NCBI RefSeq assembly: GCF_001968825.1
Contig: NZ_MIEU01000016.1
Coordinates: forward strand, 124,001-188,000
Direction: 5' to 3'
Source: Tersicoccus sp. Bi-70
GTDB taxonomy: Bacteria > Actinomycetota > Actinomycetes > Actinomycetales > Micrococcaceae
Length of the DNA stretch: 64,000 nucleotides
Within the stretch, counting starts at the first letter, position 1, and each line of letters begins with the position of its first letter. The notes beneath the pieces are model-generated. The model was not told the DNA's origin. It worked only from the letters and a program-made list of their open reading frames with translations, and did no database searches. The position numbers and the translations under genes were made by a program. This document shows positions 1 to 64,000 of this stretch, piece by piece.

Positions 1-22
1 TGTGCGGTCTCTCCGAACCGGA

Positions 23-847
23 CTAGCGGCCGGTGTCCGCGCGAGCGACGACGGCGCGGGCGTGCCGCAGGATCGGCTCGTCGATCATGGCGCCACGCCA
101 CGAGAACACCCCGGGCCGGTGCTCGGCCTCGGCGAGCAGCTCGCGGGCGTCGGCCACCTGCTGCTCGGACGGCGCGAAGGCCGCGCGAACGGCCGCCACC
201 TGGGCAGGGTGGATGCACGCCTTGGCAGCGAATCCGGTGGCGGCGGCGTCCTCGCATTCGTCGGTGAGCCCGGCCGTGTCCTCGATCGCGGTGTAGACGG
301 CGTCGATCGCGGCCTTGCCGTGGGCGCCCGCGGCGAGCAGCACGGTGGAGCGGACGTGCGTGGCGACGGCCCGGTACCGCCCGCCCGCGGTGCGGCTGCC
401 GGTGCCCCCGAGGGAGGCCACGAGGTCCTCGGCACCCCACATCAGGGCGACGACGTTCGGCTCGGCGGCGATGTCCGCGACGGCGAGCGCTCCGGCGGCG
501 GTCTCGATCAGGGCGATCACGTCGTGCCCCGCCAGGGCGCGCACCTGCGCGGTGGACTCCGTCTTGGCGAGCATGACCGTGCGGTAGGGCAGCTCGGCGA
601 GCGCGGCGACGTCGGCGTCGAAGTCCTCGGTGCCGGCGGCGTTCACCCGCACGACGGTGCGCGCCGGATCGAGGGGGTGCTCGGCCAAGTTGGCGCGGGC
701 GGTGTCCTTGTCGACCGGCGCGACGGCGTCCTCCAGGTCGAGGATCACCGCGTCCGCCCGGTCGGCGGCCTTGGCGAAGCGGTCCGTCCGGTCGGCGGGG
801 CAGAACAGCAGGGCGGGCCCGAGGGCGAAGGTCGAGGAGGTCGTCAC
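23..847 (-). CDS. CitE-like beta-hydroxyacyl-CoA lyase
   Basis: HpcH/HpaI aldolase / citrate-lyase-beta family protein, 274 aa. Visible family motifs are the N-terminal ALLFCPADRTDRFAKA, the DLEDAV segment, ALIETAAG and MWGAEDLVASLGG, which supply the Mg2+- and CoA-binding acidic residues. It is the last gene of the branched-chain acid operon. The mycobacterial counterpart in the same gene order (Rv2498c) is known to cleave HMG-CoA and citramalyl-CoA, so a role in the final step of leucine breakdown (acetyl-CoA plus acetoacetate) is inferred. I chose the GTG at 847 because translation further upstream gives a basic, proline-rich stretch unlike the family. This start overlaps by the ends with the upstream oxidoreductase, whose stop is at 858. 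Malyl- or citramalyl-CoA lyase activity is an alternative. Confidence 0.88.
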   Translation of the reverse strand: MTTSSTFALGPALLFCPADRTDRFAKAADRADAVILDLEDAVAPVDKDTARANLAEHPLDPARTVVRVNAAGTEDFDADVAALAELPYRTVMLAKTESTAQVRALAGHDVIALIETAAGALAVADIAAEPNVVALMWGAEDLVASLGGTGSRTAGGRYRAVATHVRSTVLLAAGAHGKAAIDAVYTAIEDTAGLTDECEDAAATGFAAKACIHPAQVAAVRAAFAPSEQQVADARELLAEAEHRPGVFSWRGAMIDEPILRHARAVVARADTGR

Positions 848-857
848 GACGTCGATG

Positions 858-1883
858 CTACGGGCCGGACGTGGGCGTCCGGTCGCCGGCGGGCTCGGCG
901 GCCGCCGCGCGTTCGGACGCCTGGTCGTCGGACGCCGCACCGGACGCCGCGCCGGACGCCTGCTCGTCGGCGATCACCACGACGTTGCCGATCGCGTGCC
1001 CGTCCTCGACGGCGGCGACGGCTTGTTCGGCCTGCGCGAGCGGCCACGTGCCGCTGACGACGGGGCTGAACACCCCCGCGGCGATGGCCTCGGCGATCGC
1101 GGTGAAGACGGCCGTCGTGCGCCGGCGCGTGACGCCGGAGCCGCCGAGTCCGGTGGCCAGCTGCGGTGCGGCACCGCTGCGGATCGCGCCCCGGTCGCGG
1201 ACCAGGGCGGCCGCCTCGCGCAGCACGTCCCCACCGACCAGGTCGATCACGCCGTCGACGCGTCCGTCGGTGGTCAGCTCGCGTACGCGGTCGGTCCATC
1301 CGTCGCCGGAGACGACGTGCACCGCGCCCAGGTCCTCGACGAGCTGCCGTTTGCCCGCGGACGCGACGCCGATCACGGTCAGCCCGCGGGCGACCCCGAT
1401 GGCGGAGGCCGCGGAGCCCACGCCGCCGCCGGCGCCGAGCACCAGCAGGATGGAGCCGGCGGCGAGGTCGAGCTCGTCCAGGGCGTCCCACGCGGTGCCG
1501 ACGGAGACGGGGATGCACGTGGCCTGCTCGGGCGACACTCCGTCCGGCCGGCGAGCGACGCTCTCGGCGGTGAGGAGCACGAGGTCGGCGAGGGTGCCGG
1601 TGCCGGCGGCCGCGGCGCCGAACACGGCGTCGCCGGGCGCCCAGCCCTCGACGCCGTCACCGACCGTGACGACGTCCCCCGCCGCCTCCCGGCCGATCGC
1701 CATGGGGAACCGGACGTCGAAGGCACCCTGGCGACCGCCGCTGCGCACCTTGACGTCGCCGGGGTTGACGCCGGAGGCGGCCATGCGGACGAGGAGCTGT
1801 CCGGGTCCGGGCACGGGTACCGGGACGTCGACGTGCGCCGTCACCTCGGGGCCGCCGTGAGCGGAGAACGCGAAGGCGTGCAT
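858..1883 (-). CDS. Zinc-free quinone oxidoreductase-like MDR enzyme
   Basis: Medium-chain dehydrogenase/reductase of the NADPH:quinone oxidoreductase type, 341 aa. The N-terminal GroES-like domain contains VRMAASGVNPGDVKVRSG. The Rossmann domain contains LVLGAGGGVGSAASAIGVARG, the NADPH loop of zeta-crystallin-like enzymes. No zinc-ligand cysteine cluster is visible. The ATG at 1883 overlaps the stop of the upstream MaoC gene as TGATG, so the two are translationally coupled. The C-terminus carries an extra alanine- and serine-rich tail. The gene sits between maoC and citE, a position empty in the comparable mycobacterial locus. It may reduce an enoyl-CoA or quinone intermediate, but the substrate is unknown. 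Confidence 0.85.
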   Translation of the reverse strand: MHAFAFSAHGGPEVTAHVDVPVPVPGPGQLLVRMAASGVNPGDVKVRSGGRQGAFDVRFPMAIGREAAGDVVTVGDGVEGWAPGDAVFGAAAAGTGTLADLVLLTAESVARRPDGVSPEQATCIPVSVGTAWDALDELDLAAGSILLVLGAGGGVGSAASAIGVARGLTVIGVASAGKRQLVEDLGAVHVVSGDGWTDRVRELTTDGRVDGVIDLVGGDVLREAAALVRDRGAIRSGAAPQLATGLGGSGVTRRRTTAVFTAIAEAIAAGVFSPVVSGTWPLAQAEQAVAAVEDGHAIGNVVVIADEQASGAASGAASDDQASERAAAAEPAGDRTPTSGP

Positions 1884-2461
1884 CAGGCCTTCGCCGACCC
1901 GGCGTTCTCGTGCCGCTGGTGGGCCTCCTCGCACCAGATCAGCACCGAGCGGGTCGCGACGGCCACCACGGCACCGGTCTGGTTGCGCGCGGTGTGCTTG
2001 AGCGTGACGATCCCCTGCCCGGGCCGGCTCTGCGAGAGCCGTTTGCCGACGACGACGGTCGACGCGTACAGGGTGTCGCCGTGGAAGACCGGGGCGGGGA
2101 ACTCGACCGCTTCGAAGCCGAGGTTGGCGACGATGGTGCCCTCCGTCAGCTGCGCCACCGACAGGCCGACCAGCAGCGAGAGGGTGAACATCGAGTTGAC
2201 CAGGCGCCGGCCGAACGGCTGGCTGGCGGCGAAGTGCTCGTCCAGGTGCAGCGACTGGCTGTTGCCCGAGAGCGTCGTGAAGAGGACGTCGTCGGCCTCG
2301 GTGATGGTGCGGCCGGGTCGGTGCTCATAGACCACCCCGGCCCGGTACTCCTCGAAGTACAGGCCGCGCTGCCGCACCGCCTCGGTGATGGGGATGGCCC
2401 CGGTCGGCAGGCGCCCGTCGTCGCGGGGGTCGGTGATGATCCGGTCCGTCGTCATGCTCAC
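1883..2461 (-). CDS. MaoC-family (R)-enoyl-CoA hydratase
   Basis: MaoC-like hot-dog fold dehydratase, 192 aa. The hydratase motif region LSGNSQSLHLDEHFA carries the catalytic Asp/His-type residues (N, H, D), followed by ASQPFGRRLVNSMF. The start is GTG at 2461, overlapping the preceding stop as GTGA; an ATG two codons later is possible. In the equivalent mycobacterial operon the homologue (Rv2499c) is proposed to hydrate methylglutaconyl-CoA to (R)-HMG-CoA ahead of the CitE-like lyase. The same role is inferred here from gene order and family. Confidence 0.86.
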   Translation of the reverse strand: MSMTTDRIITDPRDDGRLPTGAIPITEAVRQRGLYFEEYRAGVVYEHRPGRTITEADDVLFTTLSGNSQSLHLDEHFAASQPFGRRLVNSMFTLSLLVGLSVAQLTEGTIVANLGFEAVEFPAPVFHGDTLYASTVVVGKRLSQSRPGQGIVTLKHTARNQTGAVVAVATRSVLIWCEEAHQRHENAGSAKA

Positions 2462-3666
2462 TCCAGTCCCAGCGAGCGGGCGATGAGCATCTGCTGCACC
2501 TCCGTGGTCCCCTCGCCGATCTCCAGGATCTTGGAATCACGATAGTGCCGTGCGACGACGAACTCGTTGATGAAACCGTATCCGCCGAAGATCTGGGTCG
2601 CGTCGCGGGCGTTGTCCATGGCGGCCTCGCCCGCGACGATCTTGGCGATCGAGGCCTGCGTCTTGAACGGCTTGCCCGCCGTCATCCGGGCGGCCGCGTC
2701 CCGCCACGCGAGCCGGGCGGTGTGCACCCGCACCTGCATGCGGGCGATCTTGAAGGCGATCGCCTGGTGGTGGCCGATCGCCGAGCCGAAGGCCTGCCGC
2801 TCCTTCGCGTACCGGACGGAGGCGTCCAGGCAGCCCTGCGCGGCACCGGTGCCGAGCGCGGCGATGGCGATGCGGCCCTCGTCCAGCGTGTGCACGAAGT
2901 TGGCGTAGCCGCGGCCGCGCTCCCCGAGCAGGTTGGCCTCCGGCACCCGCACGTCGGTCAGGGTCAGCGGGTGGGTGTCGGAGGAGTTCCAGCCGACCTT
3001 GTCGTACGCCTTCTCGGCACGGAAGCCCTCGGTCGGCACCGGGACCAGCAGGGTGGAGATCTCCTTGCGTTCTCTGCCCTTCCGGTCCACTCCCGTCCCC
3101 GTGACCGCCGTGACCGTGACCAGCCGGGTGATGTCCGTGCCGGAGTTGGTGATGAACTCCTTGCTGCCGTTGATCACCCACTGCCCGTCCTCGAGCCGGG
3201 CCGTGGTGCGCGTACCGGACGCGTCGGAGCCGGCCTCCGGCTCGGTCAGCCCGAAGCCGGCAAGTGCACGGCCGGCGGCCAGGTCCGGCACCCACGCGGC
3301 CTTCTGCTCCTCGGTGCCGTAGTGCAGCAGCGGGGAGATGCCGAGCGACACACCCGCCTCGAGGGTGATGGCGATGGACTGGTCGACGCGGGCGAGCTCC
3401 TCGATGGCCACGCACAGGGCCGTGTGGTCTCCGCCCATGCCGCCGTACTCCTCCGGCACGGGCAGACCGAACAGGCCGAGCTCGCCCATCTGGGCGACCA
3501 CCTCGTACGGGAAGGTGTGCGCGGCGTCGTGGGTGACGGCGGCGGGCGCGACGACGGTCTGCGCGAAGTCCCGGACCATCGCGGCCAGGGCCGCCAGCTC
3601 CTCGCTCAGCCCGACGGTGCTCAGGTCCGTGTCGGCCTTGCCGGTGCTGTTCAGGACGTCAGTCAT
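2458..3666 (-). CDS. Branched/short-chain acyl-CoA dehydrogenase
   Basis: FAD-dependent acyl-CoA dehydrogenase, 402 aa, oxidising the acyl-CoA made by the branched-chain keto-acid dehydrogenase. Recognisable segments are [52 protein letters not shown] and [13 protein letters not shown]. The catalytic base is the canonical C-terminal glutamate in [11 protein letters not shown]. Isovaleryl-CoA dehydrogenases carry Gly or Ala there and use a different Glu, so an AcdH/FadE19-type enzyme of broad branched specificity fits better. The ATG at 3666 overlaps the upstream carboxylase stop by 8 bp. Reading further upstream adds only a proline- and arginine-rich shadow of that gene. Confidence 0.92.
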
Positions 3667-5971
3667 CAGAGTTCTCCTCGTGCGGGGTGGTCTCGGAGTG
3701 GGTGTCGCCGGACGTGCCGGCCGGTGTGGCGGCGGGTGTGATGGCCGCTGCGACGTCGGCGAGGACCGTGCCGGCGGCGACACGGTCACCCACCGCGACG
3801 TGCACGGCGACGACGCCGTCGACGGGCGCGGTGAGGGTGTGCTCCATCTTCATGGCCTCGACGATCACGAGCGGGGCACCGACGTCGACGGTGGCCCCGG
3901 CCTCGGCGAGGACGGCCACGACGGTGCCGGGCATCGGGCTGCGCACCTCCGGGTCGGCGCCGGTGGCCGCGCGTACCGCCCGGGCCCGCGCGGCGGCCAG
4001 GGCGGCGCCCCGGTCGATGCGGTGCAGGGTGACGGTGTGCGGGGTGGACGTGTGCGGAGTGGACGACGCGTCGCCGTCCGTGCCCCCGTGGGCGTACACG
4101 GCATCCCCGGCGTCGAGCACGCGCCACGGGCCGGTGGGCGTGATGGGATCCCCGTCGACCAACACGACGGACCCGGCCCCGGGAGAGGCCTGCGTGACGG
4201 CGACGACGCGGTCGTTGCCGTCACCGTCACGCAGGCGCAGGCGGTCGACCCGACCACCGAGCCGGAACCCGGCGGCGCGGGACCAGGCCCCTGCCGCCGT
4301 CGTCTCCGGCGTTCCCCCCAGCGTGCGGGACCGGGACGGCCCGGCACCGGAGAACACGTCGCCGTCGGAAGACTCGTGGCCGTCCCCCGTCCCATGGTTC
4401 AGTGCGGCGCCGTCCGCCGAGCGCGCGTGCGCGGCCTGATCATCGGACCGGTCCGCGAGCAGGGCGACGGCGATACCGGCGACGTCGGCGTCGCCCGGAC
4501 GCCAGCCGGTCAGCTGCTCCAGGCTCCGGTCGATCAGACCGGTGTCCAGGTCGCCGGCCCGCACCGCCGGATGGGCGATCAGCGCCTGGAGGGCGTCGAC
4601 GTTGGTGCCCACCCCGAACACCACCGTGCCGGCGAGCGCGGCGGCGAGCCGGTCGAGGGCCTGCCCGCGGTCGGCCCCGTGGGCGATGATCTTGGCGAGC
4701 ATCGGGTCGTAGTCGGTGCCGACGACGGTGCCGGGCAGCAGGGAACTGTCGACCCGGACGCCCGGCCCGGTGGGCTCGTTCAGGGCGAGCACGGTGCCCG
4801 CGGTGGGCAGGAACCCCGCGGCGGGGTCCTCCGCGTAGAGCCGGGCCTCGACGGCATGGCCGGTGAGGGTGACGTCGTCCTGCCCGATCCGCAGCGGATG
4901 CCCGGCGGCGATGCGCACCTGCTCCTCGACCAGGTCCAGCCCGGTGATCATCTCGGTGATCGGGTGCTCGACCTGCAGCCGGGTGTTCATCTCGAGGAAG
5001 TGGAACCGGTCGGGTTCGTCGGCGGAGACGATGAACTCGACCGTGCCCGCCCCGCGGTAGTCCACGCTCGCGGCGGCCCGGCAAGCGGCGGCGCCGAGCT
5101 CGGCCCGGGTCGCGGCCGAGATGAGCGGCGACGGCGCCTCCTCGATCACCTTCTGGTGGCGCCGCTGCAGGGAGCACTCGCGCTCCCCCAGGTGCAGCAC
5201 CGTGCCGTGCTCGTCGGCGAGGACCTGCACCTCGATGTGCCGCGGGGAGGTGATGAGCCGTTCGAGCAGCAGGGTGTCGTCCCCGAAGGCCGCGGCGGCG
5301 GTCCGGCGGGCCGTGGCCAGCGCCGCGGGAAGCGCGGTGGCCTCCGTGACGGCGACCATGCCCTTGCCGCCGCCACCGGCCGAGGGCTTGACCAGCAGCG
5401 GGTAGCCGATGCGGTCCGCCGCGGCGAGCAGACGTCCGTCGCGGTCGCCGTCGCCGTCGTCGGTGTGCGCCTCCGCGGCGAGATCCGTGTCGTCGACGCC
5501 GGGCACGACGGGAACGCCGTGCGCGGCGACGTGCGCCTTCGCCCGGATCTTGTCGGCCATCGTCTCCAGGGCCCGCTTGCCGGGGCCGATCAGCACGATG
5601 CCGGCGCGCTCGCACGCGTCGGCGAGCTCGGGGTTCTCGGAGAGGAACCCGTAGCCGGGGTGGATCGCCTCGGCGCCGGTGTCCTTCGCCGCACGGATGA
5701 CGGCGTCGACGTCGAGGTAGCTCAGCCGGGCGGCCGCGGGCCCGATCAGGACGGCCCGGTCGGCCTCGCGCACGTGCCGGGCGTCGGCGTCGGCCTCGCT
5801 GTAGACGGCGACGGCCTCGATGCCGAGCCGGTGCAGGGTGGCGATGACGCGGCAGGCGATCTCGCCGCGGTTGGCGACGAGCACGGTCGAGAAGAGCCGC
5901 TCGGTGGAGGACTCGGCCGCCGCGAGCTCGGCAGTGGCAGTGGCAGGGAATCGGGTGGTCAATGGGCTCAC
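3659..5971 (-). CDS. accA1: Acyl-CoA carboxylase alpha chain (biotin carboxylase + BCCP)
   Basis: Biotin-dependent carboxylase alpha subunit, 770 aa. The biotin carboxylase domain starts near residue 30 with [17 protein letters not shown]. The ATP-grasp loop [14 protein letters not shown] and the [15 protein letters not shown] core follow. The C-terminal biotinyl domain carries EAMKMEHTL, where the middle Lys is biotinylated. A Gly/Asp/Ser-rich linker of about 200 residues separates the two and makes the protein longer than the usual 650-670 aa. The start is GTG at 5971, overlapping the accD stop as GTGA. Context argues for 3-methylcrotonyl-CoA carboxylase of leucine breakdown; propionyl- or geranyl-CoA carboxylase is an alternative. 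Confidence 0.93.
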
Positions 5972-7587
5972 ATCCGGAACAGGCCGAAGCGGTGGTCGTC
6001 GGGCAGCGGGGTCCGGCTGACGACGTCGAGCGCGAGACCGAGCACGGTGCGGGTGTCGGCCGGGTCGATCACGCCGTCGTCCCACAGTCGGGCAGTCGAG
6101 TACCAGGGGCTGCCCTGCTGCTCGTACTGCTCGATCACCGGCTCGGTCAGGGCCCGCTCGTCCTCGGCGGTGAACTCCTGGCCCGCGGCGGCGGCGGCGT
6201 CGCGGCGCACCGTGGCCAGCACGGACGCGGCCTGCGCAGAGCCCATCACCGAGATCCGGGCGTTCGGCCACATCCACAGGAATCGCGGCCCGTAGGCCCG
6301 GCCGCACATCGAGTAGTTGCCGGCCCCGAAGGAGCCGCCGATGATCACGGTCAGCTTCGGCACGCGGCAGGTGGCGACGGCGGTGACCATCTTGGCGCCG
6401 TGCTTGGCGATGCCGCCGGCCTCCGCGTCCGCGCCGACCATGAAGCCGGTGATGTTCTGCAGGAAGATCAGCGGAATGCCGCGCTGGTCGCACAGCTCGA
6501 TGAAGTGGGCGCCCTTCATCGCCGACTCGCTGAACAACACGCCGTTGTTGGCGACGATGCCCACCGGGTGGCCGTGCAGGTGCGCGAACCCGGTGACGAG
6601 GGTGGAGCCGTAGTCGCGCTTGAACTCGCTGAACGCGCTGCCGTCGACCAGCCGGGCGATCACCTCGCGCACGTCGTACGGCATGGTCGTGTCCGCGGCG
6701 ACGACGGCGGTCAGGGTCCCGGGGTCGACGGCGGGTTCGACCGGTTCCCGCACGGTCCACGCCGGGGAGGGCGGGTCCGGCAGGGTGGCGACGATGTCGC
6801 GCAGGATCTGCAGGGCGTGGGTGTCGTCGTCGGCGAGGTGGTCCGCCACCCCGGACGTGCTCGTGTGCAGGCGACCGCCGCCGAGCTGCTCCGCGGTGAT
6901 GTCCTCGCCGATCGCGGCCTTCACCAGTGGCGGCCCGCCGAGGAAGATGGTGCCCTGCTCGGCGACGATGACGGTCTCGTCGCTCATCGCCGGCACGTAG
7001 GCACCGCCCGCGGTGCAGGAGCCGAGGACGGCCGAGAGCTGCGGGATCCGCGCGGCGGAGAGGTTGGCCTGGTTGTAGAAGATCCGGCCGAAGTGCTCCC
7101 GGTCGGGGAACACCTCGTCCTGCAGCGGCAGGAACGCGCCACCGGAATCGACGAGGTACAGGCAGGGCAGCCGGTTCTCCAGCGCCACCTGCTGGGCGCG
7201 CAGATGCTTGGTCACCGTCATCGGGTAGTAGGTGCCGCCCTTGACGGTCGCGTCGTTGCACACGACCATCACCGGCCGCCCGGCGACCAGCCCGATGCCG
7301 GTGATCAGGCCGGCGCCGGGGCACGCGTCGTCGTACATCCCGGTCGCGGCCAGCGGCGAGAGCTCGAGGAAGGGGCTGCCCTCGTCGAGCAGCTGCTCGA
7401 CCCGTTCCCGGGGCAGCAGCTTGCCGCGGTCCCGGTGCCGCTTCCGGGCGGCCGCGGAGCCCCCGAGTGCCGCGGCCCCGAGCCGACGGCGCAGTTCCGC
7501 CGCGAGCTCGGCGTGCGCGGCGGTGCGCCGGGCGAGGACCGGGTCGGCCGGGTGAGCGGCGTCGAGGGTGCTGGTCAGGGTGTCCAT
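5968..7587 (-). CDS. accD1: Acyl-CoA carboxylase beta chain (carboxyltransferase)
   Basis: Carboxyltransferase subunit, 539 aa, partner of the alpha chain immediately downstream. N-terminal motifs are [20 protein letters not shown] and [20 protein letters not shown]. The oxyanion-hole regions [17 protein letters not shown] and [20 protein letters not shown] are present. The latter with [15 protein letters not shown] is typical of methylcrotonyl-CoA carboxyltransferases (MccB/AccD1). The ATG lies 10 nt after the E2 stop, so both subunits follow bkdC in one message. Confidence 0.94.
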
Positions 7588-7597
7588 GGGCGCCCGG

Positions 7598-9328
7598 TCA
7601 GATCAGCGTCAGCGTGACGCCGGGAGCGCGCAGGACGGCGCCGACGTCGGCGAGGAACCGGGAACCGGCCTCCCCGTCGACGAGCCGGTGGTCGAAGGAC
7701 AGGCTCAGGGTCATGACGTCGCGCAGGGCGATCTGTCCCTGGTACTCCCACGGCGTGCGGCGGACCTGCCCGGTGGCGAGGATGCCCGCCTCTCCCGGGT
7801 TGAGGATCGGCGTACCCGCGTCCACGCCGAACACGCCGACGTTGGAGAGGGTGAACGTGCCCCCGCTCAGGGCCGCGGGCGTCGTCCGGCCGTCGCGCGC
7901 GGCGCTCGTGAGGTCGCGCAGCGCACCGGTGAGGGTCCGCAGGTCCAGGCCGTCGGCGTCCTTGATGTTCGGCACGACGAGCCCGCGCGGCGTCGCAGCG
8001 GCGATGCCGAGGTTGACGTAGCCGAACCGCACGATCTCCCCCGCGGCCTCGTCCCAGCGGGAGTTGAGCTCGGGGTGCCGCCGCAGGGCGACCAGGACGG
8101 CCTTGCTGACCAGCGCCGTCATCGTCGGCCGGTCCTCGGCCCACGCCCGGTCGGCGCGCAGCGACGCCAGCAGGGCCACGCTCTCCGTCACGTCGACCGT
8201 GAGGAACTCGGTGACGTGCGGCGCGGTGAAGGCACTCGTGACCATCGCGGCCGCGGTGTGCTTGCGCACGCCGCGGATGGGTTCGCGGGTCTCACGCGCC
8301 CCGGCCTCGCGAATGCCGATTCCACCGACGGGCGACAATGCGCCCGACACGGAGACCGGCGCGGCTGCCGATGGCGCGGCCGGTGCCGCCGGAGGAGCGG
8401 ACGGGGTGGCGACGGGCGTTGCCGTCCCCGCGCGGGAGGCGGTCGTGACGTCGTCCCGGGTGACCAGGCCGCCGCGGCCGGTACCGGTCAGCGACTCGAG
8501 GTCGACGCCGAGGTCCCGCGCGAGCTTGCGGACGATGGGGGTGCTGTGGCGCCGTTCGCGGTGGCCGTCGTGGCCGGCAAGTGCAGTACCGTCCTGCCCC
8601 GGTCGCGGCAGGTCGGGGGCGCCCGGCAGCGGGGGGATCTCGGGCCCTCCCGGCAGCGGCGGGACCTCCGGGCCGTTCGGTGCGAGCGGCTCGTCGGGCC
8701 GGCCGGGCAGTGGCGGGACCTCCGGCCCGCCCGGGCGCAGCGGTTCGTCCGGCGTCTCCGGGCTCGTCGGCGCGTCCGGCGTGTGGCCGGGCAGCGGAAC
8801 GCCGGGTTCCTCCGGCCGCCGGCCGGGATCGGGCTGCCCGGTGTCGGGCTGATCGGTGTCGGGCTGGTCGGGATCGCGCGGCACCCGCGGCACGTCCGGC
8901 ACGCCGGGCTGGCCGGGCTCGTCATCGGGTGCCCCGGTCGACCCGTTCGCCACCCCGGCGAGCGCGACGTTCCCGCGGCGGCGCCGGGCGGGCCGACCGG
9001 TCCCGGCGGGCGCAGCCCCGTAGCCGACCAGGGTCGGCTCGCGACGCGCCGATCCGGTCCCCGCACCGTCCGAGCCCGCGCCGTCGGCGGTGGGCACGTC
9101 GATGGCGAGGATCGGGGTGCCGACGTCGACGGTCGCGCCCTCGGCCTGCAGCAGGCGCTCGACGACGCCGTCCCACGGGCTGGGCAGCTGGACGACGGCC
9201 TTCGCGGTCTCGACCTCAGCGATCACCTGGTTCAGGCTCACGCTCTGCCCCTCGGCGACCTTCCAGCTGACGATCTCGGACTCGGTCAGGCCCTCGCCGA
9301 GGTCCGGCAGCGCGAATTCACGGATCAC
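7598..9328 (-). CDS. bkdC: Branched-chain 2-oxo acid dehydrogenase E2 (acyltransferase)
   Basis: Dihydrolipoyl acyltransferase core of the BCKDH complex, 576 aa. One lipoyl domain (residues 1-76) has the lipoylated Lys43 in EVETAKA. A long linker (about 76-262) contains proline-rich tandem units ([25 protein letters not shown]). The E3/E1-binding domain lies at about 264-298 ([18 protein letters not shown]), and the catalytic domain ends with [11 protein letters not shown], the HxxxDG active site near residue 547. The start is GTG, overlapping the E1-beta stop as GTGA. No E3 (lipoamide dehydrogenase) is encoded in the window, so it must be shared from elsewhere. Confidence 0.95.
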
Positions 9329-10371
9329 GAGGCAGCTCCGATCAGGGAGGAGGTCGACGAGCCGGCGAGCGCGTCGAAACGGGACCCGGTCTGGGAGTTG
9401 TCGCGGCCGACGAGCCGGTCGACGGCGTCGAGGATGCGGTCCAGGTCGGGCAGGTGGTGGTCCTCGAGCCGGGCCGGCGGGTACGGGATGTCGAACCCGG
9501 TGACCCGTTCGGGCGGCGCCTGCAGCGAGTAGAAGCAGCGGGTGGTGAGGATCGCGACGATCTCCGCGCCGAGGCCGCCGAACTCGCCGGCCTCATGGGT
9601 GACGAGCAGCCGGCCCGTCTTCCGCACCGACGCCTCCAGGGTCGCCAGGTCGAGGGGGTAGAGCGAGCGCAGGTCGACGACCTCGAGGTCGATGCCCTCG
9701 TCCTCGGCCGCCGTGGCCGCGTCCAGCGCGGTGGCGACGAGCGGACCGTAGGCGATCACGGTGGCATCGGTCCCGGGTCGCACGACCGCGGCCCGGGTCA
9801 GGTCGAGCTGCCGCGTGTCGTCGACCTCGCCCTTGCCCCAATAGCGGCGCTTGGGCTCGAGGAAGACGACCGGGTCGTCCGAGGCGATCGCGGCACGCAG
9901 GGTGCTGTACGCCTCCTGCGGGGTGGACGCGCTGACCACCCGGAGTCCCGCCGTGTGGGCGAAGTAGGCCTCGGGGGACTCCGAGTGGTGTTCCGGGGAG
10001 CCGATGCCGCCGCCGAACGGGATGCGGATGGTCACCGGCAGGCTGACGGCACCGCGGGTGCGGTAGTGCAGCTTGGCCAGGTTGGAGACGATCTGGTCGA
10101 ACGCGGGATAGACGAACCCGTCGAACTGGATCTCGACCACGGGACGAAAGCCACGCATCGCGAGCCCGATCGCGGTGCCGACGATGCCGGACTCCGCGAG
10201 CGGGGTGTCCATCACGCGGTGCTTGCCGAAACGAGCCTGCAGCCCGTCGGTGATCCGGAAGACACCGCCGAGCGCGCCGATGTCCTCCCCCATCAGGACG
10301 GTCTTCGCGTCCCGGTCCAGCTCGGCGGCGAGGGCAGCGTTCAGTGCCCCCGCCATGGTCATGGTGCTCAT
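9325..10371 (-). CDS. bkdB: Branched-chain 2-oxo acid dehydrogenase E1 beta
   Basis: Beta subunit of the TPP-dependent E1 component, 348 aa. The N-terminus MTMAGALNAALAAELDRD and motifs MGEDIGALGGVFRIT, ESGIVGTAIGLAMRG and PFGGGIGSPEHHSESPEAYF are characteristic. The C-terminal transketolase-like domain contains ATVIAYGPLVATALDAA and LLVTHEAGEFGGLGAEI. The ATG overlaps the E1-alpha stop as ATGA. Together with bkdA it decarboxylates the keto acids of valine, leucine and isoleucine and passes the acyl group to BkdC. Confidence 0.95.
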   Translation of the reverse strand: MSTMTMAGALNAALAAELDRDAKTVLMGEDIGALGGVFRITDGLQARFGKHRVMDTPLAESGIVGTAIGLAMRGFRPVVEIQFDGFVYPAFDQIVSNLAKLHYRTRGAVSLPVTIRIPFGGGIGSPEHHSESPEAYFAHTAGLRVVSASTPQEAYSTLRAAIASDDPVVFLEPKRRYWGKGEVDDTRQLDLTRAAVVRPGTDATVIAYGPLVATALDAATAAEDEGIDLEVVDLRSLYPLDLATLEASVRKTGRLLVTHEAGEFGGLGAEIVAILTTRCFYSLQAPPERVTGFDIPYPPARLEDHHLPDLDRILDAVDRLVGRDNSQTGSRFDALAGSSTSSLIGAAS

Positions 10372-11567
10372 GCCCGTGCCCCCGTCGATGCGCCGTGCGT
10401 CGCCCCGCCGTGCCCGGCACCGGCGTCGTCACCCGAGCCGGCGTCGTCCAGCGAGTCCAGGTAGAGCAGGTAGCGGTCGCGCTGGTCCTCGAGCCAGGCG
10501 TCCGGGCTGGACAGGACGTGCTCGAAGAGGCTCTCCGGCGTTGGGTCCGCCATCGACGTGATGCCGGAGCGCAGCCCGGATGCCGCCTCGTCCGCGGCGC
10601 GGGTCGCGGCGGCGTCGAGCGCGTCGACGTCGTACCCCTCGGCCGCGAGCAGGGCCCGGACCCGGGCGAGCGGATCCCGCTGTTCCCACTCGGCGCGCAG
10701 GCCCCGGTCCTCGTAGCGCGTGGGGTCGTCGGCCGTGGTGTGCGGGCCCATCCGGTAGGTGACCGCTTCGATGTAGGAGGGTCCCTGCCCCGCCCGGGCC
10801 CGGGCGAGCGCCCGACGGGTCACCGCGGTCACGGCCAGGACGTCGTTGCCGTCCACCCGCACCGACGGGATGCCGAAACCGGGGGCGCGGTCGGCGATGT
10901 GACCCTGCGCCTGAAGCCCCACCGGCTCGGAGATCGCCCACTGGTTGTTCTGGCAGAAGAAGACGACGGGCGCCCCGAAGCTGGCCGCGAAGACCATCGC
11001 CTCGTTGACGTCGCCCTGGCTGGTCGCTCCGTCCCCGAAGTAGACGATGGCGGCGTCGTCGGACCCCTCGGCCTTGATGCCCATCGCGTACCCGGTGGCG
11101 TGCAGCGTCTGGGCGCCGATGATGATCTGCGGGGTGGCCATCCGGGTGACCGTCGGGTCCCAGCCACAGGAGGCGGCGCCGCGCCACAGGCTGAGGATGT
11201 CCACCGGGTCGACACCGCGGCAGTAGGCGACCCCGTGCTCGCGGTAGCTGGGGAAGATCATGTCCGTGCGGTTCAGCGCACGCCCGGAGCCGATCTGGGC
11301 GGCCTCCTGGCCGGTCAACGGCGGCCACAGGCCGAGTTCGCCCTGCCGCTGCAGGGCGGTCGCCTCGGTGTCGATGCGTCGGATGACGCTCATGTCGATG
11401 TAGAACGCGGCCAGCGCGTCGGCGTCGACGTCCTCGACGAGCGCGTCGAAGACGGGGTTGACCCGGCGTTCACCGGTGGGGCTGATCAGCTGGACGAGGT
11501 CGTCGACGAGCTGGCCGCCCTGGTTGAGGGCATCGAGGATCAGGCTGTTCACGGACACGGCTGACAC
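10368..11567 (-). CDS. bkdA: Branched-chain 2-oxo acid dehydrogenase E1 alpha
   Basis: Alpha subunit of E1, 399 aa, first gene of the operon. The TPP-binding signature runs from YFGDGATSQGDVNEAMVFAA to QNNQWAIS (the GDG...NN pattern). EAVTYRMGPHTTADDPTRY marks the phosphorylation-loop region typical of the family. I used the GTG at 11567; two further in-frame GTG codons follow within 12 nt and no strong ribosome-binding site separates them. The gene is preceded by a promoter and CRP-type operator and is divergent from an Lrp/AsnC regulator. Confidence 0.94.
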   Translation of the reverse strand: MSAVSVNSLILDALNQGGQLVDDLVQLISPTGERRVNPVFDALVEDVDADALAAFYIDMSVIRRIDTEATALQRQGELGLWPPLTGQEAAQIGSGRALNRTDMIFPSYREHGVAYCRGVDPVDILSLWRGAASCGWDPTVTRMATPQIIIGAQTLHATGYAMGIKAEGSDDAAIVYFGDGATSQGDVNEAMVFAASFGAPVVFFCQNNQWAISEPVGLQAQGHIADRAPGFGIPSVRVDGNDVLAVTAVTRRALARARAGQGPSYIEAVTYRMGPHTTADDPTRYEDRGLRAEWEQRDPLARVRALLAAEGYDVDALDAAATRAADEAASGLRSGITSMADPTPESLFEHVLSSPDAWLEDQRDRYLLYLDSLDDAGSGDDAGAGHGGATHGASTGARA

Positions 11568-11640
11568 GCTGCTTTCGCATCAAGGGTCGGGGTCGACGCG
11601 GTGGCGTCATCACCCGGGCGGGCTCCGTCGGCCGCCTGTC

Positions 11641-11673
11641 TGTGAACTTACTCACACCAGCCACACAGCGCAA
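11641..11673 (-). promoter_or_regulatory. bkd operon promoter with perfect CRP-type operator
   Basis: On the minus strand TTGCGC (11668-11673), a 17-nt spacer and TAAGTT (11645-11650) form a sigma70-like promoter about 70 nt before bkdA. A perfect CRP/GlxR consensus, TGTGA-N6-TCACA, occupies 11641-11656 and covers the -10 box. Binding there would be expected to repress. Confidence 0.7.
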
Positions 11674-11721
11674 CGGAGGCGCTCGACGTTGAGCATGTCG
11701 CCCAACAGCGGCGCACGTGGC

Positions 11722-11750
11722 TTGGCATTCTTGTGCACAGTGACTAGGTT
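11722..11750 (+). promoter_or_regulatory. Leaderless promoter of the Lrp/AsnC gene
   Basis: TTGGCA (11722-11727), a 17-nt spacer and TAGGTT (11745-11750) precede the ATG at 11758 by 7 nt. Transcription would therefore begin at or next to the start codon, giving a leaderless message. No Shine-Dalgarno sequence is present. Confidence 0.65.
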
Positions 11751-11757
11751 CGCCAGC

Positions 11758-12249
11758 ATGATGCTTGCCGATTCAACCGACCTGCGGATCCTGCGGGACA
11801 TGGTCGTCCACCCGCGCCGCACGGCGGTCGCGATCTCCACCCGGCTGAGGTTGTCCCGGAACACGGTGCAGTCCCGGCTGGGGCGGCTGGAGGAGGGCGG
11901 CGCATTCCTGCCCTTCGCTCACCAGGTGGCCCCGGCCGCGCTGGGCTACCCGCTCACGGCGTTCATGGCGGTACAGGTGCAGCAGCCGGAGCTGGATGCG
12001 ATCGCGGAGGCGTTCGGCCGGATCCCTGAGATCGTGGAGGCCCACGGCACGACCGGCGGGGCAGATCTGCTGGTCCGCGTCGTCGGCGTCGACGCCGAGG
12101 ACCTGTTCCGCATTCACGGGGCGATGCTCGCCTGCCCGGGGGTGATGCGGATCGACACGTCGATCTCGATGCACGAGATCATCGCCCACCGCGTGCTCCC
12201 GCTGATCGAGCAGGGACTGGAACGCGGCGGGGACCGGACCCCCGGGTGA
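11758..12249 (+). CDS. Lrp/AsnC-family transcriptional regulator
   Basis: 163 aa. The N-terminal winged helix-turn-helix (about residues 5-45) contains STRLRLSRNTVQSRLGRLEE. The C-terminal RAM/ligand-binding domain begins at LGYPLTAFMAVQV and ends IAHRVLPLIEQGLERG. It is divergent from the branched-chain acid operon, like BkdR-type regulators of other actinobacteria, so it probably senses a branched-chain amino or keto acid and controls bkd. Two adjacent ATG codons (11758 and 11761) are possible starts; the -10 box spacing favours a leaderless start here. Confidence 0.9.
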   Translation: MMLADSTDLRILRDMVVHPRRTAVAISTRLRLSRNTVQSRLGRLEEGGAFLPFAHQVAPAALGYPLTAFMAVQVQQPELDAIAEAFGRIPEIVEAHGTTGGADLLVRVVGVDAEDLFRIHGAMLACPGVMRIDTSISMHEIIAHRVLPLIEQGLERGGDRTPG

Positions 12250-12268
12250 GGGCACGGTCCCCGCCGCG
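12223..12268. terminator. Bidirectional hairpin between lrp and actP
   Basis: A perfect 14-bp stem (12223-12236 with 12255-12268) closes an 18-nt loop. It overlaps the 3' end of the Lrp gene and lies just beyond the actP stop of the convergent operon, so it can terminate both. There is no clear T tract, as is common in this GC range. Confidence 0.65.
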
Positions 12269-12297
12269 TCACGAGCGGAACGGGCGGAACGGGCGCG

Positions 12298-13944
12298 TCA
12301 GTGCTCGGCGGCCTTCTCGGCACCCACCCCGGTCAGGGAGCGCACCTCCATCTCGGCCTGCTTGCGCCGGTTCTCCCCCGCCTTGTCGGTGACGGAGCCG
12401 ATCCAGCCGAGCAGGAACGCCAGCGGGATCGAGACCAGGCCCGGGTTGGAGAGGGGGAAGATCGCGAAGTTGGCGCCCGGGATCATCGCGGTGGCCGAGC
12501 CGGAGACCACCGGCGAGAACGCGATCAGCACGATCGCCGCGCCGAGCCCCCCGTACATGCTCCAGACGGCGCCACGCGTCGTGAACCGCGACCAGAACAG
12601 GGAGTACAGGATCGTCGGCAGGTTGGCCGACGCCGCCACCGCGAACGCGAGCGCCACGAGGAACGCGACGTTCTGCCCCTGGGCCCCGATGCCGCCGATG
12701 ATCGAGACGATGCCGATCACCACGACCGTCCGCCGCGCGACCTTGACCTCACCACCGGCGTCGACCTGGCCCCGGCGCACCACGTTGGCGTAGATGTCGT
12801 GGGCGAAGGACGCGGCCGCCGTGATGGTCAGGCCGGCCACCACGGCGAGGATCGTCGCGAAGGCGACCGCCGAGATGAAACCGAGGAGCAGCGACCCGCC
12901 GAGCTCGAACGCCAGCAGCGGCGCCGCGGAGTTCACGCCGCCCGGGGCCGCCTTGATCCGGTCCGCGCCGATCAGCGCGCCGGCACCGTACCCGAGCACC
13001 AGGGTGAACAGGTAGAAGATGCCGATCAGCCAGATCGCCCAGACCACCGACCGGCGGGCCTCCTTGGCCGTCGGCACGGTGTAGAAGCGCATCAGCACGT
13101 GCGGCAGGGCCGCGGTGCCGAGCACGAGTGCCAGGGCGAGGGAGACGAAGTCCAGCCGGGACGTCGGCGTCTTGCCGTACTGCAGCCCCGGGTTCAGCAG
13201 CGCCTCGTTGCCGCCCGCGGTCGCCACGGCGTGGCCGAGCAGCTCGGACAGGTTGAAGCCGTGGATGGCGAGCACCCAGACGGTCATGACGGCCGCACCG
13301 GCCACCAGCAGGCACGCCTTGATGATCTGCACCCAGGTGGTGCCCTTCATCCCGCCGATCAGCACGTAGAGGATCATCAGGGCGCCGACGACGACGATGA
13401 CCACGGACTGGCCGAGCCGGTCGGGGATGCCGAGCAGCAGCGACACCAGGCCACCGGCGCCGGCCATCTGCGCGAGCAGGTAGAAGAAGCACACCGCGAG
13501 CGTCGTGATCGCGGCGGCGATCCGCACCGGCCGCTGCCGCAGCCGGAAGGAGAGCACGTCCGCCATCGTGAACTTGCCGGTGTTGCGCAGCAGCTCGGCG
13601 ACCAGCAGCAGGGCCACGAGCCACGCGACGAGGAACCCGATCGAGTACAGGAAGCCGTCGTAGCCGTTGACGGCGATGGCTCCGACGATGCCGAGGAACG
13701 ACGCCGCCGAGAGGTAGTCCCCGGCGATGGCCGTGCCGTTCTGCGGCCCCGAGAAGGAGCGGCCGGCGGCGTAGTAGTCCGCGGCCGTGCGGTTGTTGCG
13801 GCTGGCGCGCAGGACGATCACCAGCGTGACGGCCACGAACAGGCCGAAGATCAGGATGTTGACCCACGGGGTGCCGACCTGGTCGGTCGCCGCCATCGGG
13901 ACGACACCGGGGACGACGCTGGGCAGGATGTGCGGTGCGCTCAC
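12298..13944 (-). CDS. actP: Cation/acetate symporter, SSS family
   Basis: Sodium:solute symporter of the ActP type, 548 aa with about 13-14 hydrophobic segments. Recognisable regions are ADYYAAGRSFSGPQNGTAIA, GDYLSAASFLGIVGAIA, MADVLSFRLRQRPVR and GGMKGTTWVQIIKACLLVAG. Acetate, propionate or pyruvate is the probable substrate. The GTG start overlaps the stop of the DUF485 gene as GTGA, the classic pairing for this transporter. Imported acetate feeds the same acetyl-CoA pool as the neighbouring branched-chain acid operon. Confidence 0.94.
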   Translation of the reverse strand: MSAPHILPSVVPGVVPMAATDQVGTPWVNILIFGLFVAVTLVIVLRASRNNRTAADYYAAGRSFSGPQNGTAIAGDYLSAASFLGIVGAIAVNGYDGFLYSIGFLVAWLVALLLVAELLRNTGKFTMADVLSFRLRQRPVRIAAAITTLAVCFFYLLAQMAGAGGLVSLLLGIPDRLGQSVVIVVVGALMILYVLIGGMKGTTWVQIIKACLLVAGAAVMTVWVLAIHGFNLSELLGHAVATAGGNEALLNPGLQYGKTPTSRLDFVSLALALVLGTAALPHVLMRFYTVPTAKEARRSVVWAIWLIGIFYLFTLVLGYGAGALIGADRIKAAPGGVNSAAPLLAFELGGSLLLGFISAVAFATILAVVAGLTITAAASFAHDIYANVVRRGQVDAGGEVKVARRTVVVIGIVSIIGGIGAQGQNVAFLVALAFAVAASANLPTILYSLFWSRFTTRGAVWSMYGGLGAAIVLIAFSPVVSGSATAMIPGANFAIFPLSNPGLVSIPLAFLLGWIGSVTDKAGENRRKQAEMEVRSLTGVGAEKAAEH

Positions 13945-14552
13945 GTCGGGTCTCCTTCACGCGTGACGGTCGGGCTGGTCGAGCCGGCGCGGGTGCCGGT
14001 GGCGTCCCCGCGGGCGAGGACGTCGACGTCGCCGTCGAAGGTCCCGCCGGCCGTGGCCGGGCTGCGGTGGTACGGCGAGTCCTCACCCTCCAGCTCGTCG
14101 CGCAGCGCGGCCGCCTGCGGGTCGAGCCGGCGGTTCGCGTAGGCCACGTACCCCATGGTGATGGCGAACGTGGTCACGAACTGGGCGAGGCCGAGCACGA
14201 GGCCCACGGTGATGTTGCCGGCCAGCCGGGTCGCCATGAACTCGTGCGCGTAGTCGGCCAGGAGCACGTAGGCGAAGTACCAGACCAGGAAGACGGCCGC
14301 CATCGGGAACACGAAGCTGCGGTGCGTGCGCCGCAGCGTCACGAAACGCTCGTCCCGCTGCACGCCCTCGAAGTCGATGTCGGGTGTCCCGGCCGGGTCA
14401 CCGCCCGCGCGGGCGCCGTGGACGGGACGGTCCGCGGCGGTGGGGACAGCGCCCCCGTCGTCGTCCGCGGCGGTGGCGGCGGCGTGCTGGCCGGGACGGT
14501 GGTGCTGGTCCGGCCCCGGATCGGGGTCGTCGTGGGATCGATGTTTGCCCAT
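13941..14552 (-). CDS. DUF485 membrane protein, partner of ActP
   Basis: 203 aa. A hydrophilic N-terminal half rich in His, Asp, Gly and Ala is followed by the DUF485 core: RRTHRSFVFPMAAVFLVWYF, a second membrane helix containing ITVGLVLGLAQFVTTFAITM, then YVAYANRRLDPQAAALRDEL. The ATG at 14552 is chosen for its strong upstream AAGGAGG. DUF485 proteins almost always precede acetate symporters and probably assist them. This copy is longer than the usual 100-120 aa because of both hydrophilic tails. Confidence 0.88.
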   Translation of the reverse strand: MGKHRSHDDPDPGPDQHHRPGQHAAATAADDDGGAVPTAADRPVHGARAGGDPAGTPDIDFEGVQRDERFVTLRRTHRSFVFPMAAVFLVWYFAYVLLADYAHEFMATRLAGNITVGLVLGLAQFVTTFAITMGYVAYANRRLDPQAAALRDELEGEDSPYHRSPATAGGTFDGDVDVLARGDATGTRAGSTSPTVTREGDPT

Positions 14553-14716
14553 GGGTCCTCCTTGACGGATGAGCAGGAGCGCTCGGTGGCGAACCGACAC
14601 CCGGAAGCGGGTATCGGCGGGCCGACCGGCGTACAGCATCATCCCGGCCGGGCCGGTGGACAGCGTCTCCAGACAGCGAGGCGGATCACCGGGATCACCG
14701 GGCGAGCGCCGGTGGA

Positions 14717-14744
14717 CGTGATCCACATCACTGCGCACAGGCTA
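14717..14744 (-). promoter_or_regulatory. CRP-core site and -10 box upstream of the actP operon
   Basis: The stretch 14553-14865 has no gene. It contains GTGA-N6-TCAC at 14718-14731, a CRP/GlxR core with 8 of 10 consensus bases in the 16-mer 14717-14732. Immediately upstream on the minus strand is TAGCCT (14739-14744), so transcription would start inside the site. I see nothing else recognisable in this gap. Confidence 0.5.
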
Positions 14745-14865
14745 ACCGGGCTCACCGACGTTCGGGGTTGCCGACACGTTGCGGCGTGTCCCGCGGAGGG
14801 GCGCGGCGACGGCGGGAGCCCGGCAGGCGAGGTTCAGCGTGCGGACCGGGGACGGTGCAGCGCCG

Positions 14866-15489
14866 TCAGCCGCGGGAGCGCAGGATGTCGATCACCCGGT
14901 CGAGGAAGAGGTCGACCTGGCCGGAGTCGTAGGCGTCGGATCCGCGCTGCGGGGAGAAGCGGGCGGCGCGGACGTCCTCGAGCCGCAGCCGCGTGGAGCC
15001 GTCGAGATGCTCGGCGACGCGCTCGCACAGGGCGTCGACGTCGCGCTGGCGGTAGCCCGGACGGCGGCCGGTGGGCGCCCGGAACCGCTGGCCGGGGCCA
15101 CGCGTGAGGCGGGCGCGGACGACGGCGAGGGCCTGGTCCAGATCGGCGCGGCCGGTCGCGACGGCGTCGTCGCGCTCCCGCCGCGCGAAGGCGTCCTCGA
15201 GCCGATCGAGTTCCGCGTCCACCTCCTGCGGGTCGTACCCGCCGCGCACGAGGTCGAACACGGCGTCGCGCACGTGACCGCTGCCGAGCGGCGCGTCGGC
15301 GGTGTCGGTGCGCCAGGCCTCCCGCACGCGGTCGAGGAAGGCATCCACCTGGGCGGGGCGGTAACCGCGGCGGCGATGGGGCACGAGAGTGAACGGCGCG
15401 CGATCCGCGTCCTCGGCCGGGGCGGACTCCGGCAACGCCGGTGATCCCGCCGTGGTCGTGACCGGGCCCGACTCCCCCGTGGCGCTCAT
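14866..15489 (-). CDS. Four-repeat DivIVA-like domain protein
   Basis: 207 aa, soluble, no signal peptide. Four copies of a DivIVA N-terminal-like motif (GY-x4-VDAFLDRV) are present at residues 42-55, 84-97, 145-158 and 187-200. The 42-residue spacing within each pair shows an internal duplication of a two-motif module. Such DivIVA-repeat proteins are known in actinobacteria but have no assigned function; polar or membrane-curvature localisation is a guess. It lies 82 nt after cdsA and is probably the end of the rpsB-cdsA operon. Confidence 0.8.
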   Translation of the reverse strand: MSATGESGPVTTTAGSPALPESAPAEDADRAPFTLVPHRRRGYRPAQVDAFLDRVREAWRTDTADAPLGSGHVRDAVFDLVRGGYDPQEVDAELDRLEDAFARRERDDAVATGRADLDQALAVVRARLTRGPGQRFRAPTGRRPGYRQRDVDALCERVAEHLDGSTRLRLEDVRAARFSPQRGSDAYDSGQVDLFLDRVIDILRSRG

Positions 15490-15571
15490 CGGCCGTGTCC
15501 TTTCCGAACCCGGACGACTCGCCCGGGGGTGGCCGCAGGGCGTGACCCGGGCCGGCAGAGGCGCCGACGGA

Positions 15572-16570
15572 TCACAACTGCGGCATCAGCAGTTCGAACA
15601 TCAAGAATGCCACCGGCGAAGCGAGAACGATGGAATCGAGCCGATCCATGACACCGCCGTGTCCCGGCAGGATGGTGCCCATGTCCTTGATCCCCACTTC
15701 GCGTTTGACCATGGATTCTGCCAGATCGCCGAGGGTAGCGGCACCGACGGTCGCGACGGCCATGATGGAGCCGACCCACCAGGGTTGACCGAGCAGCAGC
15801 GTCGCGCAGAGCAGGCCGATCACGGCCGCCCCGACGATGGACCCGCCGAAGCCCTCCCAGGTCTTCTTGGGGCTGACCCGGGGTGCCATCGCGTGCCGGC
15901 CGAACAGCACGCCGACGAGGTAGCCGAAGGTGTCGTTCGCGACCACGAGCAGCAGCATCGTGATCAGTTTCAGGGCGCCGTCGTGGGTGCGCAGCAGCAG
16001 CAGCGCGAAGCTGACCATCAGGGGGATCCAGGTGAGGGCGAGGACGCCGGCCCGGGCAGCCGCCGGCGCACCGGGGCGCGGGTCGATCGCCCGCCAGAGC
16101 ACCGCGAGCAGGCACGCGGCCACGTACACGAGGGTGAGGACCTCGGGTCCGCCGAGGTAGGCGGCGAAGGGCAGCGCGGCCGCTCCGATCGCCAGGGGGA
16201 CGCGGGGCACGAGCACCTGGCGGAACGCCATCGCGCGCGCGAACTCGAACACGCCGACGACGACGAACGCGGCCACGAAGGCGGTGAACAGCAGGGGTGA
16301 GAAGAGCAGCCCCACGATCAGGGCCGCGAGCAGGGCCAGCCCGACGCCGATCGCGGCGGGCAGGTTGCGGCCGGCCCGCGACGGGGTCTTCCGCGCGGTG
16401 CGGTTGGCCCGGCCGTGCACCGGCGGCAGCAGGCTGAAGCGGCGGGGCCCCCGGCCGGAGGCAGCCGACGCCGGAGGGGCCGGCATCGCGGTGGCCGGAG
16501 CGGGCGACCCGAGCGGCGCCGGGCCGGCCGGAGGGTGCCCCGGCCCGTCCGGCGTCGGGAGGTCGCTCAT
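15572..16570 (-). CDS. cdsA: Phosphatidate cytidylyltransferase
   Basis: Makes CDP-diacylglycerol from CTP and phosphatidic acid in the membrane, 332 aa. An N-terminal Pro/Ala/Arg-rich cytoplasmic tail of about 60 residues precedes about eight membrane helices. The family signature lies at about residues 286-312: SMVKREVGIKDMG followed by LPGHGGVMDRLDS, with the Asp residues that bind metal. The ATG directly abuts the frr stop codon, so the genes are co-translated. CDP-diacylglycerol is also the substrate of the CDP-alcohol transferase encoded at 25 kb. Confidence 0.95.
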   Translation of the reverse strand: MSDLPTPDGPGHPPAGPAPLGSPAPATAMPAPPASAASGRGPRRFSLLPPVHGRANRTARKTPSRAGRNLPAAIGVGLALLAALIVGLLFSPLLFTAFVAAFVVVGVFEFARAMAFRQVLVPRVPLAIGAAALPFAAYLGGPEVLTLVYVAACLLAVLWRAIDPRPGAPAAARAGVLALTWIPLMVSFALLLLRTHDGALKLITMLLLVVANDTFGYLVGVLFGRHAMAPRVSPKKTWEGFGGSIVGAAVIGLLCATLLLGQPWWVGSIMAVATVGAATLGDLAESMVKREVGIKDMGTILPGHGGVMDRLDSIVLASPVAFLMFELLMPQL

Positions 16571-17128
16571 TCAGACGTCCAGCAGCTCGGTCTCTTTGCG
16601 CTTGAGCAGCTCGTCGATGGAGTCGGTGTGCCGCTTGGTGACGGAGTCGAGTTCCTTCTCCGCGCGCGTGCCCTCGTCCTCGCCGACCTCGCCGTCCTTG
16701 ACCAGCTTGTCCAGGTCGTCCTTGGCGCGGCGGCGGATGTTGCGGACGGACACCTTCGCCTCCTCCGCCTTGTTCCGGACCAGCTTGATGTAGTCCCGGC
16801 GGCGCTCCTCGGTCAGCTCGGGCATGACGATCCGGATGACGTTGCCGTCGTTGGCCGGGTTCGCCCCCAGGTCCGAGGACCGCAGCGCCTTCTCGATGTC
16901 GTTGAGGGAGCTCTTGTCGTAGGGCGTGATCAGCAGAGTGCGCGCCTCGGGGTTCTGGAAGGAGGCGAGCTGCTGCAGCGGCGTCGGCGCCCCGTAGTAG
17001 TCGACGGTCAGCTTCGCGAACAGCGAGGGGTTGGCCCGGCCGGTGCGGACGGCGGCGAAGTCCTCCTTGGCCACGTCGACGGCCTTGTCCATCTTGTCCT
17101 CGGCTTCGAGCAGAGTGTCGTCGATCAC
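16571..17128 (-). CDS. frr: Ribosome recycling factor
   Basis: 185 aa, the standard length. It splits post-termination ribosomes together with EF-G. The N-terminus [18 protein letters not shown], the [19 protein letters not shown] core and the C-terminal long helices ([19 protein letters not shown] and [11 protein letters not shown]) are diagnostic. It lies between pyrH and cdsA in the universal gene order. Confidence 0.98.
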
Positions 17129-17218
17129 GCGCGTCTCCTTGGCGTCGTAGGTCTCATGGTCTCGTTCGTCATCCTATCCAGCGTGCGGACCCCGCCGGGT
17201 CCGGTCGCCCCGCCCGTC

Positions 17219-17962
17219 TCAGGCGGTGATGATGGTGCCGATCTCCTCGCCGAGGATCGCGCGGGTGACGTTGCCGGCGCCCTGCATGCCGAACACCAGC
17301 ATGGGCATGCCGTTGTCCTTGCAGAGGCTGAACGCGGTCTGGTCCATCACCCGGATGTCGCGGCGGAGGGCCTCGTCGTAGGTGAGGCGGTCCAGCTTGG
17401 TGGCGCTGGGGTCCTTGCGGGGGTCGGCGGTGTAGACGCCGTCCACCCCGTTCTTGGCGGCGAGCACGACGTCGGCGTGCACCTCGAGCGCGCGCTGGAC
17501 GGCGACGGTGTCGGTCGAGAAGTAGGGCAGACCCGCGCCGGCGCCGAAGATCACGACGCGGTTCTTCTCGAGGTGACGGATGGCGCGGCGCGGGATGTAC
17601 GCCTCCGCGACCTGGCCCATCGTGATGGCCGACTGCACGCGGGTCTCGACGCCGGCCTGCTCGAGGAAGTCCTGCAGTGCCAGGCAGTTCATGACGGTGC
17701 CGAGCATGCCCATGTAGTCGGCGCGGGACCGGTCCATGCCCTCCTGGGAGAGCTCGGCCCCACGGAAGAAGTTGCCCCCGCCGACGACGATGGCCACCTC
17801 GACCTCGCCCTGGGTCTGGGCGATCTGATCGGCGATGCCCCGCACGGTGGACGGGTCGACGCCGAGCCTGCCGCCGCCGAACACCTCGCCGGAGAGCTTG
17901 AGCAGCACCCGTCGACGGTGCGGTCCTGGCTCGTGCGCGAGGTCGGGATTGTGCGTCTGCAT
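17219..17962 (-). CDS. pyrH: Uridylate kinase
   Basis: UMP kinase of the amino-acid-kinase fold, 247 aa from the chosen start. It phosphorylates UMP for pyrimidine nucleotide and cell-wall precursor synthesis. Motifs are [14 protein letters not shown] near the N-terminus, [20 protein letters not shown] and [21 protein letters not shown] prefer the ATG at 17962, which follows GGAAGGCAGG at a usable distance. The upstream GTG at 18013 lies inside a 17-bp hairpin stem and would be sequestered. Confidence 0.95.
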
Positions 17963-17997
17963 GGGCGCCTGCCTTCCGGGTTCACAGGTGGACGCGA

Positions 17998-18038
17998 CGA
18001 CGGGGGTGGTCACCCGATCCAGGTGACCACCCCCGTCG
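17998..18038. terminator. 17-bp hairpin in the tsf-pyrH gap
   Basis: A perfect 17-bp stem (17998-18014 with 18022-18038) closes a 7-nt loop just before pyrH. Together with the next hairpin it forms two stacked strong structures between tsf and pyrH. These could attenuate transcription or set the lower expression of the downstream genes. Confidence 0.6.
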
Positions 18039-18046
18039 ATGCGTGG

Positions 18047-18076
18047 CCCGGTCCGCCGCCTCAGCGGCGGACCGGG
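18047..18076 (-). terminator. 13-bp hairpin after tsf
   Basis: A perfect 13-bp GC-rich stem (18047-18059 with 18064-18076) carries a 4-nt loop, 28 nt beyond the tsf stop. There is no T tract. It is probably a terminator or attenuator for the rpsB-tsf message. Confidence 0.6.
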
Positions 18077-18103
18077 TACTGCTGCTGGTGGGAGGCCGAG
18101 CGC

Positions 18104-18940
<837 letters not shown>

Positions 18941-18995
18941 GACATCTCCTCTTGTCGGATCGGTGCGGGCCGCTCGGGTGTCGGCCCCAGTCGTG

Positions 18996-19030
18996 ACTGC
19001 GGACCGCCCTGGTGAAGTGCGGTCCGCAGT
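18996..19030 (-). promoter_or_regulatory. Hairpin in the rpsB-tsf intergenic region
   Basis: A 12-bp perfect stem (18996-19007 with 19019-19030) has an 11-nt loop and sits 56 nt upstream of tsf. A stem here is expected to act as an mRNA processing or partial termination site. No other promoter-like sequence is obvious in the 149-nt gap. Confidence 0.45.
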
Positions 19031-19089
19031 CCCGGCGGCAGTGCGCCGGTGGATCGGTGGAGGAAGCCGCGGGCATCAGCCCGCGGACA

Positions 19090-20034
19090 TCACTCGGCCG
19101 GGGTCTCGGTCGCCTCGGCGGCGGCCTCGGTGGACTCGGCCGGAGCCTCGGTCGCCTCGGGCTCGGTGTCGGCCGCGGCGGCGTCCGCCGGGTCGGTCAC
19201 GGTGTTCTCGGAGACCTCGACGTCGGCGGTCGCCTCGGAGGTGGTCTCCGACTGCTGCGCCTGCGAACCCTCGAGCAGCTCGCGCTCCCACTCGGCCATG
19301 GGCTCCTCGGCGCTCGAGGCACCGTCCTTGCCGGTCGCGCGGTTGTTGCGGGCGATCAGGCCCTCGGCGACGGCGTCGGCGACCACGCGGGTCAGCAGGT
19401 TGACGGAGCGGATCGCGTCGTCGTTGCCCGGGATCGGGAAGTCGACCTCGTCGGGGTCGCAGTTGGTGTCGAGGATCGCGACGACCGGGATGCCCAGCTT
19501 CTTGGCCTCGTCGACCGCCAGGTGCTCCTTCTTGGTGTCGACGATCCAGATCGCCGACGGGGTCTTCGCGAGATCGCGGATACCGCCGAGAGTCTTGTCG
19601 AGCTTGTCCTTCTCGCGGCCGAGGAGCAGCAGCTCCTTCTTGGTGTGGCCGGACGCGGCGACGTCCTCGAAGTCGATCTCCTCGAGCTCCTTGAGGCGGG
19701 AGATCCGCTTGGAGACCGTCTGGAAGTTGGTCAGCATGCCGCCGAGCCAGCGCTGGTTCACGTAGGGCTGACCCACGCGGGTGGCCTGCTCGGAGATGGC
19801 CTCCTGGGCCTGCTTCTTCGTGCCGACGAACAGGATGGTGCCGCCGTGGGCGACGGTCTCCTTGACGAACTCGTAGGCGCGATCGATGTAGGACAGCGAC
19901 TGCTGCAGATCGATGATGTAGATGCCGTTGCGCTCCGTGAAGATGAAGCGCTTCATCTTCGGGTTCCAACGGCGGGTCTGGTGACCGAAGTGGACGCCGC
20001 TGTCGAGCAGCTGGCGCATGGTGACGACGGGCAT
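19090..20034 (-). CDS. rpsB: Ribosomal protein S2
   Basis: Small-subunit protein uS2, 314 aa. The core includes [44 protein letters not shown] and [20 protein letters not shown]. The last 65-70 residues form an acidic Ala/Glu/Thr-rich tail (repeated TEA/AEAT units) absent from the ~260-aa proteobacterial protein but common in actinobacteria. It is the first gene of the rpsB-tsf-pyrH-frr-cdsA cluster. Confidence 0.98.
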
Positions 20035-20299
20035 GTCGACACTCCTTCCGGCAGCGGTGGCTCTCCAGCCTGTACCACTGCCTGTTGACGGTTGATCGCT
20101 CCCGGACAGGCGTCCGGGCCGCCCGGCGGGCGGTGCTCCTGGTGTCCGGGACGGTGATCACCGTGGACCTCCCGACCGGGGTGAACCCGGACCGTGGGGA
20201 GGAACCGTCCGTCTGGATCGCCGTTCACCGGCGATCGTCGACGTCTGCGCGCGGACACGCGTAGTCAGCCGAGGAGACTCGGCTGCTGGTGCCAGTCTA
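20035..20299 (-). promoter_or_regulatory. rpsB promoter and structured 5' leader
   Basis: TAGACT on the minus strand (20294-20299) is the likely -10 box; no good -35 is seen. The leader of about 250 nt starts with an 8-bp GAGA-tetraloop hairpin (20266-20285). Further down, a CCTCCC/GGGAGG outer stem encloses a CCGGG/CCCGG hairpin around 20168-20212. Autoregulation by S2 is plausible. The remaining upstream sequence 20300-20537 shows nothing I can name. Confidence 0.5.
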
Positions 20300-20537
20300 C
20301 CGCAGGCCGGGAGGGCTCCGGACCGGGCCTCCGGCCACCCGGCGGAGGTGACGGCTTCTCCCTCCCCAGGTCGGGACCGGGGTGCCGTTGTCCCCATCCT
20401 CGCCGGGGCAGAGGCTCCCGTGGCCGTCCCGGGCGCACCCTCGACCCGTGACGATCTCGAAGGCACCCCCGTCATGGCCGTCCCGGTGTGGGGCACCGCG
20501 GCCGGCCTCAACCCGACGCACCCGATTCCGGCAGATC

Positions 20538-21143
20538 GTGGCGACGCGCACCGGGCCGCGCGATCGACCGCCGCCGCACCGCGCCACGGTGGTCGCCGTC
20601 GTGCTGGCGATGCTGACGGCGACCCCCGCCGCTGCTCCGGCCGAGGCGCGGACGGTGAGCGCGGCGCCGGCGACGAGGGTCGCCGCCGCGGCCGTGCCCA
20701 CGCCCGCTCCGCGGGGCTGGCAGTGGCCGCTGCAGCCGCGACCCCCGGTGGTCCGGCCGTTCGACGCGCCCGAACAGCTCTGGTCGGCCGGGCACCGCGG
20801 GGTGGACCTGGCCGGGCCGCCCGGCGCGCCCGTGCGCTCACCTGCCGCGGGCATCGTCGTCTTCGTCGGCGTCGTCGTGGACCGCCCGGTGCTGACCATC
20901 GCGCACGCCGACGGGCTGCGGACCAGCCTCGAGCCGGTGGTCGCGTCGGCGCACCGCGGGGACCACGTGGCGGCCGGCCAGGTGGTGGGGCGGCTCGCGC
21001 ACGGCGCCTCCCACTGCTCCCCCGCGTCCTGCCTGCACTGGGGCGTACGGCTCGGCGAGGACTACGTGGACCCGCTCAGCCTCGTCCTGGACCGGCGGCC
21101 GTCGATCCTGCTGCCGTTCTCCCCCGCGGCCGCGCGGTCATGA
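20538..21143 (+). CDS. M23-family (LytM-like) secreted protein
   Basis: 201 aa, divergent from rpsB as in many actinobacteria. A signal peptide (about residues 1-38) has basic residues then VVAVVLAMLTATPAAAPAEA. The M23 domain keeps the zinc ligands His86 and Asp90 (HRGVDLAG) and His167 (CLHWGV). The first His of the usual HxH motif is Cys165, so catalysis may be weak or lost. The GTG start at 20538 is chosen because upstream sequence is not signal-peptide-like; the start is uncertain. Probable role: cell-wall hydrolase or hydrolase activator. Confidence 0.75.
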   Translation: MATRTGPRDRPPPHRATVVAVVLAMLTATPAAAPAEARTVSAAPATRVAAAAVPTPAPRGWQWPLQPRPPVVRPFDAPEQLWSAGHRGVDLAGPPGAPVRSPAAGIVVFVGVVVDRPVLTIAHADGLRTSLEPVVASAHRGDHVAAGQVVGRLAHGASHCSPASCLHWGVRLGEDYVDPLSLVLDRRPSILLPFSPAAARS

Positions 21144-21252
21144 GCGGCGGGGTGATCGGGCGGGCCGGGAACGCCCGAGCGCCGCCGCGGACCGGCCGGA
21201 GCCGATCCACGACGGCGCTCGTGGAGTCGAGGATGCCCATCCGGGCAGCCGG

Positions 21253-22440
21253 TCACACGAAGGCGGAGATGCCCGTGACCGCGCGGCCGGTGATCAGCTT
21301 GTTGATCTCCTGCGTGCCCTCGTAGGTGTAGATCGCCTCGGCGTCGGCGAAGATCTTCGCCATCTCGAAATCGACGACGATGCCGTTGCCGCCGAGCAGA
21401 CTGCGGCCCATCGCGACCGACTCGCGCATGCGGGCGGAGGCGAAGGTCTTGGCCAGGGCCGCGTGCTCCTCGGTGGCCTGGTCGTTCGCCTCGAGCTGGG
21501 CGACGCGGACCAGCATGCCCATCGACGCCATGGCGTTGCCGAGGATGGTGGCCAGCTGATCCTGCACCATCTGGTTGGCGGCGAGCGGCTGGCCGAACTG
21601 GTGACGCTCGACGACGTGCTTGCGGGCGACGTCGAACGCGGCCATCTGCTGCCCGACGGCCTGCCACGCCACCCCGATGCGGGTGGAGCGCAGCACCTTG
21701 TTGGTGTCGCGGAAGCTGTTGCCGTGGGCGAGGTGGAACTCGTCGGGCACCACGAGGTTGTCGAGCGTGATGTCGGCGTTCTGGACGGTGCGCAGCGAGA
21801 TCTTGTTCTCGATCTTCGTGGCCGAGTACCCCGGGAGAGAGGTGTCGACGAGGAAGGCCTTGACCTTGTTGTCCGCCACGTCGCGGGCGTAGATGACCAC
21901 CCAGTCGCTGAAGGTCGCGTTGCCGATCCAGCGCTTCTCGCCGTTGAGCACCCAGGTGTCTCCCTGCCGCTCCGCGGTGGTGCGCGTGCCGCCGGCGACG
22001 TCGGATCCACCGAGCGGCTCGGTGAGGCCGAAGGCGCCGATCTTCTTCATGGCGTAGATGTCCGGCAGCCACTCGCGCTGCTGCTCCTCGGACGCGAGCA
22101 GTTCGATCGAGCCGGTGAAGAGACCGTCGTGCACGCCCATGAAGGTGGCGATCGAGGTGTCGGCGCGCGTGAACTCCGCGTGGATGAACCCGGCGAGCAG
22201 CGGCGAGTAGCCGAGGCGGCGCACGGGCGAGACGATGTCCAGCTCGGCGAGCTTGGGAATGAGATCGCGCGGGAACTCCGCGGCGTTCCAGGCGTCCCGG
22301 GCGATCGGACGCACCTCGGCGTCGAGGAACGCGCGCACCTCCTTCAGCCGCACCCGCTCCTGGTCGCTGAGGAGTTCCTCGAAGTGGAGGAAGTCCCCGT
22401 CCGCGTAGGGGAGGTTGTTCGGATCGACGTCGTGAGCCAT
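21253..22440 (-). CDS. Glutaryl-CoA dehydrogenase-like acyl-CoA dehydrogenase
   Basis: 395 aa flavoenzyme. Segments typical of the GCDH branch are GAFGLTEPLGGSDVAGGTRT, GEKRWIGNATFSDW and RSLLGGNGIVVDFEMAKIF. The C-terminal YTYEGTQEINKLITGRAVTG carries the catalytic Glu. The substrate is probably glutaryl-CoA (lysine/tryptophan catabolism) or a related dicarboxyl- or short-chain acyl-CoA. It is a single-gene unit read toward the M23 gene, with a 22-bp perfect palindrome at the predicted transcription start, so it is likely repressed by a TetR-type protein encoded elsewhere. Confidence 0.88.
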   Translation of the reverse strand: MAHDVDPNNLPYADGDFLHFEELLSDQERVRLKEVRAFLDAEVRPIARDAWNAAEFPRDLIPKLAELDIVSPVRRLGYSPLLAGFIHAEFTRADTSIATFMGVHDGLFTGSIELLASEEQQREWLPDIYAMKKIGAFGLTEPLGGSDVAGGTRTTAERQGDTWVLNGEKRWIGNATFSDWVVIYARDVADNKVKAFLVDTSLPGYSATKIENKISLRTVQNADITLDNLVVPDEFHLAHGNSFRDTNKVLRSTRIGVAWQAVGQQMAAFDVARKHVVERHQFGQPLAANQMVQDQLATILGNAMASMGMLVRVAQLEANDQATEEHAALAKTFASARMRESVAMGRSLLGGNGIVVDFEMAKIFADAEAIYTYEGTQEINKLITGRAVTGISAFV

Positions 22441-22508
22441 CGAGTTCCTGCCTTGGTCGAGTCGGAAGCTTCGCGGCGACCGAGGCGTTCGAGCCGGTCG
22501 TCGCTCGT

Positions 22509-22541
22509 TTAGTTACTGATCAGTAACTAACGTCGATTATG
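22509..22541 (-). promoter_or_regulatory. Promoter and 22-bp palindromic operator of the acyl-CoA dehydrogenase gene
   Basis: A perfect 22-bp palindrome with half-site TTAGTTACTGA fills 22509-22530. On the minus strand the -10 box CATAAT (22536-22541) places the transcription start at about 22529, the first base of the palindrome. A weak TTCCGT lies 17 nt upstream of the -10. This is a typical TetR-family repressor arrangement. Confidence 0.75.
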
Positions 22542-22584
22542 CCAGCTGTCCCGGTGACACGGAAGAAGAGCCGGAAACGGAGAA

Positions 22585-22620
22585 CGGCTCCGGACGCCGA
22601 CGGGTCGGCGGCCGGAGCCG
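22585..22620 (-). terminator. Terminator after tRNA(CAT)
   Basis: A 16-bp stem (22585-22593 and 22595-22601 with 22604-22610 and 22612-22620) has one mismatch and a 2-nt loop. It lies 10 nt beyond the 3' end of the tRNA gene and is followed on the minus strand by a T-enriched stretch. Confidence 0.75.
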
Positions 22621-22629
22621 GGTGGAGGG

Positions 22630-22703
22630 TAGGGCCGGTGGGGCTTGAACCCACGACCAAAGGATTATGAGTCCTCTGCTCTGACCAGCTGAGCTACGGC
22701 CCC
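22630..22703 (-). tRNA. tRNA with CAT anticodon (Ile2 or elongator Met)
   Basis: 74 nt with a complete cloverleaf. The acceptor stem GGGGCCG pairs with CGGCCCT (G1-U72 wobble), the anticodon stem is GAGGA/TCCTT around loop CTCATAA, and the T arm is GTGGG-TTCAAGC-CCCAC. CCA is not encoded. A CAT anticodon may belong to elongator Met or to lysidine-modified Ile2. The variable region TGGTC and overall resemblance to E. coli ileX favour Ile2, but this is not settled by eye. Confidence 0.95.
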
Positions 22704-22747
22704 TCGAACGCCCGGCCGTTGCCGGGCGTGACCATCGTAGAACCGCC

Positions 22748-23944
22748 TCAGACGGTCAGGTCGGCGTAGTCGACGCCCCGGTAGAGCGCCTCGAAGATGT
22801 CCAGGGTGGCGCCGAGGTCGTGCTTGTTGACCATCTCGCGGCTGGTCTTGCCCAGCGCCAGGCGCTCCTGCTCCGGGAGCTCGATGACCCGACGGAGCTT
22901 GTCGGCCAGGTCCGTGCTGTCGTTCGGGCGGAACAGCCAGCCGTTCCGGCCGTCGTCCACGAGGTGCGGCAGGGCCATCGCGTCGGCGAGCACCACGGGC
23001 TTGGAGGCGCTCATGGCCTCCAGGGTCACGAGCGACTGCAGCTCCGCCGTGCCGGGCTGGCAGAACACCGTGGCCCGCAGGTAGGCGCGGCGCAGTTCCT
23101 CGTCGGACGCCCGCCCGAGGAAACGCACACGCTCCCCCACGCCGAGTTCGGCGATCCTCGCCTCGAGCGCCGGCCGGACCTCGCCGTCGCCGACGATCTC
23201 CAGGTGCGTGTTCAGCTCGACGGGCAGCTTCGCGACCGCGTCGATCAGGACGTCGACGTGCTTCTCCTGCGCCAGCCGGCCGACGAAGAGCACGGTCGGG
23301 TACTCGGGAGCCTCCAGCTCCTCCCCCGCCAGCTGCTCGTACTTGGCGGCGTCGATGCCGTTGGAGACCGGGAGCACCTGCCGCAGGAACGCGTGCTGGT
23401 GCATGGCGGCGGCGGCCAGCGGCGTCGGCGTCGTCACGACGGCGGCCTGCCCCATCACCTTGCCCATGTCGCGCCACGAGTTCTTCGCCACGACGTCGAG
23501 GAACCACTGCGGGAACGGCAGAAAGGGCGCCAGGTTCTCCGGCATGAAGTGGTTGGTGGCGATCAGGCGGATGCCCATCTTCGCCGCGGTGTCGGCGAAC
23601 GCCTTGCCGATCATGTAGTGGCACTGGACGTGCACCACGTCCGGGCGCACCTCCTCGAGGATGCGCCGCACCTCGCGGTTGATCTCCCAGGGCAGGCAGA
23701 TCCGGAAGTAGGGGTGGGTGGGCGGCTGGTGGGACCGCAACCGGTGGACCACGACGCCGTCCTCGACCGTGCGGTAGCTCGCCCCGGACGAGTCACGGGC
23801 GGCGGCGACGTGCACCTCATGCCCGCGGGCGAGCATGCCGTGGGCGAGCCGCTGGCAGAACCGGGCCGCACCGTTCATGTGCGGCGGATACGTGTCCGCG
23901 GCGATGAGGATCTTGAGCGGTCCGGCGCTGGGCGCTGAGGTCAC
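22748..23944 (-). CDS. GT4-family glycosyltransferase
   Basis: 398 aa GT-B fold enzyme. The N-terminal domain has ILIAADTYPPHMNGAARFCQ and DVVHVQCHYMIGKAF. The C-terminal domain has VLFVGRLAQEKHVDVLIDAV and LEIVGDGEVRPALEARI. The E-x7-E nucleotide-sugar motif is ELQSLVTLEAM. Retaining transfer from a UDP- or GDP-sugar to a lipid acceptor is likely, resembling diacylglycerol glucosyl- or PIM mannosyltransferases. The start is GTG at 23944 with CAGGAG upstream. Acceptor and product are unknown. Confidence 0.88.
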   Translation of the reverse strand: MTSAPSAGPLKILIAADTYPPHMNGAARFCQRLAHGMLARGHEVHVAAARDSSGASYRTVEDGVVVHRLRSHQPPTHPYFRICLPWEINREVRRILEEVRPDVVHVQCHYMIGKAFADTAAKMGIRLIATNHFMPENLAPFLPFPQWFLDVVAKNSWRDMGKVMGQAAVVTTPTPLAAAAMHQHAFLRQVLPVSNGIDAAKYEQLAGEELEAPEYPTVLFVGRLAQEKHVDVLIDAVAKLPVELNTHLEIVGDGEVRPALEARIAELGVGERVRFLGRASDEELRRAYLRATVFCQPGTAELQSLVTLEAMSASKPVVLADAMALPHLVDDGRNGWLFRPNDSTDLADKLRRVIELPEQERLALGKTSREMVNKHDLGATLDIFEALYRGVDYADLTV

Positions 23945-24006
23945 GGGAAAGGGCTCCTGGGGGTGTCGCGGTCACGGTCGCGGGCACCGGCCCGCAATCC
24001 CCCGCG

Positions 24007-24012
24007 ACGGTA
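24007..24012 (-). promoter_or_regulatory. -10 box of the glycosyltransferase gene
   Basis: TGATACCGT on the minus strand gives an extended -10 (TG-n-TACCGT, 24007-24012) about 60 nt before the GTG start. No convincing -35 is present, as expected for an extended -10 promoter. Confidence 0.45.
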
Positions 24013-24072
24013 TCAGAGGGTGTGAGCTCTCGCCGTCGGGACGCGCCCCGGCCGGGCGCATCGGCCGCGGAC

Positions 24073-25002
24073 TCAGCTCCGGGGTCGCTCCGCGGCGGCA
24101 TTCTTCGCGTGCCGTTTCTCGGCCTTCCGGCTGATCACGTCGGGGTGGTAGCGGGAGAGCATGACGACGCCGACGACGGCGGAGACCGCCGCGATGATCA
24201 TCCCGATCACGACCAGGGCCGGCGGGTTGGCGCGGGCCTCCCCCAGGATGGCGATGCCGATCGCGATGCCGACCATGGGGTCGATGACCGTCAGCCCCGC
24301 GATCACCAGGTCCGGCGGCCCGTGCGAGTAGGCGCTCTGGACGAACCAGATGCCGAGGCCACCGGCCGCCACGATGGCGATGTAGATGTAGATCGGCACG
24401 GCCAGCAGGTCGACGCCGCCCGTCCCGAACAGGTGGGTGAAGAGCAACCGGGAGAGCACGGCGACGAAGCCGAACAGGATGCCGGCGCCGACGATGTAGA
24501 TGAAGGCGTTCAACCGGCCGCGGAACCCGACGGCGAGCGAGCCGAAGATCAGCAGCACGACGGCGAGCAACAGGCAGGTCGTCAGTTCCTGCGCCGTCGT
24601 CCCCTCGTGGGCCGGGTTGGTGATCAGCAGCGCCATCAGCACGAAGAGGGTGCTGCCGAACATGCACAACCCGATCGAGAAGACGGTGACCCGGTTGAGC
24701 TTGAGGTTCTGCTCCCGGGCGTTGACCACGGTGGTGATCACGAGGGCGATGGCACCGAGCGGCTGCACGATCATCAGCGGCGCGTTGGCCAGGGCGGCGA
24801 TGTTCAGTCCCATGCCGAGGCCCATCAGCACCGTGCCGAGGACCCACCGGGGGTTGGCGAGCAGCCGCAGCGCGCCGCGGCCGTGCAGGGACAGGCCGCC
24901 GGTCTGTGCCGCCACGGCACTGCCCTGGCGCTGGCTGCCGTAGGCGAGGCAGACGGCGGAGGCGAGGGCGCAGGCGATGGCGACGAAGTATTCAGGCCGC
25001 AC
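24073..25002 (-). CDS. DMT-superfamily transporter
   Basis: 309 aa with about nine to ten hydrophobic helices and a basic C-terminus (KAEKRHAKNAAAERPRS). The two EamA/NIPA-like halves are visible: LGMGLNIAALANAPLMIVQP in the first and PDLVIAGLTVIDPMVGIAIG plus IAILGEARANPPA in the second. It resembles small-molecule or Mg2+ (NIPA-like) carriers of the drug/metabolite family. The GTG start overlaps the CDP-alcohol transferase stop by 11 bp, so the two are co-expressed. The substrate cannot be inferred. Confidence 0.8.
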   Translation of the reverse strand: MRPEYFVAIACALASAVCLAYGSQRQGSAVAAQTGGLSLHGRGALRLLANPRWVLGTVLMGLGMGLNIAALANAPLMIVQPLGAIALVITTVVNAREQNLKLNRVTVFSIGLCMFGSTLFVLMALLITNPAHEGTTAQELTTCLLLAVVLLIFGSLAVGFRGRLNAFIYIVGAGILFGFVAVLSRLLFTHLFGTGGVDLLAVPIYIYIAIVAAGGLGIWFVQSAYSHGPPDLVIAGLTVIDPMVGIAIGIAILGEARANPPALVVIGMIIAAVSAVVGVVMLSRYHPDVISRKAEKRHAKNAAAERPRS

Positions 25003-25609
25003 GGTCCACGATCCGTCGGCTCTGGAACTTGCGGATCATGGACCACAGGTACCCCGCGGAGGCGAGGACGTGGCACAGGCACCCCACGGCGAGCAACACG
25101 AGGGCCACCGTGGTCACCGGCGTGCCCCGGAAGACCGCCAGGTGGCCCAGCAGCAGCAGCGGTGCTCCGACCAGCAGAATCGCCGTGCGGGCCTTGCCCA
25201 TCAGGCTGACCGGCAGGTCGGGGTGGTTGCGGAACAGGGCGAGCGAGACGACGAGCAGCACCGCGTCGGGCACGAGGATCGCCACGATCAGCCAGAGCGG
25301 CGCGATGCCGGAGGCGACGAAGGCGATGGCCACGATGATCAGGGCCAGCCGGTCCGCCAGCGGGTCGAGGATCATCCCGATCCGGGAGACCTGCCCGAGC
25401 CGGCGGGCGACGTATCCGTCGACCCAGTCCGTGCTGCCCAGCACGGCGAGGACGATGAGTGCCCAGCCGAACTGCTGGCGCACCATCAGGACGAAGAAGA
25501 CGGGGACGAGCAGGAACCGGACGAGCGTGATGACGTTCGGCACCGTCCAGAACCGGTCCACCACCCGCGCCCGCCCGTGGGCGGGCGCCCCGGCGTTGAT
25601 CAGCCGCAT
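24992..25609 (-). CDS. CDP-alcohol phosphatidyltransferase (PgsA-like)
   Basis: 205 aa membrane enzyme. The CDP-OH motif is complete: DWVDGYVARRLGQVSRIG then MILDPLADRLA, with the four Asp residues of D-x2-DG-x2-AR-x8-G-x3-D-x3-D. VPNVITLVRFLLVPVF marks the PgsA-like N-terminus. It transfers phosphatidyl groups from CDP-diacylglycerol to glycerol-3-phosphate, inositol phosphate or another alcohol. The ATG follows GGAGG. A perfect 10-bp stem with 2-nt loop (25567-25588) lies inside codons 8-15. Confidence 0.9.
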   Translation of the reverse strand: MRLINAGAPAHGRARVVDRFWTVPNVITLVRFLLVPVFFVLMVRQQFGWALIVLAVLGSTDWVDGYVARRLGQVSRIGMILDPLADRLALIIVAIAFVASGIAPLWLIVAILVPDAVLLVVSLALFRNHPDLPVSLMGKARTAILLVGAPLLLLGHLAVFRGTPVTTVALVLLAVGCLCHVLASAGYLWSMIRKFQSRRIVDRAA

Positions 25610-25660
25610 GGGCCCTCCGGCACGATCAGCACGCTCCGTGGCGGGCGCGGGGTGGACGGG

Positions 25661-26530
25661 TCAGAACTTCTTGGTCAGCTTGCGGACGAAGACGGCGAAG
25701 GCGCCGCTCGAGACGGCGAAGACGCTCAGCGGGACCCAGCGGTCCTTCAGCGTCTCGGCGGGCTCGCCCGCCGTGCGCGGCGCGCCGGACGGGTTGGCCG
25801 CGGACGTGCGGCCGGCGGCACCGTTGACCGAGCCGGAACTGGCGTGCAGGCGGGTGGCGACGTCGTCGGAGAAGGACTCGGCGCGGGCCACCGCGCGGCC
25901 GCTGAAGGCCTCCCACTGGCTCTTGACGTCGACCTTGCGGCCGAGGTCGTCGCGCAGGTTGGCCAGGTGCGCGCGGCGCTGACCCGTGCGGGTCTTCAGT
26001 TGCGACTCGGATGCCGGCGGGTTGGCGGCCTTCTCCTGCTCCTTGGCCTGCTTCTTCCGCTCGTCCTCGGCCTGCTGCTCCGGCGTCTTCCGCGCGTCCA
26101 GGGTGCGCTCGTCGAAGCTGCGACCCTCCTTGAGGACCCCGAGGTCGTACTTCAGCCCGCGGATCGCCTGCTCGGGCTTGAGCGGCATCGCCTTCTTCAG
26201 CCGCGACAGGCCGACGAGGGCCGCGATCAGCAGGATGACGAGGAACACCGCACCCACCACGAGAGCGGACAGCCAGATCCCCCAGTTGAACCAGTTCGCG
26301 ACACCGGAGACGAGGGCGATGAGCAGCATGATGACGAGGAAGGCCAGGAAGACCAGGCCGACGACGAAGAACGCGGCGGCGATGCCGACCTGGATGCCCT
26401 TCTTCTTCATCTCGAGCAGCGCGAGGTTCACCTCGTCCGCCAGCTGCTTGGGTACGAGGCGGGACAGGACCGTGGTCATTCCCCCCAGAGATCGGGAATT
26501 CCCGGTGCGAGTGGTGGCCTGGTGACTCAT
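25661..26530 (-). CDS. Phage-holin-family (DUF1469-like) membrane protein
   Basis: 289 aa. The N-terminal third has the KQLADEVNLALLEMKKKG helix followed by two membrane helices separated by NWFNWG, typical of actinobacterial holin-like proteins. A long charged region (EQQAEDERKKQAKEQEKAA) is probably coiled-coil, and a C-terminal hydrophobic segment ends KDRWVPLSVF...VRKLTKKF. The start ATG 26530 follows GGAG; ATG 26479 is an alternative. There is no phage gene nearby, so this is a chromosomal membrane protein of unknown job. Confidence 0.72.
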   Translation of the reverse strand: MSHQATTRTGNSRSLGGMTTVLSRLVPKQLADEVNLALLEMKKKGIQVGIAAAFFVVGLVFLAFLVIMLLIALVSGVANWFNWGIWLSALVVGAVFLVILLIAALVGLSRLKKAMPLKPEQAIRGLKYDLGVLKEGRSFDERTLDARKTPEQQAEDERKKQAKEQEKAANPPASESQLKTRTGQRRAHLANLRDDLGRKVDVKSQWEAFSGRAVARAESFSDDVATRLHASSGSVNGAAGRTSAANPSGAPRTAGEPAETLKDRWVPLSVFAVSSGAFAVFVRKLTKKF

Positions 26531-26640
26531 CGCTGCTGCTCCATCCGTTCGTCCTGACCCTGGATCAAGGTCAAAAGTATCACCGGCGCAGGTCGACTCC
26601 GGGCGCGACGGTTCCTCATCGTGCCCGGTCACCGCCCTCG

Positions 26641-26666
26641 CGGGCGGGGCGCGGGTGCCCCGCCCG
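26641..26666 (-). terminator. Terminator after the SDR-DUF2867 gene
   Basis: A perfect 10-bp stem (26641-26650 with 26657-26666) has a 6-nt loop, 16 nt beyond the SDR stop on the minus strand. No T tract is present. Confidence 0.6.
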
Positions 26667-26681
26667 TGCGGGGCCCGGCCT

Positions 26682-28340
26682 TCAGGCGACGCCGGTCGGC
26701 GCGCTCGCGGCGGTATCGGCGCCCGTGGGCGCACCGCCGTCGCTCCGTCGCGCACCGGCCTCGGACTGCTGCAGCCGGGCCGCGGCGTCGCCGATGTTGC
26801 GACTCATGGACGGGAAGATGACGCCGTGGAAGGGCAGGATGGCCAGCCAGTAGAGCCGTCCGCTCAGCCCCTTCGGGAAGAAGATCGCCCGCTGGTGGTA
26901 GGTGCTGCCGCCCTCGTGGTCGGCGCCAGCGGAGTCCCCGGACTCCTCGGCGTCGGGCCGCACCTCGAGCTCGAGCCACGCCTTGCCGGACACCTTCATC
27001 TCGGCGCGCAACCGCAGCAGGCGGCCGCGCTCGATGTGCTCGACGCGCCACCAGTCCACGGCCTCACCGGTGTGCAGGGTCTGCGGGTCGCGGCGGCCGC
27101 GGGAGAGCCCGACCCCGCCGCTGAACTTGTCCATCCAGCCGCGCACGGCCCAGGCGAGCGGCAGCGAGTACCACCCGTTCTTCCCGCCGATGCCCTCGAT
27201 GATCCGCCAGACGTACTCCGGATCGGCGTCGCAGTGGTGCGTGCGCTCGTCCACGTACACCTTGTGGCCGGCCCAGTCCGGGTCCGAGGGCAGCGGATCG
27301 GCGTCGTGGGCGGAGGCGCTGGCCCCGGCCCACGTCGTCTCCACCTCGTTCTCGCGCATCCGCAGGAGGGCGAGCTCGACGGCGCGCCGGTAGCTCGTGA
27401 GCCCGTCCGGGGGCGGCGGGATGTAGTCGTCGATGTCGTGCTCGGCGCTGACCGCGTCGTGCTGCAGGGACTGGACGAGCGGGAACGCCATCGACATGGG
27501 GATCGGCGTCACCATGCCCACCCACCAGCCGGCCAGCAGCGGCGCCGGCAGGGGCAGCGCGATGATCAGCCGCCGCGGCAGCCCGGACGCCGTCGCGTAG
27601 CCGTTCATCATCGCCGCGTACGTGAACACCTCGCGCGAGCCGATGTCGAAGGTGCGGTTCAGGCCCGTGGGCAGGTCGAGCGCGTGCAGCAGGTAGTGCA
27701 GCACGTCGCGGACGGCGATCGGTTCGATCTTGTTGCGCACCCAGGAGGGCGCGGGCATCACGGGCAGCTCCTCGGCCAGGTGCCGGACCATCTCGAAGGA
27801 CGCCGAGCCGGAGCCGATGATGACCCCGGCCTGGAAGACGATCGCGTCCGTCGGCCCGTCGAGCAGGACCTTGCCGACGGCGGCCCGGGAGCGCATGTGC
27901 GGGGAGAGCTCGACGTCGGTCGGGTGCAGCCCGCCCAGGTAGATGACCCGCTGGACGCCGGCGGCCGCGCACGAGCGGGCCATGATCCCGGCCATCGCGG
28001 ACTCGGTGCGCTCGAAGTCCTTGCCGGAGGACATGGAGTGGACCAGGAAGTAGACGGAGTCGACGCCGTCGCAGGCGCGCTCGGTGTCACGCTGCTCGGA
28101 GAGGTCGCCCTGGACGATCTCCACCTGGTCGTGCCACGGCACGTCGAGCAGTTTGTCGGGCGTGCGCACGAGCACGCGGACCCGGTGCCCGGCGGCCAGC
28201 AGCCGCGGCACGAGGCGGCCGCCGATGTAGCCGGTGGCACCGGTGACGAGCACGTGGTGCTGGCGGTCGGAGGATGTGTCCTGACCGGTCTGGTCGTTGC
28301 CCGTGAGCTCGGCCGGCCGGGAATCGCTGAGGCGCTCCAT
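26682..28340 (-). CDS. SDR oxidoreductase fused to DUF2867
   Basis: 552 aa. The N-terminal atypical SDR (NAD-epimerase-like) domain begins HVLVTGATGYIGGRLVPRLL with the TGATGYIGG dinucleotide loop. Residues from about 340 form a DUF2867/SRPBCC-like domain containing DERTHHCDADPEYVWRIIEG and FFPKGLSGRLYWLAILPFHG. The same fusion is common in actinobacteria and has no defined substrate; NADH-ubiquinone-type or quinone/lipid modification is speculative. The ATG lies 6 nt after a TAGGGT -10 box, so the message is probably leaderless. Confidence 0.82.
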   Translation of the reverse strand: MERLSDSRPAELTGNDQTGQDTSSDRQHHVLVTGATGYIGGRLVPRLLAAGHRVRVLVRTPDKLLDVPWHDQVEIVQGDLSEQRDTERACDGVDSVYFLVHSMSSGKDFERTESAMAGIMARSCAAAGVQRVIYLGGLHPTDVELSPHMRSRAAVGKVLLDGPTDAIVFQAGVIIGSGSASFEMVRHLAEELPVMPAPSWVRNKIEPIAVRDVLHYLLHALDLPTGLNRTFDIGSREVFTYAAMMNGYATASGLPRRLIIALPLPAPLLAGWWVGMVTPIPMSMAFPLVQSLQHDAVSAEHDIDDYIPPPPDGLTSYRRAVELALLRMRENEVETTWAGASASAHDADPLPSDPDWAGHKVYVDERTHHCDADPEYVWRIIEGIGGKNGWYSLPLAWAVRGWMDKFSGGVGLSRGRRDPQTLHTGEAVDWWRVEHIERGRLLRLRAEMKVSGKAWLELEVRPDAEESGDSAGADHEGGSTYHQRAIFFPKGLSGRLYWLAILPFHGVIFPSMSRNIGDAAARLQQSEAGARRSDGGAPTGADTAASAPTGVA

Positions 28341-28346
28341 GGCCCA

Positions 28347-28352
28347 ACCCTA
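28347..28352 (-). promoter_or_regulatory. Leaderless -10 box of the SDR-DUF2867 gene
   Basis: TAGGGT on the minus strand (28347-28352) is separated from the ATG at 28340 by 6 nt (28341-28346). Transcription would start at the initiator codon. Confidence 0.5.
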
Positions 28353-28455
28353 CGCGGTCCTCTCGAAGACGGAGAGACTCCGCCCCGGGCCGCCGGCCGC
28401 CCCCGTCCCTGCCCCGACTAGGCAACCTGTTCTCCCCTGTGGTTGGGTTCATGTC

Positions 28456-29931
28456 ATGGGTGACGATGTCTCCTCCGCGACCTACAGCCGGCAGCAGCGC
28501 ACCCGGTACCGGCGTCGCCTGATGGAGAGCCTCGAGACGTTCGACCGGTATCTGTCGGGGGCGACGTTCGAGGACACCGGGTCGATCGGGCTCGAGGTCG
28601 AGCTCAACCTCGTCGATGCCACCTCCCGGCCGAGCCTGCGCAACGCCAGCGTGCTCGACCGGATCGCCGACCCGGCCTTCCAGACCGAGATCGGCGCCTA
28701 CAACATCGAGATGAACTACCCGGTGACGAGCATCGCCGGCCGTGGTCTGGCGGACATGGAGCAGGGCCTGCGCCGCCGGCTCAACCACGCCGAGGAGCGG
28801 GCCGCGGAGGCGAAGGCCGGCATCGTGATGGTGGGGATCCTGCCCACCATCACCGAGCAGCTGCTGAAGGATCCGGACTGGATGAGCCCGGAGAAGCGCT
28901 ACGAGGCGCTCAACCTCTCGATCCTCGCGGCGCGCGGCGAGGACGTGCAGCTGGACATCCAGGGCGAGGACGACCTGCAGCTGTACACGGAGACGGTCTC
29001 CCCGGAGGCCGCGTGCACGAGCGTGCAGCTGCACGTGCAGGTCTCCCCCTCCGGCTTCGCGTCGGCCTGGAACGCCTCCCAGATCCTCGCCGGCCCGCAG
29101 GTGGCGCTCGCCGCGAACTCCCCCCACTTCCTCGGCCGGCGGCTGTGGCACGAGACCCGCGTCGTCCTCTTCCACCAGGCGATCGACTCCCGGCCGCCGG
29201 AGATGCGCGCCCAGGGCGTGCGCCCGCGGGTGTGGTTCGGCGAACGGTGGATCACCTCGATCTTCGACCTGTTCGAGGAGAACGTGCGCTGGTTCCCGGC
29301 CCTGCTGCCGGAGCTGCGGGAGGACCGCAACCTCCCGCCGGACGAGCCGGGCCGGCCGCCGCGGCTGCACGAGCTGCGGCTGCACAACGGCACGGTGTAC
29401 CGGTGGAACCGCCCGATCTACGATCCCGGCGGCGAGGAGGCGCACCTGCGGGTCGAGAACCGGCTGCTGCCGGCCGGCCCGACGGTCGCCGACATCGTGG
29501 CCAACGCCGCGTTCTACTACGGCGTCGTGCACGTGATGCGCCACTCCGACCGGCCGCTGTGGTCGCGGATGGCGTTCTCCACCGCCCGCGAGAACTTCGA
29601 GCAGTGCGCCAAGTACGGCCTCGACGCCCAGGTCTACTGGCCCGGGGTGGGCGACGTGCCGGTCGACGAGCTGATCGTCCGGCGGCTCCTGCCGATGGCC
29701 GAGACCGGGCTGCACCAGCTCGGCGTCGACCCTGACCTCGTGACCCACTACCTGGGCATCCTGCGGGAGCGGGCCCAGAGCGGGCAGAACGGCGCCCGCT
29801 GGCAGCTGGACACCGCTGCCGCCCTGCAGGCCGGCGGGATGGACCGCGACGAGTCGATGCGCGAACTGGTGCGCCGGTACCAGGGGCACATGCACGACAA
29901 CATCCCGGTGCACGCCTGGCCGGCGCCGTGA
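28456..29931 (+). CDS. GCS2-family carboxylate-amine ligase (glutamate-cysteine ligase-like)
   Basis: 491 aa. The N-terminal GSIGLEVELNLVD holds the acidic metal-binding residues. GAYNIEMNYPVTSIAGRGLA, SVQLHVQVSP and LRVENRLLPAGPTVADI match the GCS2 (pfam04107) fold. Members of this actinobacterial branch are annotated as glutamate-cysteine ligases, but actinobacteria normally use mycothiol, so the true substrates may be other carboxylate and amine pairs. ATG 28456 is chosen from the conserved start of the fold; no clear ribosome-binding site precedes it. A ZIP transporter gene follows 25 nt later. Confidence 0.8.
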   Translation: MGDDVSSATYSRQQRTRYRRRLMESLETFDRYLSGATFEDTGSIGLEVELNLVDATSRPSLRNASVLDRIADPAFQTEIGAYNIEMNYPVTSIAGRGLADMEQGLRRRLNHAEERAAEAKAGIVMVGILPTITEQLLKDPDWMSPEKRYEALNLSILAARGEDVQLDIQGEDDLQLYTETVSPEAACTSVQLHVQVSPSGFASAWNASQILAGPQVALAANSPHFLGRRLWHETRVVLFHQAIDSRPPEMRAQGVRPRVWFGERWITSIFDLFEENVRWFPALLPELREDRNLPPDEPGRPPRLHELRLHNGTVYRWNRPIYDPGGEEAHLRVENRLLPAGPTVADIVANAAFYYGVVHVMRHSDRPLWSRMAFSTARENFEQCAKYGLDAQVYWPGVGDVPVDELIVRRLLPMAETGLHQLGVDPDLVTHYLGILRERAQSGQNGARWQLDTAAALQAGGMDRDESMRELVRRYQGHMHDNIPVHAWPAP

Positions 29932-29956
29932 GCGCACGAGAGACGAGGGACCGCTG

Positions 29957-30706
29957 ATGCTCGACGCACTCCTCTGGGGCACCGTCGCTGCCTCGTCCCT
30001 GCTCATCGGTGCGATCCTCGGCATCGTCCACACCTGGCCGAAGCGGCTCGTCGGCGGCGTGCTCGCCTTCGGCGGCGGGGCCCTGATCGCGAGCGTGTCG
30101 TTCGAGCTCGCGGAGGAGGGCATCCAGCGCGGCGGTCCCTGGCCGGTCGGCATCGGGCTGGCCGCAGGCGCGCTGAGCTACTACCTCGCCAACCGGCTCG
30201 TCTCGGGCCAGGGCCTGCCCGTCGGCGGTCACCACGGGCGCCGCTTCCGGCACTCCCAGGACTCCCGGCGGCACGCGGGCGGCACCTCGCTGGCGGTCGG
30301 GGCGGTGCTCGACGGCATCCCCGAGCAGCTGGTGCTCGGCATCGGACTGGCCGGCGGCGCGGGCGTGAGCGCGTCGCTGCTCGTGGCCATCTTCGTCTCG
30401 AACCTGCCCGAGTCGATCGGCTCCTCCAGCGACATGATCGCGTCCGGCTCCTCCCGCCGTCGCGTGACCGGCCTGTGGATCGCCGTGACCGTGGTCTGCC
30501 TCGCGTCCACCGTGCTCGGCTACCTGATCGCCGACCTCGCCACGGGCGGGCTGCGCGGCTTCATCGACGGGTTCGCCGCCGGCGCCCTGCTCGTGATGCT
30601 GGTCGATTCACTGATCCCCGAGGCGCAGGAGAAGGCGGGCAACACCGCCGGCCTCGTCACGGTCCTCGGCTTCTCCCTGGCCACGTTCCTCTCCCTGGTC
30701 GCCTGA
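29957..30706 (+). CDS. ZIP-family metal transporter-like protein
   Basis: 249 aa with eight predicted membrane helices. The ZIP metal-site helices are replaced by AVLDGIPEQLVLGIGLAGG and VSNLPESIGSSSDM, where D/E replace the more usual His. A His-rich loop (GGHHGRRFRHSQDSRRHAGG) lies between helices 3 and 4. Divalent metal transport is inferred. The start has GAGGGA upstream, and the gene is probably co-transcribed with the GCS2 ligase. Confidence 0.82.
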   Translation: MLDALLWGTVAASSLLIGAILGIVHTWPKRLVGGVLAFGGGALIASVSFELAEEGIQRGGPWPVGIGLAAGALSYYLANRLVSGQGLPVGGHHGRRFRHSQDSRRHAGGTSLAVGAVLDGIPEQLVLGIGLAGGAGVSASLLVAIFVSNLPESIGSSSDMIASGSSRRRVTGLWIAVTVVCLASTVLGYLIADLATGGLRGFIDGFAAGALLVMLVDSLIPEAQEKAGNTAGLVTVLGFSLATFLSLVA

Positions 30707-30813
30707 CCTGTCCGGGTCACGGGCGGCCGGCGACCGGGGCGCGCTCGCGGGCTCCGGCGACAGGAGGATCAGCCGACTGGTGAACGGCCCTGTCGTGCTG
30801 CTCCCCCACCCGC

Positions 30814-30819
30814 TAGCGT
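30814..30819 (+). promoter_or_regulatory. -10 box before the acidic protein gene
   Basis: TAGCGT at 30814-30819 gives a leader of about 70 nt to the ATG at 30896. TGTCGT 17 nt upstream is a weak -35. Confidence 0.4.
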
Positions 30820-30895
30820 GGCGACCACGGCACCGTCGACCGGTGCCGGACGCGGCGGGCACGCCGCCGCTTCCGCGAACGACGAAGGGGTGGCC

Positions 30896-31297
30896 ATGAG
30901 CGAGACCAACGACCCGGCGATCAACGAGGAGACCGACGCGGGAGGCTACGGGAGCCCGCAGCCGGAGGACGAGGTGGCCGGCGGCACCGTGGCCACGAGT
31001 GACGGCGACGTCAGCGGCAGCACCGACAGCGACACGGAGGACGCGACAGCGACGACCGACGCGACCGGGTCCTCCGACCCGACGTCCGGTGAGACCACGG
31101 CCGACGGGCCGGGACCGGACGGCGCGGCCGACGCCTGGACCGACAGCACCGCGGACGTCTCCGCCGAGGACGGCGTCTCGGGCTCCTCCGTCGAGGGCGC
31201 CGACGGCGTCGTCGCAGACGACAGGACCAGCGCCGACGACGAGACCACCGCGGACGACGCGTCCGGATCCCCGGAGGCGTCCGACTCCGCCGACTGA
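30896..31297 (+). CDS. Extremely acidic low-complexity protein
   Basis: 133 aa, not recognised. It consists almost entirely of Asp, Glu, Ser, Thr, Ala and Gly; there is no Lys, His, Cys, Leu or Phe, and only one Arg and one Trp. No signal peptide or membrane segment. The ATG is preceded by GAAGGGGTGG, its own -10 box lies 77 nt upstream, and a terminator follows. The composition predicts a disordered, highly negative protein, perhaps a nucleic-acid mimic, ion buffer or desiccation-type protein; all of these are guesses. Acidic shadow coding in GC-rich DNA is the main alternative. Confidence 0.6.
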   Translation: MSETNDPAINEETDAGGYGSPQPEDEVAGGTVATSDGDVSGSTDSDTEDATATTDATGSSDPTSGETTADGPGPDGAADAWTDSTADVSAEDGVSGSSVEGADGVVADDRTSADDETTADDASGSPEASDSAD

Positions 31298-31323
31298 CCA
31301 CCGTCAGCCCCGCTGGTCGAGAG

Positions 31324-31358
31324 CGGCCCCGCCCCGTCACCGCGACGGGACGGGGCCG
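31324..31358 (+). terminator. Terminator after the acidic protein gene
   Basis: A 15-bp stem with one mismatch (31324-31338 with 31344-31358) has a 5-nt loop and is followed by TTCCTCC. It lies 27 nt after the stop codon. Confidence 0.7.
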
Positions 31359-31419
31359 TTCCTCCGTCGGAGCAGATGCGGATCACCGCCCGAGGACGGG
31401 TTCTGTCCGCAGCAGCGCC

Positions 31420-31425
31420 TAGGGT
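31420..31425 (+). promoter_or_regulatory. Leaderless -10 box of the alpha/beta hydrolase gene
   Basis: TAGGGT (31420-31425) is followed after 6 nt by the ATG at 31432, so transcription would begin at the start codon. Confidence 0.5.
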
Positions 31426-31431
31426 CGCGGC

Positions 31432-32130
31432 ATGGACATCATCCTCGTTCCCGGATTCTGGCTCGACGGCGACTCCTGGGCGCCGGTTCTCGGCCCGCTC
31501 GAGGCCGCCGGCCACCGCGTGCACCCCTTGACCCTGCCCGGCAAGGAGTCGGCCGACGCCGACCGCTCCGGCATCGGTCTGCGCGACCACGTCGACGCCG
31601 TCGTCGCCCGCATCGACGAGCTCGACGGCCCCGTCGTGCTCGTGGGCCACTCCGGCGGCGGCGCGATCATCCACGCCGCGACCGACGCGCGGCCGGACCG
31701 GGTAGCGCGCAGCGTGTACGTGGACAGCGGCCCGCTCGGCGAGGGCGGGGTGATCAACGACGAGATCCCGACCGACGGCCCCGACGCTCCCCTGCCGCCC
31801 TGGGAGTTCTTCGAGGACGCGGACCTCACCGACCTGACCGACGAGCTCCGCGCCGCCTTCCGAGCGCGCGCCGTGCCCGAACCGGCCCGGGTGACCAGCG
31901 ACCCCCAGCACCTGCACGACGAACGGCGCTTCGACGTCCCGGTCACGGTGATCGCGTGCGAGTTCACCGGCGACCAGATGCGGGCGTGGATCGCGGCGGG
32001 CAACCCGTTCGTGGCCGAGCTGGCGCACATCCGGGACGTCGACCTCGTCGACCTGCCGACCGGGCACTGGCCGCAGCTGACGCGCCCGGACGACCTGGCC
32101 GAGGCGCTGGTGGCCGCCGTCGCGCGCTGA
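31432..32130 (+). CDS. Alpha/beta hydrolase
   Basis: 232 aa. The N-terminus MDIILVPGFWLDGDSW forms the first strand and oxyanion loop. The nucleophile elbow is GHSGGGA (Ser), and the catalytic His is in PTGHWPQLTRP. It belongs to the small AB-hydrolase group with esterase-like activity; the substrate is unknown. It is a single-gene unit with its own leaderless promoter. Confidence 0.85.
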   Translation: MDIILVPGFWLDGDSWAPVLGPLEAAGHRVHPLTLPGKESADADRSGIGLRDHVDAVVARIDELDGPVVLVGHSGGGAIIHAATDARPDRVARSVYVDSGPLGEGGVINDEIPTDGPDAPLPPWEFFEDADLTDLTDELRAAFRARAVPEPARVTSDPQHLHDERRFDVPVTVIACEFTGDQMRAWIAAGNPFVAELAHIRDVDLVDLPTGHWPQLTRPDDLAEALVAAVAR

Positions 32131-32190
32131 CGGCACCGATCCGCGCCGCGCCCGCGGTGCTGTTTGGGGCGTGCGCGGAAAGGAGGCAGC

Positions 32191-32940
32191 ATGGCTGCCA
32201 TGAGCGGTCCCGCGCACCTGAGCAACATCGCACGCCAGCGGGTGCTCGATGCCGCCCTCGGCGTCCAGGAGAGCCGGCACCGCGCCCTCGCCACGCTGGA
32301 TGGTGCCGAGACGGGCCCGGGCGTCCACCTCGTCGCCCGCGGTGACCTCTCGTCGTGGACGCTCACCGCGTCGGCGACCTGGCGTCATCTGCTCTCGACC
32401 CGCTCCGCGGCGACGGCCGAGCAGTTGATGCGCAGCCTGCCCAACAACCGGCGTCGCTGCGCCGCCGGCCTGACGATGATCAGCGTGTTCGACCACGAGA
32501 GCACCGAGCAGGCCGCTCGCCGGCTCCTCGAGGCCGAGCCCCCGGGCGCCTACTTCTACGCGTACGCGCCGGTGCAGATCAAGATCGTCGACCGCCGGTC
32601 CGTGCTGCTGCAGGGCCCCACCGAGGCCGGAATGGGCTCGCTGCTCGAGTTGACGGACGACCGCGCCGTGAGCGCGGCGTGGTCCTACTGGCGGGCACTG
32701 ATGGCGACCGCCGTCCCGTGCCGCGGCGCGGCTCACCCGCCTCGCCTGACCGACCGGCAGGTGCAGATCCTCGAGCTGCTGCGCCTGGACGCCACGGACG
32801 AACGGATCGGGCGGCTGCTCGGCCTCTCGGTGCGGACGGTGCGGACCGACATCGGCGCGGCCATGGCCGCGCTCGGCGTCCGCTCACGGTTCGCTGCCGG
32901 TTACGCCTTCGCCATGGCGCAGGAGCCGCACGGGGCCTGA
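32191..32940 (+). CDS. LuxR-type transcriptional regulator
   Basis: 249 aa. The C-terminal LuxR/GerE helix-turn-helix (about residues 188-240) contains LTDRQVQILELLRLDATDER and GLSVRTVRTDIGAAMAALGV. The N-terminal part is a TrmB-like/phospholipase-D-like effector domain (IKIVDRRSVLLQGP) often seen in actinobacterial LuxR proteins, not a receiver domain. ATG 32191 follows a strong GGAAAGGAGG. Its target is unknown; the flanking genes are not obviously linked. Confidence 0.85.
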   Translation: MAAMSGPAHLSNIARQRVLDAALGVQESRHRALATLDGAETGPGVHLVARGDLSSWTLTASATWRHLLSTRSAATAEQLMRSLPNNRRRCAAGLTMISVFDHESTEQAARRLLEAEPPGAYFYAYAPVQIKIVDRRSVLLQGPTEAGMGSLLELTDDRAVSAAWSYWRALMATAVPCRGAAHPPRLTDRQVQILELLRLDATDERIGRLLGLSVRTVRTDIGAAMAALGVRSRFAAGYAFAMAQEPHGA

Positions 32941-33041
32941 GCCCCACGTCGCCCGCTTTCTGCGGCGGCGCCACGCCGCCGCCTGCAGCTTCCTGCAGCC
33001 CGCTGGCGGCCACGCCCTCGCCACGTCATCCTCGACTCATT

Positions 33042-33092
33042 GCCGTGGGTCGAGGGCGTCTCCTGGGGGGATGGACGCTCTCGACCCACGGC
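33042..33092. terminator. 19-bp bidirectional hairpin
   Basis: A 19-bp stem with one G-U pair (33042-33060 with 33074-33092) closes a 13-nt loop. It lies between the convergent luxR-type and flavodoxin genes and can terminate both. Confidence 0.7.
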
Positions 33093-33116
33093 CGTGCCCG
33101 GTCCACGCCGGCCGTC

Positions 33117-33731
33117 TCAGGAGGAGGCCGGGTAGTTCTCCGCCGCGAGCAGCCGGGCCAGGTGCGCGGCGTTCGCGGCCATCGTGGCCGTGGTCGAGGC
33201 GGTCGCCTCGGGTGTCTCGTCCAGATCCTGGTAGTCCGTCGCGTGCATCGCCTCACCGTTCCAGTAGGTGACGCCCTGCGCGGGGATCGTGAAGCCCACG
33301 TCGTTCATCCCCTGGAAGAGGACGGCGCTGATGTGGTGGGCGCCGTCCTCGTTCCCGACGACCGCGGCGATGCCGACCTTGCCGAAGGTCTGCAGGCGGC
33401 CGGCGTCGTCCGTCTCGGACAGCTCCGCGTCGAGCCGTTCGAGCACACGCTGGCACACGCTGCTCTGCTGCCCCATCCACGTCGGGGTGGCGATGAGCAC
33501 GATGTCGGCCGCGATGAGCCGCTCCCGGATGCCGGGCCACGCGTCACCCTCGCCCATGTCCAGCTCGACGCCCGGTTTGACGTCGTGGTCCACCACCCGC
33601 ACGACGTCACCGGTGACACCGTGGGTGGCGAGCTCGTCGAGCACCTGCCGCGCCATCAGCTCGGCGCTGGAGCGCGCCGGTGACGGTTTCAGCGAACAGA
33701 CCAGCGCGAGAACGGTCAGTGGAGCGGACAC
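33117..33731 (-). CDS. Flavodoxin-family NAD(P)H-dependent oxidoreductase
   Basis: 204 aa. The FMN-binding fold is seen in VLALVCSLKPSPARSSAELM, VLIATPTWMGQQSSVCQRV and GKVGIAAVVGNEDGAHH. The segment TYWNGEAMHATDYQDLDETP is typical of the actinobacterial members. GTG 33731 is chosen because it follows GGGAGG by four nucleotides; the first ATG further upstream is less likely. It probably reduces quinones or nitro/azo compounds. Confidence 0.85.
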   Translation of the reverse strand: MSAPLTVLALVCSLKPSPARSSAELMARQVLDELATHGVTGDVVRVVDHDVKPGVELDMGEGDAWPGIRERLIAADIVLIATPTWMGQQSSVCQRVLERLDAELSETDDAGRLQTFGKVGIAAVVGNEDGAHHISAVLFQGMNDVGFTIPAQGVTYWNGEAMHATDYQDLDETPEATASTTATMAANAAHLARLLAAENYPASS

Positions 33732-33780
33732 GGGGCCTCCCGGGAGCACGTCGTCGGCACCGGCGGCGCCGATCATCGCC

Positions 33781-33788
33781 AGCATACT
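33781..33788. promoter_or_regulatory. Overlapping divergent -10 boxes
   Basis: The same 8 bp read TATGCT on the minus strand (33781-33786, toward the flavodoxin gene) and CATACT on the plus strand (33783-33788, toward the TRIC gene). If both are used, the two promoters exclude each other. Confidence 0.45.
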
Positions 33789-33874
33789 GATGATCGTGCC
33801 TGTGCGGTGTCGCCCGGGACCTCTGCCCTTGTCATCGCGACGACGGTGGCTGGGGTGAACCGGGTGAGGTCAGC

Positions 33875-34732
33875 GTGTACGCCGTGACTCCCCCCGACGC
33901 CCAGACGGTCGACCAGGCGGTCCGCGTCATCGACCTGACGGGCGTGCTCGCCAACGCCGTCCTCGGCGGGATCGCGGCCCGCACGGCGCGCCTCGACATC
34001 GTCGGCTTCATCGTGCTCGCCATCCTCTCGGGACTCGGCGGCGGCATGATCCGTGACGCGCTCCTGCAGGCGGGCCCGGTCGCGGCGGTCGCCGATCCGC
34101 TCTACCTCGTGATGGCCCTGATCGGGGCGGGCGTCGCCTTCGTCATCCCGTTCCGCAGCCGCCCGGCGCGCTGGTCCCTGACCCTGCTGGACGCCCTCTC
34201 GCTCGGCTGCTGGGCCAACGTCGGCGCCCAGAAGACCCTCGAACTCGGACTGAGCTGGCTCCCGGCCGTGCTGATGGGCGCCCTGACCGCCGTCGGCGGC
34301 AGCACCGTGCGCGACGTCATGCTGCAGAAGACGCCGAGCATCTTCGGCGGCAGGACCCTCAGCGCCACCAGCGCCCTCGTCGCCAGTTCGATCACCGTCG
34401 TCCTGTGGCTGCTGGGTCACTCCACGGCGGACTCGATCGCCGCGATCGTCGTCGCCGCCACCTTCTCCCTCCTCGCGCGCCACTTCGACTGGGAGCTGCC
34501 CCACGAGGTCCATGCGCCTCGTCCGGCGCGGCAGGCGTCGCGCTGGCTGAGCCACTGGTGGGGCGTCGGCACGGACGCGGTCCATCACCTCCACCACGAC
34601 GGCGGGGCCACCGCCGTCGTCTCCCGGGACCCGGACGACCGGAACGACCGGGACGACGCCGCAACGCGGGAGGAGGTCGTCCAGCGGGAGCAGGACCGGA
34701 ACCACCGTGAGCACGACCGGCACGACCAGTGA
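33875..34732 (+). CDS. TRIC-type (UPF0126) cation channel family protein
   Basis: 285 aa with seven membrane helices. The two-fold repeat of the family is visible as LSGLGGGMIRDALL and TAVGGSTVRDVML, each ending a three-helix unit. Bacterial TRIC proteins are K+-permeable trimers. The last 70 residues form an unusual His-, Asp- and Arg-rich hydrophilic tail (HHLHHDGG, DDRNDRDDAA, REHDRHDQ). The start is GTG with GGGTGAGG upstream. The amidohydrolase gene follows after 12 nt. Confidence 0.88.
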   Translation: MYAVTPPDAQTVDQAVRVIDLTGVLANAVLGGIAARTARLDIVGFIVLAILSGLGGGMIRDALLQAGPVAAVADPLYLVMALIGAGVAFVIPFRSRPARWSLTLLDALSLGCWANVGAQKTLELGLSWLPAVLMGALTAVGGSTVRDVMLQKTPSIFGGRTLSATSALVASSITVVLWLLGHSTADSIAAIVVAATFSLLARHFDWELPHEVHAPRPARQASRWLSHWWGVGTDAVHHLHHDGGATAVVSRDPDDRNDRDDAATREEVVQREQDRNHREHDRHDQ

Positions 34733-34744
34733 GGGAGCACGGCG

Positions 34745-36031
34745 ATGAGCACGACCGAGAACGCGACGCCTGACGACGGAGCCGCCCAGCGGATCCTGCG
34801 CGGCCAGGACGGGATCACCGACTGGCAGCACGGTCTCTACCGGTCCTTCCACCAGCACCCCGAGCTGAGCAACCAGGAGGTCGAGACCGCCGCGCGGGTG
34901 GCGAAGGAACTCACCGGTCTGGGCTACGCGGTGACCGAGAAGATCGGGACCACCGGCGTCGTCGGCGTCCTCGCCAACGGCGACGGCCCGGTCGTGCTGA
35001 TGCGCGCCGACATGGACGCCCTGCCGGTGAAGGAGGACACCGGGCTGGACTACGCCAGCACCGTGACCGCGAAGGACGCGGACGGCAACGAGGTACCCGT
35101 GGCGCACGCCTGCGGCCACGACGTCCACGTCGCCTGCCTGCTCGGTGCCTCCCGGCTGCTCGCCGAGTCGAAGGACGCCTGGAGCGGCACCTTCGTCGCG
35201 CTCTTCCAGCCGGCCGAGGAGGACGCGACGGGGGCGAAGGAGATGGTCGACGACAAGCTGGCCGACACCATCCCCCACCCGGACGTCGCCTTCGCGCAGC
35301 ACGTGCTCGCCTTCACCTCCGGCGTCGTCAGCCCCCACGCCGGACCGTTCCTCTCCAGCGCGGACAGCATCCGGATCACCGTGCACGGCCGCGGCGCGCA
35401 CGGCTCGATGCCGCAGCTCTCCGTCGACCCCGTGGTCCTCGCGTCCTCGATCGTGATGCGCCTGCAGACCGTCGTCGCCCGCGAAGTGGCCCCGGGCGAC
35501 TTCGCGGTCGTCACCATCGGCCGGATCAGCGGCGGGACGAAGAGCAACATCATCGCCGACCGGGCCGTGCTCGAGCTCAACGTGCGCACCTTCGACACGG
35601 CCGTCCGGGAGCACGTGCTGGGCGCCATCACGCGCATCGCGGTCGCCGAGTCGCAGGCGTCGGACGCGCCGGAGGACCCGGACATCGAGATGTTCGACCA
35701 CTACCCGCTGACCGAGAACGACGAGGACACGACGGCGCGGCTGACCGCGGCGTTCACCGCGCACTTCGGCGACGCCGTGGACGACCAGGGCCGGCAGTCG
35801 GCGAGCGAGGACTTCAGCGACATCCCGCGGGCCCTGGGTGTGCCCTACAGCTACTGGGGCATCGGCGGTATCGATCCGCAGACGTACGCGGCGGCGGAGA
35901 AGAAGGGGACGGTCAACCAGGACATCCCCGCCAACCACTCCCCCCAGTTCGCCCCGGTGATGGAACCGACCCTGTCGACCGGCACCGCCGCCATCGTGGT
36001 CGCAGCCACCACCTGGTTCGCCGGCAGCTGA
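34745..36031 (+). CDS. M20D amidohydrolase
   Basis: 428 aa, hippurate hydrolase/IAA-amino-acid hydrolase family. The metal site is shown by MRADMDALPVKEDTGLDYAS, AHACGHDVHVACLLGAS and FQPAEEDATGAKEM. The dimerisation domain contains GRGAHGSMPQLSVDPVVLAS. The C-terminal metal-binding His is in NHSPQFAPVMEP. It removes N-acyl groups from amino acids or related amides in the cytoplasm. The ATG has GAGGGAG upstream and the gene is probably co-transcribed with the TRIC channel gene. A 73-bp palindromic element follows 18 nt after the stop. Confidence 0.92.
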   Translation: MSTTENATPDDGAAQRILRGQDGITDWQHGLYRSFHQHPELSNQEVETAARVAKELTGLGYAVTEKIGTTGVVGVLANGDGPVVLMRADMDALPVKEDTGLDYASTVTAKDADGNEVPVAHACGHDVHVACLLGASRLLAESKDAWSGTFVALFQPAEEDATGAKEMVDDKLADTIPHPDVAFAQHVLAFTSGVVSPHAGPFLSSADSIRITVHGRGAHGSMPQLSVDPVVLASSIVMRLQTVVAREVAPGDFAVVTIGRISGGTKSNIIADRAVLELNVRTFDTAVREHVLGAITRIAVAESQASDAPEDPDIEMFDHYPLTENDEDTTARLTAAFTAHFGDAVDDQGRQSASEDFSDIPRALGVPYSYWGIGGIDPQTYAAAEKKGTVNQDIPANHSPQFAPVMEPTLSTGTAAIVVAATTWFAGS

Positions 36032-36048
36032 CCGCGGCAGCCCACCCT

Positions 36049-36121
36049 CGCCAGCTCGCCGATAGATGCTGCATTCGCCTCGGAAAGGACGGTGGATGGG
36101 ACATCTATCGACGAGCTGGCG
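36049..36121. repeat. 73-bp palindromic intergenic element, copy 1
   Basis: Runs from CGCCAGCTCG to CGAGCTGGCG. The left arm continues CCGATAGATGCTGCAT and the right arm, read as complement, TCGATAGATGTCCCATCC. It lies between convergent genes (amidohydrolase and epimerase), 13 nt before the epimerase stop. Orientation is arm B then arm A, as in copies 3 and 4. Confidence 0.85.
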
Positions 36122-36133
36122 TGTGGGTGCCGG

Positions 36134-37042
36134 TCAGGCGTCGAGGCCGGCGTGCGCGTAGGCGCCGGCGGCGATGTCCTCGAGCAGGGTCGGGCCCGTC
36201 GGCGTCCAGTCGAAGCGCTCCCGGGTCAGCTCGCTCGAGGCACTCATGTCGAGTCCGAAGAACCGGCCGATGAATCCGAAGTGGTCGACGGCATCCTCGG
36301 GGGCGACGGAGACGACCGGCACGTCGAGCATCGCGCCGATCGCCTCGGCGATCTCCCGCGTGCTCACCGCCTCCTCCGCCGCCGCATGCAGCCGCGTGCC
36401 GGCGGGCGCCTGCTCGAGGCCGAGGCGGACCAGCCGGGCGGCGTCGGACCGGTGCACGGCCGCCCACGCGTTCGTGCCCTCCCCGACATAGCCGGAGACA
36501 CCGCGACGCCGTGCCGCCGCCACGATCAGGGCGATGAAGCCGTGATCGCCCGTCCCGTGCACGGTCGGCGCGAAGCGGGCGGCGATGCTGCGCACCCCGT
36601 GCTCGACGTGGTCCAGCGCCAGGTTCTCCGTGCCGCCCCGGGGCGACGCGGGCCCGACGGCCGGCGAGGGATCCGTCTCGGTGCCCAGCCGGCCCTGCGC
36701 GAGCATCGCGAGCCCGGAGGCCACGACGAACGGCCGGTCCGACCCGTCGAGCGCGGCGAGCAGGGTCTCCACCGCGGCCCGCTCGGCGCGATCCGATTCC
36801 CTCGGGTGCGCCCAGTCGTGCTTGTTCGCCAGGTGCACGACGCCCTCCGCGGCCTCGGCACCGCGCCGCAGCGCGTCGAGGTCGTCCAGGTCGCCGCGCA
36901 GGACCCGGACTCCCTTCTTCTCCAGCGACGACGCCGACGCATCGCTGCGGGCGAGGCCGGTGACCTCGTGCCCCGCCGCGAGCAGCTCGTCGACGCTCGC
37001 CGATCCGATCCATCCACTGGCCCCGGTGACGAAGACCTGCAT
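36134..37042 (-). CDS. NAD-dependent epimerase/dehydratase-family SDR
   Basis: 302 aa. The Rossmann start MQVFVTGASGWIGSASVDEL gives an extended-SDR TGxxGxxG motif. GVVHLANKHDWAHPRESDRA and RFAPTVHGTGDHGF follow. The usual Tyr-x3-Lys is not evident, as in the atypical SDR a/e subgroups. ATG 37042 follows GGGGAG. It is divergent from a TetR gene and its promoter overlaps two operator-like dyads, so it is probably the regulated target. The substrate is unknown. Confidence 0.85.
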   Translation of the reverse strand: MQVFVTGASGWIGSASVDELLAAGHEVTGLARSDASASSLEKKGVRVLRGDLDDLDALRRGAEAAEGVVHLANKHDWAHPRESDRAERAAVETLLAALDGSDRPFVVASGLAMLAQGRLGTETDPSPAVGPASPRGGTENLALDHVEHGVRSIAARFAPTVHGTGDHGFIALIVAAARRRGVSGYVGEGTNAWAAVHRSDAARLVRLGLEQAPAGTRLHAAAEEAVSTREIAEAIGAMLDVPVVSVAPEDAVDHFGFIGRFFGLDMSASSELTRERFDWTPTGPTLLEDIAAGAYAHAGLDA

Positions 37043-37069
37043 GGTGACTCCCCTGCTCCGACCGCCTCT

Positions 37070-37131
37070 GATGACAGTCACTGCCATCACCGTAGCGCTG
37101 ATGTCAGCCGCTGTCATCCCCCCGGTAGGAT
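37070..37131. promoter_or_regulatory. Divergent promoter with two TetR-type operators
   Basis: Two 19-bp dyads share the pattern GATGnCAGY-C-RCTGnCATC, at 37070-37088 and 37100-37118, with centres 30 bp apart. On the minus strand ATGACA (37112-37117), 17 nt and TACGGT (37089-37094) form the epimerase promoter, the -10 lying exactly between the dyads. On the plus strand TAGGAT (37126-37131) sits 6 nt before the TetR start. Confidence 0.75.
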
Positions 37132-37137
37132 GAGGAC

Positions 37138-37704
37138 ATGGCCCGATGGGAGACCGGTACGCGCGAGCGTCTGCAGGCGGCAGCGCTCGACCTCTTCGCC
37201 GCCCACGGGTTCGAGCGGACGACCGTCGCCGAGATCGCGGCCGCCGCCGGTCTGACCGAGCGCACCTTCTTCCGCCATTTCGCGGACAAGCGGGAGGTGC
37301 TCTTCAACGGGCAGGACCTGTTCGAGCAGGCGTTCCTCTCCGGCCTCGACACCGCGGCCTCGTCGGACCCGATGGCTCTCGTGCGCGCCACCCTCTCCGG
37401 AGCGGCGGCCTTCTTCCCCGACGAGCGGCGCGCGTGGTCCCGGATCCGGCAGGCCGTGATCGCCGGACACCCGAGCCTGCAGGAGCGGGAACTGCTCAAG
37501 CTCTCGGCGCTGGCGCTCACCCTCACCGCCGCGCTGCGGGACCACGGGCTGGACGGGACGACCTCCGCGCTCGCCGCAGAGAGTGCGGTGACGGTCTTCC
37601 GCACGACTTTCGCCGCATGGATCGAGGCCGGCGAGACGCGCTCGTTCGCCGACCTGCAGGAAGCCGTGCTGGCGCGGCTGCACAGCCTCGTCGCCCCGGC
37701 CTGA
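37138..37704 (+). CDS. TetR-family transcriptional regulator
   Basis: 188 aa. The N-terminal helix-turn-helix is RERLQAAALDLFAAHGFERT then TVAEIAAAAGLTERTFFRHF (about residues 8-48). The C-terminal ligand domain is less conserved. It most likely represses the divergent epimerase gene and itself through the two dyads in the intergenic region. The start ATG lies 6 nt after the -10 box, giving a leaderless message, although GAGG is also present. Confidence 0.9.
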   Translation: MARWETGTRERLQAAALDLFAAHGFERTTVAEIAAAAGLTERTFFRHFADKREVLFNGQDLFEQAFLSGLDTAASSDPMALVRATLSGAAAFFPDERRAWSRIRQAVIAGHPSLQERELLKLSALALTLTAALRDHGLDGTTSALAAESAVTVFRTTFAAWIEAGETRSFADLQEAVLARLHSLVAPA

Positions 37705-37758
37705 GCGCCGATCCGCGTTGCCATCACCACGACGCGCGCAGGCCACGCGGGTGCCGTG

Positions 37759-38358
37759 TCAAGAGCGCGACGGGAGGACGACTCGCAGCGGGGACAGGTC
37801 CTCACCGACGCGGTACTGCGCGCCGAGCAGGAACCGACCGTGCGGAGTCAACGTCGCCGTCAGCAGCCACGACTCCGCGTCGGCGCCCGTGTCGGCGTCG
37901 GCGTCCGCACCACCGGGGGCGTCACGTGTCCCGTCGTTCGGCGCATCCCCCGCCGCGTCGCCCTCCTCGTCGTCGGACGCCTGACTCGATGCTCTCGCGG
38001 GGACGAGCGTGAGGTCGGCGATGACGAGGGTGGCCGTGGGGTCGCGATGCCCCCGATCCCGCACGGCCAGGGTGCCGGTGCTCCCGGTCAGGGTGATCCG
38101 GGGGTCGGCGAGCAGGACGTCGAGCGCACCCCAGTGCCCGGTCAGTCGCACCGATCCGGCGAAGGCGAAGGCCGCGGCGCCGGCCGTGTGCGGCGTACCC
38201 GCCGCGTCGGCCGTCTCACCCGGCTGATCCGCCCGGGGAAAGAAGAACCCGGCATCCGTGCGGACCGCCGGGGTGGTGACCTCAACCTCGCCCTCGGCCG
38301 GTCCCTCGATGTAGGCGATCAGGCTGTCCTTGATCCCCCAGGTCATCCCTGCGGCCAC
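37759..38358 (-). CDS. HtaA-domain protein
   Basis: 199 aa. The HtaA fold is seen in MTWGIKDSLIAYIEG, FAFAGSVRLTGHWGALDVLL, DPRITLTGSTGTLAVRDR and ATLVIADLTLVPA, ending with the LTPHGRFLLGAQYRVGEDL strand pair. HtaA domains bind haem or surface ligands in corynebacteria. Unlike those, this copy has no signal peptide or C-terminal anchor, so it may be cytoplasmic. An acidic Asp/Gly/Ala-rich insert lies near residues 140-170. The GTG start at 38358 follows GAGGAG; ATG 38346 is possible. It lies directly after a broken P450 gene. Confidence 0.7.
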   Translation of the reverse strand: MAAGMTWGIKDSLIAYIEGPAEGEVEVTTPAVRTDAGFFFPRADQPGETADAAGTPHTAGAAAFAFAGSVRLTGHWGALDVLLADPRITLTGSTGTLAVRDRGHRDPTATLVIADLTLVPARASSQASDDEEGDAAGDAPNDGTRDAPGGADADADTGADAESWLLTATLTPHGRFLLGAQYRVGEDLSPLRVVLPSRS

Positions 38359-38410
38359 ATCCACTCCTCGTTCCGTCTCTCGTGCGTTGCGGGCCTCGGC
38401 CCAGGTCACG

Positions 38411-39431
38411 TCAGGCGGCGTCGAGCTCGACGACGGGCAGTTTGTCCAGGCTGCGCGTCATGTTGCTGACGACGCGCTCGGACCGGCCCACGGAGAACCG
38501 GCGGACCCGGCGCGTGAGCGCGGTGATCACGGCCAGGGCCTCGAGCCGGGCCAGGCCCTGACCGGCGCAGCCGTGGATGCCGTAGCCGAAGCTGAGGTGA
38601 TCGACCGGGTTGCGCTCGACCCGGAAGGTGTCCGCGTCCTCGTAGTGGCGCTCGTCCCGGTTGCCCGACCCGAAGAGGATCGCGGCGCGGGCCCCGGCGG
38701 GGATCACCGTGCCCTCGATCTCCACGTCCTCCTTCACCAGCCGGCCCCAGGTGTTGACGGGCGGCTCGAGGCGCAGCGCCTCGTTGTAGGCGGCGGGGAT
38801 GAGCGACGGGTCGCGCCGGATCAGCTCGTACTGGTCCGGGTGGGAGGCGAGCAGGGCGATGACGTTGCCGATCGAGGCGATGGTGGTGTCCATGCCGGCG
38901 GCCACGTACTGGTGGATGATCATGCCGCAGGCCTCGGGGGCGATCTCGCCGCGGCCGGCCGGTGACGCCGATCAGGTCGGCGACCACCTGCAGCGGCAGG
39001 GCCCGGGCCAGGTCGTCGATCGCGTCGAACTGCCCGCGCTCGACCAGGTCGGCGACCATCGCGTCGGCCTTGGCGTCGATCTCTCCCTTGACCTTGCGCA
39101 GCGAGCGCGGCGACAGGTTCTCCGAGAGCACGGCACGCATCGAGGCGTGCGCCGGCGGGTCCGTGGTGAGCGTCGTGCCCTGCAGCGCCTCGTTCATCTG
39201 GTCGTTGAAGGCGATCTTGTTGGAGGAGAAGACCTCCGGGTTGGCCAGGGCGTCCCGGATGCCGTCGTAGCGGCTGAGCGCCCACAGGTCGTTCGCCTCG
39301 ATGTGCACGACGGCGGCCTGCTCGCGCAGCCGCGCGAACGTCGGGTAGGGATCGGTCAGGATCTCGTCGGAGAACAGATCGACGTCGGGGGACGATGGGA
39401 TGCCGGCGGAGACGGGCGAGTCGACAGTCAT
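38411..39431 (-). pseudogene. Cytochrome P450 with internal deletion and frameshift
   Basis: The 5' part (from ATG 39431) reads a normal P450 start through VDLFSDEILTDPYPTFARLR and TDPPAHASMRAVLSENLSPR to VVADLIGVTG near 38957. The frame then changes and the reading resumes as GEIAPEACGMIIHQYVAAGM, the I-helix, followed by EALRLEPPVN and the haem loop FGYGIHGCAGQGLARLEA. About 60 residues normally present between these parts (helices F-H region) are missing. CCGGCCGG repeats mark the junction. The total is near 335 residues against about 400 for intact relatives. An active enzyme is unlikely. Confidence 0.8.
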
Positions 39432-39550
39432 GGGTGACCTCACGGGAACATCGGCGTGCCTCGCGGGAACGGTCCCGGGCACAGACAGCGGGTCGGCGCC
39501 CGAGGACCGGACGCCGTCGCTTCAGTTCACGTGACAGGGCACACATCTGT

Positions 39551-39584
39551 CCAATGAATTGGCCTGATGATGAGTATGCACTCA
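39551..39584. promoter_or_regulatory. Two short palindromes upstream of the P450 remnant
   Basis: CCAATGAATTGG (39551-39562, arms CCAAT/ATTGG) and TGAGT-ATGC-ACTCA (39571-39584) lie in an AT-richer patch between the P450 start and the stop of the DUF1801 gene. They resemble operators of small dimeric repressors. No clear promoter hexamers accompany them. Confidence 0.35.
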
Positions 39585-39604
39585 GCGAATTTGCTCGACC
39601 GTCG

Positions 39605-39988
39605 TCAGGCTGCGGTGCCCCGCTTGGCCCGGTTCCGGGCGATGGCGGCGCGGACCAGATCCTGGAACGCGGCGTCGTCGACGGTCTCACCCTCGGCCAG
39701 TTCCACCGACCGCCGCTGGTTGCCACCGAGCTCGCCGTTGAAGAGACCGGCCGGATCGTCCAGGGACGCGCCGTACATGAACCCGAGCTTGACCTTCTTC
39801 TTGAAGATGTTGCCGACCACGAGGATGCCGTCGAGTTCCCAGACGGGGGCGCCCATCCACTTCCACTCCTCGACGATGCCGGGATCGACGTCGAGGATGA
39901 GACGACGCATCCGCGCGAGCGTCTCGCCCCGCCAGTCGGGATGCTGCTCGATCAGCTCGTCGATCCGGTCGCTGGGCGTGGCGTCCAT
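39605..39988 (-). CDS. DUF1801-domain protein
   Basis: 127 aa. The DUF1801 (YdhG-like) core is visible in EEWKWMGAPVWELDGILVVG, NIFKKKVKLGFMYGASLDD and PAGLFNGELGGNQRRSVELA. The fold is known from Bacillus YdhG/Fra-type proteins, possibly iron-related, but the function here is unknown. ATG 39988 follows GGAGGAG. It is divergent from an MFS gene. Confidence 0.85.
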   Translation of the reverse strand: MDATPSDRIDELIEQHPDWRGETLARMRRLILDVDPGIVEEWKWMGAPVWELDGILVVGNIFKKKVKLGFMYGASLDDPAGLFNGELGGNQRRSVELAEGETVDDAAFQDLVRAAIARNRAKRGTAA

Positions 39989-40038
39989 GCGCGGTTCTCC
40001 TCCCGTCGGCCGGCATCCGGGTGCTGCAGGCTGCGGTC

Positions 40039-40079
40039 AGTCTAGGGCGGCCGGAGCGGACCCCCGGCGCCCCTAGACT
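40039..40079. promoter_or_regulatory. Divergent TAGACT -10 boxes
   Basis: TAGACT occurs on the minus strand at 40039-40044 (toward DUF1801, leader about 45 nt) and on the plus strand at 40074-40079, which is 7 nt before the MFS ATG and implies a leaderless transcript. Confidence 0.55.
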
Positions 40080-40086
40080 GCCGCAC

Positions 40087-41292
40087 ATGAGTTCGCCGCG
40101 CCCTGCCCCGCCTTCTGCCCGGGCGGTGGCCCCGCTCTACGCCGCGGGTTTCACGACGGCATTCGGTGCGCACAGCGTGGCCGCGGGTCTGGGCGCCGAG
40201 GTCGGGGCCGCCCGGGGCGACGTCGGCGCCGGCCTGCTCGCCCTCGGCGTCTTCCTCGCGCTCTACGACCTCGCCGAGGTGGTGCTCAAACCCGTGTTCG
40301 GCTCACTCGCCGACCGGATCGGCCCGCGCCCGGTGATCGTGGCCGGGCTGCTGGGCTTCGCCGTGGCGTCCCTGATCGGGATCGGGGCGGCCAGCCCGGT
40401 GCTGCTCGCCGTCGCCCGGCTGGGTCAGGGAGCGGCGGCCTCGGCCTTCTCCCCCGCCTCCTCGGCGGCCGTCGCCCGCCTCGCGGGGCCGCGCAGCGGG
40501 CGCTCGTTCGGCCGGTACGGGTCGTGGAAGAGCCTCGGCTACGCGCTGGGGCCGCTGATCGGTGCCGGGCTGATCCTCGCCGGTGGCCTGCCGCTGCTGT
40601 TCGGCGTCCTCGCGGTGATCGCGCTCGTCGCGGCCGGGTGGGCCGCCGTCGCCGTCCCGGCGATCACGCCGCTGCCCCGGCCACGCTACACGCTGACGGA
40701 CCTGGCGCGGCAGCTGGTCGAACGGTCCTTCCTCGGCCCGACCGCGGTGCTGGCGGCGGCGACCGGGTCGCTCGGTGCAGCCGTGGGTTTCCTGCCCGCG
40801 ATCGCCGCAGCCTCCGGCCTGGGCACCGTGCTCAGCATCGGCGCCGTGACCGTGCTGGCCCTCGCGTCCGCACTGATCCAGCCCGTCATCGGCCGGGCCC
40901 GCGACGCCGGCCGCCTCGCCGACCGCCCGGCGATGGCCGGGGGCCTCGGCCTGATCGCCGTCGGCATCGTCGCCGGCGCCCTCGCCGCCGTCACGGCCGG
41001 TGTCGCTGCCGGCGTCCTGGTCTATCTGGCGGCGGCACTGATCGGCGCGGGCATCGCGGTGACCACCCCGATCGCCTTCGCCCACCTGGCCGACGCCGCC
41101 CCGCCCGAGCGGATGGGCCGGACCATGGGCACCGCCGAACTGGGCCGGGAGCTCGGGGACGCCGGCGGGCCGCTCCTGGTGGGAGCGGTGGCCGCGGCAG
41201 CCGGCATCGGCTGGGGCCTCGGTGCGCTTGCCGTCGTCGTCGGGTTGACGGCCACGGCGGCTCCGCGCTCCCCCACGGTCGCCGACTCGTGA
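40087..41292 (+). CDS. MFS transporter
   Basis: 401 aa with 12 predicted helices. The MFS signature between helices 2 and 3 is KPVFGSLADRIGPRPVIVAG. Helix-4/5 motifs LARLGQGAAASAFSPASSAA-type and GRSFGRYGSWKSLGYALGPL match the DHA1 drug-efflux group, and the second half has PIAFAHLADAAPPERMGRTM. Export of a drug or metabolite is likely. The start is chosen at ATG 40087 from the -10 box position. Confidence 0.86.
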   Translation: MSSPRPAPPSARAVAPLYAAGFTTAFGAHSVAAGLGAEVGAARGDVGAGLLALGVFLALYDLAEVVLKPVFGSLADRIGPRPVIVAGLLGFAVASLIGIGAASPVLLAVARLGQGAAASAFSPASSAAVARLAGPRSGRSFGRYGSWKSLGYALGPLIGAGLILAGGLPLLFGVLAVIALVAAGWAAVAVPAITPLPRPRYTLTDLARQLVERSFLGPTAVLAAATGSLGAAVGFLPAIAAASGLGTVLSIGAVTVLALASALIQPVIGRARDAGRLADRPAMAGGLGLIAVGIVAGALAAVTAGVAAGVLVYLAAALIGAGIAVTTPIAFAHLADAAPPERMGRTMGTAELGRELGDAGGPLLVGAVAAAAGIGWGLGALAVVVGLTATAAPRSPTVADS

Positions 41293-41315
41293 TCGCGGGC
41301 CCGGCCCAGGCGTCG

Positions 41316-41810
41316 TCAGGAGCGGATGTCGGGCGGGTCGTGCGTGACCGGCAGTCCCGCCGCCTCCCATGCCTCGTATCCCCCGATCACGTCGGTCGCG
41401 CGGCTCAGGCCCAGCTGCCGGAGGTTCCACGCCGCCAGGGACGAGGAGTAGCCGTGCCGGCAGACGAGGATCCAGCGGGTGTCCCACGCGGTGGCCTCCG
41501 GGATGCGGTAGGCGAACGACGGGTCCAGGCGCCACGGCAGCACGGTCAGGTCGATGACGAGCGCGCCCGGCAGCTCCGCGGCGGCCGCGCGGTGTGCGCT
41601 CGTGCGCACGTCGACCAGGACGGCGCCGCGCCGCTGTTCGGCGAGCGCCTCGGCGGGGGTGAGCCGGTCCAGACCGGCCCGCGCCCGGGCCAGCAGTCCC
41701 ATCGAGCCCGCGGGTGCAGCGGCGTCGACCGGTCCGGTCCGGTCGAGCGGGGCGGTGACCGGGTCCTGGCGTGGCCCTACCGGCCGCGGTGTCAGGTCGA
41801 GGCCGGCCAT
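41316..41810 (-). CDS. Rhodanese-like sulfurtransferase
   Basis: 164 aa. One rhodanese domain (about residues 45-160) has the active-site Cys in ILVCRHGYSSSLAA, preceded by GAVLVDVRTSAHRAAAAELP and followed by GGYEAWEAAGLPV. It probably moves sulfane sulfur to thiol acceptors. The ATG overlaps the end of the aldo-keto reductase gene by 19 bp, so both are translated from one message. Confidence 0.88.
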   Translation of the reverse strand: MAGLDLTPRPVGPRQDPVTAPLDRTGPVDAAAPAGSMGLLARARAGLDRLTPAEALAEQRRGAVLVDVRTSAHRAAAAELPGALVIDLTVLPWRLDPSFAYRIPEATAWDTRWILVCRHGYSSSLAAWNLRQLGLSRATDVIGGYEAWEAAGLPVTHDPPDIRS

Positions 41811-42823
41811 GCGCTGCCCGCCCGCTCCCACGCCCGGTCGATGGCGCTCAGTACGTCGGCCGGCAGCGGTCCGCCGGCGGCGGCATCGAGATTGCTGCGC
41901 AGGTGGTCCGCCTTCGCCGTCCCGGCGATGGCCGTGTGGACGCCCGGCGCGTACGCGGTGAACCGCAGGGCCAGCTCGTTCCACTCCAGGCCGGAAGCGC
42001 CCTCGGCTCCGGCGACCGCGGCCTCCAGCCCGAGCTCGCGGAAGCGCTCCCAGTACAGCTCGCCGTAGTGGCCGACGGGGCGCTCGGCGAAACGCCACGG
42101 CGCATTGGCGATCGGCCGCTTGGCGATCACACCGAGCCCGGCGTCCCGCGCGAGGGTGCCGACGACGTGGCGCAGGTTCGCCTGGTCGACGACGTTGATG
42201 CTCGTCTCGATCGCGCCGAACCGGCCCGACTCGACGGCGTAGGTGAGGTGCTCGTTGTCCCCGCTGTAGCCGGCGACGCGGACCTTGCCGGCCGCGACGG
42301 CGTCGTCGAGCGCGTCCTGCAGGTCTCCGCGCCGGAGCACGTCGACCGGGCAGGAGTGCAGGAAGAAGATGTCCAGCCGTTCCGACCGGGTGCGGCGCAG
42401 CGAGCGGTCGATGCTTGCGGTGACAGCGCCGGGCGTCCACTCGGCGTGCCCGTCGAGCGCCTGGCCTCCCTTGGTGGAGAGCACGAACTCGTCGCGGCGC
42501 GCGGCCACGTGCCGGCCGATCCGCTCCTCGCTCAGCCCGTAGGTCGCCGCGGTGTCGATCAGGGTGACGCCGGCGTCCAGCGCGCTGCCCAGCACCCGGG
42601 CCGCCTCCGCCTCCGTGACGTCCTGTTCACCGATCTGCCCGGCGCCCAGCCCCACCACGGACACCCGCAGGCCGGTGCGGCCGAAGTCCCGCTGCTGCAT
42701 CGCCCCGTCGGCGCCGGTGGGGGTATCGGCACCGGCGTCGGTGCCCGGCACCGGACTGCCCGCGGGAACCTGGCCGCGGTTCTCTTCCGGTGACGTCGGC
42801 TGCTGGTCGGGATGCTGGCTCAC
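41792..42823 (-). CDS. Aldo-keto reductase
   Basis: 343 aa TIM-barrel NADPH-dependent oxidoreductase. An extra N-terminal tail of about 40 polar residues precedes MQQRDFGRTGLRVSVVGLG. The catalytic region has DAGVTLIDTAATYGLSEERI (Asp and Tyr), VLSTKGG (Lys) and DIFFLHSC (His). Its class is close to D-threo-aldose/L-fucose dehydrogenase-like AKRs. The GTG start at 42823 follows GAGGAG by four nucleotides. Confidence 0.88.
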   Translation of the reverse strand: MSQHPDQQPTSPEENRGQVPAGSPVPGTDAGADTPTGADGAMQQRDFGRTGLRVSVVGLGAGQIGEQDVTEAEAARVLGSALDAGVTLIDTAATYGLSEERIGRHVAARRDEFVLSTKGGQALDGHAEWTPGAVTASIDRSLRRTRSERLDIFFLHSCPVDVLRRGDLQDALDDAVAAGKVRVAGYSGDNEHLTYAVESGRFGAIETSINVVDQANLRHVVGTLARDAGLGVIAKRPIANAPWRFAERPVGHYGELYWERFRELGLEAAVAGAEGASGLEWNELALRFTAYAPGVHTAIAGTAKADHLRSNLDAAAGGPLPADVLSAIDRAWERAGSAWPAST

Positions 42824-42883
42824 GGAACTCCTCGGGACGACCGGTCGGGACGGATCCACCCTAGGCGACATCACCCGCCTCGG

Positions 42884-42923
42884 TCAGCATGCTGATCAAC
42901 CGGCGGTCGGGGCGGGATAGGTT
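42884..42923 (+). promoter_or_regulatory. Promoter with palindrome upstream of 3-hydroxyacyl-CoA dehydrogenase
   Basis: TAGGTT (42918-42923) is a good -10 giving a leader of about 70 nt. A perfect 12-bp palindrome TCAGCATGCTGA (42884-42895) abuts the -35 position and continues GATCA. A related sequence lies upstream of the small helix-hairpin-helix gene. Confidence 0.45.
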
Positions 42924-43000
42924 GGCCTCGGTGGCCGGTCCGACCTGCGTGGTCTCGTTCCGGCCGATCTCGATCCGTCCGATCCAGTACAGGAGATGAC

Positions 43001-43849
43001 ATGCAGACGATCACGGTTCTCGGCAGCGGCGTTCTGGGGTCCCAGATCGCGTTCCAGTCCGCGTACCAGGGCAAGGACGTGGTGGTCCGCGACCTCGACG
43101 ACGCAACCCTGGCGACGCTGCCGCAGCGGTGGGCGTACCTGGCCGAGCAGTACCGCCGGGATCTGCCGGACGCCACGGACGCTTTGCTCGACGCCGCCGT
43201 CGCCCGCATCCGCGCGACCCGTGACCTGGCCGACGCCGTCGGCGACGCCGACCTCGTGATCGAGGCCGTGCCCGAGGTGCTGGACATCAAGCGGCAGACC
43301 TGGGCCGCGGTCGGCGAGGCGGCCCCCGAGCGGACCATCTTCGCCACCAACTCCTCCACCCTGCTGCCGAGCGCCATCGCCGACGCGACCGGCCGGCCCG
43401 AGCGCTTCCTCGCCCTGCACTTCGCCAACAACATCTGGGTGCAGAACACCGCCGAGGTGATGGGCCACCCGGGGACCGATCCGGCGTGCTTCGACGAGGT
43501 CGCGACGTTCGCGGAGGAGATCGGGATGGTGGTCATCCGGGTGCTCAAGGAGCAGCCCGGGTACGTGTTGAACTCGCTGCTGGTGCCCTTCCTGACCGCC
43601 GCGTCGCAGCTGTACGTGCGCGGCGTCGCCGACGTCGAGACGATCGACCTGACCTGGCGCAAGGCCACGGGAGCCCCGCTCGGCCCGTTCCAGATCTACG
43701 ACATCATCGGGATGCAGACCCCGTACAACCTGATGCGGACCAGCCCCGACGCCGATCTGCGCCAGTTCGCCGAGGTGCTCAAGCGGGACTACATCGACGC
43801 CGGCAAGCTCGGCCGGGCCACCGGCCAGGGCTTCTACGACTACCGCTGA
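43001..43849 (+). CDS. 3-hydroxyacyl-CoA dehydrogenase
   Basis: 282 aa, FadB2/3-hydroxybutyryl-CoA dehydrogenase type. The NAD-binding loop is VLGSGVLGSQIAFQSAYQG. Catalytic regions are FATNSSTLLPSAIADATG and RFLALHFANNIWVQNTAEVM (the His of the HFxNP-like motif; here Asn follows). The C-terminal domain has QPGYVLNSLLVPFLTAASQL and GKLGRATGQGFYDYR. CAGGAG precedes the ATG. The epoxide hydrolase gene starts 2 nt after the stop. Confidence 0.9.
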   Translation: MQTITVLGSGVLGSQIAFQSAYQGKDVVVRDLDDATLATLPQRWAYLAEQYRRDLPDATDALLDAAVARIRATRDLADAVGDADLVIEAVPEVLDIKRQTWAAVGEAAPERTIFATNSSTLLPSAIADATGRPERFLALHFANNIWVQNTAEVMGHPGTDPACFDEVATFAEEIGMVVIRVLKEQPGYVLNSLLVPFLTAASQLYVRGVADVETIDLTWRKATGAPLGPFQIYDIIGMQTPYNLMRTSPDADLRQFAEVLKRDYIDAGKLGRATGQGFYDYR

Positions 43850-43850
43850 C

Positions 43851-44693
43851 ATGGACGCCGCACCGGCCCGGCTGACCTCGTTCGTCCGCGACGGGTTGAC
43901 CTTCGACGTCACGGACTCCGGTCCCCTCGACGGGGACGTCGTCGTCCTGCTGCACGGCTTCCCGCAGAAGGCGACGTCGTGGGCGGGCGTCAGTGCCCGG
44001 CTGGCCGATCACGGCTACCGGACGGTGGCGCTGGACCAGCGCGGCTACTCCCCCGGAGCGAGGCCGCGCGGCCGTCGCGCATACCGCCTCGCCGAGCTGA
44101 CCGCCGACGTCGTCGCCCTGATCGACCGGCTCGGCGCCGGGCCCGTGCACCTGGCCGGGCACGACTGGGGCGCCAACGTCGGCTGGTCCGTCGCCGCGCA
44201 CCACCCCGAGCGGGTGCGGACGTGGACCGCGGTGTCGGTCCCGCACCCGGTGGCGTTCTCGCGTGCCCTGCGCTCACGGGCTCAGGCGCGCCGCTCCTGG
44301 TACATGGCGTTCTTCCAGCTGCCCCGCATCCCGGAGCTGGTGCTCTCCCGCACCGCTTCCGGCGGCCCGAAGCTGCTGGCCGGCGCCGGGATGGACGCCG
44401 CCGCGCTGGAGCGGTACCGGCACGAGATGGTCGACGGCGGCGCGCTGCCCGGGGCGCTCGGCTGGTACCGGGCGCTGCCGTTCATCTCCTCGACGCCCCG
44501 GGTCACCGTGCCGACGACGTTCGTCTGGAGCTCGCGCGACTCCGCGGTCTCCCGGCGCGCGGCGCAGCTGTGCGCGGACTCGGTCACCGGTCCGTACCGG
44601 TTCGTGGAGATCGGCGGGACCCACTGGATCCCCGACCAGCAGCCGGCCGCGATCGTCGACGCCTTCCTGGCGGGGGTCGACGCGGCGGACTGA
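43851..44693 (+). CDS. Epoxide hydrolase-like alpha/beta hydrolase
   Basis: 280 aa. The oxyanion motif HGFPQKATSW and the nucleophile elbow GHDWGANVGW carry Asp rather than Ser, as in epoxide hydrolases and haloalkane dehalogenases. The acid lies near WSSRDSAVSRRA, and the catalytic His is in GGTHWIPDQQP. The start ATG immediately follows the stop of the 3-hydroxyacyl-CoA dehydrogenase, so the two are co-translated. The substrate is unknown. Confidence 0.88.
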   Translation: MDAAPARLTSFVRDGLTFDVTDSGPLDGDVVVLLHGFPQKATSWAGVSARLADHGYRTVALDQRGYSPGARPRGRRAYRLAELTADVVALIDRLGAGPVHLAGHDWGANVGWSVAAHHPERVRTWTAVSVPHPVAFSRALRSRAQARRSWYMAFFQLPRIPELVLSRTASGGPKLLAGAGMDAAALERYRHEMVDGGALPGALGWYRALPFISSTPRVTVPTTFVWSSRDSAVSRRAAQLCADSVTGPYRFVEIGGTHWIPDQQPAAIVDAFLAGVDAAD

Positions 44694-44757
44694 CGCTCGT
44701 TCACGCTCGCTGACGCCCTGTTCCGCCGCGCTCAGCCGGCCGCCGGTTCCGGCCCGG

Positions 44758-46961
44758 TCAGGTCCGCGTACCGGTGGCATCCGGCTGAGGCACCGGCGCG
44801 GTGACGGCGGTACCCGCCGCCCCCTCGTCCGCGGCCCGCTGCTGGTCGGCCGCCTCCTGCAGGGCGGAGGTCTGGCGCAGCGGCGGGACGCGGAAGAACC
44901 ACGAGAGCACGAACGCCAGCAGGATGACCCCGAGCCCCACGCGGTAGATGGTCACGGCCGAGTCGATGAACCCGGTCATGAAGGTCCGCGTCAGCCGCGC
45001 GTCCGCGCCGTTGAGGAACGACGTGTCGCTGGTGATGCCGTTGCCACCGCCGCTGCCGCCGGTGGCGTTCGCCGCCCGGTCCGCCACCGTCGGCGCGAGC
45101 TGATCGACCCAGTGACGCCGCTGGCCAGCGTCCGCCCAGTTCACGACGAGCCGGCCGTCGGTCACGGTCGCCTGCGCCTGCCGGGCGGCCGCCTCGAGGG
45201 CCTGCGCCTGCGCGGCCGGGCGGGCCGCGGCCACCTGCTGGGCGATCGCGCCCGACGCGGCGCTCGCGGGGATCCTGCCCGCGGCCACCTGCTGCTGCAC
45301 CCCCGCCGTCACCCGCTGCGTCACGGCCGCGTCGGCGGCCTGCTTGGCGCGCTGCGCACCCTGGTCCAGTCCGGTCTGCACGTTCTCCTTCAGCGGCCCG
45401 ACGATCGGGTTCCAGATGGTGCGCATGACGCCGGCGTTGGCGGGGGCGGACGCGACCGACGGCGTCAGCGCGGCGTCGAGCGAGGACGCGAGGTCGCCCC
45501 GGTCGCCCATGGCGTGGGCGATGTTGGCCGGGATGACGGCGAAGAGGACCGAGAGCAGCACCGCGGTGCCCATCGTCCCGCCGATCTGCCGGAAGAACGT
45601 CGACGAGCTGGTGGCCACGCCCATGTCGCGCGGCGCCACGGCGCTCTGCGTCGCCAGCGTCAGGGTCTGCATCAGCTGCCCGAGGCCGAGGCCGATCAGG
45701 AACATGCCGATCATGACGTACCAGAGCGGGGAGTCGAGGCTGAGGAACACCAGCACCAGATAGCCGATGGCGGTGACCGCGGTGCCGGTGACCGGGAAGA
45801 TGCCGTACCGCCCCGTGTGGGAGATGATCTGCCCGGACCCGGCGGCGGCGATCATCAGGCCGAGCACCATCGGCAGGGTCGCGAACCCGGACTCGGTCGG
45901 CGTCAGACCGATGACGATCTGCAGGTACAGCGGCAGCGTCAGCATCGCCCCGAACATGGCGAAGCCGACGAGGAAGCCGAGCACGGTGGCCATCGAGAAC
46001 GCTCTCGAGCCGAACAGCTTCAGCGGGATGATCGCGTCGTCGCCCATCACCCGTTCGACGAGCAGGAAGGTGACCAGGCCGACGCCCCCGAGCACGTAGC
46101 AGGTGATCGCGCCGGGCGACACCCAGCCCCACTCGCGCCCCTGCTCGGCGACGAGGAGCAGCGGAACGAGGGTGACGATGACCGCGGTGGCACCCCACCA
46201 GTCGATCCGCGGGGTGCGGTGCTCACCCAACCGGGGCAGGTGCAGGAACGCGATGACCATGAGCAGGGCGACGACGCCGATGGGGACGTTGACGAGGAAC
46301 ACCCAGCGCCAGCCGGCGATCCACAGCACCTGGTCCGCCCCGGCGAACAGGCCGCCGATGAGCGGGCCGAGGACCGCCGAGACGCCGAAGATGGCGAGGA
46401 AGAACCCCTGGTAGGGGCACGTTCGCGCGGGGCCAGGATGTCGCCCATGATCGCGAGCGGCAGCGACATCAGGGCGCCGGCGCCGATGCCCTGGAAGGCG
46501 CGGCACGCGGCGAGCATGATCATCGACGTCGAGAAGCTCGAGAGCAGCGACCCGACGATGAACACGGTGATGCCGAAGAGGTACAGCGGGCGGCGGCCGA
46601 AGATGTCCGAGAGCTTGCCGTAGATCGGCGTCGCGATGGTCGAGGAGATCAGGTACGCGGTGGTGACCCAGGCCTGCTGGTCGAGGCCGTGCAGGTCGTC
46701 ACCGATCGTGCGGATCGCGGTGCCCACGATCGTCTGGTCCAGCGAGGCGAGGAACATGCCCGCCATCAGGCCGAGCAGCACCAGCAGGATCTGCCGGTGG
46801 GTCATGATCGGCGAGCCGCCCTCACCGGTACCGAACGTGCCGGGAGCCGGGCTCCCGGTCGGCTCGGACGGCGCATTCGCCGCGGAGTGACGGCCGCGTT
46901 CGGCGCGCGGGCGCAGCGACACCGTGCGCGGCCAGCGGCCGGCGGTGCTCGGAGTGGGCAT
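44758..46961 (-). pseudogene. DHA2-type MFS exporter with a one-base frameshift
   Basis: The N-terminal part (from ATG 46961) reads MTHRQILLVLLGLMAGMFLA, LDQTIVGTAIRTIGDDLHGL and YGKLSDIFGRRPLYLFGIT to GDILAPRERA. It should continue KYQGFF but the frame shifts by one base at the G run 46414-46417. The rest, from YQGFFLAIFGVSAVLGPLIG to the C-terminus, is intact with 14-helix topology. It includes a roughly 130-residue extracytoplasmic Ala/Gln-rich insert before the last helix (about 45000-45440). Either a recent authentic frameshift or a sequencing error in a homopolymer; otherwise a normal drug exporter. Confidence 0.75.
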
Positions 46962-47004
46962 CGGGGCCTCGGTTCTGCGGCGGCGAACGATTCTTCTGCA
47001 CGAG

Positions 47005-47034
47005 AACGTACCCCGCGGAACGTTTGTTTCCGCG
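47005..47034 (-). promoter_or_regulatory. MFS exporter promoter with operator-like repeat
   Basis: TACGTT on the minus strand (47005-47010) is the -10 box. CGCGGAA (47014-47020) and TTCCGCG (47028-47034) form a 7-bp inverted repeat around the -35 position. Repressor binding here would block transcription. Confidence 0.4.
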
Positions 47035-47127
47035 TGAGTCGACGGGGTCGGGCGCGGCTTGCCTCCCGCACGACGACGGGGCCGGCCGGGCATCCCGACC
47101 GGCCCCGTCGCGGGAACCACGGAGGCG

Positions 47128-47352
47128 TCAGCCGGCGTGCTTGCCCAGCGCCGCCAGCGCGACCGCGGCGGCGATGTACTTGTTGTTGCCCAGGTCGCCG
47201 ATCGTCTTGACCTTGAAGGCCTCCGCGATCTTCTCCCCCGTGGCATCCGTGACGCCGGCGAGGGCGGAGATCGGCGCGTTGAGGATCTCCTCCATCGAGG
47301 AGTCCTCGTACGCCTTGTCGAGGAGCTTGGCGAGGTTGACGGAAACTGCCAT
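47128..47352 (-). CDS. Small helix-hairpin-helix protein
   Basis: 74 aa. MAVSVNLAKLLDKAYEDSS is followed by a helix-hairpin-helix-like unit (LAGVTDATGEKIAEAFKVKT, IGDLGNNKYIAAAVALAAL). Proteins of this size and pattern are conserved in actinobacteria; DNA binding is suggested by the fold only. ATG 47352 is preceded by GGAGGGAGAACG, and a TAGACT -10 box lies 49 nt upstream. Confidence 0.8.
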   Translation of the reverse strand: MAVSVNLAKLLDKAYEDSSMEEILNAPISALAGVTDATGEKIAEAFKVKTIGDLGNNKYIAAAVALAALGKHAG

Positions 47353-47400
47353 GGTTCGTTCTCCCTCCACGAACGGACCCCGGTGGTCCGGCCGAGTGCG

Positions 47401-47444
47401 AGTCTAGGGTCGCGATCAGGACGCGAATATCAGCAGGCTGATCA
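47401..47444 (-). promoter_or_regulatory. Promoter of the helix-hairpin-helix gene
   Basis: TAGACT on the minus strand (47401-47406) is the -10 box. Just upstream, 47430-47444 reads TCAGCAGGCTGATCA, near-identical to the palindrome before the 3-hydroxyacyl-CoA dehydrogenase gene. Confidence 0.45.
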
Positions 47445-47470
47445 GTGCGGGTCGCCGCTGACCGGCGCGA

Positions 47471-47515
47471 ACGACGAAGGCCCCGTGATCGGCGTGATCA
47501 CGGGGCCTTCGTCGT
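47471..47515. terminator. 20-bp terminator hairpin beside tRNA-Asn
   Basis: A perfect 20-bp stem (47471-47490 with 47496-47515) carries a 5-nt loop and begins 8 nt after the tRNA-Asn 3' end. It separates the tRNA from the promoter of the next minus-strand gene. Confidence 0.8.
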
Positions 47516-47522
47516 GGTGATG

Positions 47523-47595
47523 CTCCCCCGACTGGACTCGAACCAGTAACCCTTCGATTAACAGTCGAATGCTCTGCCAATTGAGCTACGGGGGA
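47523..47595 (-). tRNA. tRNA-Asn (GTT anticodon)
   Basis: 73 nt, complete cloverleaf. The acceptor stem TCCCCCG pairs with CGGGGGA, discriminator G. The anticodon arm is TCGAC..., loop CTGTTAA, anticodon GTT. The T arm contains TTCGAGT. CCA is not encoded. It lies downstream of dnaG on the same strand. Confidence 0.97.
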
Positions 47596-47648
47596 ATGAA
47601 GCAGGTACTACCGTACCAGTCCGGACGGGCCCGGATGAAATCGGCGGA

Positions 47649-49814
47649 TCACTGCGGGCGCAGGGCTCGGCGCTGCCGTTCGAGCTCCATCAACTCCTGC
47701 TGGAGGGCCCGCGCACGGTCCGCATCGGCGCCGCTGTCGAGCCGCTGCAACTGGGCCAGCATGTCCTGTTTCCGGCGGGCGATCTGCGCGTCGAAGAGGT
47801 GGTGCAGCACCCCTTCCGCATAGGCCTTCAGGTTCTCCTCGCTCGACGCCGGCAGCGGCGTGACCGCCAGCTCCGAGACGAAACCGCGCAGCACCTCGGG
47901 CACCTCGTCGAGGACGGCATCGGCCCAGCGCGAGGCGGGCGCACCCGCGGCGCCGGCGGCGACGATGCCCTCGTGTACCGCACGGTGGGCGGGTTCGCGC
48001 AGGACGGCGGCGTCGAACCGGTCCCAGTCCGACGCGGTCAGCGCTCCCGGGACCTGCAGGACCACCTCGAGGGCCTTGCGCTCCATGCCGACGGCCGGAT
48101 CGCGCCAGTCCGGGCGGGGAAAGCTCCGGCCGCCTCCGGGCAGCGGTCGGGCGGGTATGCCGTCCTCGTCGACCCGGGTGGCACCGGCAAAATGCCCGGC
48201 GTCCGGGGCCTGTGCTCCGGCCTCGTCGGGCCACCGGTCGTCGCGTCGGTCGTCGGACCGGCGGCCGTCGGACTGCCGGCCGTCGCGGCGGTCGTTCCGG
48301 CCGTCGTTCCGGCCCTGCGGATACCGATCCCGCTGCTGACCGGCACCACGCTGGCCGCGCTCGTTCTGGCTGCGACCGGTCTGCCCGTGCCCGTTCTGAC
48401 TGAGCCCGGCCTGGCTCCGCCCGGTCTGCGCGTGCCCGATCTGCCCGCGCTCGTTCTGATTGTGCCCCTTCTGCGCGCTGCCGGTCGGAGTGTGCCGGCC
48501 GGCGGCGGCGACCGCGGCGGTGACGTCCTCCACCGGCATGCCGAGCCAGCCGGCGAGCTCCCGGGCGTACCCGGGGCGGATGGCGGCGTCACGGATCCCG
48601 GCGACCACGGGGGCGGAAGCCCGCAGCGCCCGGACCCGACCCTCGACGGTCTCCAGGTCGAAGTTCTTCAGCGTGGCCCGGATCGCGAACTCGAACAGGG
48701 GCCGCCGGGACTCGAGCAGGTGCCGGACGGCTGTGTCGCCTCCCGTCAGGCGGAGGTCGTTCGGGTCCGCGCCGGTCGGCTCCACGGCCACGTAGGTCTG
48801 CGCCACGAACTTCTGGTCCTCGTCGAACGCCTTGAGCGCGGCCTTCTGCCCGGCCTCGTCGCCGTCGAACGTGAAGATCACCTCACCGCCGCTGCCGTCG
48901 TCGGAGAGCAGCCGGCGGACCAGCTTGATGTGCTCGCCGCCGAATGCGGTACCGCAGGTCGCCACCGCCGTACGGATCCCGGCGAGGTGGCAGGCCATCA
49001 CGTCGGTGTAGCCCTCGACGACCACGAGCTGGCGGGTGCGCGCGACGTCCTTCTTGGCCAGATCCAGCCCATAGAGCACCTGCGACTTCTTGTAGAGCGC
49101 CGTCTCCGGGGTGTTGAGGTACTTGGGGCCCTGGTCGTCGTCGTGCAGGCGGCGTGCACCGAATCCGATCGTCTCCCCGGCGATGGTGCGGATCGGCCAG
49201 ATCAGCCGGCCGCGGAACCGGTCGTAGAGCCCGCGGTTGCCGGCGGTGAAGATGCCGGTCTGCCCGAGTTCCTCGTCGGTGAAGCCCTTGCCGCGCAGGT
49301 GCTTGAGCAGGTGGTCCCAGCCCTGCGGCGCGTAGCCGACACCGAAGTGGGCGGCGTCCTCGGCGGTGAAGCCCTTCTCCGTGAGGAAGTCCCGGGCGAT
49401 GGCGGCACCGGGCGTGCGCAGCTGGGCGACGAAGTACTCGGCGGCGACCTTGTGCGCGTCCACGAGCCGCTGCCGCTTGCCGACGTCCTCGCGGCGCGGG
49501 CCGGAGCCCTGCTCGTACTGCAGCTCGTAGTTGAGCCGGTGCGCGAGCTTCTCGACGGCCTCGGTGAAGGTGACGTGGTCCATGGCCTGGACGAAGGCGA
49601 ACACGTCGCCCTTCTCGCCGCAGCCGAAGCAGTGGTAGCGGCCGATCTGAGGGCGGACGGTGAACGAGGGGGAACGCTCGTCGTGGAACGGGCAGAGGCC
49701 CTTCCAGCTGCCGACGCCGGCGGTGCGGAGGGTCACGTGCTCACCGACGATGTCCCGCAGGTCGGTGCGCTCACGGACGGTGTCGATGTCCTCCCGCCGT
49801 ATCAGTCCCGCCAC
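47649..49814 (-). CDS. dnaG: DNA primase
   Basis: 721 aa. The CHC2 zinc finger is CPFHDERSPSFTVRP...YHCFGCGEKGD (near residues 41-68). The RNAP/TOPRIM core has VVVEGYTDVMACHLAGI (metal Glu) and FTFDGDEAGQKAALKAF (DxD). The C-terminal helicase-binding domain starts near residue 590. Between them, about residues 440-560 form a Gln/Asn/Gly/Arg/His- then Arg/Asp-rich repetitive linker, longer than usual. The GTG start lies 6 nt after a TAGACT -10 box, suggesting a leaderless message. It makes primers for chromosome replication. Confidence 0.97.
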   Translation of the reverse strand: MAGLIRREDIDTVRERTDLRDIVGEHVTLRTAGVGSWKGLCPFHDERSPSFTVRPQIGRYHCFGCGEKGDVFAFVQAMDHVTFTEAVEKLAHRLNYELQYEQGSGPRREDVGKRQRLVDAHKVAAEYFVAQLRTPGAAIARDFLTEKGFTAEDAAHFGVGYAPQGWDHLLKHLRGKGFTDEELGQTGIFTAGNRGLYDRFRGRLIWPIRTIAGETIGFGARRLHDDDQGPKYLNTPETALYKKSQVLYGLDLAKKDVARTRQLVVVEGYTDVMACHLAGIRTAVATCGTAFGGEHIKLVRRLLSDDGSGGEVIFTFDGDEAGQKAALKAFDEDQKFVAQTYVAVEPTGADPNDLRLTGGDTAVRHLLESRRPLFEFAIRATLKNFDLETVEGRVRALRASAPVVAGIRDAAIRPGYARELAGWLGMPVEDVTAAVAAAGRHTPTGSAQKGHNQNERGQIGHAQTGRSQAGLSQNGHGQTGRSQNERGQRGAGQQRDRYPQGRNDGRNDRRDGRQSDGRRSDDRRDDRWPDEAGAQAPDAGHFAGATRVDEDGIPARPLPGGGRSFPRPDWRDPAVGMERKALEVVLQVPGALTASDWDRFDAAVLREPAHRAVHEGIVAAGAAGAPASRWADAVLDEVPEVLRGFVSELAVTPLPASSEENLKAYAEGVLHHLFDAQIARRKQDMLAQLQRLDSGADADRARALQQELMELERQRRALRPQ

Positions 49815-49820
49815 GGCTCC

Positions 49821-49826
49821 AGTCTA
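49821..49826 (-). promoter_or_regulatory. Leaderless -10 box of dnaG
   Basis: TAGACT on the minus strand (49821-49826) is separated by 6 nt from the GTG start at 49814. A 73-bp palindromic element lies 53 bp upstream. Confidence 0.55.
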
Positions 49827-49879
49827 GCCAGCGGCACCGACACTCCCCGCCGTCGTCCACCGGCGCCCGGGCCACCCAC

Positions 49880-49952
49880 CGCCAGCTCGTCAATGGATGT
49901 CGCATCCACCCCGGTGTCGAGCCCCGATGGAGCATCTGTCGGCGAGCTGGCG
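49880..49952. repeat. 73-bp palindromic intergenic element, copy 2
   Basis: Runs from CGCCAGCTCG to CGAGCTGGCG. The left arm continues TCAATGGATGTCGCATCC (arm A) and the right arm complement CCGACAGATGCTCCATCG (arm B), so this copy is reversed relative to copies 1, 3 and 4. It lies just beyond the stop of the minus-strand gene at 49960 and upstream of dnaG. Confidence 0.88.
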
Positions 49953-49959
49953 GGAGAGC

Positions 49960-50523
49960 TCAGCGCAGCAGCAGCCAGGTGATCACCCCGACGACGGCGA
50001 ACGCCACCACGGCGACGATCGACCCGACGAGCACCTTCTTCTCCGCGAGGCCGGTGTTGGCGCGGCGGGTCCAGCCGGAGTCGGCCAGGGCGTCGTCGAC
50101 GAAGGCGAAGATCGCCCCGATCGGGTTGCGCGCCAGCTCGGCGGGCGCCTCCCACCGCACACCCTCACGGCGCAGTCCGGCGGTGCCGCCCCGGCCGACG
50201 CGGGGCACCAGCGCCGGTCCGCCGATCAGAGGTTCGGGACGGTCGGGGTTCGCGCCGTCCTGCCAGGCCAGCTCGCGTGCGGCGGCGCGGAGGACGTAGG
50301 TACGCCCGGTCTCGTCCAGGTCCAGCGTGACCTCGGGGGCCACGGGCAGGCCGGCGTCGCGCAGCCGGCCACCCCACCCGCCGGCGGAGAGGGCGAGCCG
50401 GACGACGGCGCCGTCGCCGGCGCGTTCGACGGTGAACGGGCTGCCCTGGGCCCGACGCTTGAGGTCCTTGATCAGGGAGGCCCGGCTCGGGGCGGCACTC
50501 CCCCGGGGCGAGCTGCCGCTCAC
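49960..50523 (-). CDS. Membrane-anchored protein of unknown function (dgt-dnaG neighbour)
   Basis: 187 aa, not recognised as a named family. The N-terminal two thirds is soluble (SLIKDLKRRAQGSPFTVERA, VTLDLDETGRTYVLRAAARE) and the C-terminus is a single membrane helix, LVGSIVAVVAFAVVGVITWL, followed by LLR. This makes a tail-anchored cytoplasmic protein. The GTG start overlaps the dgt stop as GTGA, so it is coupled to dgt. Position between dgt and dnaG suggests a nucleotide or replication link, which is only an inference. Confidence 0.8.
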   Translation of the reverse strand: MSGSSPRGSAAPSRASLIKDLKRRAQGSPFTVERAGDGAVVRLALSAGGWGGRLRDAGLPVAPEVTLDLDETGRTYVLRAAARELAWQDGANPDRPEPLIGGPALVPRVGRGGTAGLRREGVRWEAPAELARNPIGAIFAFVDDALADSGWTRRANTGLAEKKVLVGSIVAVVAFAVVGVITWLLLR

Positions 50524-52022
50524 CACAGCCGCTGCCGCTGCCGGCCGAGCGGGCTGAGCCGGCCGTACCACGCGAGGGCGGACATGTCGGTCAGCGAGGC
50601 GACCTGGTCGACGACGATGCGCAGCCGCGCGTCGTCGTCCGCGGCGTCCCGCCAGTCGACGGCGAACATCGGGTCCAGGTGCTGGTCCCCCGTGGAGGCG
50701 AGCATGGTGACGAGCTGCGTGAGGACCTCGCGCTGCTCCTCGTAGATCGGCTGCCGGTCGTAGCTGGTCATGACGAAGGTCGTGGCGATGCCCTTCATGA
50801 CGGCGATCTCGGTGACCGTGTCGGCCGGGACCACGACGTCGGCGGCGTAGCGAGTCAGCGGGTCCGGGCCGTAGATCGCCCGGGTGGCCTCGAGAGCGCT
50901 CTGGCAGAACCGGCCGATCAGCTGGCTCGTCATGTCCTTCAGGGCGGCCCGGCCGGCGCGGTCGACCCCGGAATCGCGCACCCACACCGCGCTGGCCTCC
51001 AGGCGCGCCAGGGCGGCGTCCACCTCGGCCGGGTCGGTGTGCGGCAGGTACCACTGGCGCGTGTACTCGATCACCCGGTCGCGGGTGTCCCGGTCGGTGA
51101 GCTGGCTCAGCTGCAGGTGGCCGGAGACGATGGCGTCCTCGACGTCGTGCACCGAGTAGGAGATGTCGTCGGCCAGGTCCATCACCTGCGCCTCGATGCA
51201 ACTGCGACCCGGCTCGGCGCCGTCGCGCAGCCAGGTGAAGACGGGCAGGTCGTCCTCGTAGACGCCGAACTTGCTGGTCCGCACGCCGTGGATCAGCGGA
51301 GCATCCTTGGCCGACCACGGATACTTGCACGCGGCGTCGAGGCTCGCGCGCGTCAGATTCAGGCCGGCCGAGCCGCCGTCGCCGGTGACGACCTTCGGCT
51401 CGAGCCGGCTGAGCAGGCGCAGGGTCTGGGCGTTGCCCTCGAAGCCGCCGATGTTCTGGGCGAGCTGGTTGAGGGTGGCCTCCCCGTTGTGGCCGAACGG
51501 CGGGTGGCCGAGGTCGTGGGAGAGGCACGCGGCGTCGACGACGTCGGGGTCGCAGCCGAGCAGCCGGCCGAGCTCCCGCCCGACCTGGGCGACCTCGAGG
51601 CTGTGGGTGAGGCGGGTGCGCACGAAGTCATCGGTGTCCGGGGAGACGACCTGCGTCTTCGCCCCGAGCCGGCGCAGCGCGGAGGAGTGCAGGACGCGGG
51701 CGCGGTCCCGCTCGAAGTCGGTGCGGTGCCGCTTCTTGGGGCTCTCGGGCACCCAGCGTTCGACGTCGGCGTCGGTGTAGCCGGACGGCAGACCGGCGCC
51801 GTCGGCACCGTCCAGGCTGCCGGAACCCGGCGTCGTGATGCCGTGCTCGACGACGCGGACGGTACCGGCGAGGGACGCGGTGGGCTCGGCGGTGGCGGCG
51901 AGGCCGCCCTCGCCCGCGGCCGGGGTGTCGGTCACCCGTCCAGCGGGCACGCCCGCGGCACTGTCGGCCGTCCCGTCCGCCGCTCCGTCCGCGGCGCGGA
52001 TTCCGGGTGCCCGCTCAGCCAC
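50520..52022 (-). CDS. dgt: Deoxyguanosinetriphosphate triphosphohydrolase
   Basis: 500 aa HD-domain dNTPase, converting dGTP to deoxyguanosine and triphosphate. Motifs are FERDRARVLHSSALRRLGAK, RTRLTHSLEVAQVGRELGRL (the first metal His) and AACLSHDLGHPPFGHNGEAT (HD...H). An N-terminal extension of about 80 low-complexity Ala/Gly residues is not conserved, so a start inside it is possible. The GTG at 52022 overlaps the dusB stop by 8 bp, supporting co-translation. Confidence 0.93.
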   Translation of the reverse strand: MAERAPGIRAADGAADGTADSAAGVPAGRVTDTPAAGEGGLAATAEPTASLAGTVRVVEHGITTPGSGSLDGADGAGLPSGYTDADVERWVPESPKKRHRTDFERDRARVLHSSALRRLGAKTQVVSPDTDDFVRTRLTHSLEVAQVGRELGRLLGCDPDVVDAACLSHDLGHPPFGHNGEATLNQLAQNIGGFEGNAQTLRLLSRLEPKVVTGDGGSAGLNLTRASLDAACKYPWSAKDAPLIHGVRTSKFGVYEDDLPVFTWLRDGAEPGRSCIEAQVMDLADDISYSVHDVEDAIVSGHLQLSQLTDRDTRDRVIEYTRQWYLPHTDPAEVDAALARLEASAVWVRDSGVDRAGRAALKDMTSQLIGRFCQSALEATRAIYGPDPLTRYAADVVVPADTVTEIAVMKGIATTFVMTSYDRQPIYEEQREVLTQLVTMLASTGDQHLDPMFAVDWRDAADDDARLRIVVDQVASLTDMSALAWYGRLSPLGRQRQRLW

Positions 52023-53289
52023 CGGAGACGTCCAGCTCGGCGGCGGCGATCGTGGCCCGCTGCTCTTCGTTCAGGGCGCGGGACTCGAGCCACCGGTCCG
52101 GCAGGGCGGTGCGCTTGGGGCTGCCCGCCCGGCCGCGAGGCCCCTCGGCGGCGTTCCCGGGATACGGCAGCGTGAGGTCGAGTTCACCGAGCAGCTCGTC
52201 GAGCCCGGCCAGCGTCTCGACCTGGGCGAGTCGAGCGCGCAGGTCCCCACCCACGGGGTAGCCCTTGAAGTACCAGGCGACGTGCTTGCGGATGTCGCGC
52301 AGGGCCTTCGGCTCCTCGCCGTAGTTCTCCACGAGCAACTCGGCGTGCCGACGGAAGGTCGCGGCGACGACGTCGACGCCGGGACGGAAGCGACGGTCGC
52401 TGCCCTCGAACGCGGCCTGCAGGTCCCCGAACAGCCACGGCCGGCCCTGGCAGCCGCGGCCGACGACGACCCCGTCGACGCCGGTCGAGCGCACCATCCG
52501 CACGGCGTCCTCGGCGGACCAGATGTCGCCGTTCCCGAGCACCGGCACGTCCGGCAGGGCCTCGCGCAGGCGGGCGATCGCGTCCCAGTCCGCAGTGCCG
52601 GAGTAGTACTGGTTCGCGGTGCGGCCGTGCAGGGCGACGGCGGCGACACCGGCGTCACGGGCGATCCGGCCCGCCTCCAGGTACGTGAGGTGGTCCTCGT
52701 CGATGCCCTTGCGCATCTTGATGGTCAGCGGGATCCCGGCCCCGCCTCGGGCCTTGCCGGCCTCGCGGACGGCGGCGTGGAGGATCGCGGTGAACAGGTC
52801 GGTCTTCCACGGCAGCGCGGAGCCGCCGCCGCGCCGGGTGACCTTGGGCACGGGGCAGCCGAAGTTCAGGTCGATGTGGTCGGCGCGGTCCTCCTCGACG
52901 AGCATCCGCACGGCGGCGCCCACCGTGACGGGGTCCACCCCGTAGAGCTGGATGCTGCGGACGGCCTCGTCGTCGTCGTGCTTGATCAGCCGCATCGACT
53001 CGGGCGTGCGCTCGACGAGGGCCCGAGAGGTCACCATCTCGGCCACGTACAGGCCGCCGCCGTACTCGCGGCACAGGCGGCGGAACGCCGTGTTCGTGAT
53101 CCCCGCCATGGGGGCCAGCACCACCGGGGTGTCCACGGTGAGGTGGCCCAGCTGCAGGGGCAGCAGGTCGAGCTTGAGGGCGGTGGCGCCGGAGGGCGCG
53201 TCGGTCGATGAGTGCGTGCCGTCCGGCCCGCCGGGCGCGGTCAGCACGCCCGGACCGGCCACGGCAGCGTCGGTCACGGTAGCGGTCAC
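52015..53289 (-). CDS. dusB: tRNA-dihydrouridine synthase
   Basis: 424 aa flavoenzyme reducing uridines in tRNA D-loops. The FMN barrel begins VVLAPMAGITNTAFRRLCRE, the catalytic Cys is in HIDLNFGCPVPKVTRRGGGS, and FMN-phosphate motifs VLGNGDIWSAEDA and GVVVGRGCQGRPWLFGDL follow. The C-terminal helical tRNA-binding domain contains IRKHVAWYFKGYPVGGDL. The GTG start at 53289 is preferred because upstream residues are not conserved; it lies 6 nt after GACAAT. Confidence 0.95.
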   Translation of the reverse strand: MTATVTDAAVAGPGVLTAPGGPDGTHSSTDAPSGATALKLDLLPLQLGHLTVDTPVVLAPMAGITNTAFRRLCREYGGGLYVAEMVTSRALVERTPESMRLIKHDDDEAVRSIQLYGVDPVTVGAAVRMLVEEDRADHIDLNFGCPVPKVTRRGGGSALPWKTDLFTAILHAAVREAGKARGGAGIPLTIKMRKGIDEDHLTYLEAGRIARDAGVAAVALHGRTANQYYSGTADWDAIARLREALPDVPVLGNGDIWSAEDAVRMVRSTGVDGVVVGRGCQGRPWLFGDLQAAFEGSDRRFRPGVDVVAATFRRHAELLVENYGEEPKALRDIRKHVAWYFKGYPVGGDLRARLAQVETLAGLDELLGELDLTLPYPGNAAEGPRGRAGSPKRTALPDRWLESRALNEEQRATIAAAELDVSGG

Positions 53290-53423
53290 CGGTCCATTGT
53301 CCCAGAGGACGCGGTCCACACCGGACACCACCGTCACGCGGTGCATGAGTTCACAGCGGTGGACGGACAGCCCGGTGTCGTCACCCGCACGGAGGCCCGG
53401 CGACGCTGTTCGCGCCTCCTTGA

Positions 53424-53429
53424 TAGCGT
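53424..53429 (+). promoter_or_regulatory. Leaderless -10 box of the SDR gene
   Basis: TAGCGT (53424-53429) is followed after 6 nt by the ATG at 53436, with TTGA just before it. Transcription would start at the initiator codon. Confidence 0.5.
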
Positions 53430-53435
53430 CGCGCC

Positions 53436-54113
53436 ATGGACCTCCAGCTGCGTGATCGCGTCATCCTCGTCGTCGGTGCCACCGGTCTGATCGGCTCCGC
53501 CGTCGTCGACCTCCTGCGGGCCGAGGGGGCGACGGTGGTGCCCGCGTCCCGGCACATCGAGGACGGACTGACGCTCGACGCCGCGGACGACGCGTCCGTC
53601 TCCGCCGGGATCGACCGGGTGCTCGCGGACCACGGGCGGCTCGACGGGCTGGTGGTGGCCGCGGCACCCGCCGCCCAGACCCTGGATCCCGAGCGTCAGG
53701 CCGACCCGGCCCAGGTGATCGGGGCGATCGACGCGAAGGCCATGACCTTCCTGCGGGTGGCCAACGCCGTGCTGCCGACCATGACGGAGGCCGGTTTCGG
53801 CCGCATCGTCGGGGTCAGCGGACAGAACGCGCTGCTCACCGGCAACCTGACCGGGTCGGTGCGCAACGCGGCACTGATCATCGCGGCCAAGAACCTGGCC
53901 GATGCGTGCGCCGGCACCGGGGTGGCCGTCACGACCGTCAACCCCGGCACGGTCGACGTCGAACCCGCCACCGAGGTCGCCCCCGGCCGGGGCGGCGAGT
54001 CGAGCCCCGCGCAGATCGCCGACCTGATCGCCTTCCTCCTCTCGCCCCGCTCGGCGGTCTCGGGTGAGGCCATCGCCGTCGGGCACCGCGTCCGTGGGAT
54101 GACGTCCCTGTAG
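53436..54113 (+). CDS. Degenerate SDR-family protein
   Basis: 225 aa Rossmann protein with an intact N-terminal loop, VILVVGATGLIGSAVVDLLR. The active-site Tyr-x3-Lys is replaced: the expected YSASKAAL region reads GSVRNAALIIAAKNLAD, so both Tyr and Lys are missing. SGQNALLTGN precedes it. The C-terminus AVSGEAIAVGHRV matches classical SDRs. Such RN-type SDRs exist in actinobacteria; redox catalysis is doubtful. A single-gene unit. Confidence 0.82.
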   Translation: MDLQLRDRVILVVGATGLIGSAVVDLLRAEGATVVPASRHIEDGLTLDAADDASVSAGIDRVLADHGRLDGLVVAAAPAAQTLDPERQADPAQVIGAIDAKAMTFLRVANAVLPTMTEAGFGRIVGVSGQNALLTGNLTGSVRNAALIIAAKNLADACAGTGVAVTTVNPGTVDVEPATEVAPGRGGESSPAQIADLIAFLLSPRSAVSGEAIAVGHRVRGMTSL

Positions 54114-54208
54114 CGATGGGTCCGGGCCGTCACGGGCCGTCACCTCCCGGGCCCCCTCTCCTCCCGCGGTCCGGCGAGCGCGACCAGCGTTCGGTCAGCG
54201 GTGGGCGC

Positions 54209-54214
54209 TAGCGT
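54209..54214 (+). promoter_or_regulatory. -10 box of the CPBP protease gene
   Basis: TAGCGT at 54209-54214 gives a leader of about 77 nt to the ATG at 54298. No -35 is convincing. Confidence 0.35.
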
Positions 54215-54297
54215 GAGGGTGCGGGCGACGCCCGCCACGGCCGCGGCCATTCCGGCCCGCCGCCGCGTCCTGATCGCATGAAGGGTATGAACCGCCG

Positions 54298-55380
54298 ATG
54301 ACCCGACCGGGACCGCCCGTCCCCGTGCCGCCGTGGCGTCCGGGAGGGATCGCGCCGGTACCGCAGGCTCCTCCGCCCGGACCGGAGTCCCGCCCGCTGC
54401 GCGGTCGGCCCGGTGAGCACCTGCCGGCGTCGCTGCGCTGGGCGAATCCGGCTCAGCTGACCCCCACGCATCCGCTGCGACCGCGGTGGTCGATCATCGA
54501 CGTCGTGCTCGCGGCCGCCGCCTTCGTCGTCCTGCCGATCGCGGTGGGCCTGGTCCTCGGTCCCGTGATCGCCCGGTTGGTGGGCCGCACCGCACTCGAC
54601 GAGGGCGCCGGCGTCTTCATCTCCCTGGTGCTGACGTGGGCCGTCCTGCTCGGCGCTGCCCTCATCAGTTCCCGGACCCGCGGGTTCGGCAGTCTGGCGA
54701 AGGACTTCGGGCTGCGGTTCCGGTGGGTGGACCTGCTGATCGGGTTGCTCGCCTCGGTGGGCCTGCGGCTGGTCAGCATCGTGGTCGCCGTCGTCGTCGT
54801 GCTGCTCACCGGGGCCACCGCGCCGCTGCAGAGCAACGGCGACCTCTTCCTCGCCGGCAGCTCGACGTTCTGGCTGGTGATCAATGCCGGCATCGGCGCC
54901 ACCCTGATCTCTCCGCTGCTCGAGGAGCTGTTCTTCCGGGGACTGCTGTTGCGCGCCGTGCAGAACCAGGCGTGGCTCGGCCGCTGGCGGCGTCAGCCCG
55001 CGCTGTCCCCGGGCGTCTCCTCAGGCGGTGCCCCGGGTGTCTCCTCAGGCGGCGCCCCGGCCGGCTCTCCGGCCGCCGCCCGCGCGGAGCGTTCCCGCGC
55101 CCGGGTGCGCCCGGCGACGGCGAAGCGCCCGCTGGTGCGCGCGTCGGTCATCGCGGCCCTGGTCAGTGCGTTCCTCTTCGGGTGCGCGCACCTGGGCCAG
55201 CTCGACGATCCCCGGTCCGTGGTGATCCAGTTCGCGTCCATCTTCGTCATCGGGATCGCCAACGCGGGGCTGACGCTGTGGTTCGGCCGGCTCGGGCCCG
55301 CCGTGCTCACGCACATGTGGTTCAACGGCACGTCGATCCTGCTCGCGCTGCTGCTGCAGGGCGCCGGCTTCGGCACCTGA
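54298..55380 (+). CDS. CPBP-family intramembrane protease
   Basis: 360 aa. A proline-rich cytoplasmic N-terminus of about 60 residues is followed by about seven membrane helices. The glutamic-protease motifs are LLEELFFRGLLLR (EExxxR), LFGCAHLGQLDD (His) and LTHMWFNGTSILL (His...N). Between the first two lies an insert with a 24-bp direct repeat (units 55007-55030 and 55031-55054; PGVSSGGA twice). CPBP proteins process membrane proteins or signal peptides; the substrate is unknown. Confidence 0.87.
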   Translation: MTRPGPPVPVPPWRPGGIAPVPQAPPPGPESRPLRGRPGEHLPASLRWANPAQLTPTHPLRPRWSIIDVVLAAAAFVVLPIAVGLVLGPVIARLVGRTALDEGAGVFISLVLTWAVLLGAALISSRTRGFGSLAKDFGLRFRWVDLLIGLLASVGLRLVSIVVAVVVVLLTGATAPLQSNGDLFLAGSSTFWLVINAGIGATLISPLLEELFFRGLLLRAVQNQAWLGRWRRQPALSPGVSSGGAPGVSSGGAPAGSPAAARAERSRARVRPATAKRPLVRASVIAALVSAFLFGCAHLGQLDDPRSVVIQFASIFVIGIANAGLTLWFGRLGPAVLTHMWFNGTSILLALLLQGAGFGT

Positions 55381-55396
55381 CCCTCGGCGGGCCGTC

Positions 55397-56293
55397 TCAC
55401 TCCCCCGTGATGCCGGCGGCCGTCCGCGCGAGGGCCTCCCGGACCGCGACGACGGCCGGCCGCTCCGCGCCGGACGCGCGCACCGCGGTGAAGACGGTGC
55501 GCCGCGGGTCACCGGGAAGGCGGATCAGCCGCACCGTCCGCTCCCGGCCGGCCCACACCAGGTCCGGGATCAGCCCGACGGCGTTGCCGGACTCGACGAG
55601 ACGGATCTGCGCCTGCAGGTCCGCGGTCTCGAAGCGCACGTCCGGGTCGAAGCCGGCCACCCGGCAGGTCTGCTCGCCCCAGTGCCGGCACGCCGCCCCG
55701 GCCGGTTCCATCACCCACGGCACGTCGGCCGTGTCCATCAGGCCGTTCACCGTCTCCCAGTGCCGGGGCACCGCCAGCAGGATCGCGTCCGCCATCAGTT
55801 CCCGCCACACCAGCCCCGGGTACCTCGCGGTCGCGTGCCCCGGGTACTGTTCGGCGATCACGACGTCGAAGTCCCCCGCCCACGTCTCGTGCAGCGCCGA
55901 CTCCGGCTCGTGCTGGACCATCTCGACCCGCACCTGCGGGAAGCGGTCCGCCAGGGCGCGCAGCGTCTCGGGCATCAGGGCCAGCGCGGCGGACTGGAAC
56001 ACCGCCACCCGCACCGTCCCGGAGACCTCCGTGCGTGAGGCGGCGAGCGCGGACTCGGCCCGCTCCATCGTCGCGATCAGCTCGTCCGCGTAACCCACGA
56101 GCTCCTCGGCCTGCGCGGTGAGCACCACCCGGCGGCCCACCCGGCGCAGCAGCGGGACCCCGGCCTCCTTCTCCAGCAGCGCGAGCTGCTGCGACACCGA
56201 GGACGGGCTGTAGCTCTCCGCCGCGGCGACGGCGGCGATGGTCCCGCGGATCCGCAGCTCACGCAGCAGCCGCAGCCGTTTGAGATCCAGCAC
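55397..56293 (-). CDS. LysR-family transcriptional regulator
   Basis: 298 aa. The winged helix-turn-helix (residues 1-60) contains RLLRELRIRGTIAAVAAAES and SYSPSSVSQQLALLEKEAGV. The effector domain has VRVAVFQSAALALMPETLRA. It is divergent from putA and therefore probably controls proline use, though another target cannot be excluded. The GTG start at 56293 is the conserved LDLKRLRLL start; the further upstream TTG is less likely. Confidence 0.88.
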   Translation of the reverse strand: MLDLKRLRLLRELRIRGTIAAVAAAESYSPSSVSQQLALLEKEAGVPLLRRVGRRVVLTAQAEELVGYADELIATMERAESALAASRTEVSGTVRVAVFQSAALALMPETLRALADRFPQVRVEMVQHEPESALHETWAGDFDVVIAEQYPGHATARYPGLVWRELMADAILLAVPRHWETVNGLMDTADVPWVMEPAGAACRHWGEQTCRVAGFDPDVRFETADLQAQIRLVESGNAVGLIPDLVWAGRERTVRLIRLPGDPRRTVFTAVRASGAERPAVVAVREALARTAAGITGE

Positions 56294-56369
56294 GGTGAGG
56301 CCCCATTCGTCGGAAACAGTGAAGGACAACCTTCGTCAATCATCGCTGTTCCCGAACGAAGCGCGCTCC

Positions 56370-56375
56370 CATACT
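56370..56375 (+). promoter_or_regulatory. Putative putA promoter
   Basis: CATACT (56370-56375) is a likely -10 box 37 nt before putA; TGTTCC lies 17 nt upstream. The 119-nt gap shared with the LysR gene also holds CTTCGTC...GAACGAAG inverted half-sites (56331-56361) suitable for a LysR-type regulator. Confidence 0.4.
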
Positions 56376-56412
56376 GGTGCCAAGCCCCGGAACGCCGAAG
56401 GAAGGCCCACGC

Positions 56413-59400
56413 ATGACCAGCACCACCGAGACCCGACCGACCCCGCCGGCCCCGGACGACCCGCGCGAGCTGGCCGGGGACGCCGTCGCCCTCGTCCGCC
56501 AGTGGCTCGCCGAGGCTGCCGCCATCCCGGTCGACGCCTCGGCGAAGAACCTCGCCGGCGTGCTCCGCGACCCGGGCGGCCTGCCGTTCACGGTCGGTTT
56601 CGTGGACGGGGTCATCCGGCCCGAGGACGACGGGGTCGCCGCCCGCAAGCTCGCCGAGATCGCCGCGGACGTGCCCGCCTTCCTGCCCTGGTATCTGAAG
56701 ACGGCCGTCCGCGCCGGCGGTGCGCTCGGCCCCGTGGCCCCCGGCGTCGTCATCCCCGCCGCCCGCGCCGCGCTGCGCCGGATGGTCGGGCACCTGCTCG
56801 TCGACGCGACCGAGAGCAGGCTCGGGCCGGCGCTGGAGCGGATCGCCGCGGGCGGCAACCGGCTGAACATCAACCTGCTCGGCGAGGCCGTGCTCGGCAC
56901 CGCCGAGGCCGGCCGCCGGCTCGAGGGCACGGCGAAGCTGCTGGCCCGCGACGACGTCGACTACGTCTCCATCAAGGTCTCCTCGACCGTCTCCCCCACC
57001 CCGCTGTGGGCGTTCGACGAGGCCGTCGCCGACATCGTCGGCAGGCTGACCCCCCTGTACCGGCAGGCGGCGGGCGCGGCGGCGCGGAAGTTCATCAACC
57101 TGGACATGGAGGAGTACAAGGACCTGCGGCTGACCGTCGCCGTCTTCCGTGCCATCCTCGATCAGCCGGAGTTCGCGAGCCTGACCGCGGGCATCGTCAT
57201 CCAGGCGTACCTGCCCGATGCGATCGCCACGATCGACGAGCTCACCGACTGGGCGAAGCAGCGGGTGGCCGCCGGGGGCGCGCCGATCAAGATCCGCGTC
57301 GTCAAGGGCGCCAACCTGCCGATGGAGCACGTCGAGGCGGACCTGCACGACTGGCCGGCCGCCACCTGGCCCACCAAGCAGGCCACCGACGCCAACTACA
57401 AGGCGATCCTCGTCCGGGCGCTCACCCCGGAGAACCTGGCGGCGGTGCGGATCGGCGTCGCGGGGCACAACCTGTTCGACGTCGCCTTCGCCTGGCTGCT
57501 CGCCAGCGCCCGCGGGGTGCAGGACGGCATCGACGTCGAGATGCTGCTCGGGATGGCGCAGGCACAGGCCACCGCCGTCCGTCGCACCGTCGGGCAGCTG
57601 CTGCTCTACACGCCGGTGGTGCACCCGGACGAGTTCGACGTCGCCATCGCCTACCTGGTGCGCCGGCTGGAGGAGGGTGCCAGCCCGGACAACTTCATGT
57701 CCGCCGTCACCGACCTGGCCGACGAGCCGGCCCTCTTGGAGCGCGAGCAGGCCCGGTTCCTCGCCTTCCTGGATGACATGGCCGCGCTCGACGGCGTCGT
57801 CCCGGCGCCCGCCCGCACGCAGGACCGCGCCACCGAACGGCCGCTCGAGGCGCCCCTGCCGGATCGGTTCGCCAACACGGCGGACACGGACGCGTCCCTG
57901 CCGGCCAACCGGGACTGGGGCCGGCTGGTGCTGGAGCGCGCCCGCGACTCCCGCGCCGGTGTCGACCTGCTCGAGGCGTCCCGGATCGAGGACGCCGGCG
58001 AGCTGGACGCCGTGCTGCGGTCCGCCGCCGAGGCCGGCGCCGCGTGGGGTGCCCGCAGCGGTGCCGAGCGGGCCGGGATCCTGCACCGGGCCGGGCAGAT
58101 GCTGGCCGCCCGCCGGTTCGACCTGATCGAGGTGATGGCCGCCGAGGCCGGCAAGACCATCGACCAGGCCGACCCCGAGGTCAGCGAGGCCACCGACTTC
58201 GCCCACTACTACGCGGAGCAGGCCCGGGGCCTCGACGCCGTCGACGGCGCCACCTTCGCGCCCGCCCGGCTGACGCTCGTCACCCCGCCGTGGAACTTCC
58301 CCGTCGCGATTCCCGCCGGGTCCACGCTCGCCGCGCTCGCCGCCGGCAGCGCCGTCGTGCTCAAGCCCGCCGGACCCGCGTCCCGCTGCGGCGCCGTCCT
58401 CGCCCAGGCACTGTGGGACGCCGGGGTGCCCCGGGAGGTGCTGCGCTTCATGCAGGTCGGCGAGGAGGAACTCGGTCGGGAGCTGGTGGCCCACGCGTCT
58501 GTGGACCGGGTCATCCTCACCGGGTCCTACGAGACGGCGGAACTGTTCCGCTCGTTCCGGCCGGACCTGCCGCTGCTCGCCGAGACCAGCGGCAAGAACG
58601 CCATCGTCGTCACCGGCAGCGCGGACCTGGATCTGGCGGTGCGGGACGTCATCGCGTCGGCCTTCGGGCATGCCGGGCAGAAGTGCTCCGCCGCGTCGCT
58701 CGTCATCCTGGTCGGGCCGGTCCGCCGGTCGGCGCGCTTCCTGCGTCAGCTCGAGGACGGCGTCCGCTCCCTGATGGTCGGCTGGCCGCAGGACCCGCGG
58801 ACCCAGATGGGTCCGATCATCGAACCGGCCGCCGGCAAGCTCGCGCACGCGCTGACCACCCTGGAGCGCGGCGAGCACTGGCTCGTCCAGCCGCGGCAGC
58901 TCGACGAGGACGGGCGGCTGTGGTCCCCCGGCGTGCGGATGAACGTCAAGGCCGGCTCCCCGTTCCACCAGACCGAGTACTTCGGCCCGGTGCTCGGCGT
59001 GATGACGGCGGACACGCTCTCCGAGGCGCTCGAGCTGCAGAACGGCGTTGCCTACGGGCTGACCGCCGGCCTGCACTCCCTCGACCCGGAGGAGATCGGC
59101 CACTGGCTCGAGCACGTCGAGGCGGGCAACGTGTACGTCAACCGCGGCATCACCGGCGCCATCGTGAGGCGCCAGCCCTTCGGCGGGTGGAAGCGCTCGG
59201 CCGTGGGACCGGGCACCAAGGCCGGTGGGCCCAGCTACCTGATGGGCCTCGGCGCGTGGCGGCGGAGCGAGGCGACCGCGTCGCCGGCGGGCGTGCTGCT
59301 GCCCGCGGTCACGGCGCTCGTGGCGGCGGCGGCCCGGTCGGGTTCGTCTGCCGGCTTCCTCGACCGCTCCGTCGCCTCCGACCAGGTGGCGTGGGAGCGC

Positions 59401-59883
59401 GAGTTCGGGCTCGCCCGCGACGTCTCCGGCCTGCACGCCGAGCGGAACATCCTGCGCTACCTGCCCGTTCCGGTGCGGGTGCGGCTCGCCGCGGGCGGCG
59501 ACGTCGCCGACCTGATCCGGGTGGCGGCTGCCGGTCTGCGCGCCGGGTCCCGCGTCAGTATCTCCTCGCCGGAACTCCTGCCGGAGCCGATCCGCACCGT
59601 GCTCGCCTCGGCTCACGTCGACGCCGTCGTCGAGTCGGACGCCCAGTTCGCTCGCCGCGCCGCGGACCTGCCCGGCGGCCGGATCCGGCTGATCGGGGCG
59701 GCGGGCCCGGCGCTCGACGCCCTGATGGCCGCCGTCGGACCCCGTCCGGACATCGCCGTGTACGCGGGCGAGGTCACCGAGGCCGGCCGGGTGGAGCTGC
59801 TGCCGTTCCTGCACGAGCAGGCGGTCAGCATCACCGCCCACCGGTTCGGCACGCCGGACCACCTGACGGACCGACTGATCTGA
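56413..59883 (+). CDS. putA: Bifunctional proline dehydrogenase / P5C dehydrogenase
   Basis: 1156 aa. The FAD-dependent PRODH domain (about residues 20-470) has FINLDMEEYKDLRLTVAVF, VIQAYLPDAIATIDELTDW, KIRVVKGANLPMEHVEADL and RIGVAGHNLFDVAFAWLLA. The ALDH domain (about 500-960) has VLKPAGPASRCGAVLAQ, LLAETSGKNAIVV (Glu) and AFGHAGQKCSAASLVILVG with the catalytic Cys. A C-terminal ALDH-like domain follows. It oxidises proline to glutamate with substrate channelling. ATG 56413 follows GAAGGAAGG. No N-terminal DNA-binding domain is present, so regulation must be external. Confidence 0.96.
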   Translation: MTSTTETRPTPPAPDDPRELAGDAVALVRQWLAEAAAIPVDASAKNLAGVLRDPGGLPFTVGFVDGVIRPEDDGVAARKLAEIAADVPAFLPWYLKTAVRAGGALGPVAPGVVIPAARAALRRMVGHLLVDATESRLGPALERIAAGGNRLNINLLGEAVLGTAEAGRRLEGTAKLLARDDVDYVSIKVSSTVSPTPLWAFDEAVADIVGRLTPLYRQAAGAAARKFINLDMEEYKDLRLTVAVFRAILDQPEFASLTAGIVIQAYLPDAIATIDELTDWAKQRVAAGGAPIKIRVVKGANLPMEHVEADLHDWPAATWPTKQATDANYKAILVRALTPENLAAVRIGVAGHNLFDVAFAWLLASARGVQDGIDVEMLLGMAQAQATAVRRTVGQLLLYTPVVHPDEFDVAIAYLVRRLEEGASPDNFMSAVTDLADEPALLEREQARFLAFLDDMAALDGVVPAPARTQDRATERPLEAPLPDRFANTADTDASLPANRDWGRLVLERARDSRAGVDLLEASRIEDAGELDAVLRSAAEAGAAWGARSGAERAGILHRAGQMLAARRFDLIEVMAAEAGKTIDQADPEVSEATDFAHYYAEQARGLDAVDGATFAPARLTLVTPPWNFPVAIPAGSTLAALAAGSAVVLKPAGPASRCGAVLAQALWDAGVPREVLRFMQVGEEELGRELVAHASVDRVILTGSYETAELFRSFRPDLPLLAETSGKNAIVVTGSADLDLAVRDVIASAFGHAGQKCSAASLVILVGPVRRSARFLRQLEDGVRSLMVGWPQDPRTQMGPIIEPAAGKLAHALTTLERGEHWLVQPRQLDEDGRLWSPGVRMNVKAGSPFHQTEYFGPVLGVMTADTLSEALELQNGVAYGLTAGLHSLDPEEIGHWLEHVEAGNVYVNRGITGAIVRRQPFGGWKRSAVGPGTKAGGPSYLMGLGAWRRSEATASPAGVLLPAVTALVAAAARSGSSAGFLDRSVASDQVAWEREFGLARDVSGLHAERNILRYLPVPVRVRLAAGGDVADLIRVAAAGLRAGSRVSISSPELLPEPIRTVLASAHVDAVVESDAQFARRAADLPGGRIRLIGAAGPALDALMAAVGPRPDIAVYAGEVTEAGRVELLPFLHEQAVSITAHRFGTPDHLTDRLI

Positions 59884-59903
59884 CGCCCCTCCCCGGCTCC
59901 TTC

Positions 59904-59976
59904 CGCCAGCTCGTCAAGAGATGTTCCATCCGGCCCTGAAAAGGCTCCGGATACGACACCTATTGACGAGCCGGCG
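59904..59976. repeat. 73-bp palindromic intergenic element, copy 3
   Basis: Runs from CGCCAGCTCG to CGAGCCGGCG. The left arm continues TCAAGAGATGTTCCATCC, the right arm complement TCAATAGGTGTCGTATCC. The centre, ATCCGG to CCGGAT with CCT/AGG inside, folds on, so almost the whole element is one hairpin. It begins 21 nt after the putA stop. Confidence 0.85.
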
Positions 59977-59999
59977 ACAGGGGTGAGAGGAAGGACGTC

Positions 60000-60842
60000 A
60001 TGACGACGACGCTCACCATCACCGGGTCCACGGGCGAGGTGGGCGGCCGGGTCGCTCGCTCGCTGTCCGCCGACGGCATCGCCCCGCGACTGGTGGTCCG
60101 GGACGCGTCTCGGGCGCCCGAGCTGCCCGGCGCCGACGTCCGGGTGGCCGAGTACGCCGATCAGGACGCCGCCGTCGAGGCGCTGCACGGCACCGACGTG
60201 CTGTTCATGGTCTCCGCCGGGGAGAGCGCGGACCGGGTCGAACAGCACCGCTGCTTCATCGAGGCGGCCGTGCGCGCCAACGTCGAGCACATCGTCTACA
60301 CGTCGTTCGCGGCCGCCGCGGACGACGCCACCTTCACCCTCGGCCGGGACCACTGGGCCACCGAGGAGATCCTGCGGGAGTCGGGCCTGGCGTTCACGTT
60401 CCTGCGGGACAGCTTCTACCTCGACATGTTCGAGCTCTTCGCCGGCGACGACCGGGTGATCCGCGGGCCCGCCGCCGACGGCCGGGTGGCCGCCGTGGCC
60501 CGCGCCGACGTCGCCCGCGTCGCCGTCGCCGTGCTGCAGGACGCCGTCGCCCACCGGAACATCACCTACACGCTCACCGGGCCACAGGCGCTGACGCTCG
60601 AGGAGATCGCGGCGACCCTCACCGAGGTCCGCGGCGAGCCGTTCCGGTACGTCGATGAGACGCTGGCGGAAGCGCACGCGTCCCGCGCCGTCTGGGGAGC
60701 GCCGGACTGGCAGGTGGAGGCCTGGATCTCCACCTACACGTCGATCGCCTCGGGCGTGCTCGCCCCGGTGACCGACGACGTCGAACGCGTCACCGGCACC
60801 ACCCCGCTGACCCTCGAGCAGCTGCTCCGCACCGGCGCCTGA
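60000..60842 (+). CDS. NmrA-like NAD(P)-binding protein
   Basis: 280 aa atypical SDR. The N-terminal loop is LTITGSTGEVGGRVARSLSA, followed by NVEHIVYTSFAAAADDATF and RDHWATEEILRESGLAFTFL. QOR2/azoreductase-type NmrA proteins have this layout and act as NADPH-quinone reductases or redox sensors. GAGAGGAAGG precedes the ATG. It lies between palindromic elements 3 and 5. Confidence 0.86.
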   Translation: MTTTLTITGSTGEVGGRVARSLSADGIAPRLVVRDASRAPELPGADVRVAEYADQDAAVEALHGTDVLFMVSAGESADRVEQHRCFIEAAVRANVEHIVYTSFAAAADDATFTLGRDHWATEEILRESGLAFTFLRDSFYLDMFELFAGDDRVIRGPAADGRVAAVARADVARVAVAVLQDAVAHRNITYTLTGPQALTLEEIAATLTEVRGEPFRYVDETLAEAHASRAVWGAPDWQVEAWISTYTSIASGVLAPVTDDVERVTGTTPLTLEQLLRTGA

Positions 60843-60857
60843 CCACGCTGCGCCCGG

Positions 60858-60930
60858 CGCCAGCTCGCGGACTTTCGCCTCATCGACGGGCGGATCGGGC
60901 TCGGGTGCTGCACAAGTCCGCGAGCTGGCG
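60858..60930. repeat. 73-bp palindromic element, variant subtype, copy 5
   Basis: Same ends and exactly the same length as the other copies, but the arms differ after the first ten bases: CGCGGACTT on the left and its complement on the right. The outer 17 bp are perfectly paired. It lies 16 nt after the NmrA-like stop and upstream of the next gene. Confidence 0.82.
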
Positions 60931-60977
60931 GAGTGGGGCCGGGGAATGGGCGACGCCGGGGCGTGGTTGCCGCCACC

Positions 60978-61625
60978 ATGACCACGATCGGATTCATCGG
61001 AAGCGGAAACATCGGCTCGACCCTGGCGAAGCTGGCGGTCGACCACGGCTACGACGTCGTGATGAGCAACTCGCGCGGACCGGAGACCCTCGAGTCCCTG
61101 GTGGCCGAGCTCGGGCCGCACGCCCGGGCCGAGCGCGCGGACGAGGCGGCCCGCCTGGCGGACATCGCCGTCGTCACCATCCCGCTGAGCGCGTACCGGG
61201 ACGTCCCGGTGGGCACCCTGGCCGGCAAGGTCGTCATCGACACCAACAACTACTACCCGCAGCGTGACGGGCAGATGCCGGAGCTGGACGCCGAGGAGAC
61301 CACGACGAGCGAGCTGCTGCAGGAGCACCTGCCGGAGTCGCACGTCGTCAAGGCGTTCAACCACATCCACTTCAAGGACCTCGGCACGCAGGGCGAGCCA
61401 GAGGGCACGTCCGGGCGCCGGGCGCTGGCGATCGCCGGCGACGACGAGGCCGCCAAGGCGCAGGTCAGCGCGCTGATCAACGAGTTCGGCTTCGACGTCG
61501 TCGACGCCGGACCGCTCGCCGAGGGCTGGCGCTACCAGCGCGACACCGAGGCGTACGTCGACCGGTACGACGCCGACGGCCTGCGCACCGCGCTCGGCAA
61601 CGCGAAGCGCTACCGCGACATGTGA
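60978..61625 (+). CDS. NADPH-dependent F420 reductase-like protein
   Basis: 215 aa Rossmann protein. The loop IGFIGSGNIGSTLAKLAVDH and VVMSNSRGPETL match the F420:NADP oxidoreductase/ProC-like group. VVIDTNNYYPQRDG and HVVKAFNHIHFKDLG follow. It may reduce or bind NADP with F420 or another partner. ATG 60978 is chosen from the conserved TTIGFIGSGN start; no clear ribosome-binding site is seen. Confidence 0.85.
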   Translation: MTTIGFIGSGNIGSTLAKLAVDHGYDVVMSNSRGPETLESLVAELGPHARAERADEAARLADIAVVTIPLSAYRDVPVGTLAGKVVIDTNNYYPQRDGQMPELDAEETTTSELLQEHLPESHVVKAFNHIHFKDLGTQGEPEGTSGRRALAIAGDDEAAKAQVSALINEFGFDVVDAGPLAEGWRYQRDTEAYVDRYDADGLRTALGNAKRYRDM

Positions 61626-61639
61626 TCTCCCGCTTCACC

Positions 61640-61712
61640 CGCCAGCTCGTCAACAGATGCTCCATCGAGGCCCTCCGGGGACCCGGATGCGACATCCATT
61701 GACGAGCTGGCG
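61640..61712. repeat. 73-bp palindromic intergenic element, copy 4
   Basis: Runs from CGCCAGCTCG to CGAGCTGGCG. The left arm continues TCAACAGATGCTCCATCG (arm B), the right arm complement TCAATGGATGTCGCATCC (arm A). It lies between the convergent F420-reductase-like and crcB genes, 14 nt after one stop and 12 nt before the other. Confidence 0.9.
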
Positions 61713-61724
61713 TCGTTCTGCGGG

Positions 61725-62105
61725 TCAGAGGGCGCCGGTGAGCCCCAGGCCGATCGCCGCCGCTGCCACCGTCAGCACCGCCGTCCCGACCGCGTTGCCG
61801 GCCGCGGCGAGGCGCCGGCGGCCCTGGGCCAGCCGCACCGTCTCCACGCTCGCCGTGCTGAAGGTCGTGTAGCCGCCGAGCAGGCCACCGCCGAGCACCA
61901 GGACCCAGGCCCGGTCCAGCCCGTGGGCCGCCGCCAGACCGGTGATGACCCCGAGCAGCAGCGAGCCGGTGACGTTGATCAGCACGGTCGCCCACGGGAA
62001 GGTGCCGCGGGTGCGGGACCGGACCAGACCGTCGACGACGAATCGCAGGGCCGCGCCCACGCCTCCGGCCGCGGCGATGCCGAGGAACAGGGCCGGGCCG
62101 ATCAC
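61725..62105 (-). CDS. crcB: Fluoride channel CrcB/Fluc, subunit 1
   Basis: 126 aa with four membrane helices. The Fluc pore motif GGYTTFSTASVETVRL (phenylalanine box) and the conserved Asn in WATVLINVTGSLLLG are present, as is GGVGAALRF. The GTG start overlaps the stop of the second copy as GTGA. Together with its neighbour it forms a typical paired, probably heterodimeric, fluoride exporter. No fluoride riboswitch is visible upstream. Confidence 0.93.
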   Translation of the reverse strand: MIGPALFLGIAAAGGVGAALRFVVDGLVRSRTRGTFPWATVLINVTGSLLLGVITGLAAAHGLDRAWVLVLGGGLLGGYTTFSTASVETVRLAQGRRRLAAAGNAVGTAVLTVAAAAIGLGLTGAL

Positions 62106-62632
62106 GACGTCGCCCCGTCGCCGTGCTCGGCCGGTGCCGTCCCGCGTTCGGAGCGGTGCGCCCCCGCCGCGGCGGTCGCGATGCCCGCCCATGCCGCTGC
62201 CGTCCCGACGACCACACTGCCCGCCGCGTAGAGCAGCGCCGTGCCGGTCGCGGTCCCGGCCAGCTGGGCGGTGTCGACGGCGAGCGCGCTGTAGGTCGTG
62301 AAGCCCCCGAGCACGCCCGTGCCGATCCCGAGCCGCGCCGCTCGGCGGCCGCCCTCGTCCGGCCCGCGCCGGGCCAGGAACTCGAGCAGCCAGCCGAGCA
62401 CGAACGCGCCGACGACGTTGATGCCGAAGATGGTCAGGGGGAAGCCGTGAGGCGGCGCGGGGAACGTCAGGGCCAGCGCCTCGCGCACACCGGTACCGAC
62501 CATCCCGCCGAGGGCGACGAGGAGGACCCACCGCATCCGCAGGTGCACCGGGCGGCGGGCGGCCGCCGCCTGCGGGTTCTCACCGACGGGCCCGGCACCG
62601 GTGGCGCCCGACGCCGCGCGCTCCGCCCTCAC
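62102..62632 (-). CDS. crcB: Fluoride channel CrcB/Fluc, subunit 2
   Basis: 176 aa. After a hydrophilic N-terminus (about 32 residues), MRWVLLVALGGMVGTGVREA begins the Fluc core. The Asn motif is IFGINVVGAFVLGWLLEF and the phenylalanine-box region is GGFTTYSALAVD, with Tyr in place of one Phe. The hydrophilic C-terminal tail is long. The GTG start overlaps the UspA-gene stop as GTGA, so the three genes form one operon. Confidence 0.92.
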   Translation of the reverse strand: MRAERAASGATGAGPVGENPQAAAARRPVHLRMRWVLLVALGGMVGTGVREALALTFPAPPHGFPLTIFGINVVGAFVLGWLLEFLARRGPDEGGRRAARLGIGTGVLGGFTTYSALAVDTAQLAGTATGTALLYAAGSVVVGTAAAWAGIATAAAGAHRSERGTAPAEHGDGATS

Positions 62633-63204
62633 GCGCGAGTCCGCGGGCGGTCGGCGGCCGCGGTGACGCCCGGGCTCGGCACCACGAGCACCGGCACCGT
62701 CTGGCGGTGCGCCAGATGGGTGGCGACCGACCCCTCGAAGAACTCGCGCACCCCGGCGCGGAAGGACCGGTCGGCCGTCCCGACGACGATCAACTGCGCG
62801 CCGACGGCCGCGGCCACGGCGGTCAGCACCTCGGCCGGGTCACCGGGCAGGAGGCGGATGGCGGGGTCGAGGTCACGGTCGGCTCGCAGCGCGGCCACCC
62901 GCGCCTCGAGCAGGGTGCGCAGCCGGGGGCGGGCGTCGTCGTCCTGCTCGTCCGGGTCGAGCGCGACGACCGGCGCCTCCGGATCGGCGGCCGAGCGCGG
63001 GTCGGCCGGCAGGTGGGTCGGGTCGGCGGCGACGAGGATGAGCGGGGCGCCCAGCCGGGCGGCGAAGTCCGCGGCGGTGTCGAGCACGACGGCGGGCTGG
63101 CGGTCGGTGACGCCGACGACGACGGGGCCGGGTCGACCGCCGGGCCGGGGGTCGAGAGACGGCGAGCCGGGAACCGGTGAGTCCTGCGGGGGTGAGGCGG
63201 GCAC
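62629..63204 (-). CDS. Universal stress protein (UspA) family
   Basis: 191 aa with a single Usp domain after a proline-rich N-terminus. PVVVGVTDRQPAVVLDTAAD starts the fold and the ATP-binding motif is GTADRSFRAG...GSVATHLAHRQTVPVLVVP. GTG 63204 follows AGGAG and is preferred over the ATG at 63375, which would add 57 unstructured residues. It is the first gene of an operon with two crcB genes; the link to fluoride stress is an inference. Confidence 0.82.
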   Translation of the reverse strand: MPASPPQDSPVPGSPSLDPRPGGRPGPVVVGVTDRQPAVVLDTAADFAARLGAPLILVAADPTHLPADPRSAADPEAPVVALDPDEQDDDARPRLRTLLEARVAALRADRDLDPAIRLLPGDPAEVLTAVAAAVGAQLIVVGTADRSFRAGVREFFEGSVATHLAHRQTVPVLVVPSPGVTAAADRPRTRA

Positions 63205-63449
63205 GGGTGCTCCTGTCCGGGGTGACGGGGCGGCCCGGGTCAGGGCAGCCCGATGACGGGACAGGGACCGTTGTCGGACCGCGCGATCACCGGTGCGGCC
63301 GAGGTTGGGGACGGCGGGCCCCACCGCCGTGACGCCGTCGGACCGGCCGGAGCGCGAACGCGGCGTCGTTCCCATTCAACCACCGACCGCGAGCAGAGGC
63401 CGCGCACCGAGGCCGCGCACGGAAGTCGCCGCAGGCCGCCCGGACGCAC

Positions 63450-63517
63450 CGATGGCGCCGGCCCGGGTGGGTCGGCGCCATCGACGCGTTGGTCGGCATC
63501 CGGGTGGTCGGATGCCG
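63450..63517. terminator. Hairpin cluster in the gap before the UspA gene
   Basis: The stretch 63205-63550 has no gene. It holds an 11-bp perfect stem (63450-63460 with 63473-63483), an 8-bp stem (63494-63501 with 63510-63517) and two copies of GGCTCCGGGAGCTC (63524-63552 region). These follow the minus-strand gene that ends at 63551, so termination is the simplest reading. I see no fluoride riboswitch. Confidence 0.5.
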
Positions 63518-63550
63518 GTCGGTCGGCTCCGGGAGCTCGGCTCCGGGAGC

Positions 63551-64000
63551 TCAGTCGGCGACGATGAGCGTCTCCTGGACGACCTCGGCGCGCCCGTCGG
63601 CGACGAGCGGGGCGAGCAGGTCGGCCAGGTCGCCCATCGACTCGTCCACCTCGAGGGCCACCGGGTAGGAGGCGACGAGCAGCGCGAGCAGCTGGCTGAG
63701 CGCGAAGGACGGGTTGTGCGCCGTCGTGTCGTAGCCCAGCAGCACGTCGGTCGGCTCGTTCTCCGGCGCATCCAGCGCGGGATTGTCCGGCGGCGCGGGC
63801 GCGTAGCTGATCGCGAAGGCGGTGATGGCCCCCTTCGTCCGGAGCACGACCGCACCGTGGGCGCCGGCGGCCTCACCGAGGAACAGCTGGTTGACGCGCC
63901 CCACGGACAGCTCGGCAGGCGGATCCCACTGGTGCACCGCCCGGTAGAAGTCCCACAGGGCCGTCGTCAGCTCGACCGAGCCGGTGGCCAGGTCCTCGAT
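63551..64000 (-). CDS. Hypothetical protein, 5' end outside the window
   Basis: At least 150 codons read through to the window edge; the frame stays open past the GTG at 63937 (upstream residues IEDLATGSVELTTALWDFYR), so the start is not visible. Segments include PPAELSVGRVNQLFLGEAAG and VVLRTKGAITAFAISYAPAP. DVLLGYDTTAHNPSFALSQL follows, and the C-terminus is EVVQETLIVAD. I do not recognise the family; it is soluble and mildly acidic. Confidence 0.65.
   Translation of the reverse strand: MEDLATGSVELTTALWDFYRAVHQWDPPAELSVGRVNQLFLGEAAGAHGAVVLRTKGAITAFAISYAPAPPDNPALDAPENEPTDVLLGYDTTAHNPSFALSQLLALLVASYPVALEVDESMGDLADLLAPLVADGRAEVVQETLIVAD

Follow-up and report, generated by a model that had tools for sequence, protein, structure and literature searches.

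A predicted GlxR operator overlapping the bkd/leucine-catabolic operon promoter at its -10 box in Micrococcaceae

The stretch of Tersicoccus DNA analysed here (64 kb, 72.6% G+C; hereafter the window) contains a bkd/leucine-catabolic operon that consists of nine genes on the same strand (minus), after which an ECF-sigma-like gene begins. The first gene encodes E1 alpha (bkdA/pdhA-like, 10368..11567; TIGR03181, 414 bits) and is followed by the genes for E1 beta (bkdB-like, 9325..10371) and an E2 acyltransferase (bkdC-like, 7598..9328), both assigned by domain and profile matches. The carboxylase genes comprise an acyl-CoA carboxyltransferase (methylcrotonyl-CoA carboxylase beta-like, 5968..7587; Carboxyl_trans, 6.8e-154) and an open frame at 3659..7324 with biotin carboxylase and biotin carrier domains (carboxylase alpha) at residues 478-1190; the predicted real gene is the 3' part of this frame, from about 5900 down. 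The remaining genes encode an acyl-CoA dehydrogenase (isovaleryl-CoA dehydrogenase-like, 2458..3789, domain and profile matches) and, by domain matches, a MaoC-like hydratase (1883..2461), a zinc-binding alcohol dehydrogenase-like protein (858..1934) and, as the last of the nine, an HpcH/HpaI aldolase (CitE-like, 23..940). We take this set to resemble the leucine-degradation operon of mycobacteria. The gene and domain matches support the nine-gene catabolic operon described in the first-pass annotation, and its divergent Lrp-type regulator is likewise supported by an AsnC_trans_reg match (7.8e-14) in the gene opposite bkdA.

The Lrp/AsnC-family regulator (11740..12249, plus strand) is 89% and 88% identical to its closest named relatives in Tersicoccus solisilvae and T. 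phoenicis, respectively, so the DNA probably comes from a third species of this genus. Its gene probably starts at GTG 11740, which is in frame with a shorter start and is preferred because it restores the -99/-100 register of the relatives. Alignment points to a weak extended -10 element of lrp at 11723..11731 (plus strand; TGG CATTCT, or TGC TAnnnT in relatives), which implies a leaderless lrp mRNA, and the gene probably is leaderless in the relatives as well. Two palindromes, approximately 42 bp apart, are probable Lrp sites. The first, TTGAGCATGTCGCCCAA at 11689..11705, keeps the form TGAGCA-N3-TGC across Micrococcaceae and in most Microbacteriaceae, is centred at approximately -59 of the bkd promoter and is the probable candidate site of a BkdR-like activator. 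The second, TTGTGCACAGTGACTAG at 11731..11747, is a degenerate version identified by alignment (TTGCGCACTATGCAA in relatives) and probably lies over the lrp start codon.

The bkd promoter, TTGCGC-N17-TAAGTT, reads toward the gene that starts at 11567 on the minus strand. The -35 box (TTGCGC, 11668..11673, minus strand) was assigned by promoter reading and by comparison across relatives, and the -10 box (TAAGTT, 11645..11650, minus strand) is supported by the same kind of comparison, with TAnnnT holding its register throughout Micrococcaceae and in the majority of Microbacteriaceae. Among loci with the divergent lrp/bkdA pair, TTGnnn-N17-TAnnnT was found in 36/36 from Micrococcaceae and 33/36 from Microbacteriaceae. 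A generic sigma-70 promoter scan did not score the bkd promoter because its hexamers differ greatly from the E. coli consensus.

The -10 box, 17 nt from TTGCGC, lies within the palindrome TGTGAACTTACTCACA (11641..11656), an overlap that the first-pass annotation had proposed. Its further proposal, a full match to TGTGA-N6-TCACA, also holds, since 10/10 positions agree. This motif is the GlxR consensus of Corynebacterium glutamicum (PMC7999487). Given a predicted bkd start approximately 7 nt past the -10 box, the palindrome would be centred at approximately -10. It is the sole match with zero or one mismatch in the whole window, and base composition predicts 0.00002 perfect motifs in the 172-bp lrp-bkdA gap. 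Across the 3.48-Mb genome, two perfect motifs are present versus one for a reversed-pattern control, and 0.40 are predicted from base composition; a relaxed motif (8-base core) occurs 51 times versus 8 for the control. RNA folding of the leader revealed nothing unusual apart from the palindrome itself (z -1.0). The other perfect motif of the genome (G000, contig C16, 614386-614401; L002:1501-1516) precedes a zinc alcohol (formaldehyde) dehydrogenase-like gene by approximately 130 bp and is also close to where a divergent LigD primase-polymerase-like gene starts.

Is the palindrome maintained by selection? The upstream regions of Lrp orthologs from relatives were read in register, with counts given as distinct loci that have the divergent lrp/bkdA pair. 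The palindrome is in register in all 36 Micrococcaceae loci (25 perfect, 10 with one mismatch and 1 with two), and the Lrp proteins of these loci share about 44-100% identity with the one in the window. In the 23 sites of the first genome set, there is hardly any variation in the arms or in the TA of the -10 box, whereas positions 6-8 are variable. A chance origin might be entertained in that palindromic -10 regions sometimes arise and the window overall has no excess of near-matches; however, the retention of the arms in every locus across such divergent Lrp proteins, with positions 6-8 free to vary, rejects this reading, to which we assign a negligible probability.

The palindrome was found in 0/36 loci of Microbacteriaceae, with at least four mismatches in each. 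This family (f19) was taken to be Microbacteriaceae because the named Leifsonia loci share the same features. In one of its loci (L068, genome G112), a TGTGA half-site, TGTGAGGCTACGCCTG, lies in register at approximately -100 of lrp and represents either chance or a remnant. The palindrome is absent from Microbacteriaceae though the promoter and the Lrp palindromes are kept, so the arms are part of neither the promoter nor the Lrp sites. The comparison shows that selection acts on the arms in Micrococcaceae and that the promoter and Lrp elements do without them elsewhere. This observation bears on whether the TGTGA palindrome is instead the operator of the divergent Lrp/AsnC regulator. Such ownership would suit a palindrome that is flanked by lrp and its presumed target and accompanies this lrp throughout Micrococcaceae. 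However, it is a different palindrome, TTGAGCA-N3-TGCTCAA, that occurs twice, and the alignment indicates that both this element, TGAGCA-N3-TGC(T/C)C, and the related one over the lrp start remain in most Microbacteriaceae, together with lrp and its target, without TGTGA arms. The TGTGA palindrome occurs only once and equals the GlxR consensus. We therefore reject the Lrp operator reading, which we regard as highly unlikely.

Which protein would recognize the palindrome? The Tersicoccus genome encodes a single cNMP-binding (PF00027) protein, which also has an HTH_Crp_2 domain, and a class III cyclase-like protein. The nearest solved relatives of this GlxR ortholog are structures 3i54 and 3d0s of M. 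tuberculosis CRP, followed by 3r6s, 4byy and 4cyd, which we take to be corynebacterial GlxR. The recognition-helix stretch AQLVGASRETVNKALA is identical between the Tersicoccus GlxR ortholog and M. tuberculosis CRP. A CRP/GlxR ortholog is present in each Micrococcaceae genome tested. In Microbacteriaceae, a search of 60 genera and 25 further genomes of the family detected no CRP/GlxR ortholog and only distant relatives with at most 30% identity. Unlike Microbacteriaceae, almost every other sampled family of the order possesses the ortholog.

The ratio of perfect motifs to reversed controls is 131:19 in Micrococcaceae, 50:5 in other GlxR-bearing families and 181:24 over all GlxR-bearing relatives, and the motif is barely enriched in Microbacteriaceae (44:32). 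Fisher tests on the motif and control sums gave p = 1e-6 and 3e-5, which are descriptive values, the genomes not being independent. Clear enrichment of the motif is confined to lineages with GlxR. These counts also address the idea that the site is owned by another, Micrococcaceae-specific regulator that binds dyads, which would explain why the site is confined to Micrococcaceae when GlxR also occurs in several other families. GlxR-bearing families other than Micrococcaceae nevertheless show enrichment of the same motif, and the GlxR-less Microbacteriaceae hardly do; we find such an owner very improbable.

Three further families (f8, f11 and f13) possess both GlxR and the divergent pair and have no in-register site in any of their 13 loci, indicating that the absence of the site from Microbacteriaceae cannot simply be ascribed to the loss of GlxR. 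The proposal that GlxR loss caused site loss in Microbacteriaceae is weakened accordingly. An operator need not occur wherever its regulator and the divergent pair coexist, but the pattern in these three families limits the argument. In two related f8 loci (L206 and L208), TGTGCTGCGC(A/G)TCACA, with one mismatch, is located 33 bp upstream of lrp; this element, at the lrp promoter rather than that of bkd, is possibly an independent predicted GlxR site. The family contrast rests on few evolutionary events, and its simplest history is probably that the site arose once, at the base of Micrococcaceae, and was strictly conserved thereafter. With somewhat less assurance than we have in the operator itself, we favour a scenario in which an older bkd promoter under Lrp control acquired, once, a near-invariant GlxR operator exactly over its -10 box, which placed branched-chain amino acid breakdown under family-wide cAMP control, and in which the neighbouring Microbacteriaceae lost GlxR and have only Lrp to regulate the same promoter.

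The first-pass annotation had predicted direct CRP/GlxR control of the operon, and as a prediction this is strongly supported by comparison: the site is conserved in register, can be told apart from both promoter and Lrp sites, and matches the consensus of a GlxR ortholog that the genome encodes. We consider it likely that the palindrome is a GlxR operator on the bkd -10 box, where bound cAMP-GlxR would act as a carbon-status brake and Lrp as the activator. In the proposed mechanism, cAMP-GlxR bound at the palindrome would cover the -10 box and exclude RNA polymerase, and carbon status would thereby hold the bkd operon down. From its two palindromes, one at approximately -59 of bkd and the other over the lrp start, Lrp/AsnC would activate bkd and regulate its own gene, with branched-chain amino or keto acids as its presumed inducers, as with Pseudomonas BkdR. 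The binding of GlxR, its signal and the activation of bkd by Lrp are inferred, and repression as the sign of the GlxR effect is deduced from the position of the site over the -10 box. The predicted switch that joins carbon status to branched-chain amino acid breakdown is very probably real.

In addition to acting on bkd, GlxR may influence lrp, the predicted leaderless start of which is approximately 91 bp away. A stronger version of this idea holds that GlxR acts mainly on the divergent lrp, as a class I activator from about -91, or on both promoters, in which case cAMP would raise bkd expression. A position of about -91 is a plausible spacing for class I CRP activation, and the distance from the palindrome to the lrp start is constant (-99/-100 in nearly all loci), while its distance from bkdA differs between loci by well over 100 bp. 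However, the distance from the bkd promoter to lrp is equally constant in Microbacteriaceae, which have no palindrome. The paired Lrp sites thus account for the constant lrp spacing, which is not telling for an effect on lrp. Moreover, a palindrome over the -10 box would block bkd even if GlxR acted on lrp. We therefore regard primary action on lrp as unlikely, although less so than ownership of the site by a regulator other than GlxR, and retain direct control of bkd as the preferred reading.

GlxR operators themselves are already known, and the new element here is a predicted family-wide GlxR operator at a bkd target with unusually clean conservation. In the open-licence literature searched, no report of GlxR or CRP at an actinobacterial bkd operon was found, and CRP function in Micrococcaceae appears to be little studied. 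For a large family, the relatives of Arthrobacter, the prediction offers a testable link from cAMP signalling to the breakdown of branched-chain amino acids. Furthermore, Microbacteriaceae, with the same promoter and neither the regulator nor the site, provide a natural comparison for the addition of a global regulator to a local Lrp switch.

The predicted arrangement can be compared with three known systems. In C. glutamicum, GlxR is a global carbon regulator that binds tightly when it has cAMP, which it needs for this, and aceA is among its repressed targets, which include several carbon genes (PMC7999487, PMC7026483). The C. glutamicum operators resemble the Tersicoccus site in consensus and are recognized by an orthologous regulator with a cAMP-binding domain and an HTH, whereas the predicted target in Micrococcaceae is the bkd/leucine-degradation operon. 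M. tuberculosis CRP (Rv3676; 3i54, 3d0s) is the best solved relative, with the identical recognition-helix stretch, and its binding near a start site is associated with repression (PMC4117774). Pseudomonas BkdR is an inducer-linked Lrp/AsnC activator encoded divergently from the bkd operon (PMC8707732). The Tersicoccus locus has the same divergent pairing of an Lrp/AsnC regulator with bkd; however, it belongs to a different phylum, its operon is larger and includes genes for carboxylase and acyl-CoA dehydrogenase, and its -10 box bears an added predicted CRP-type operator.
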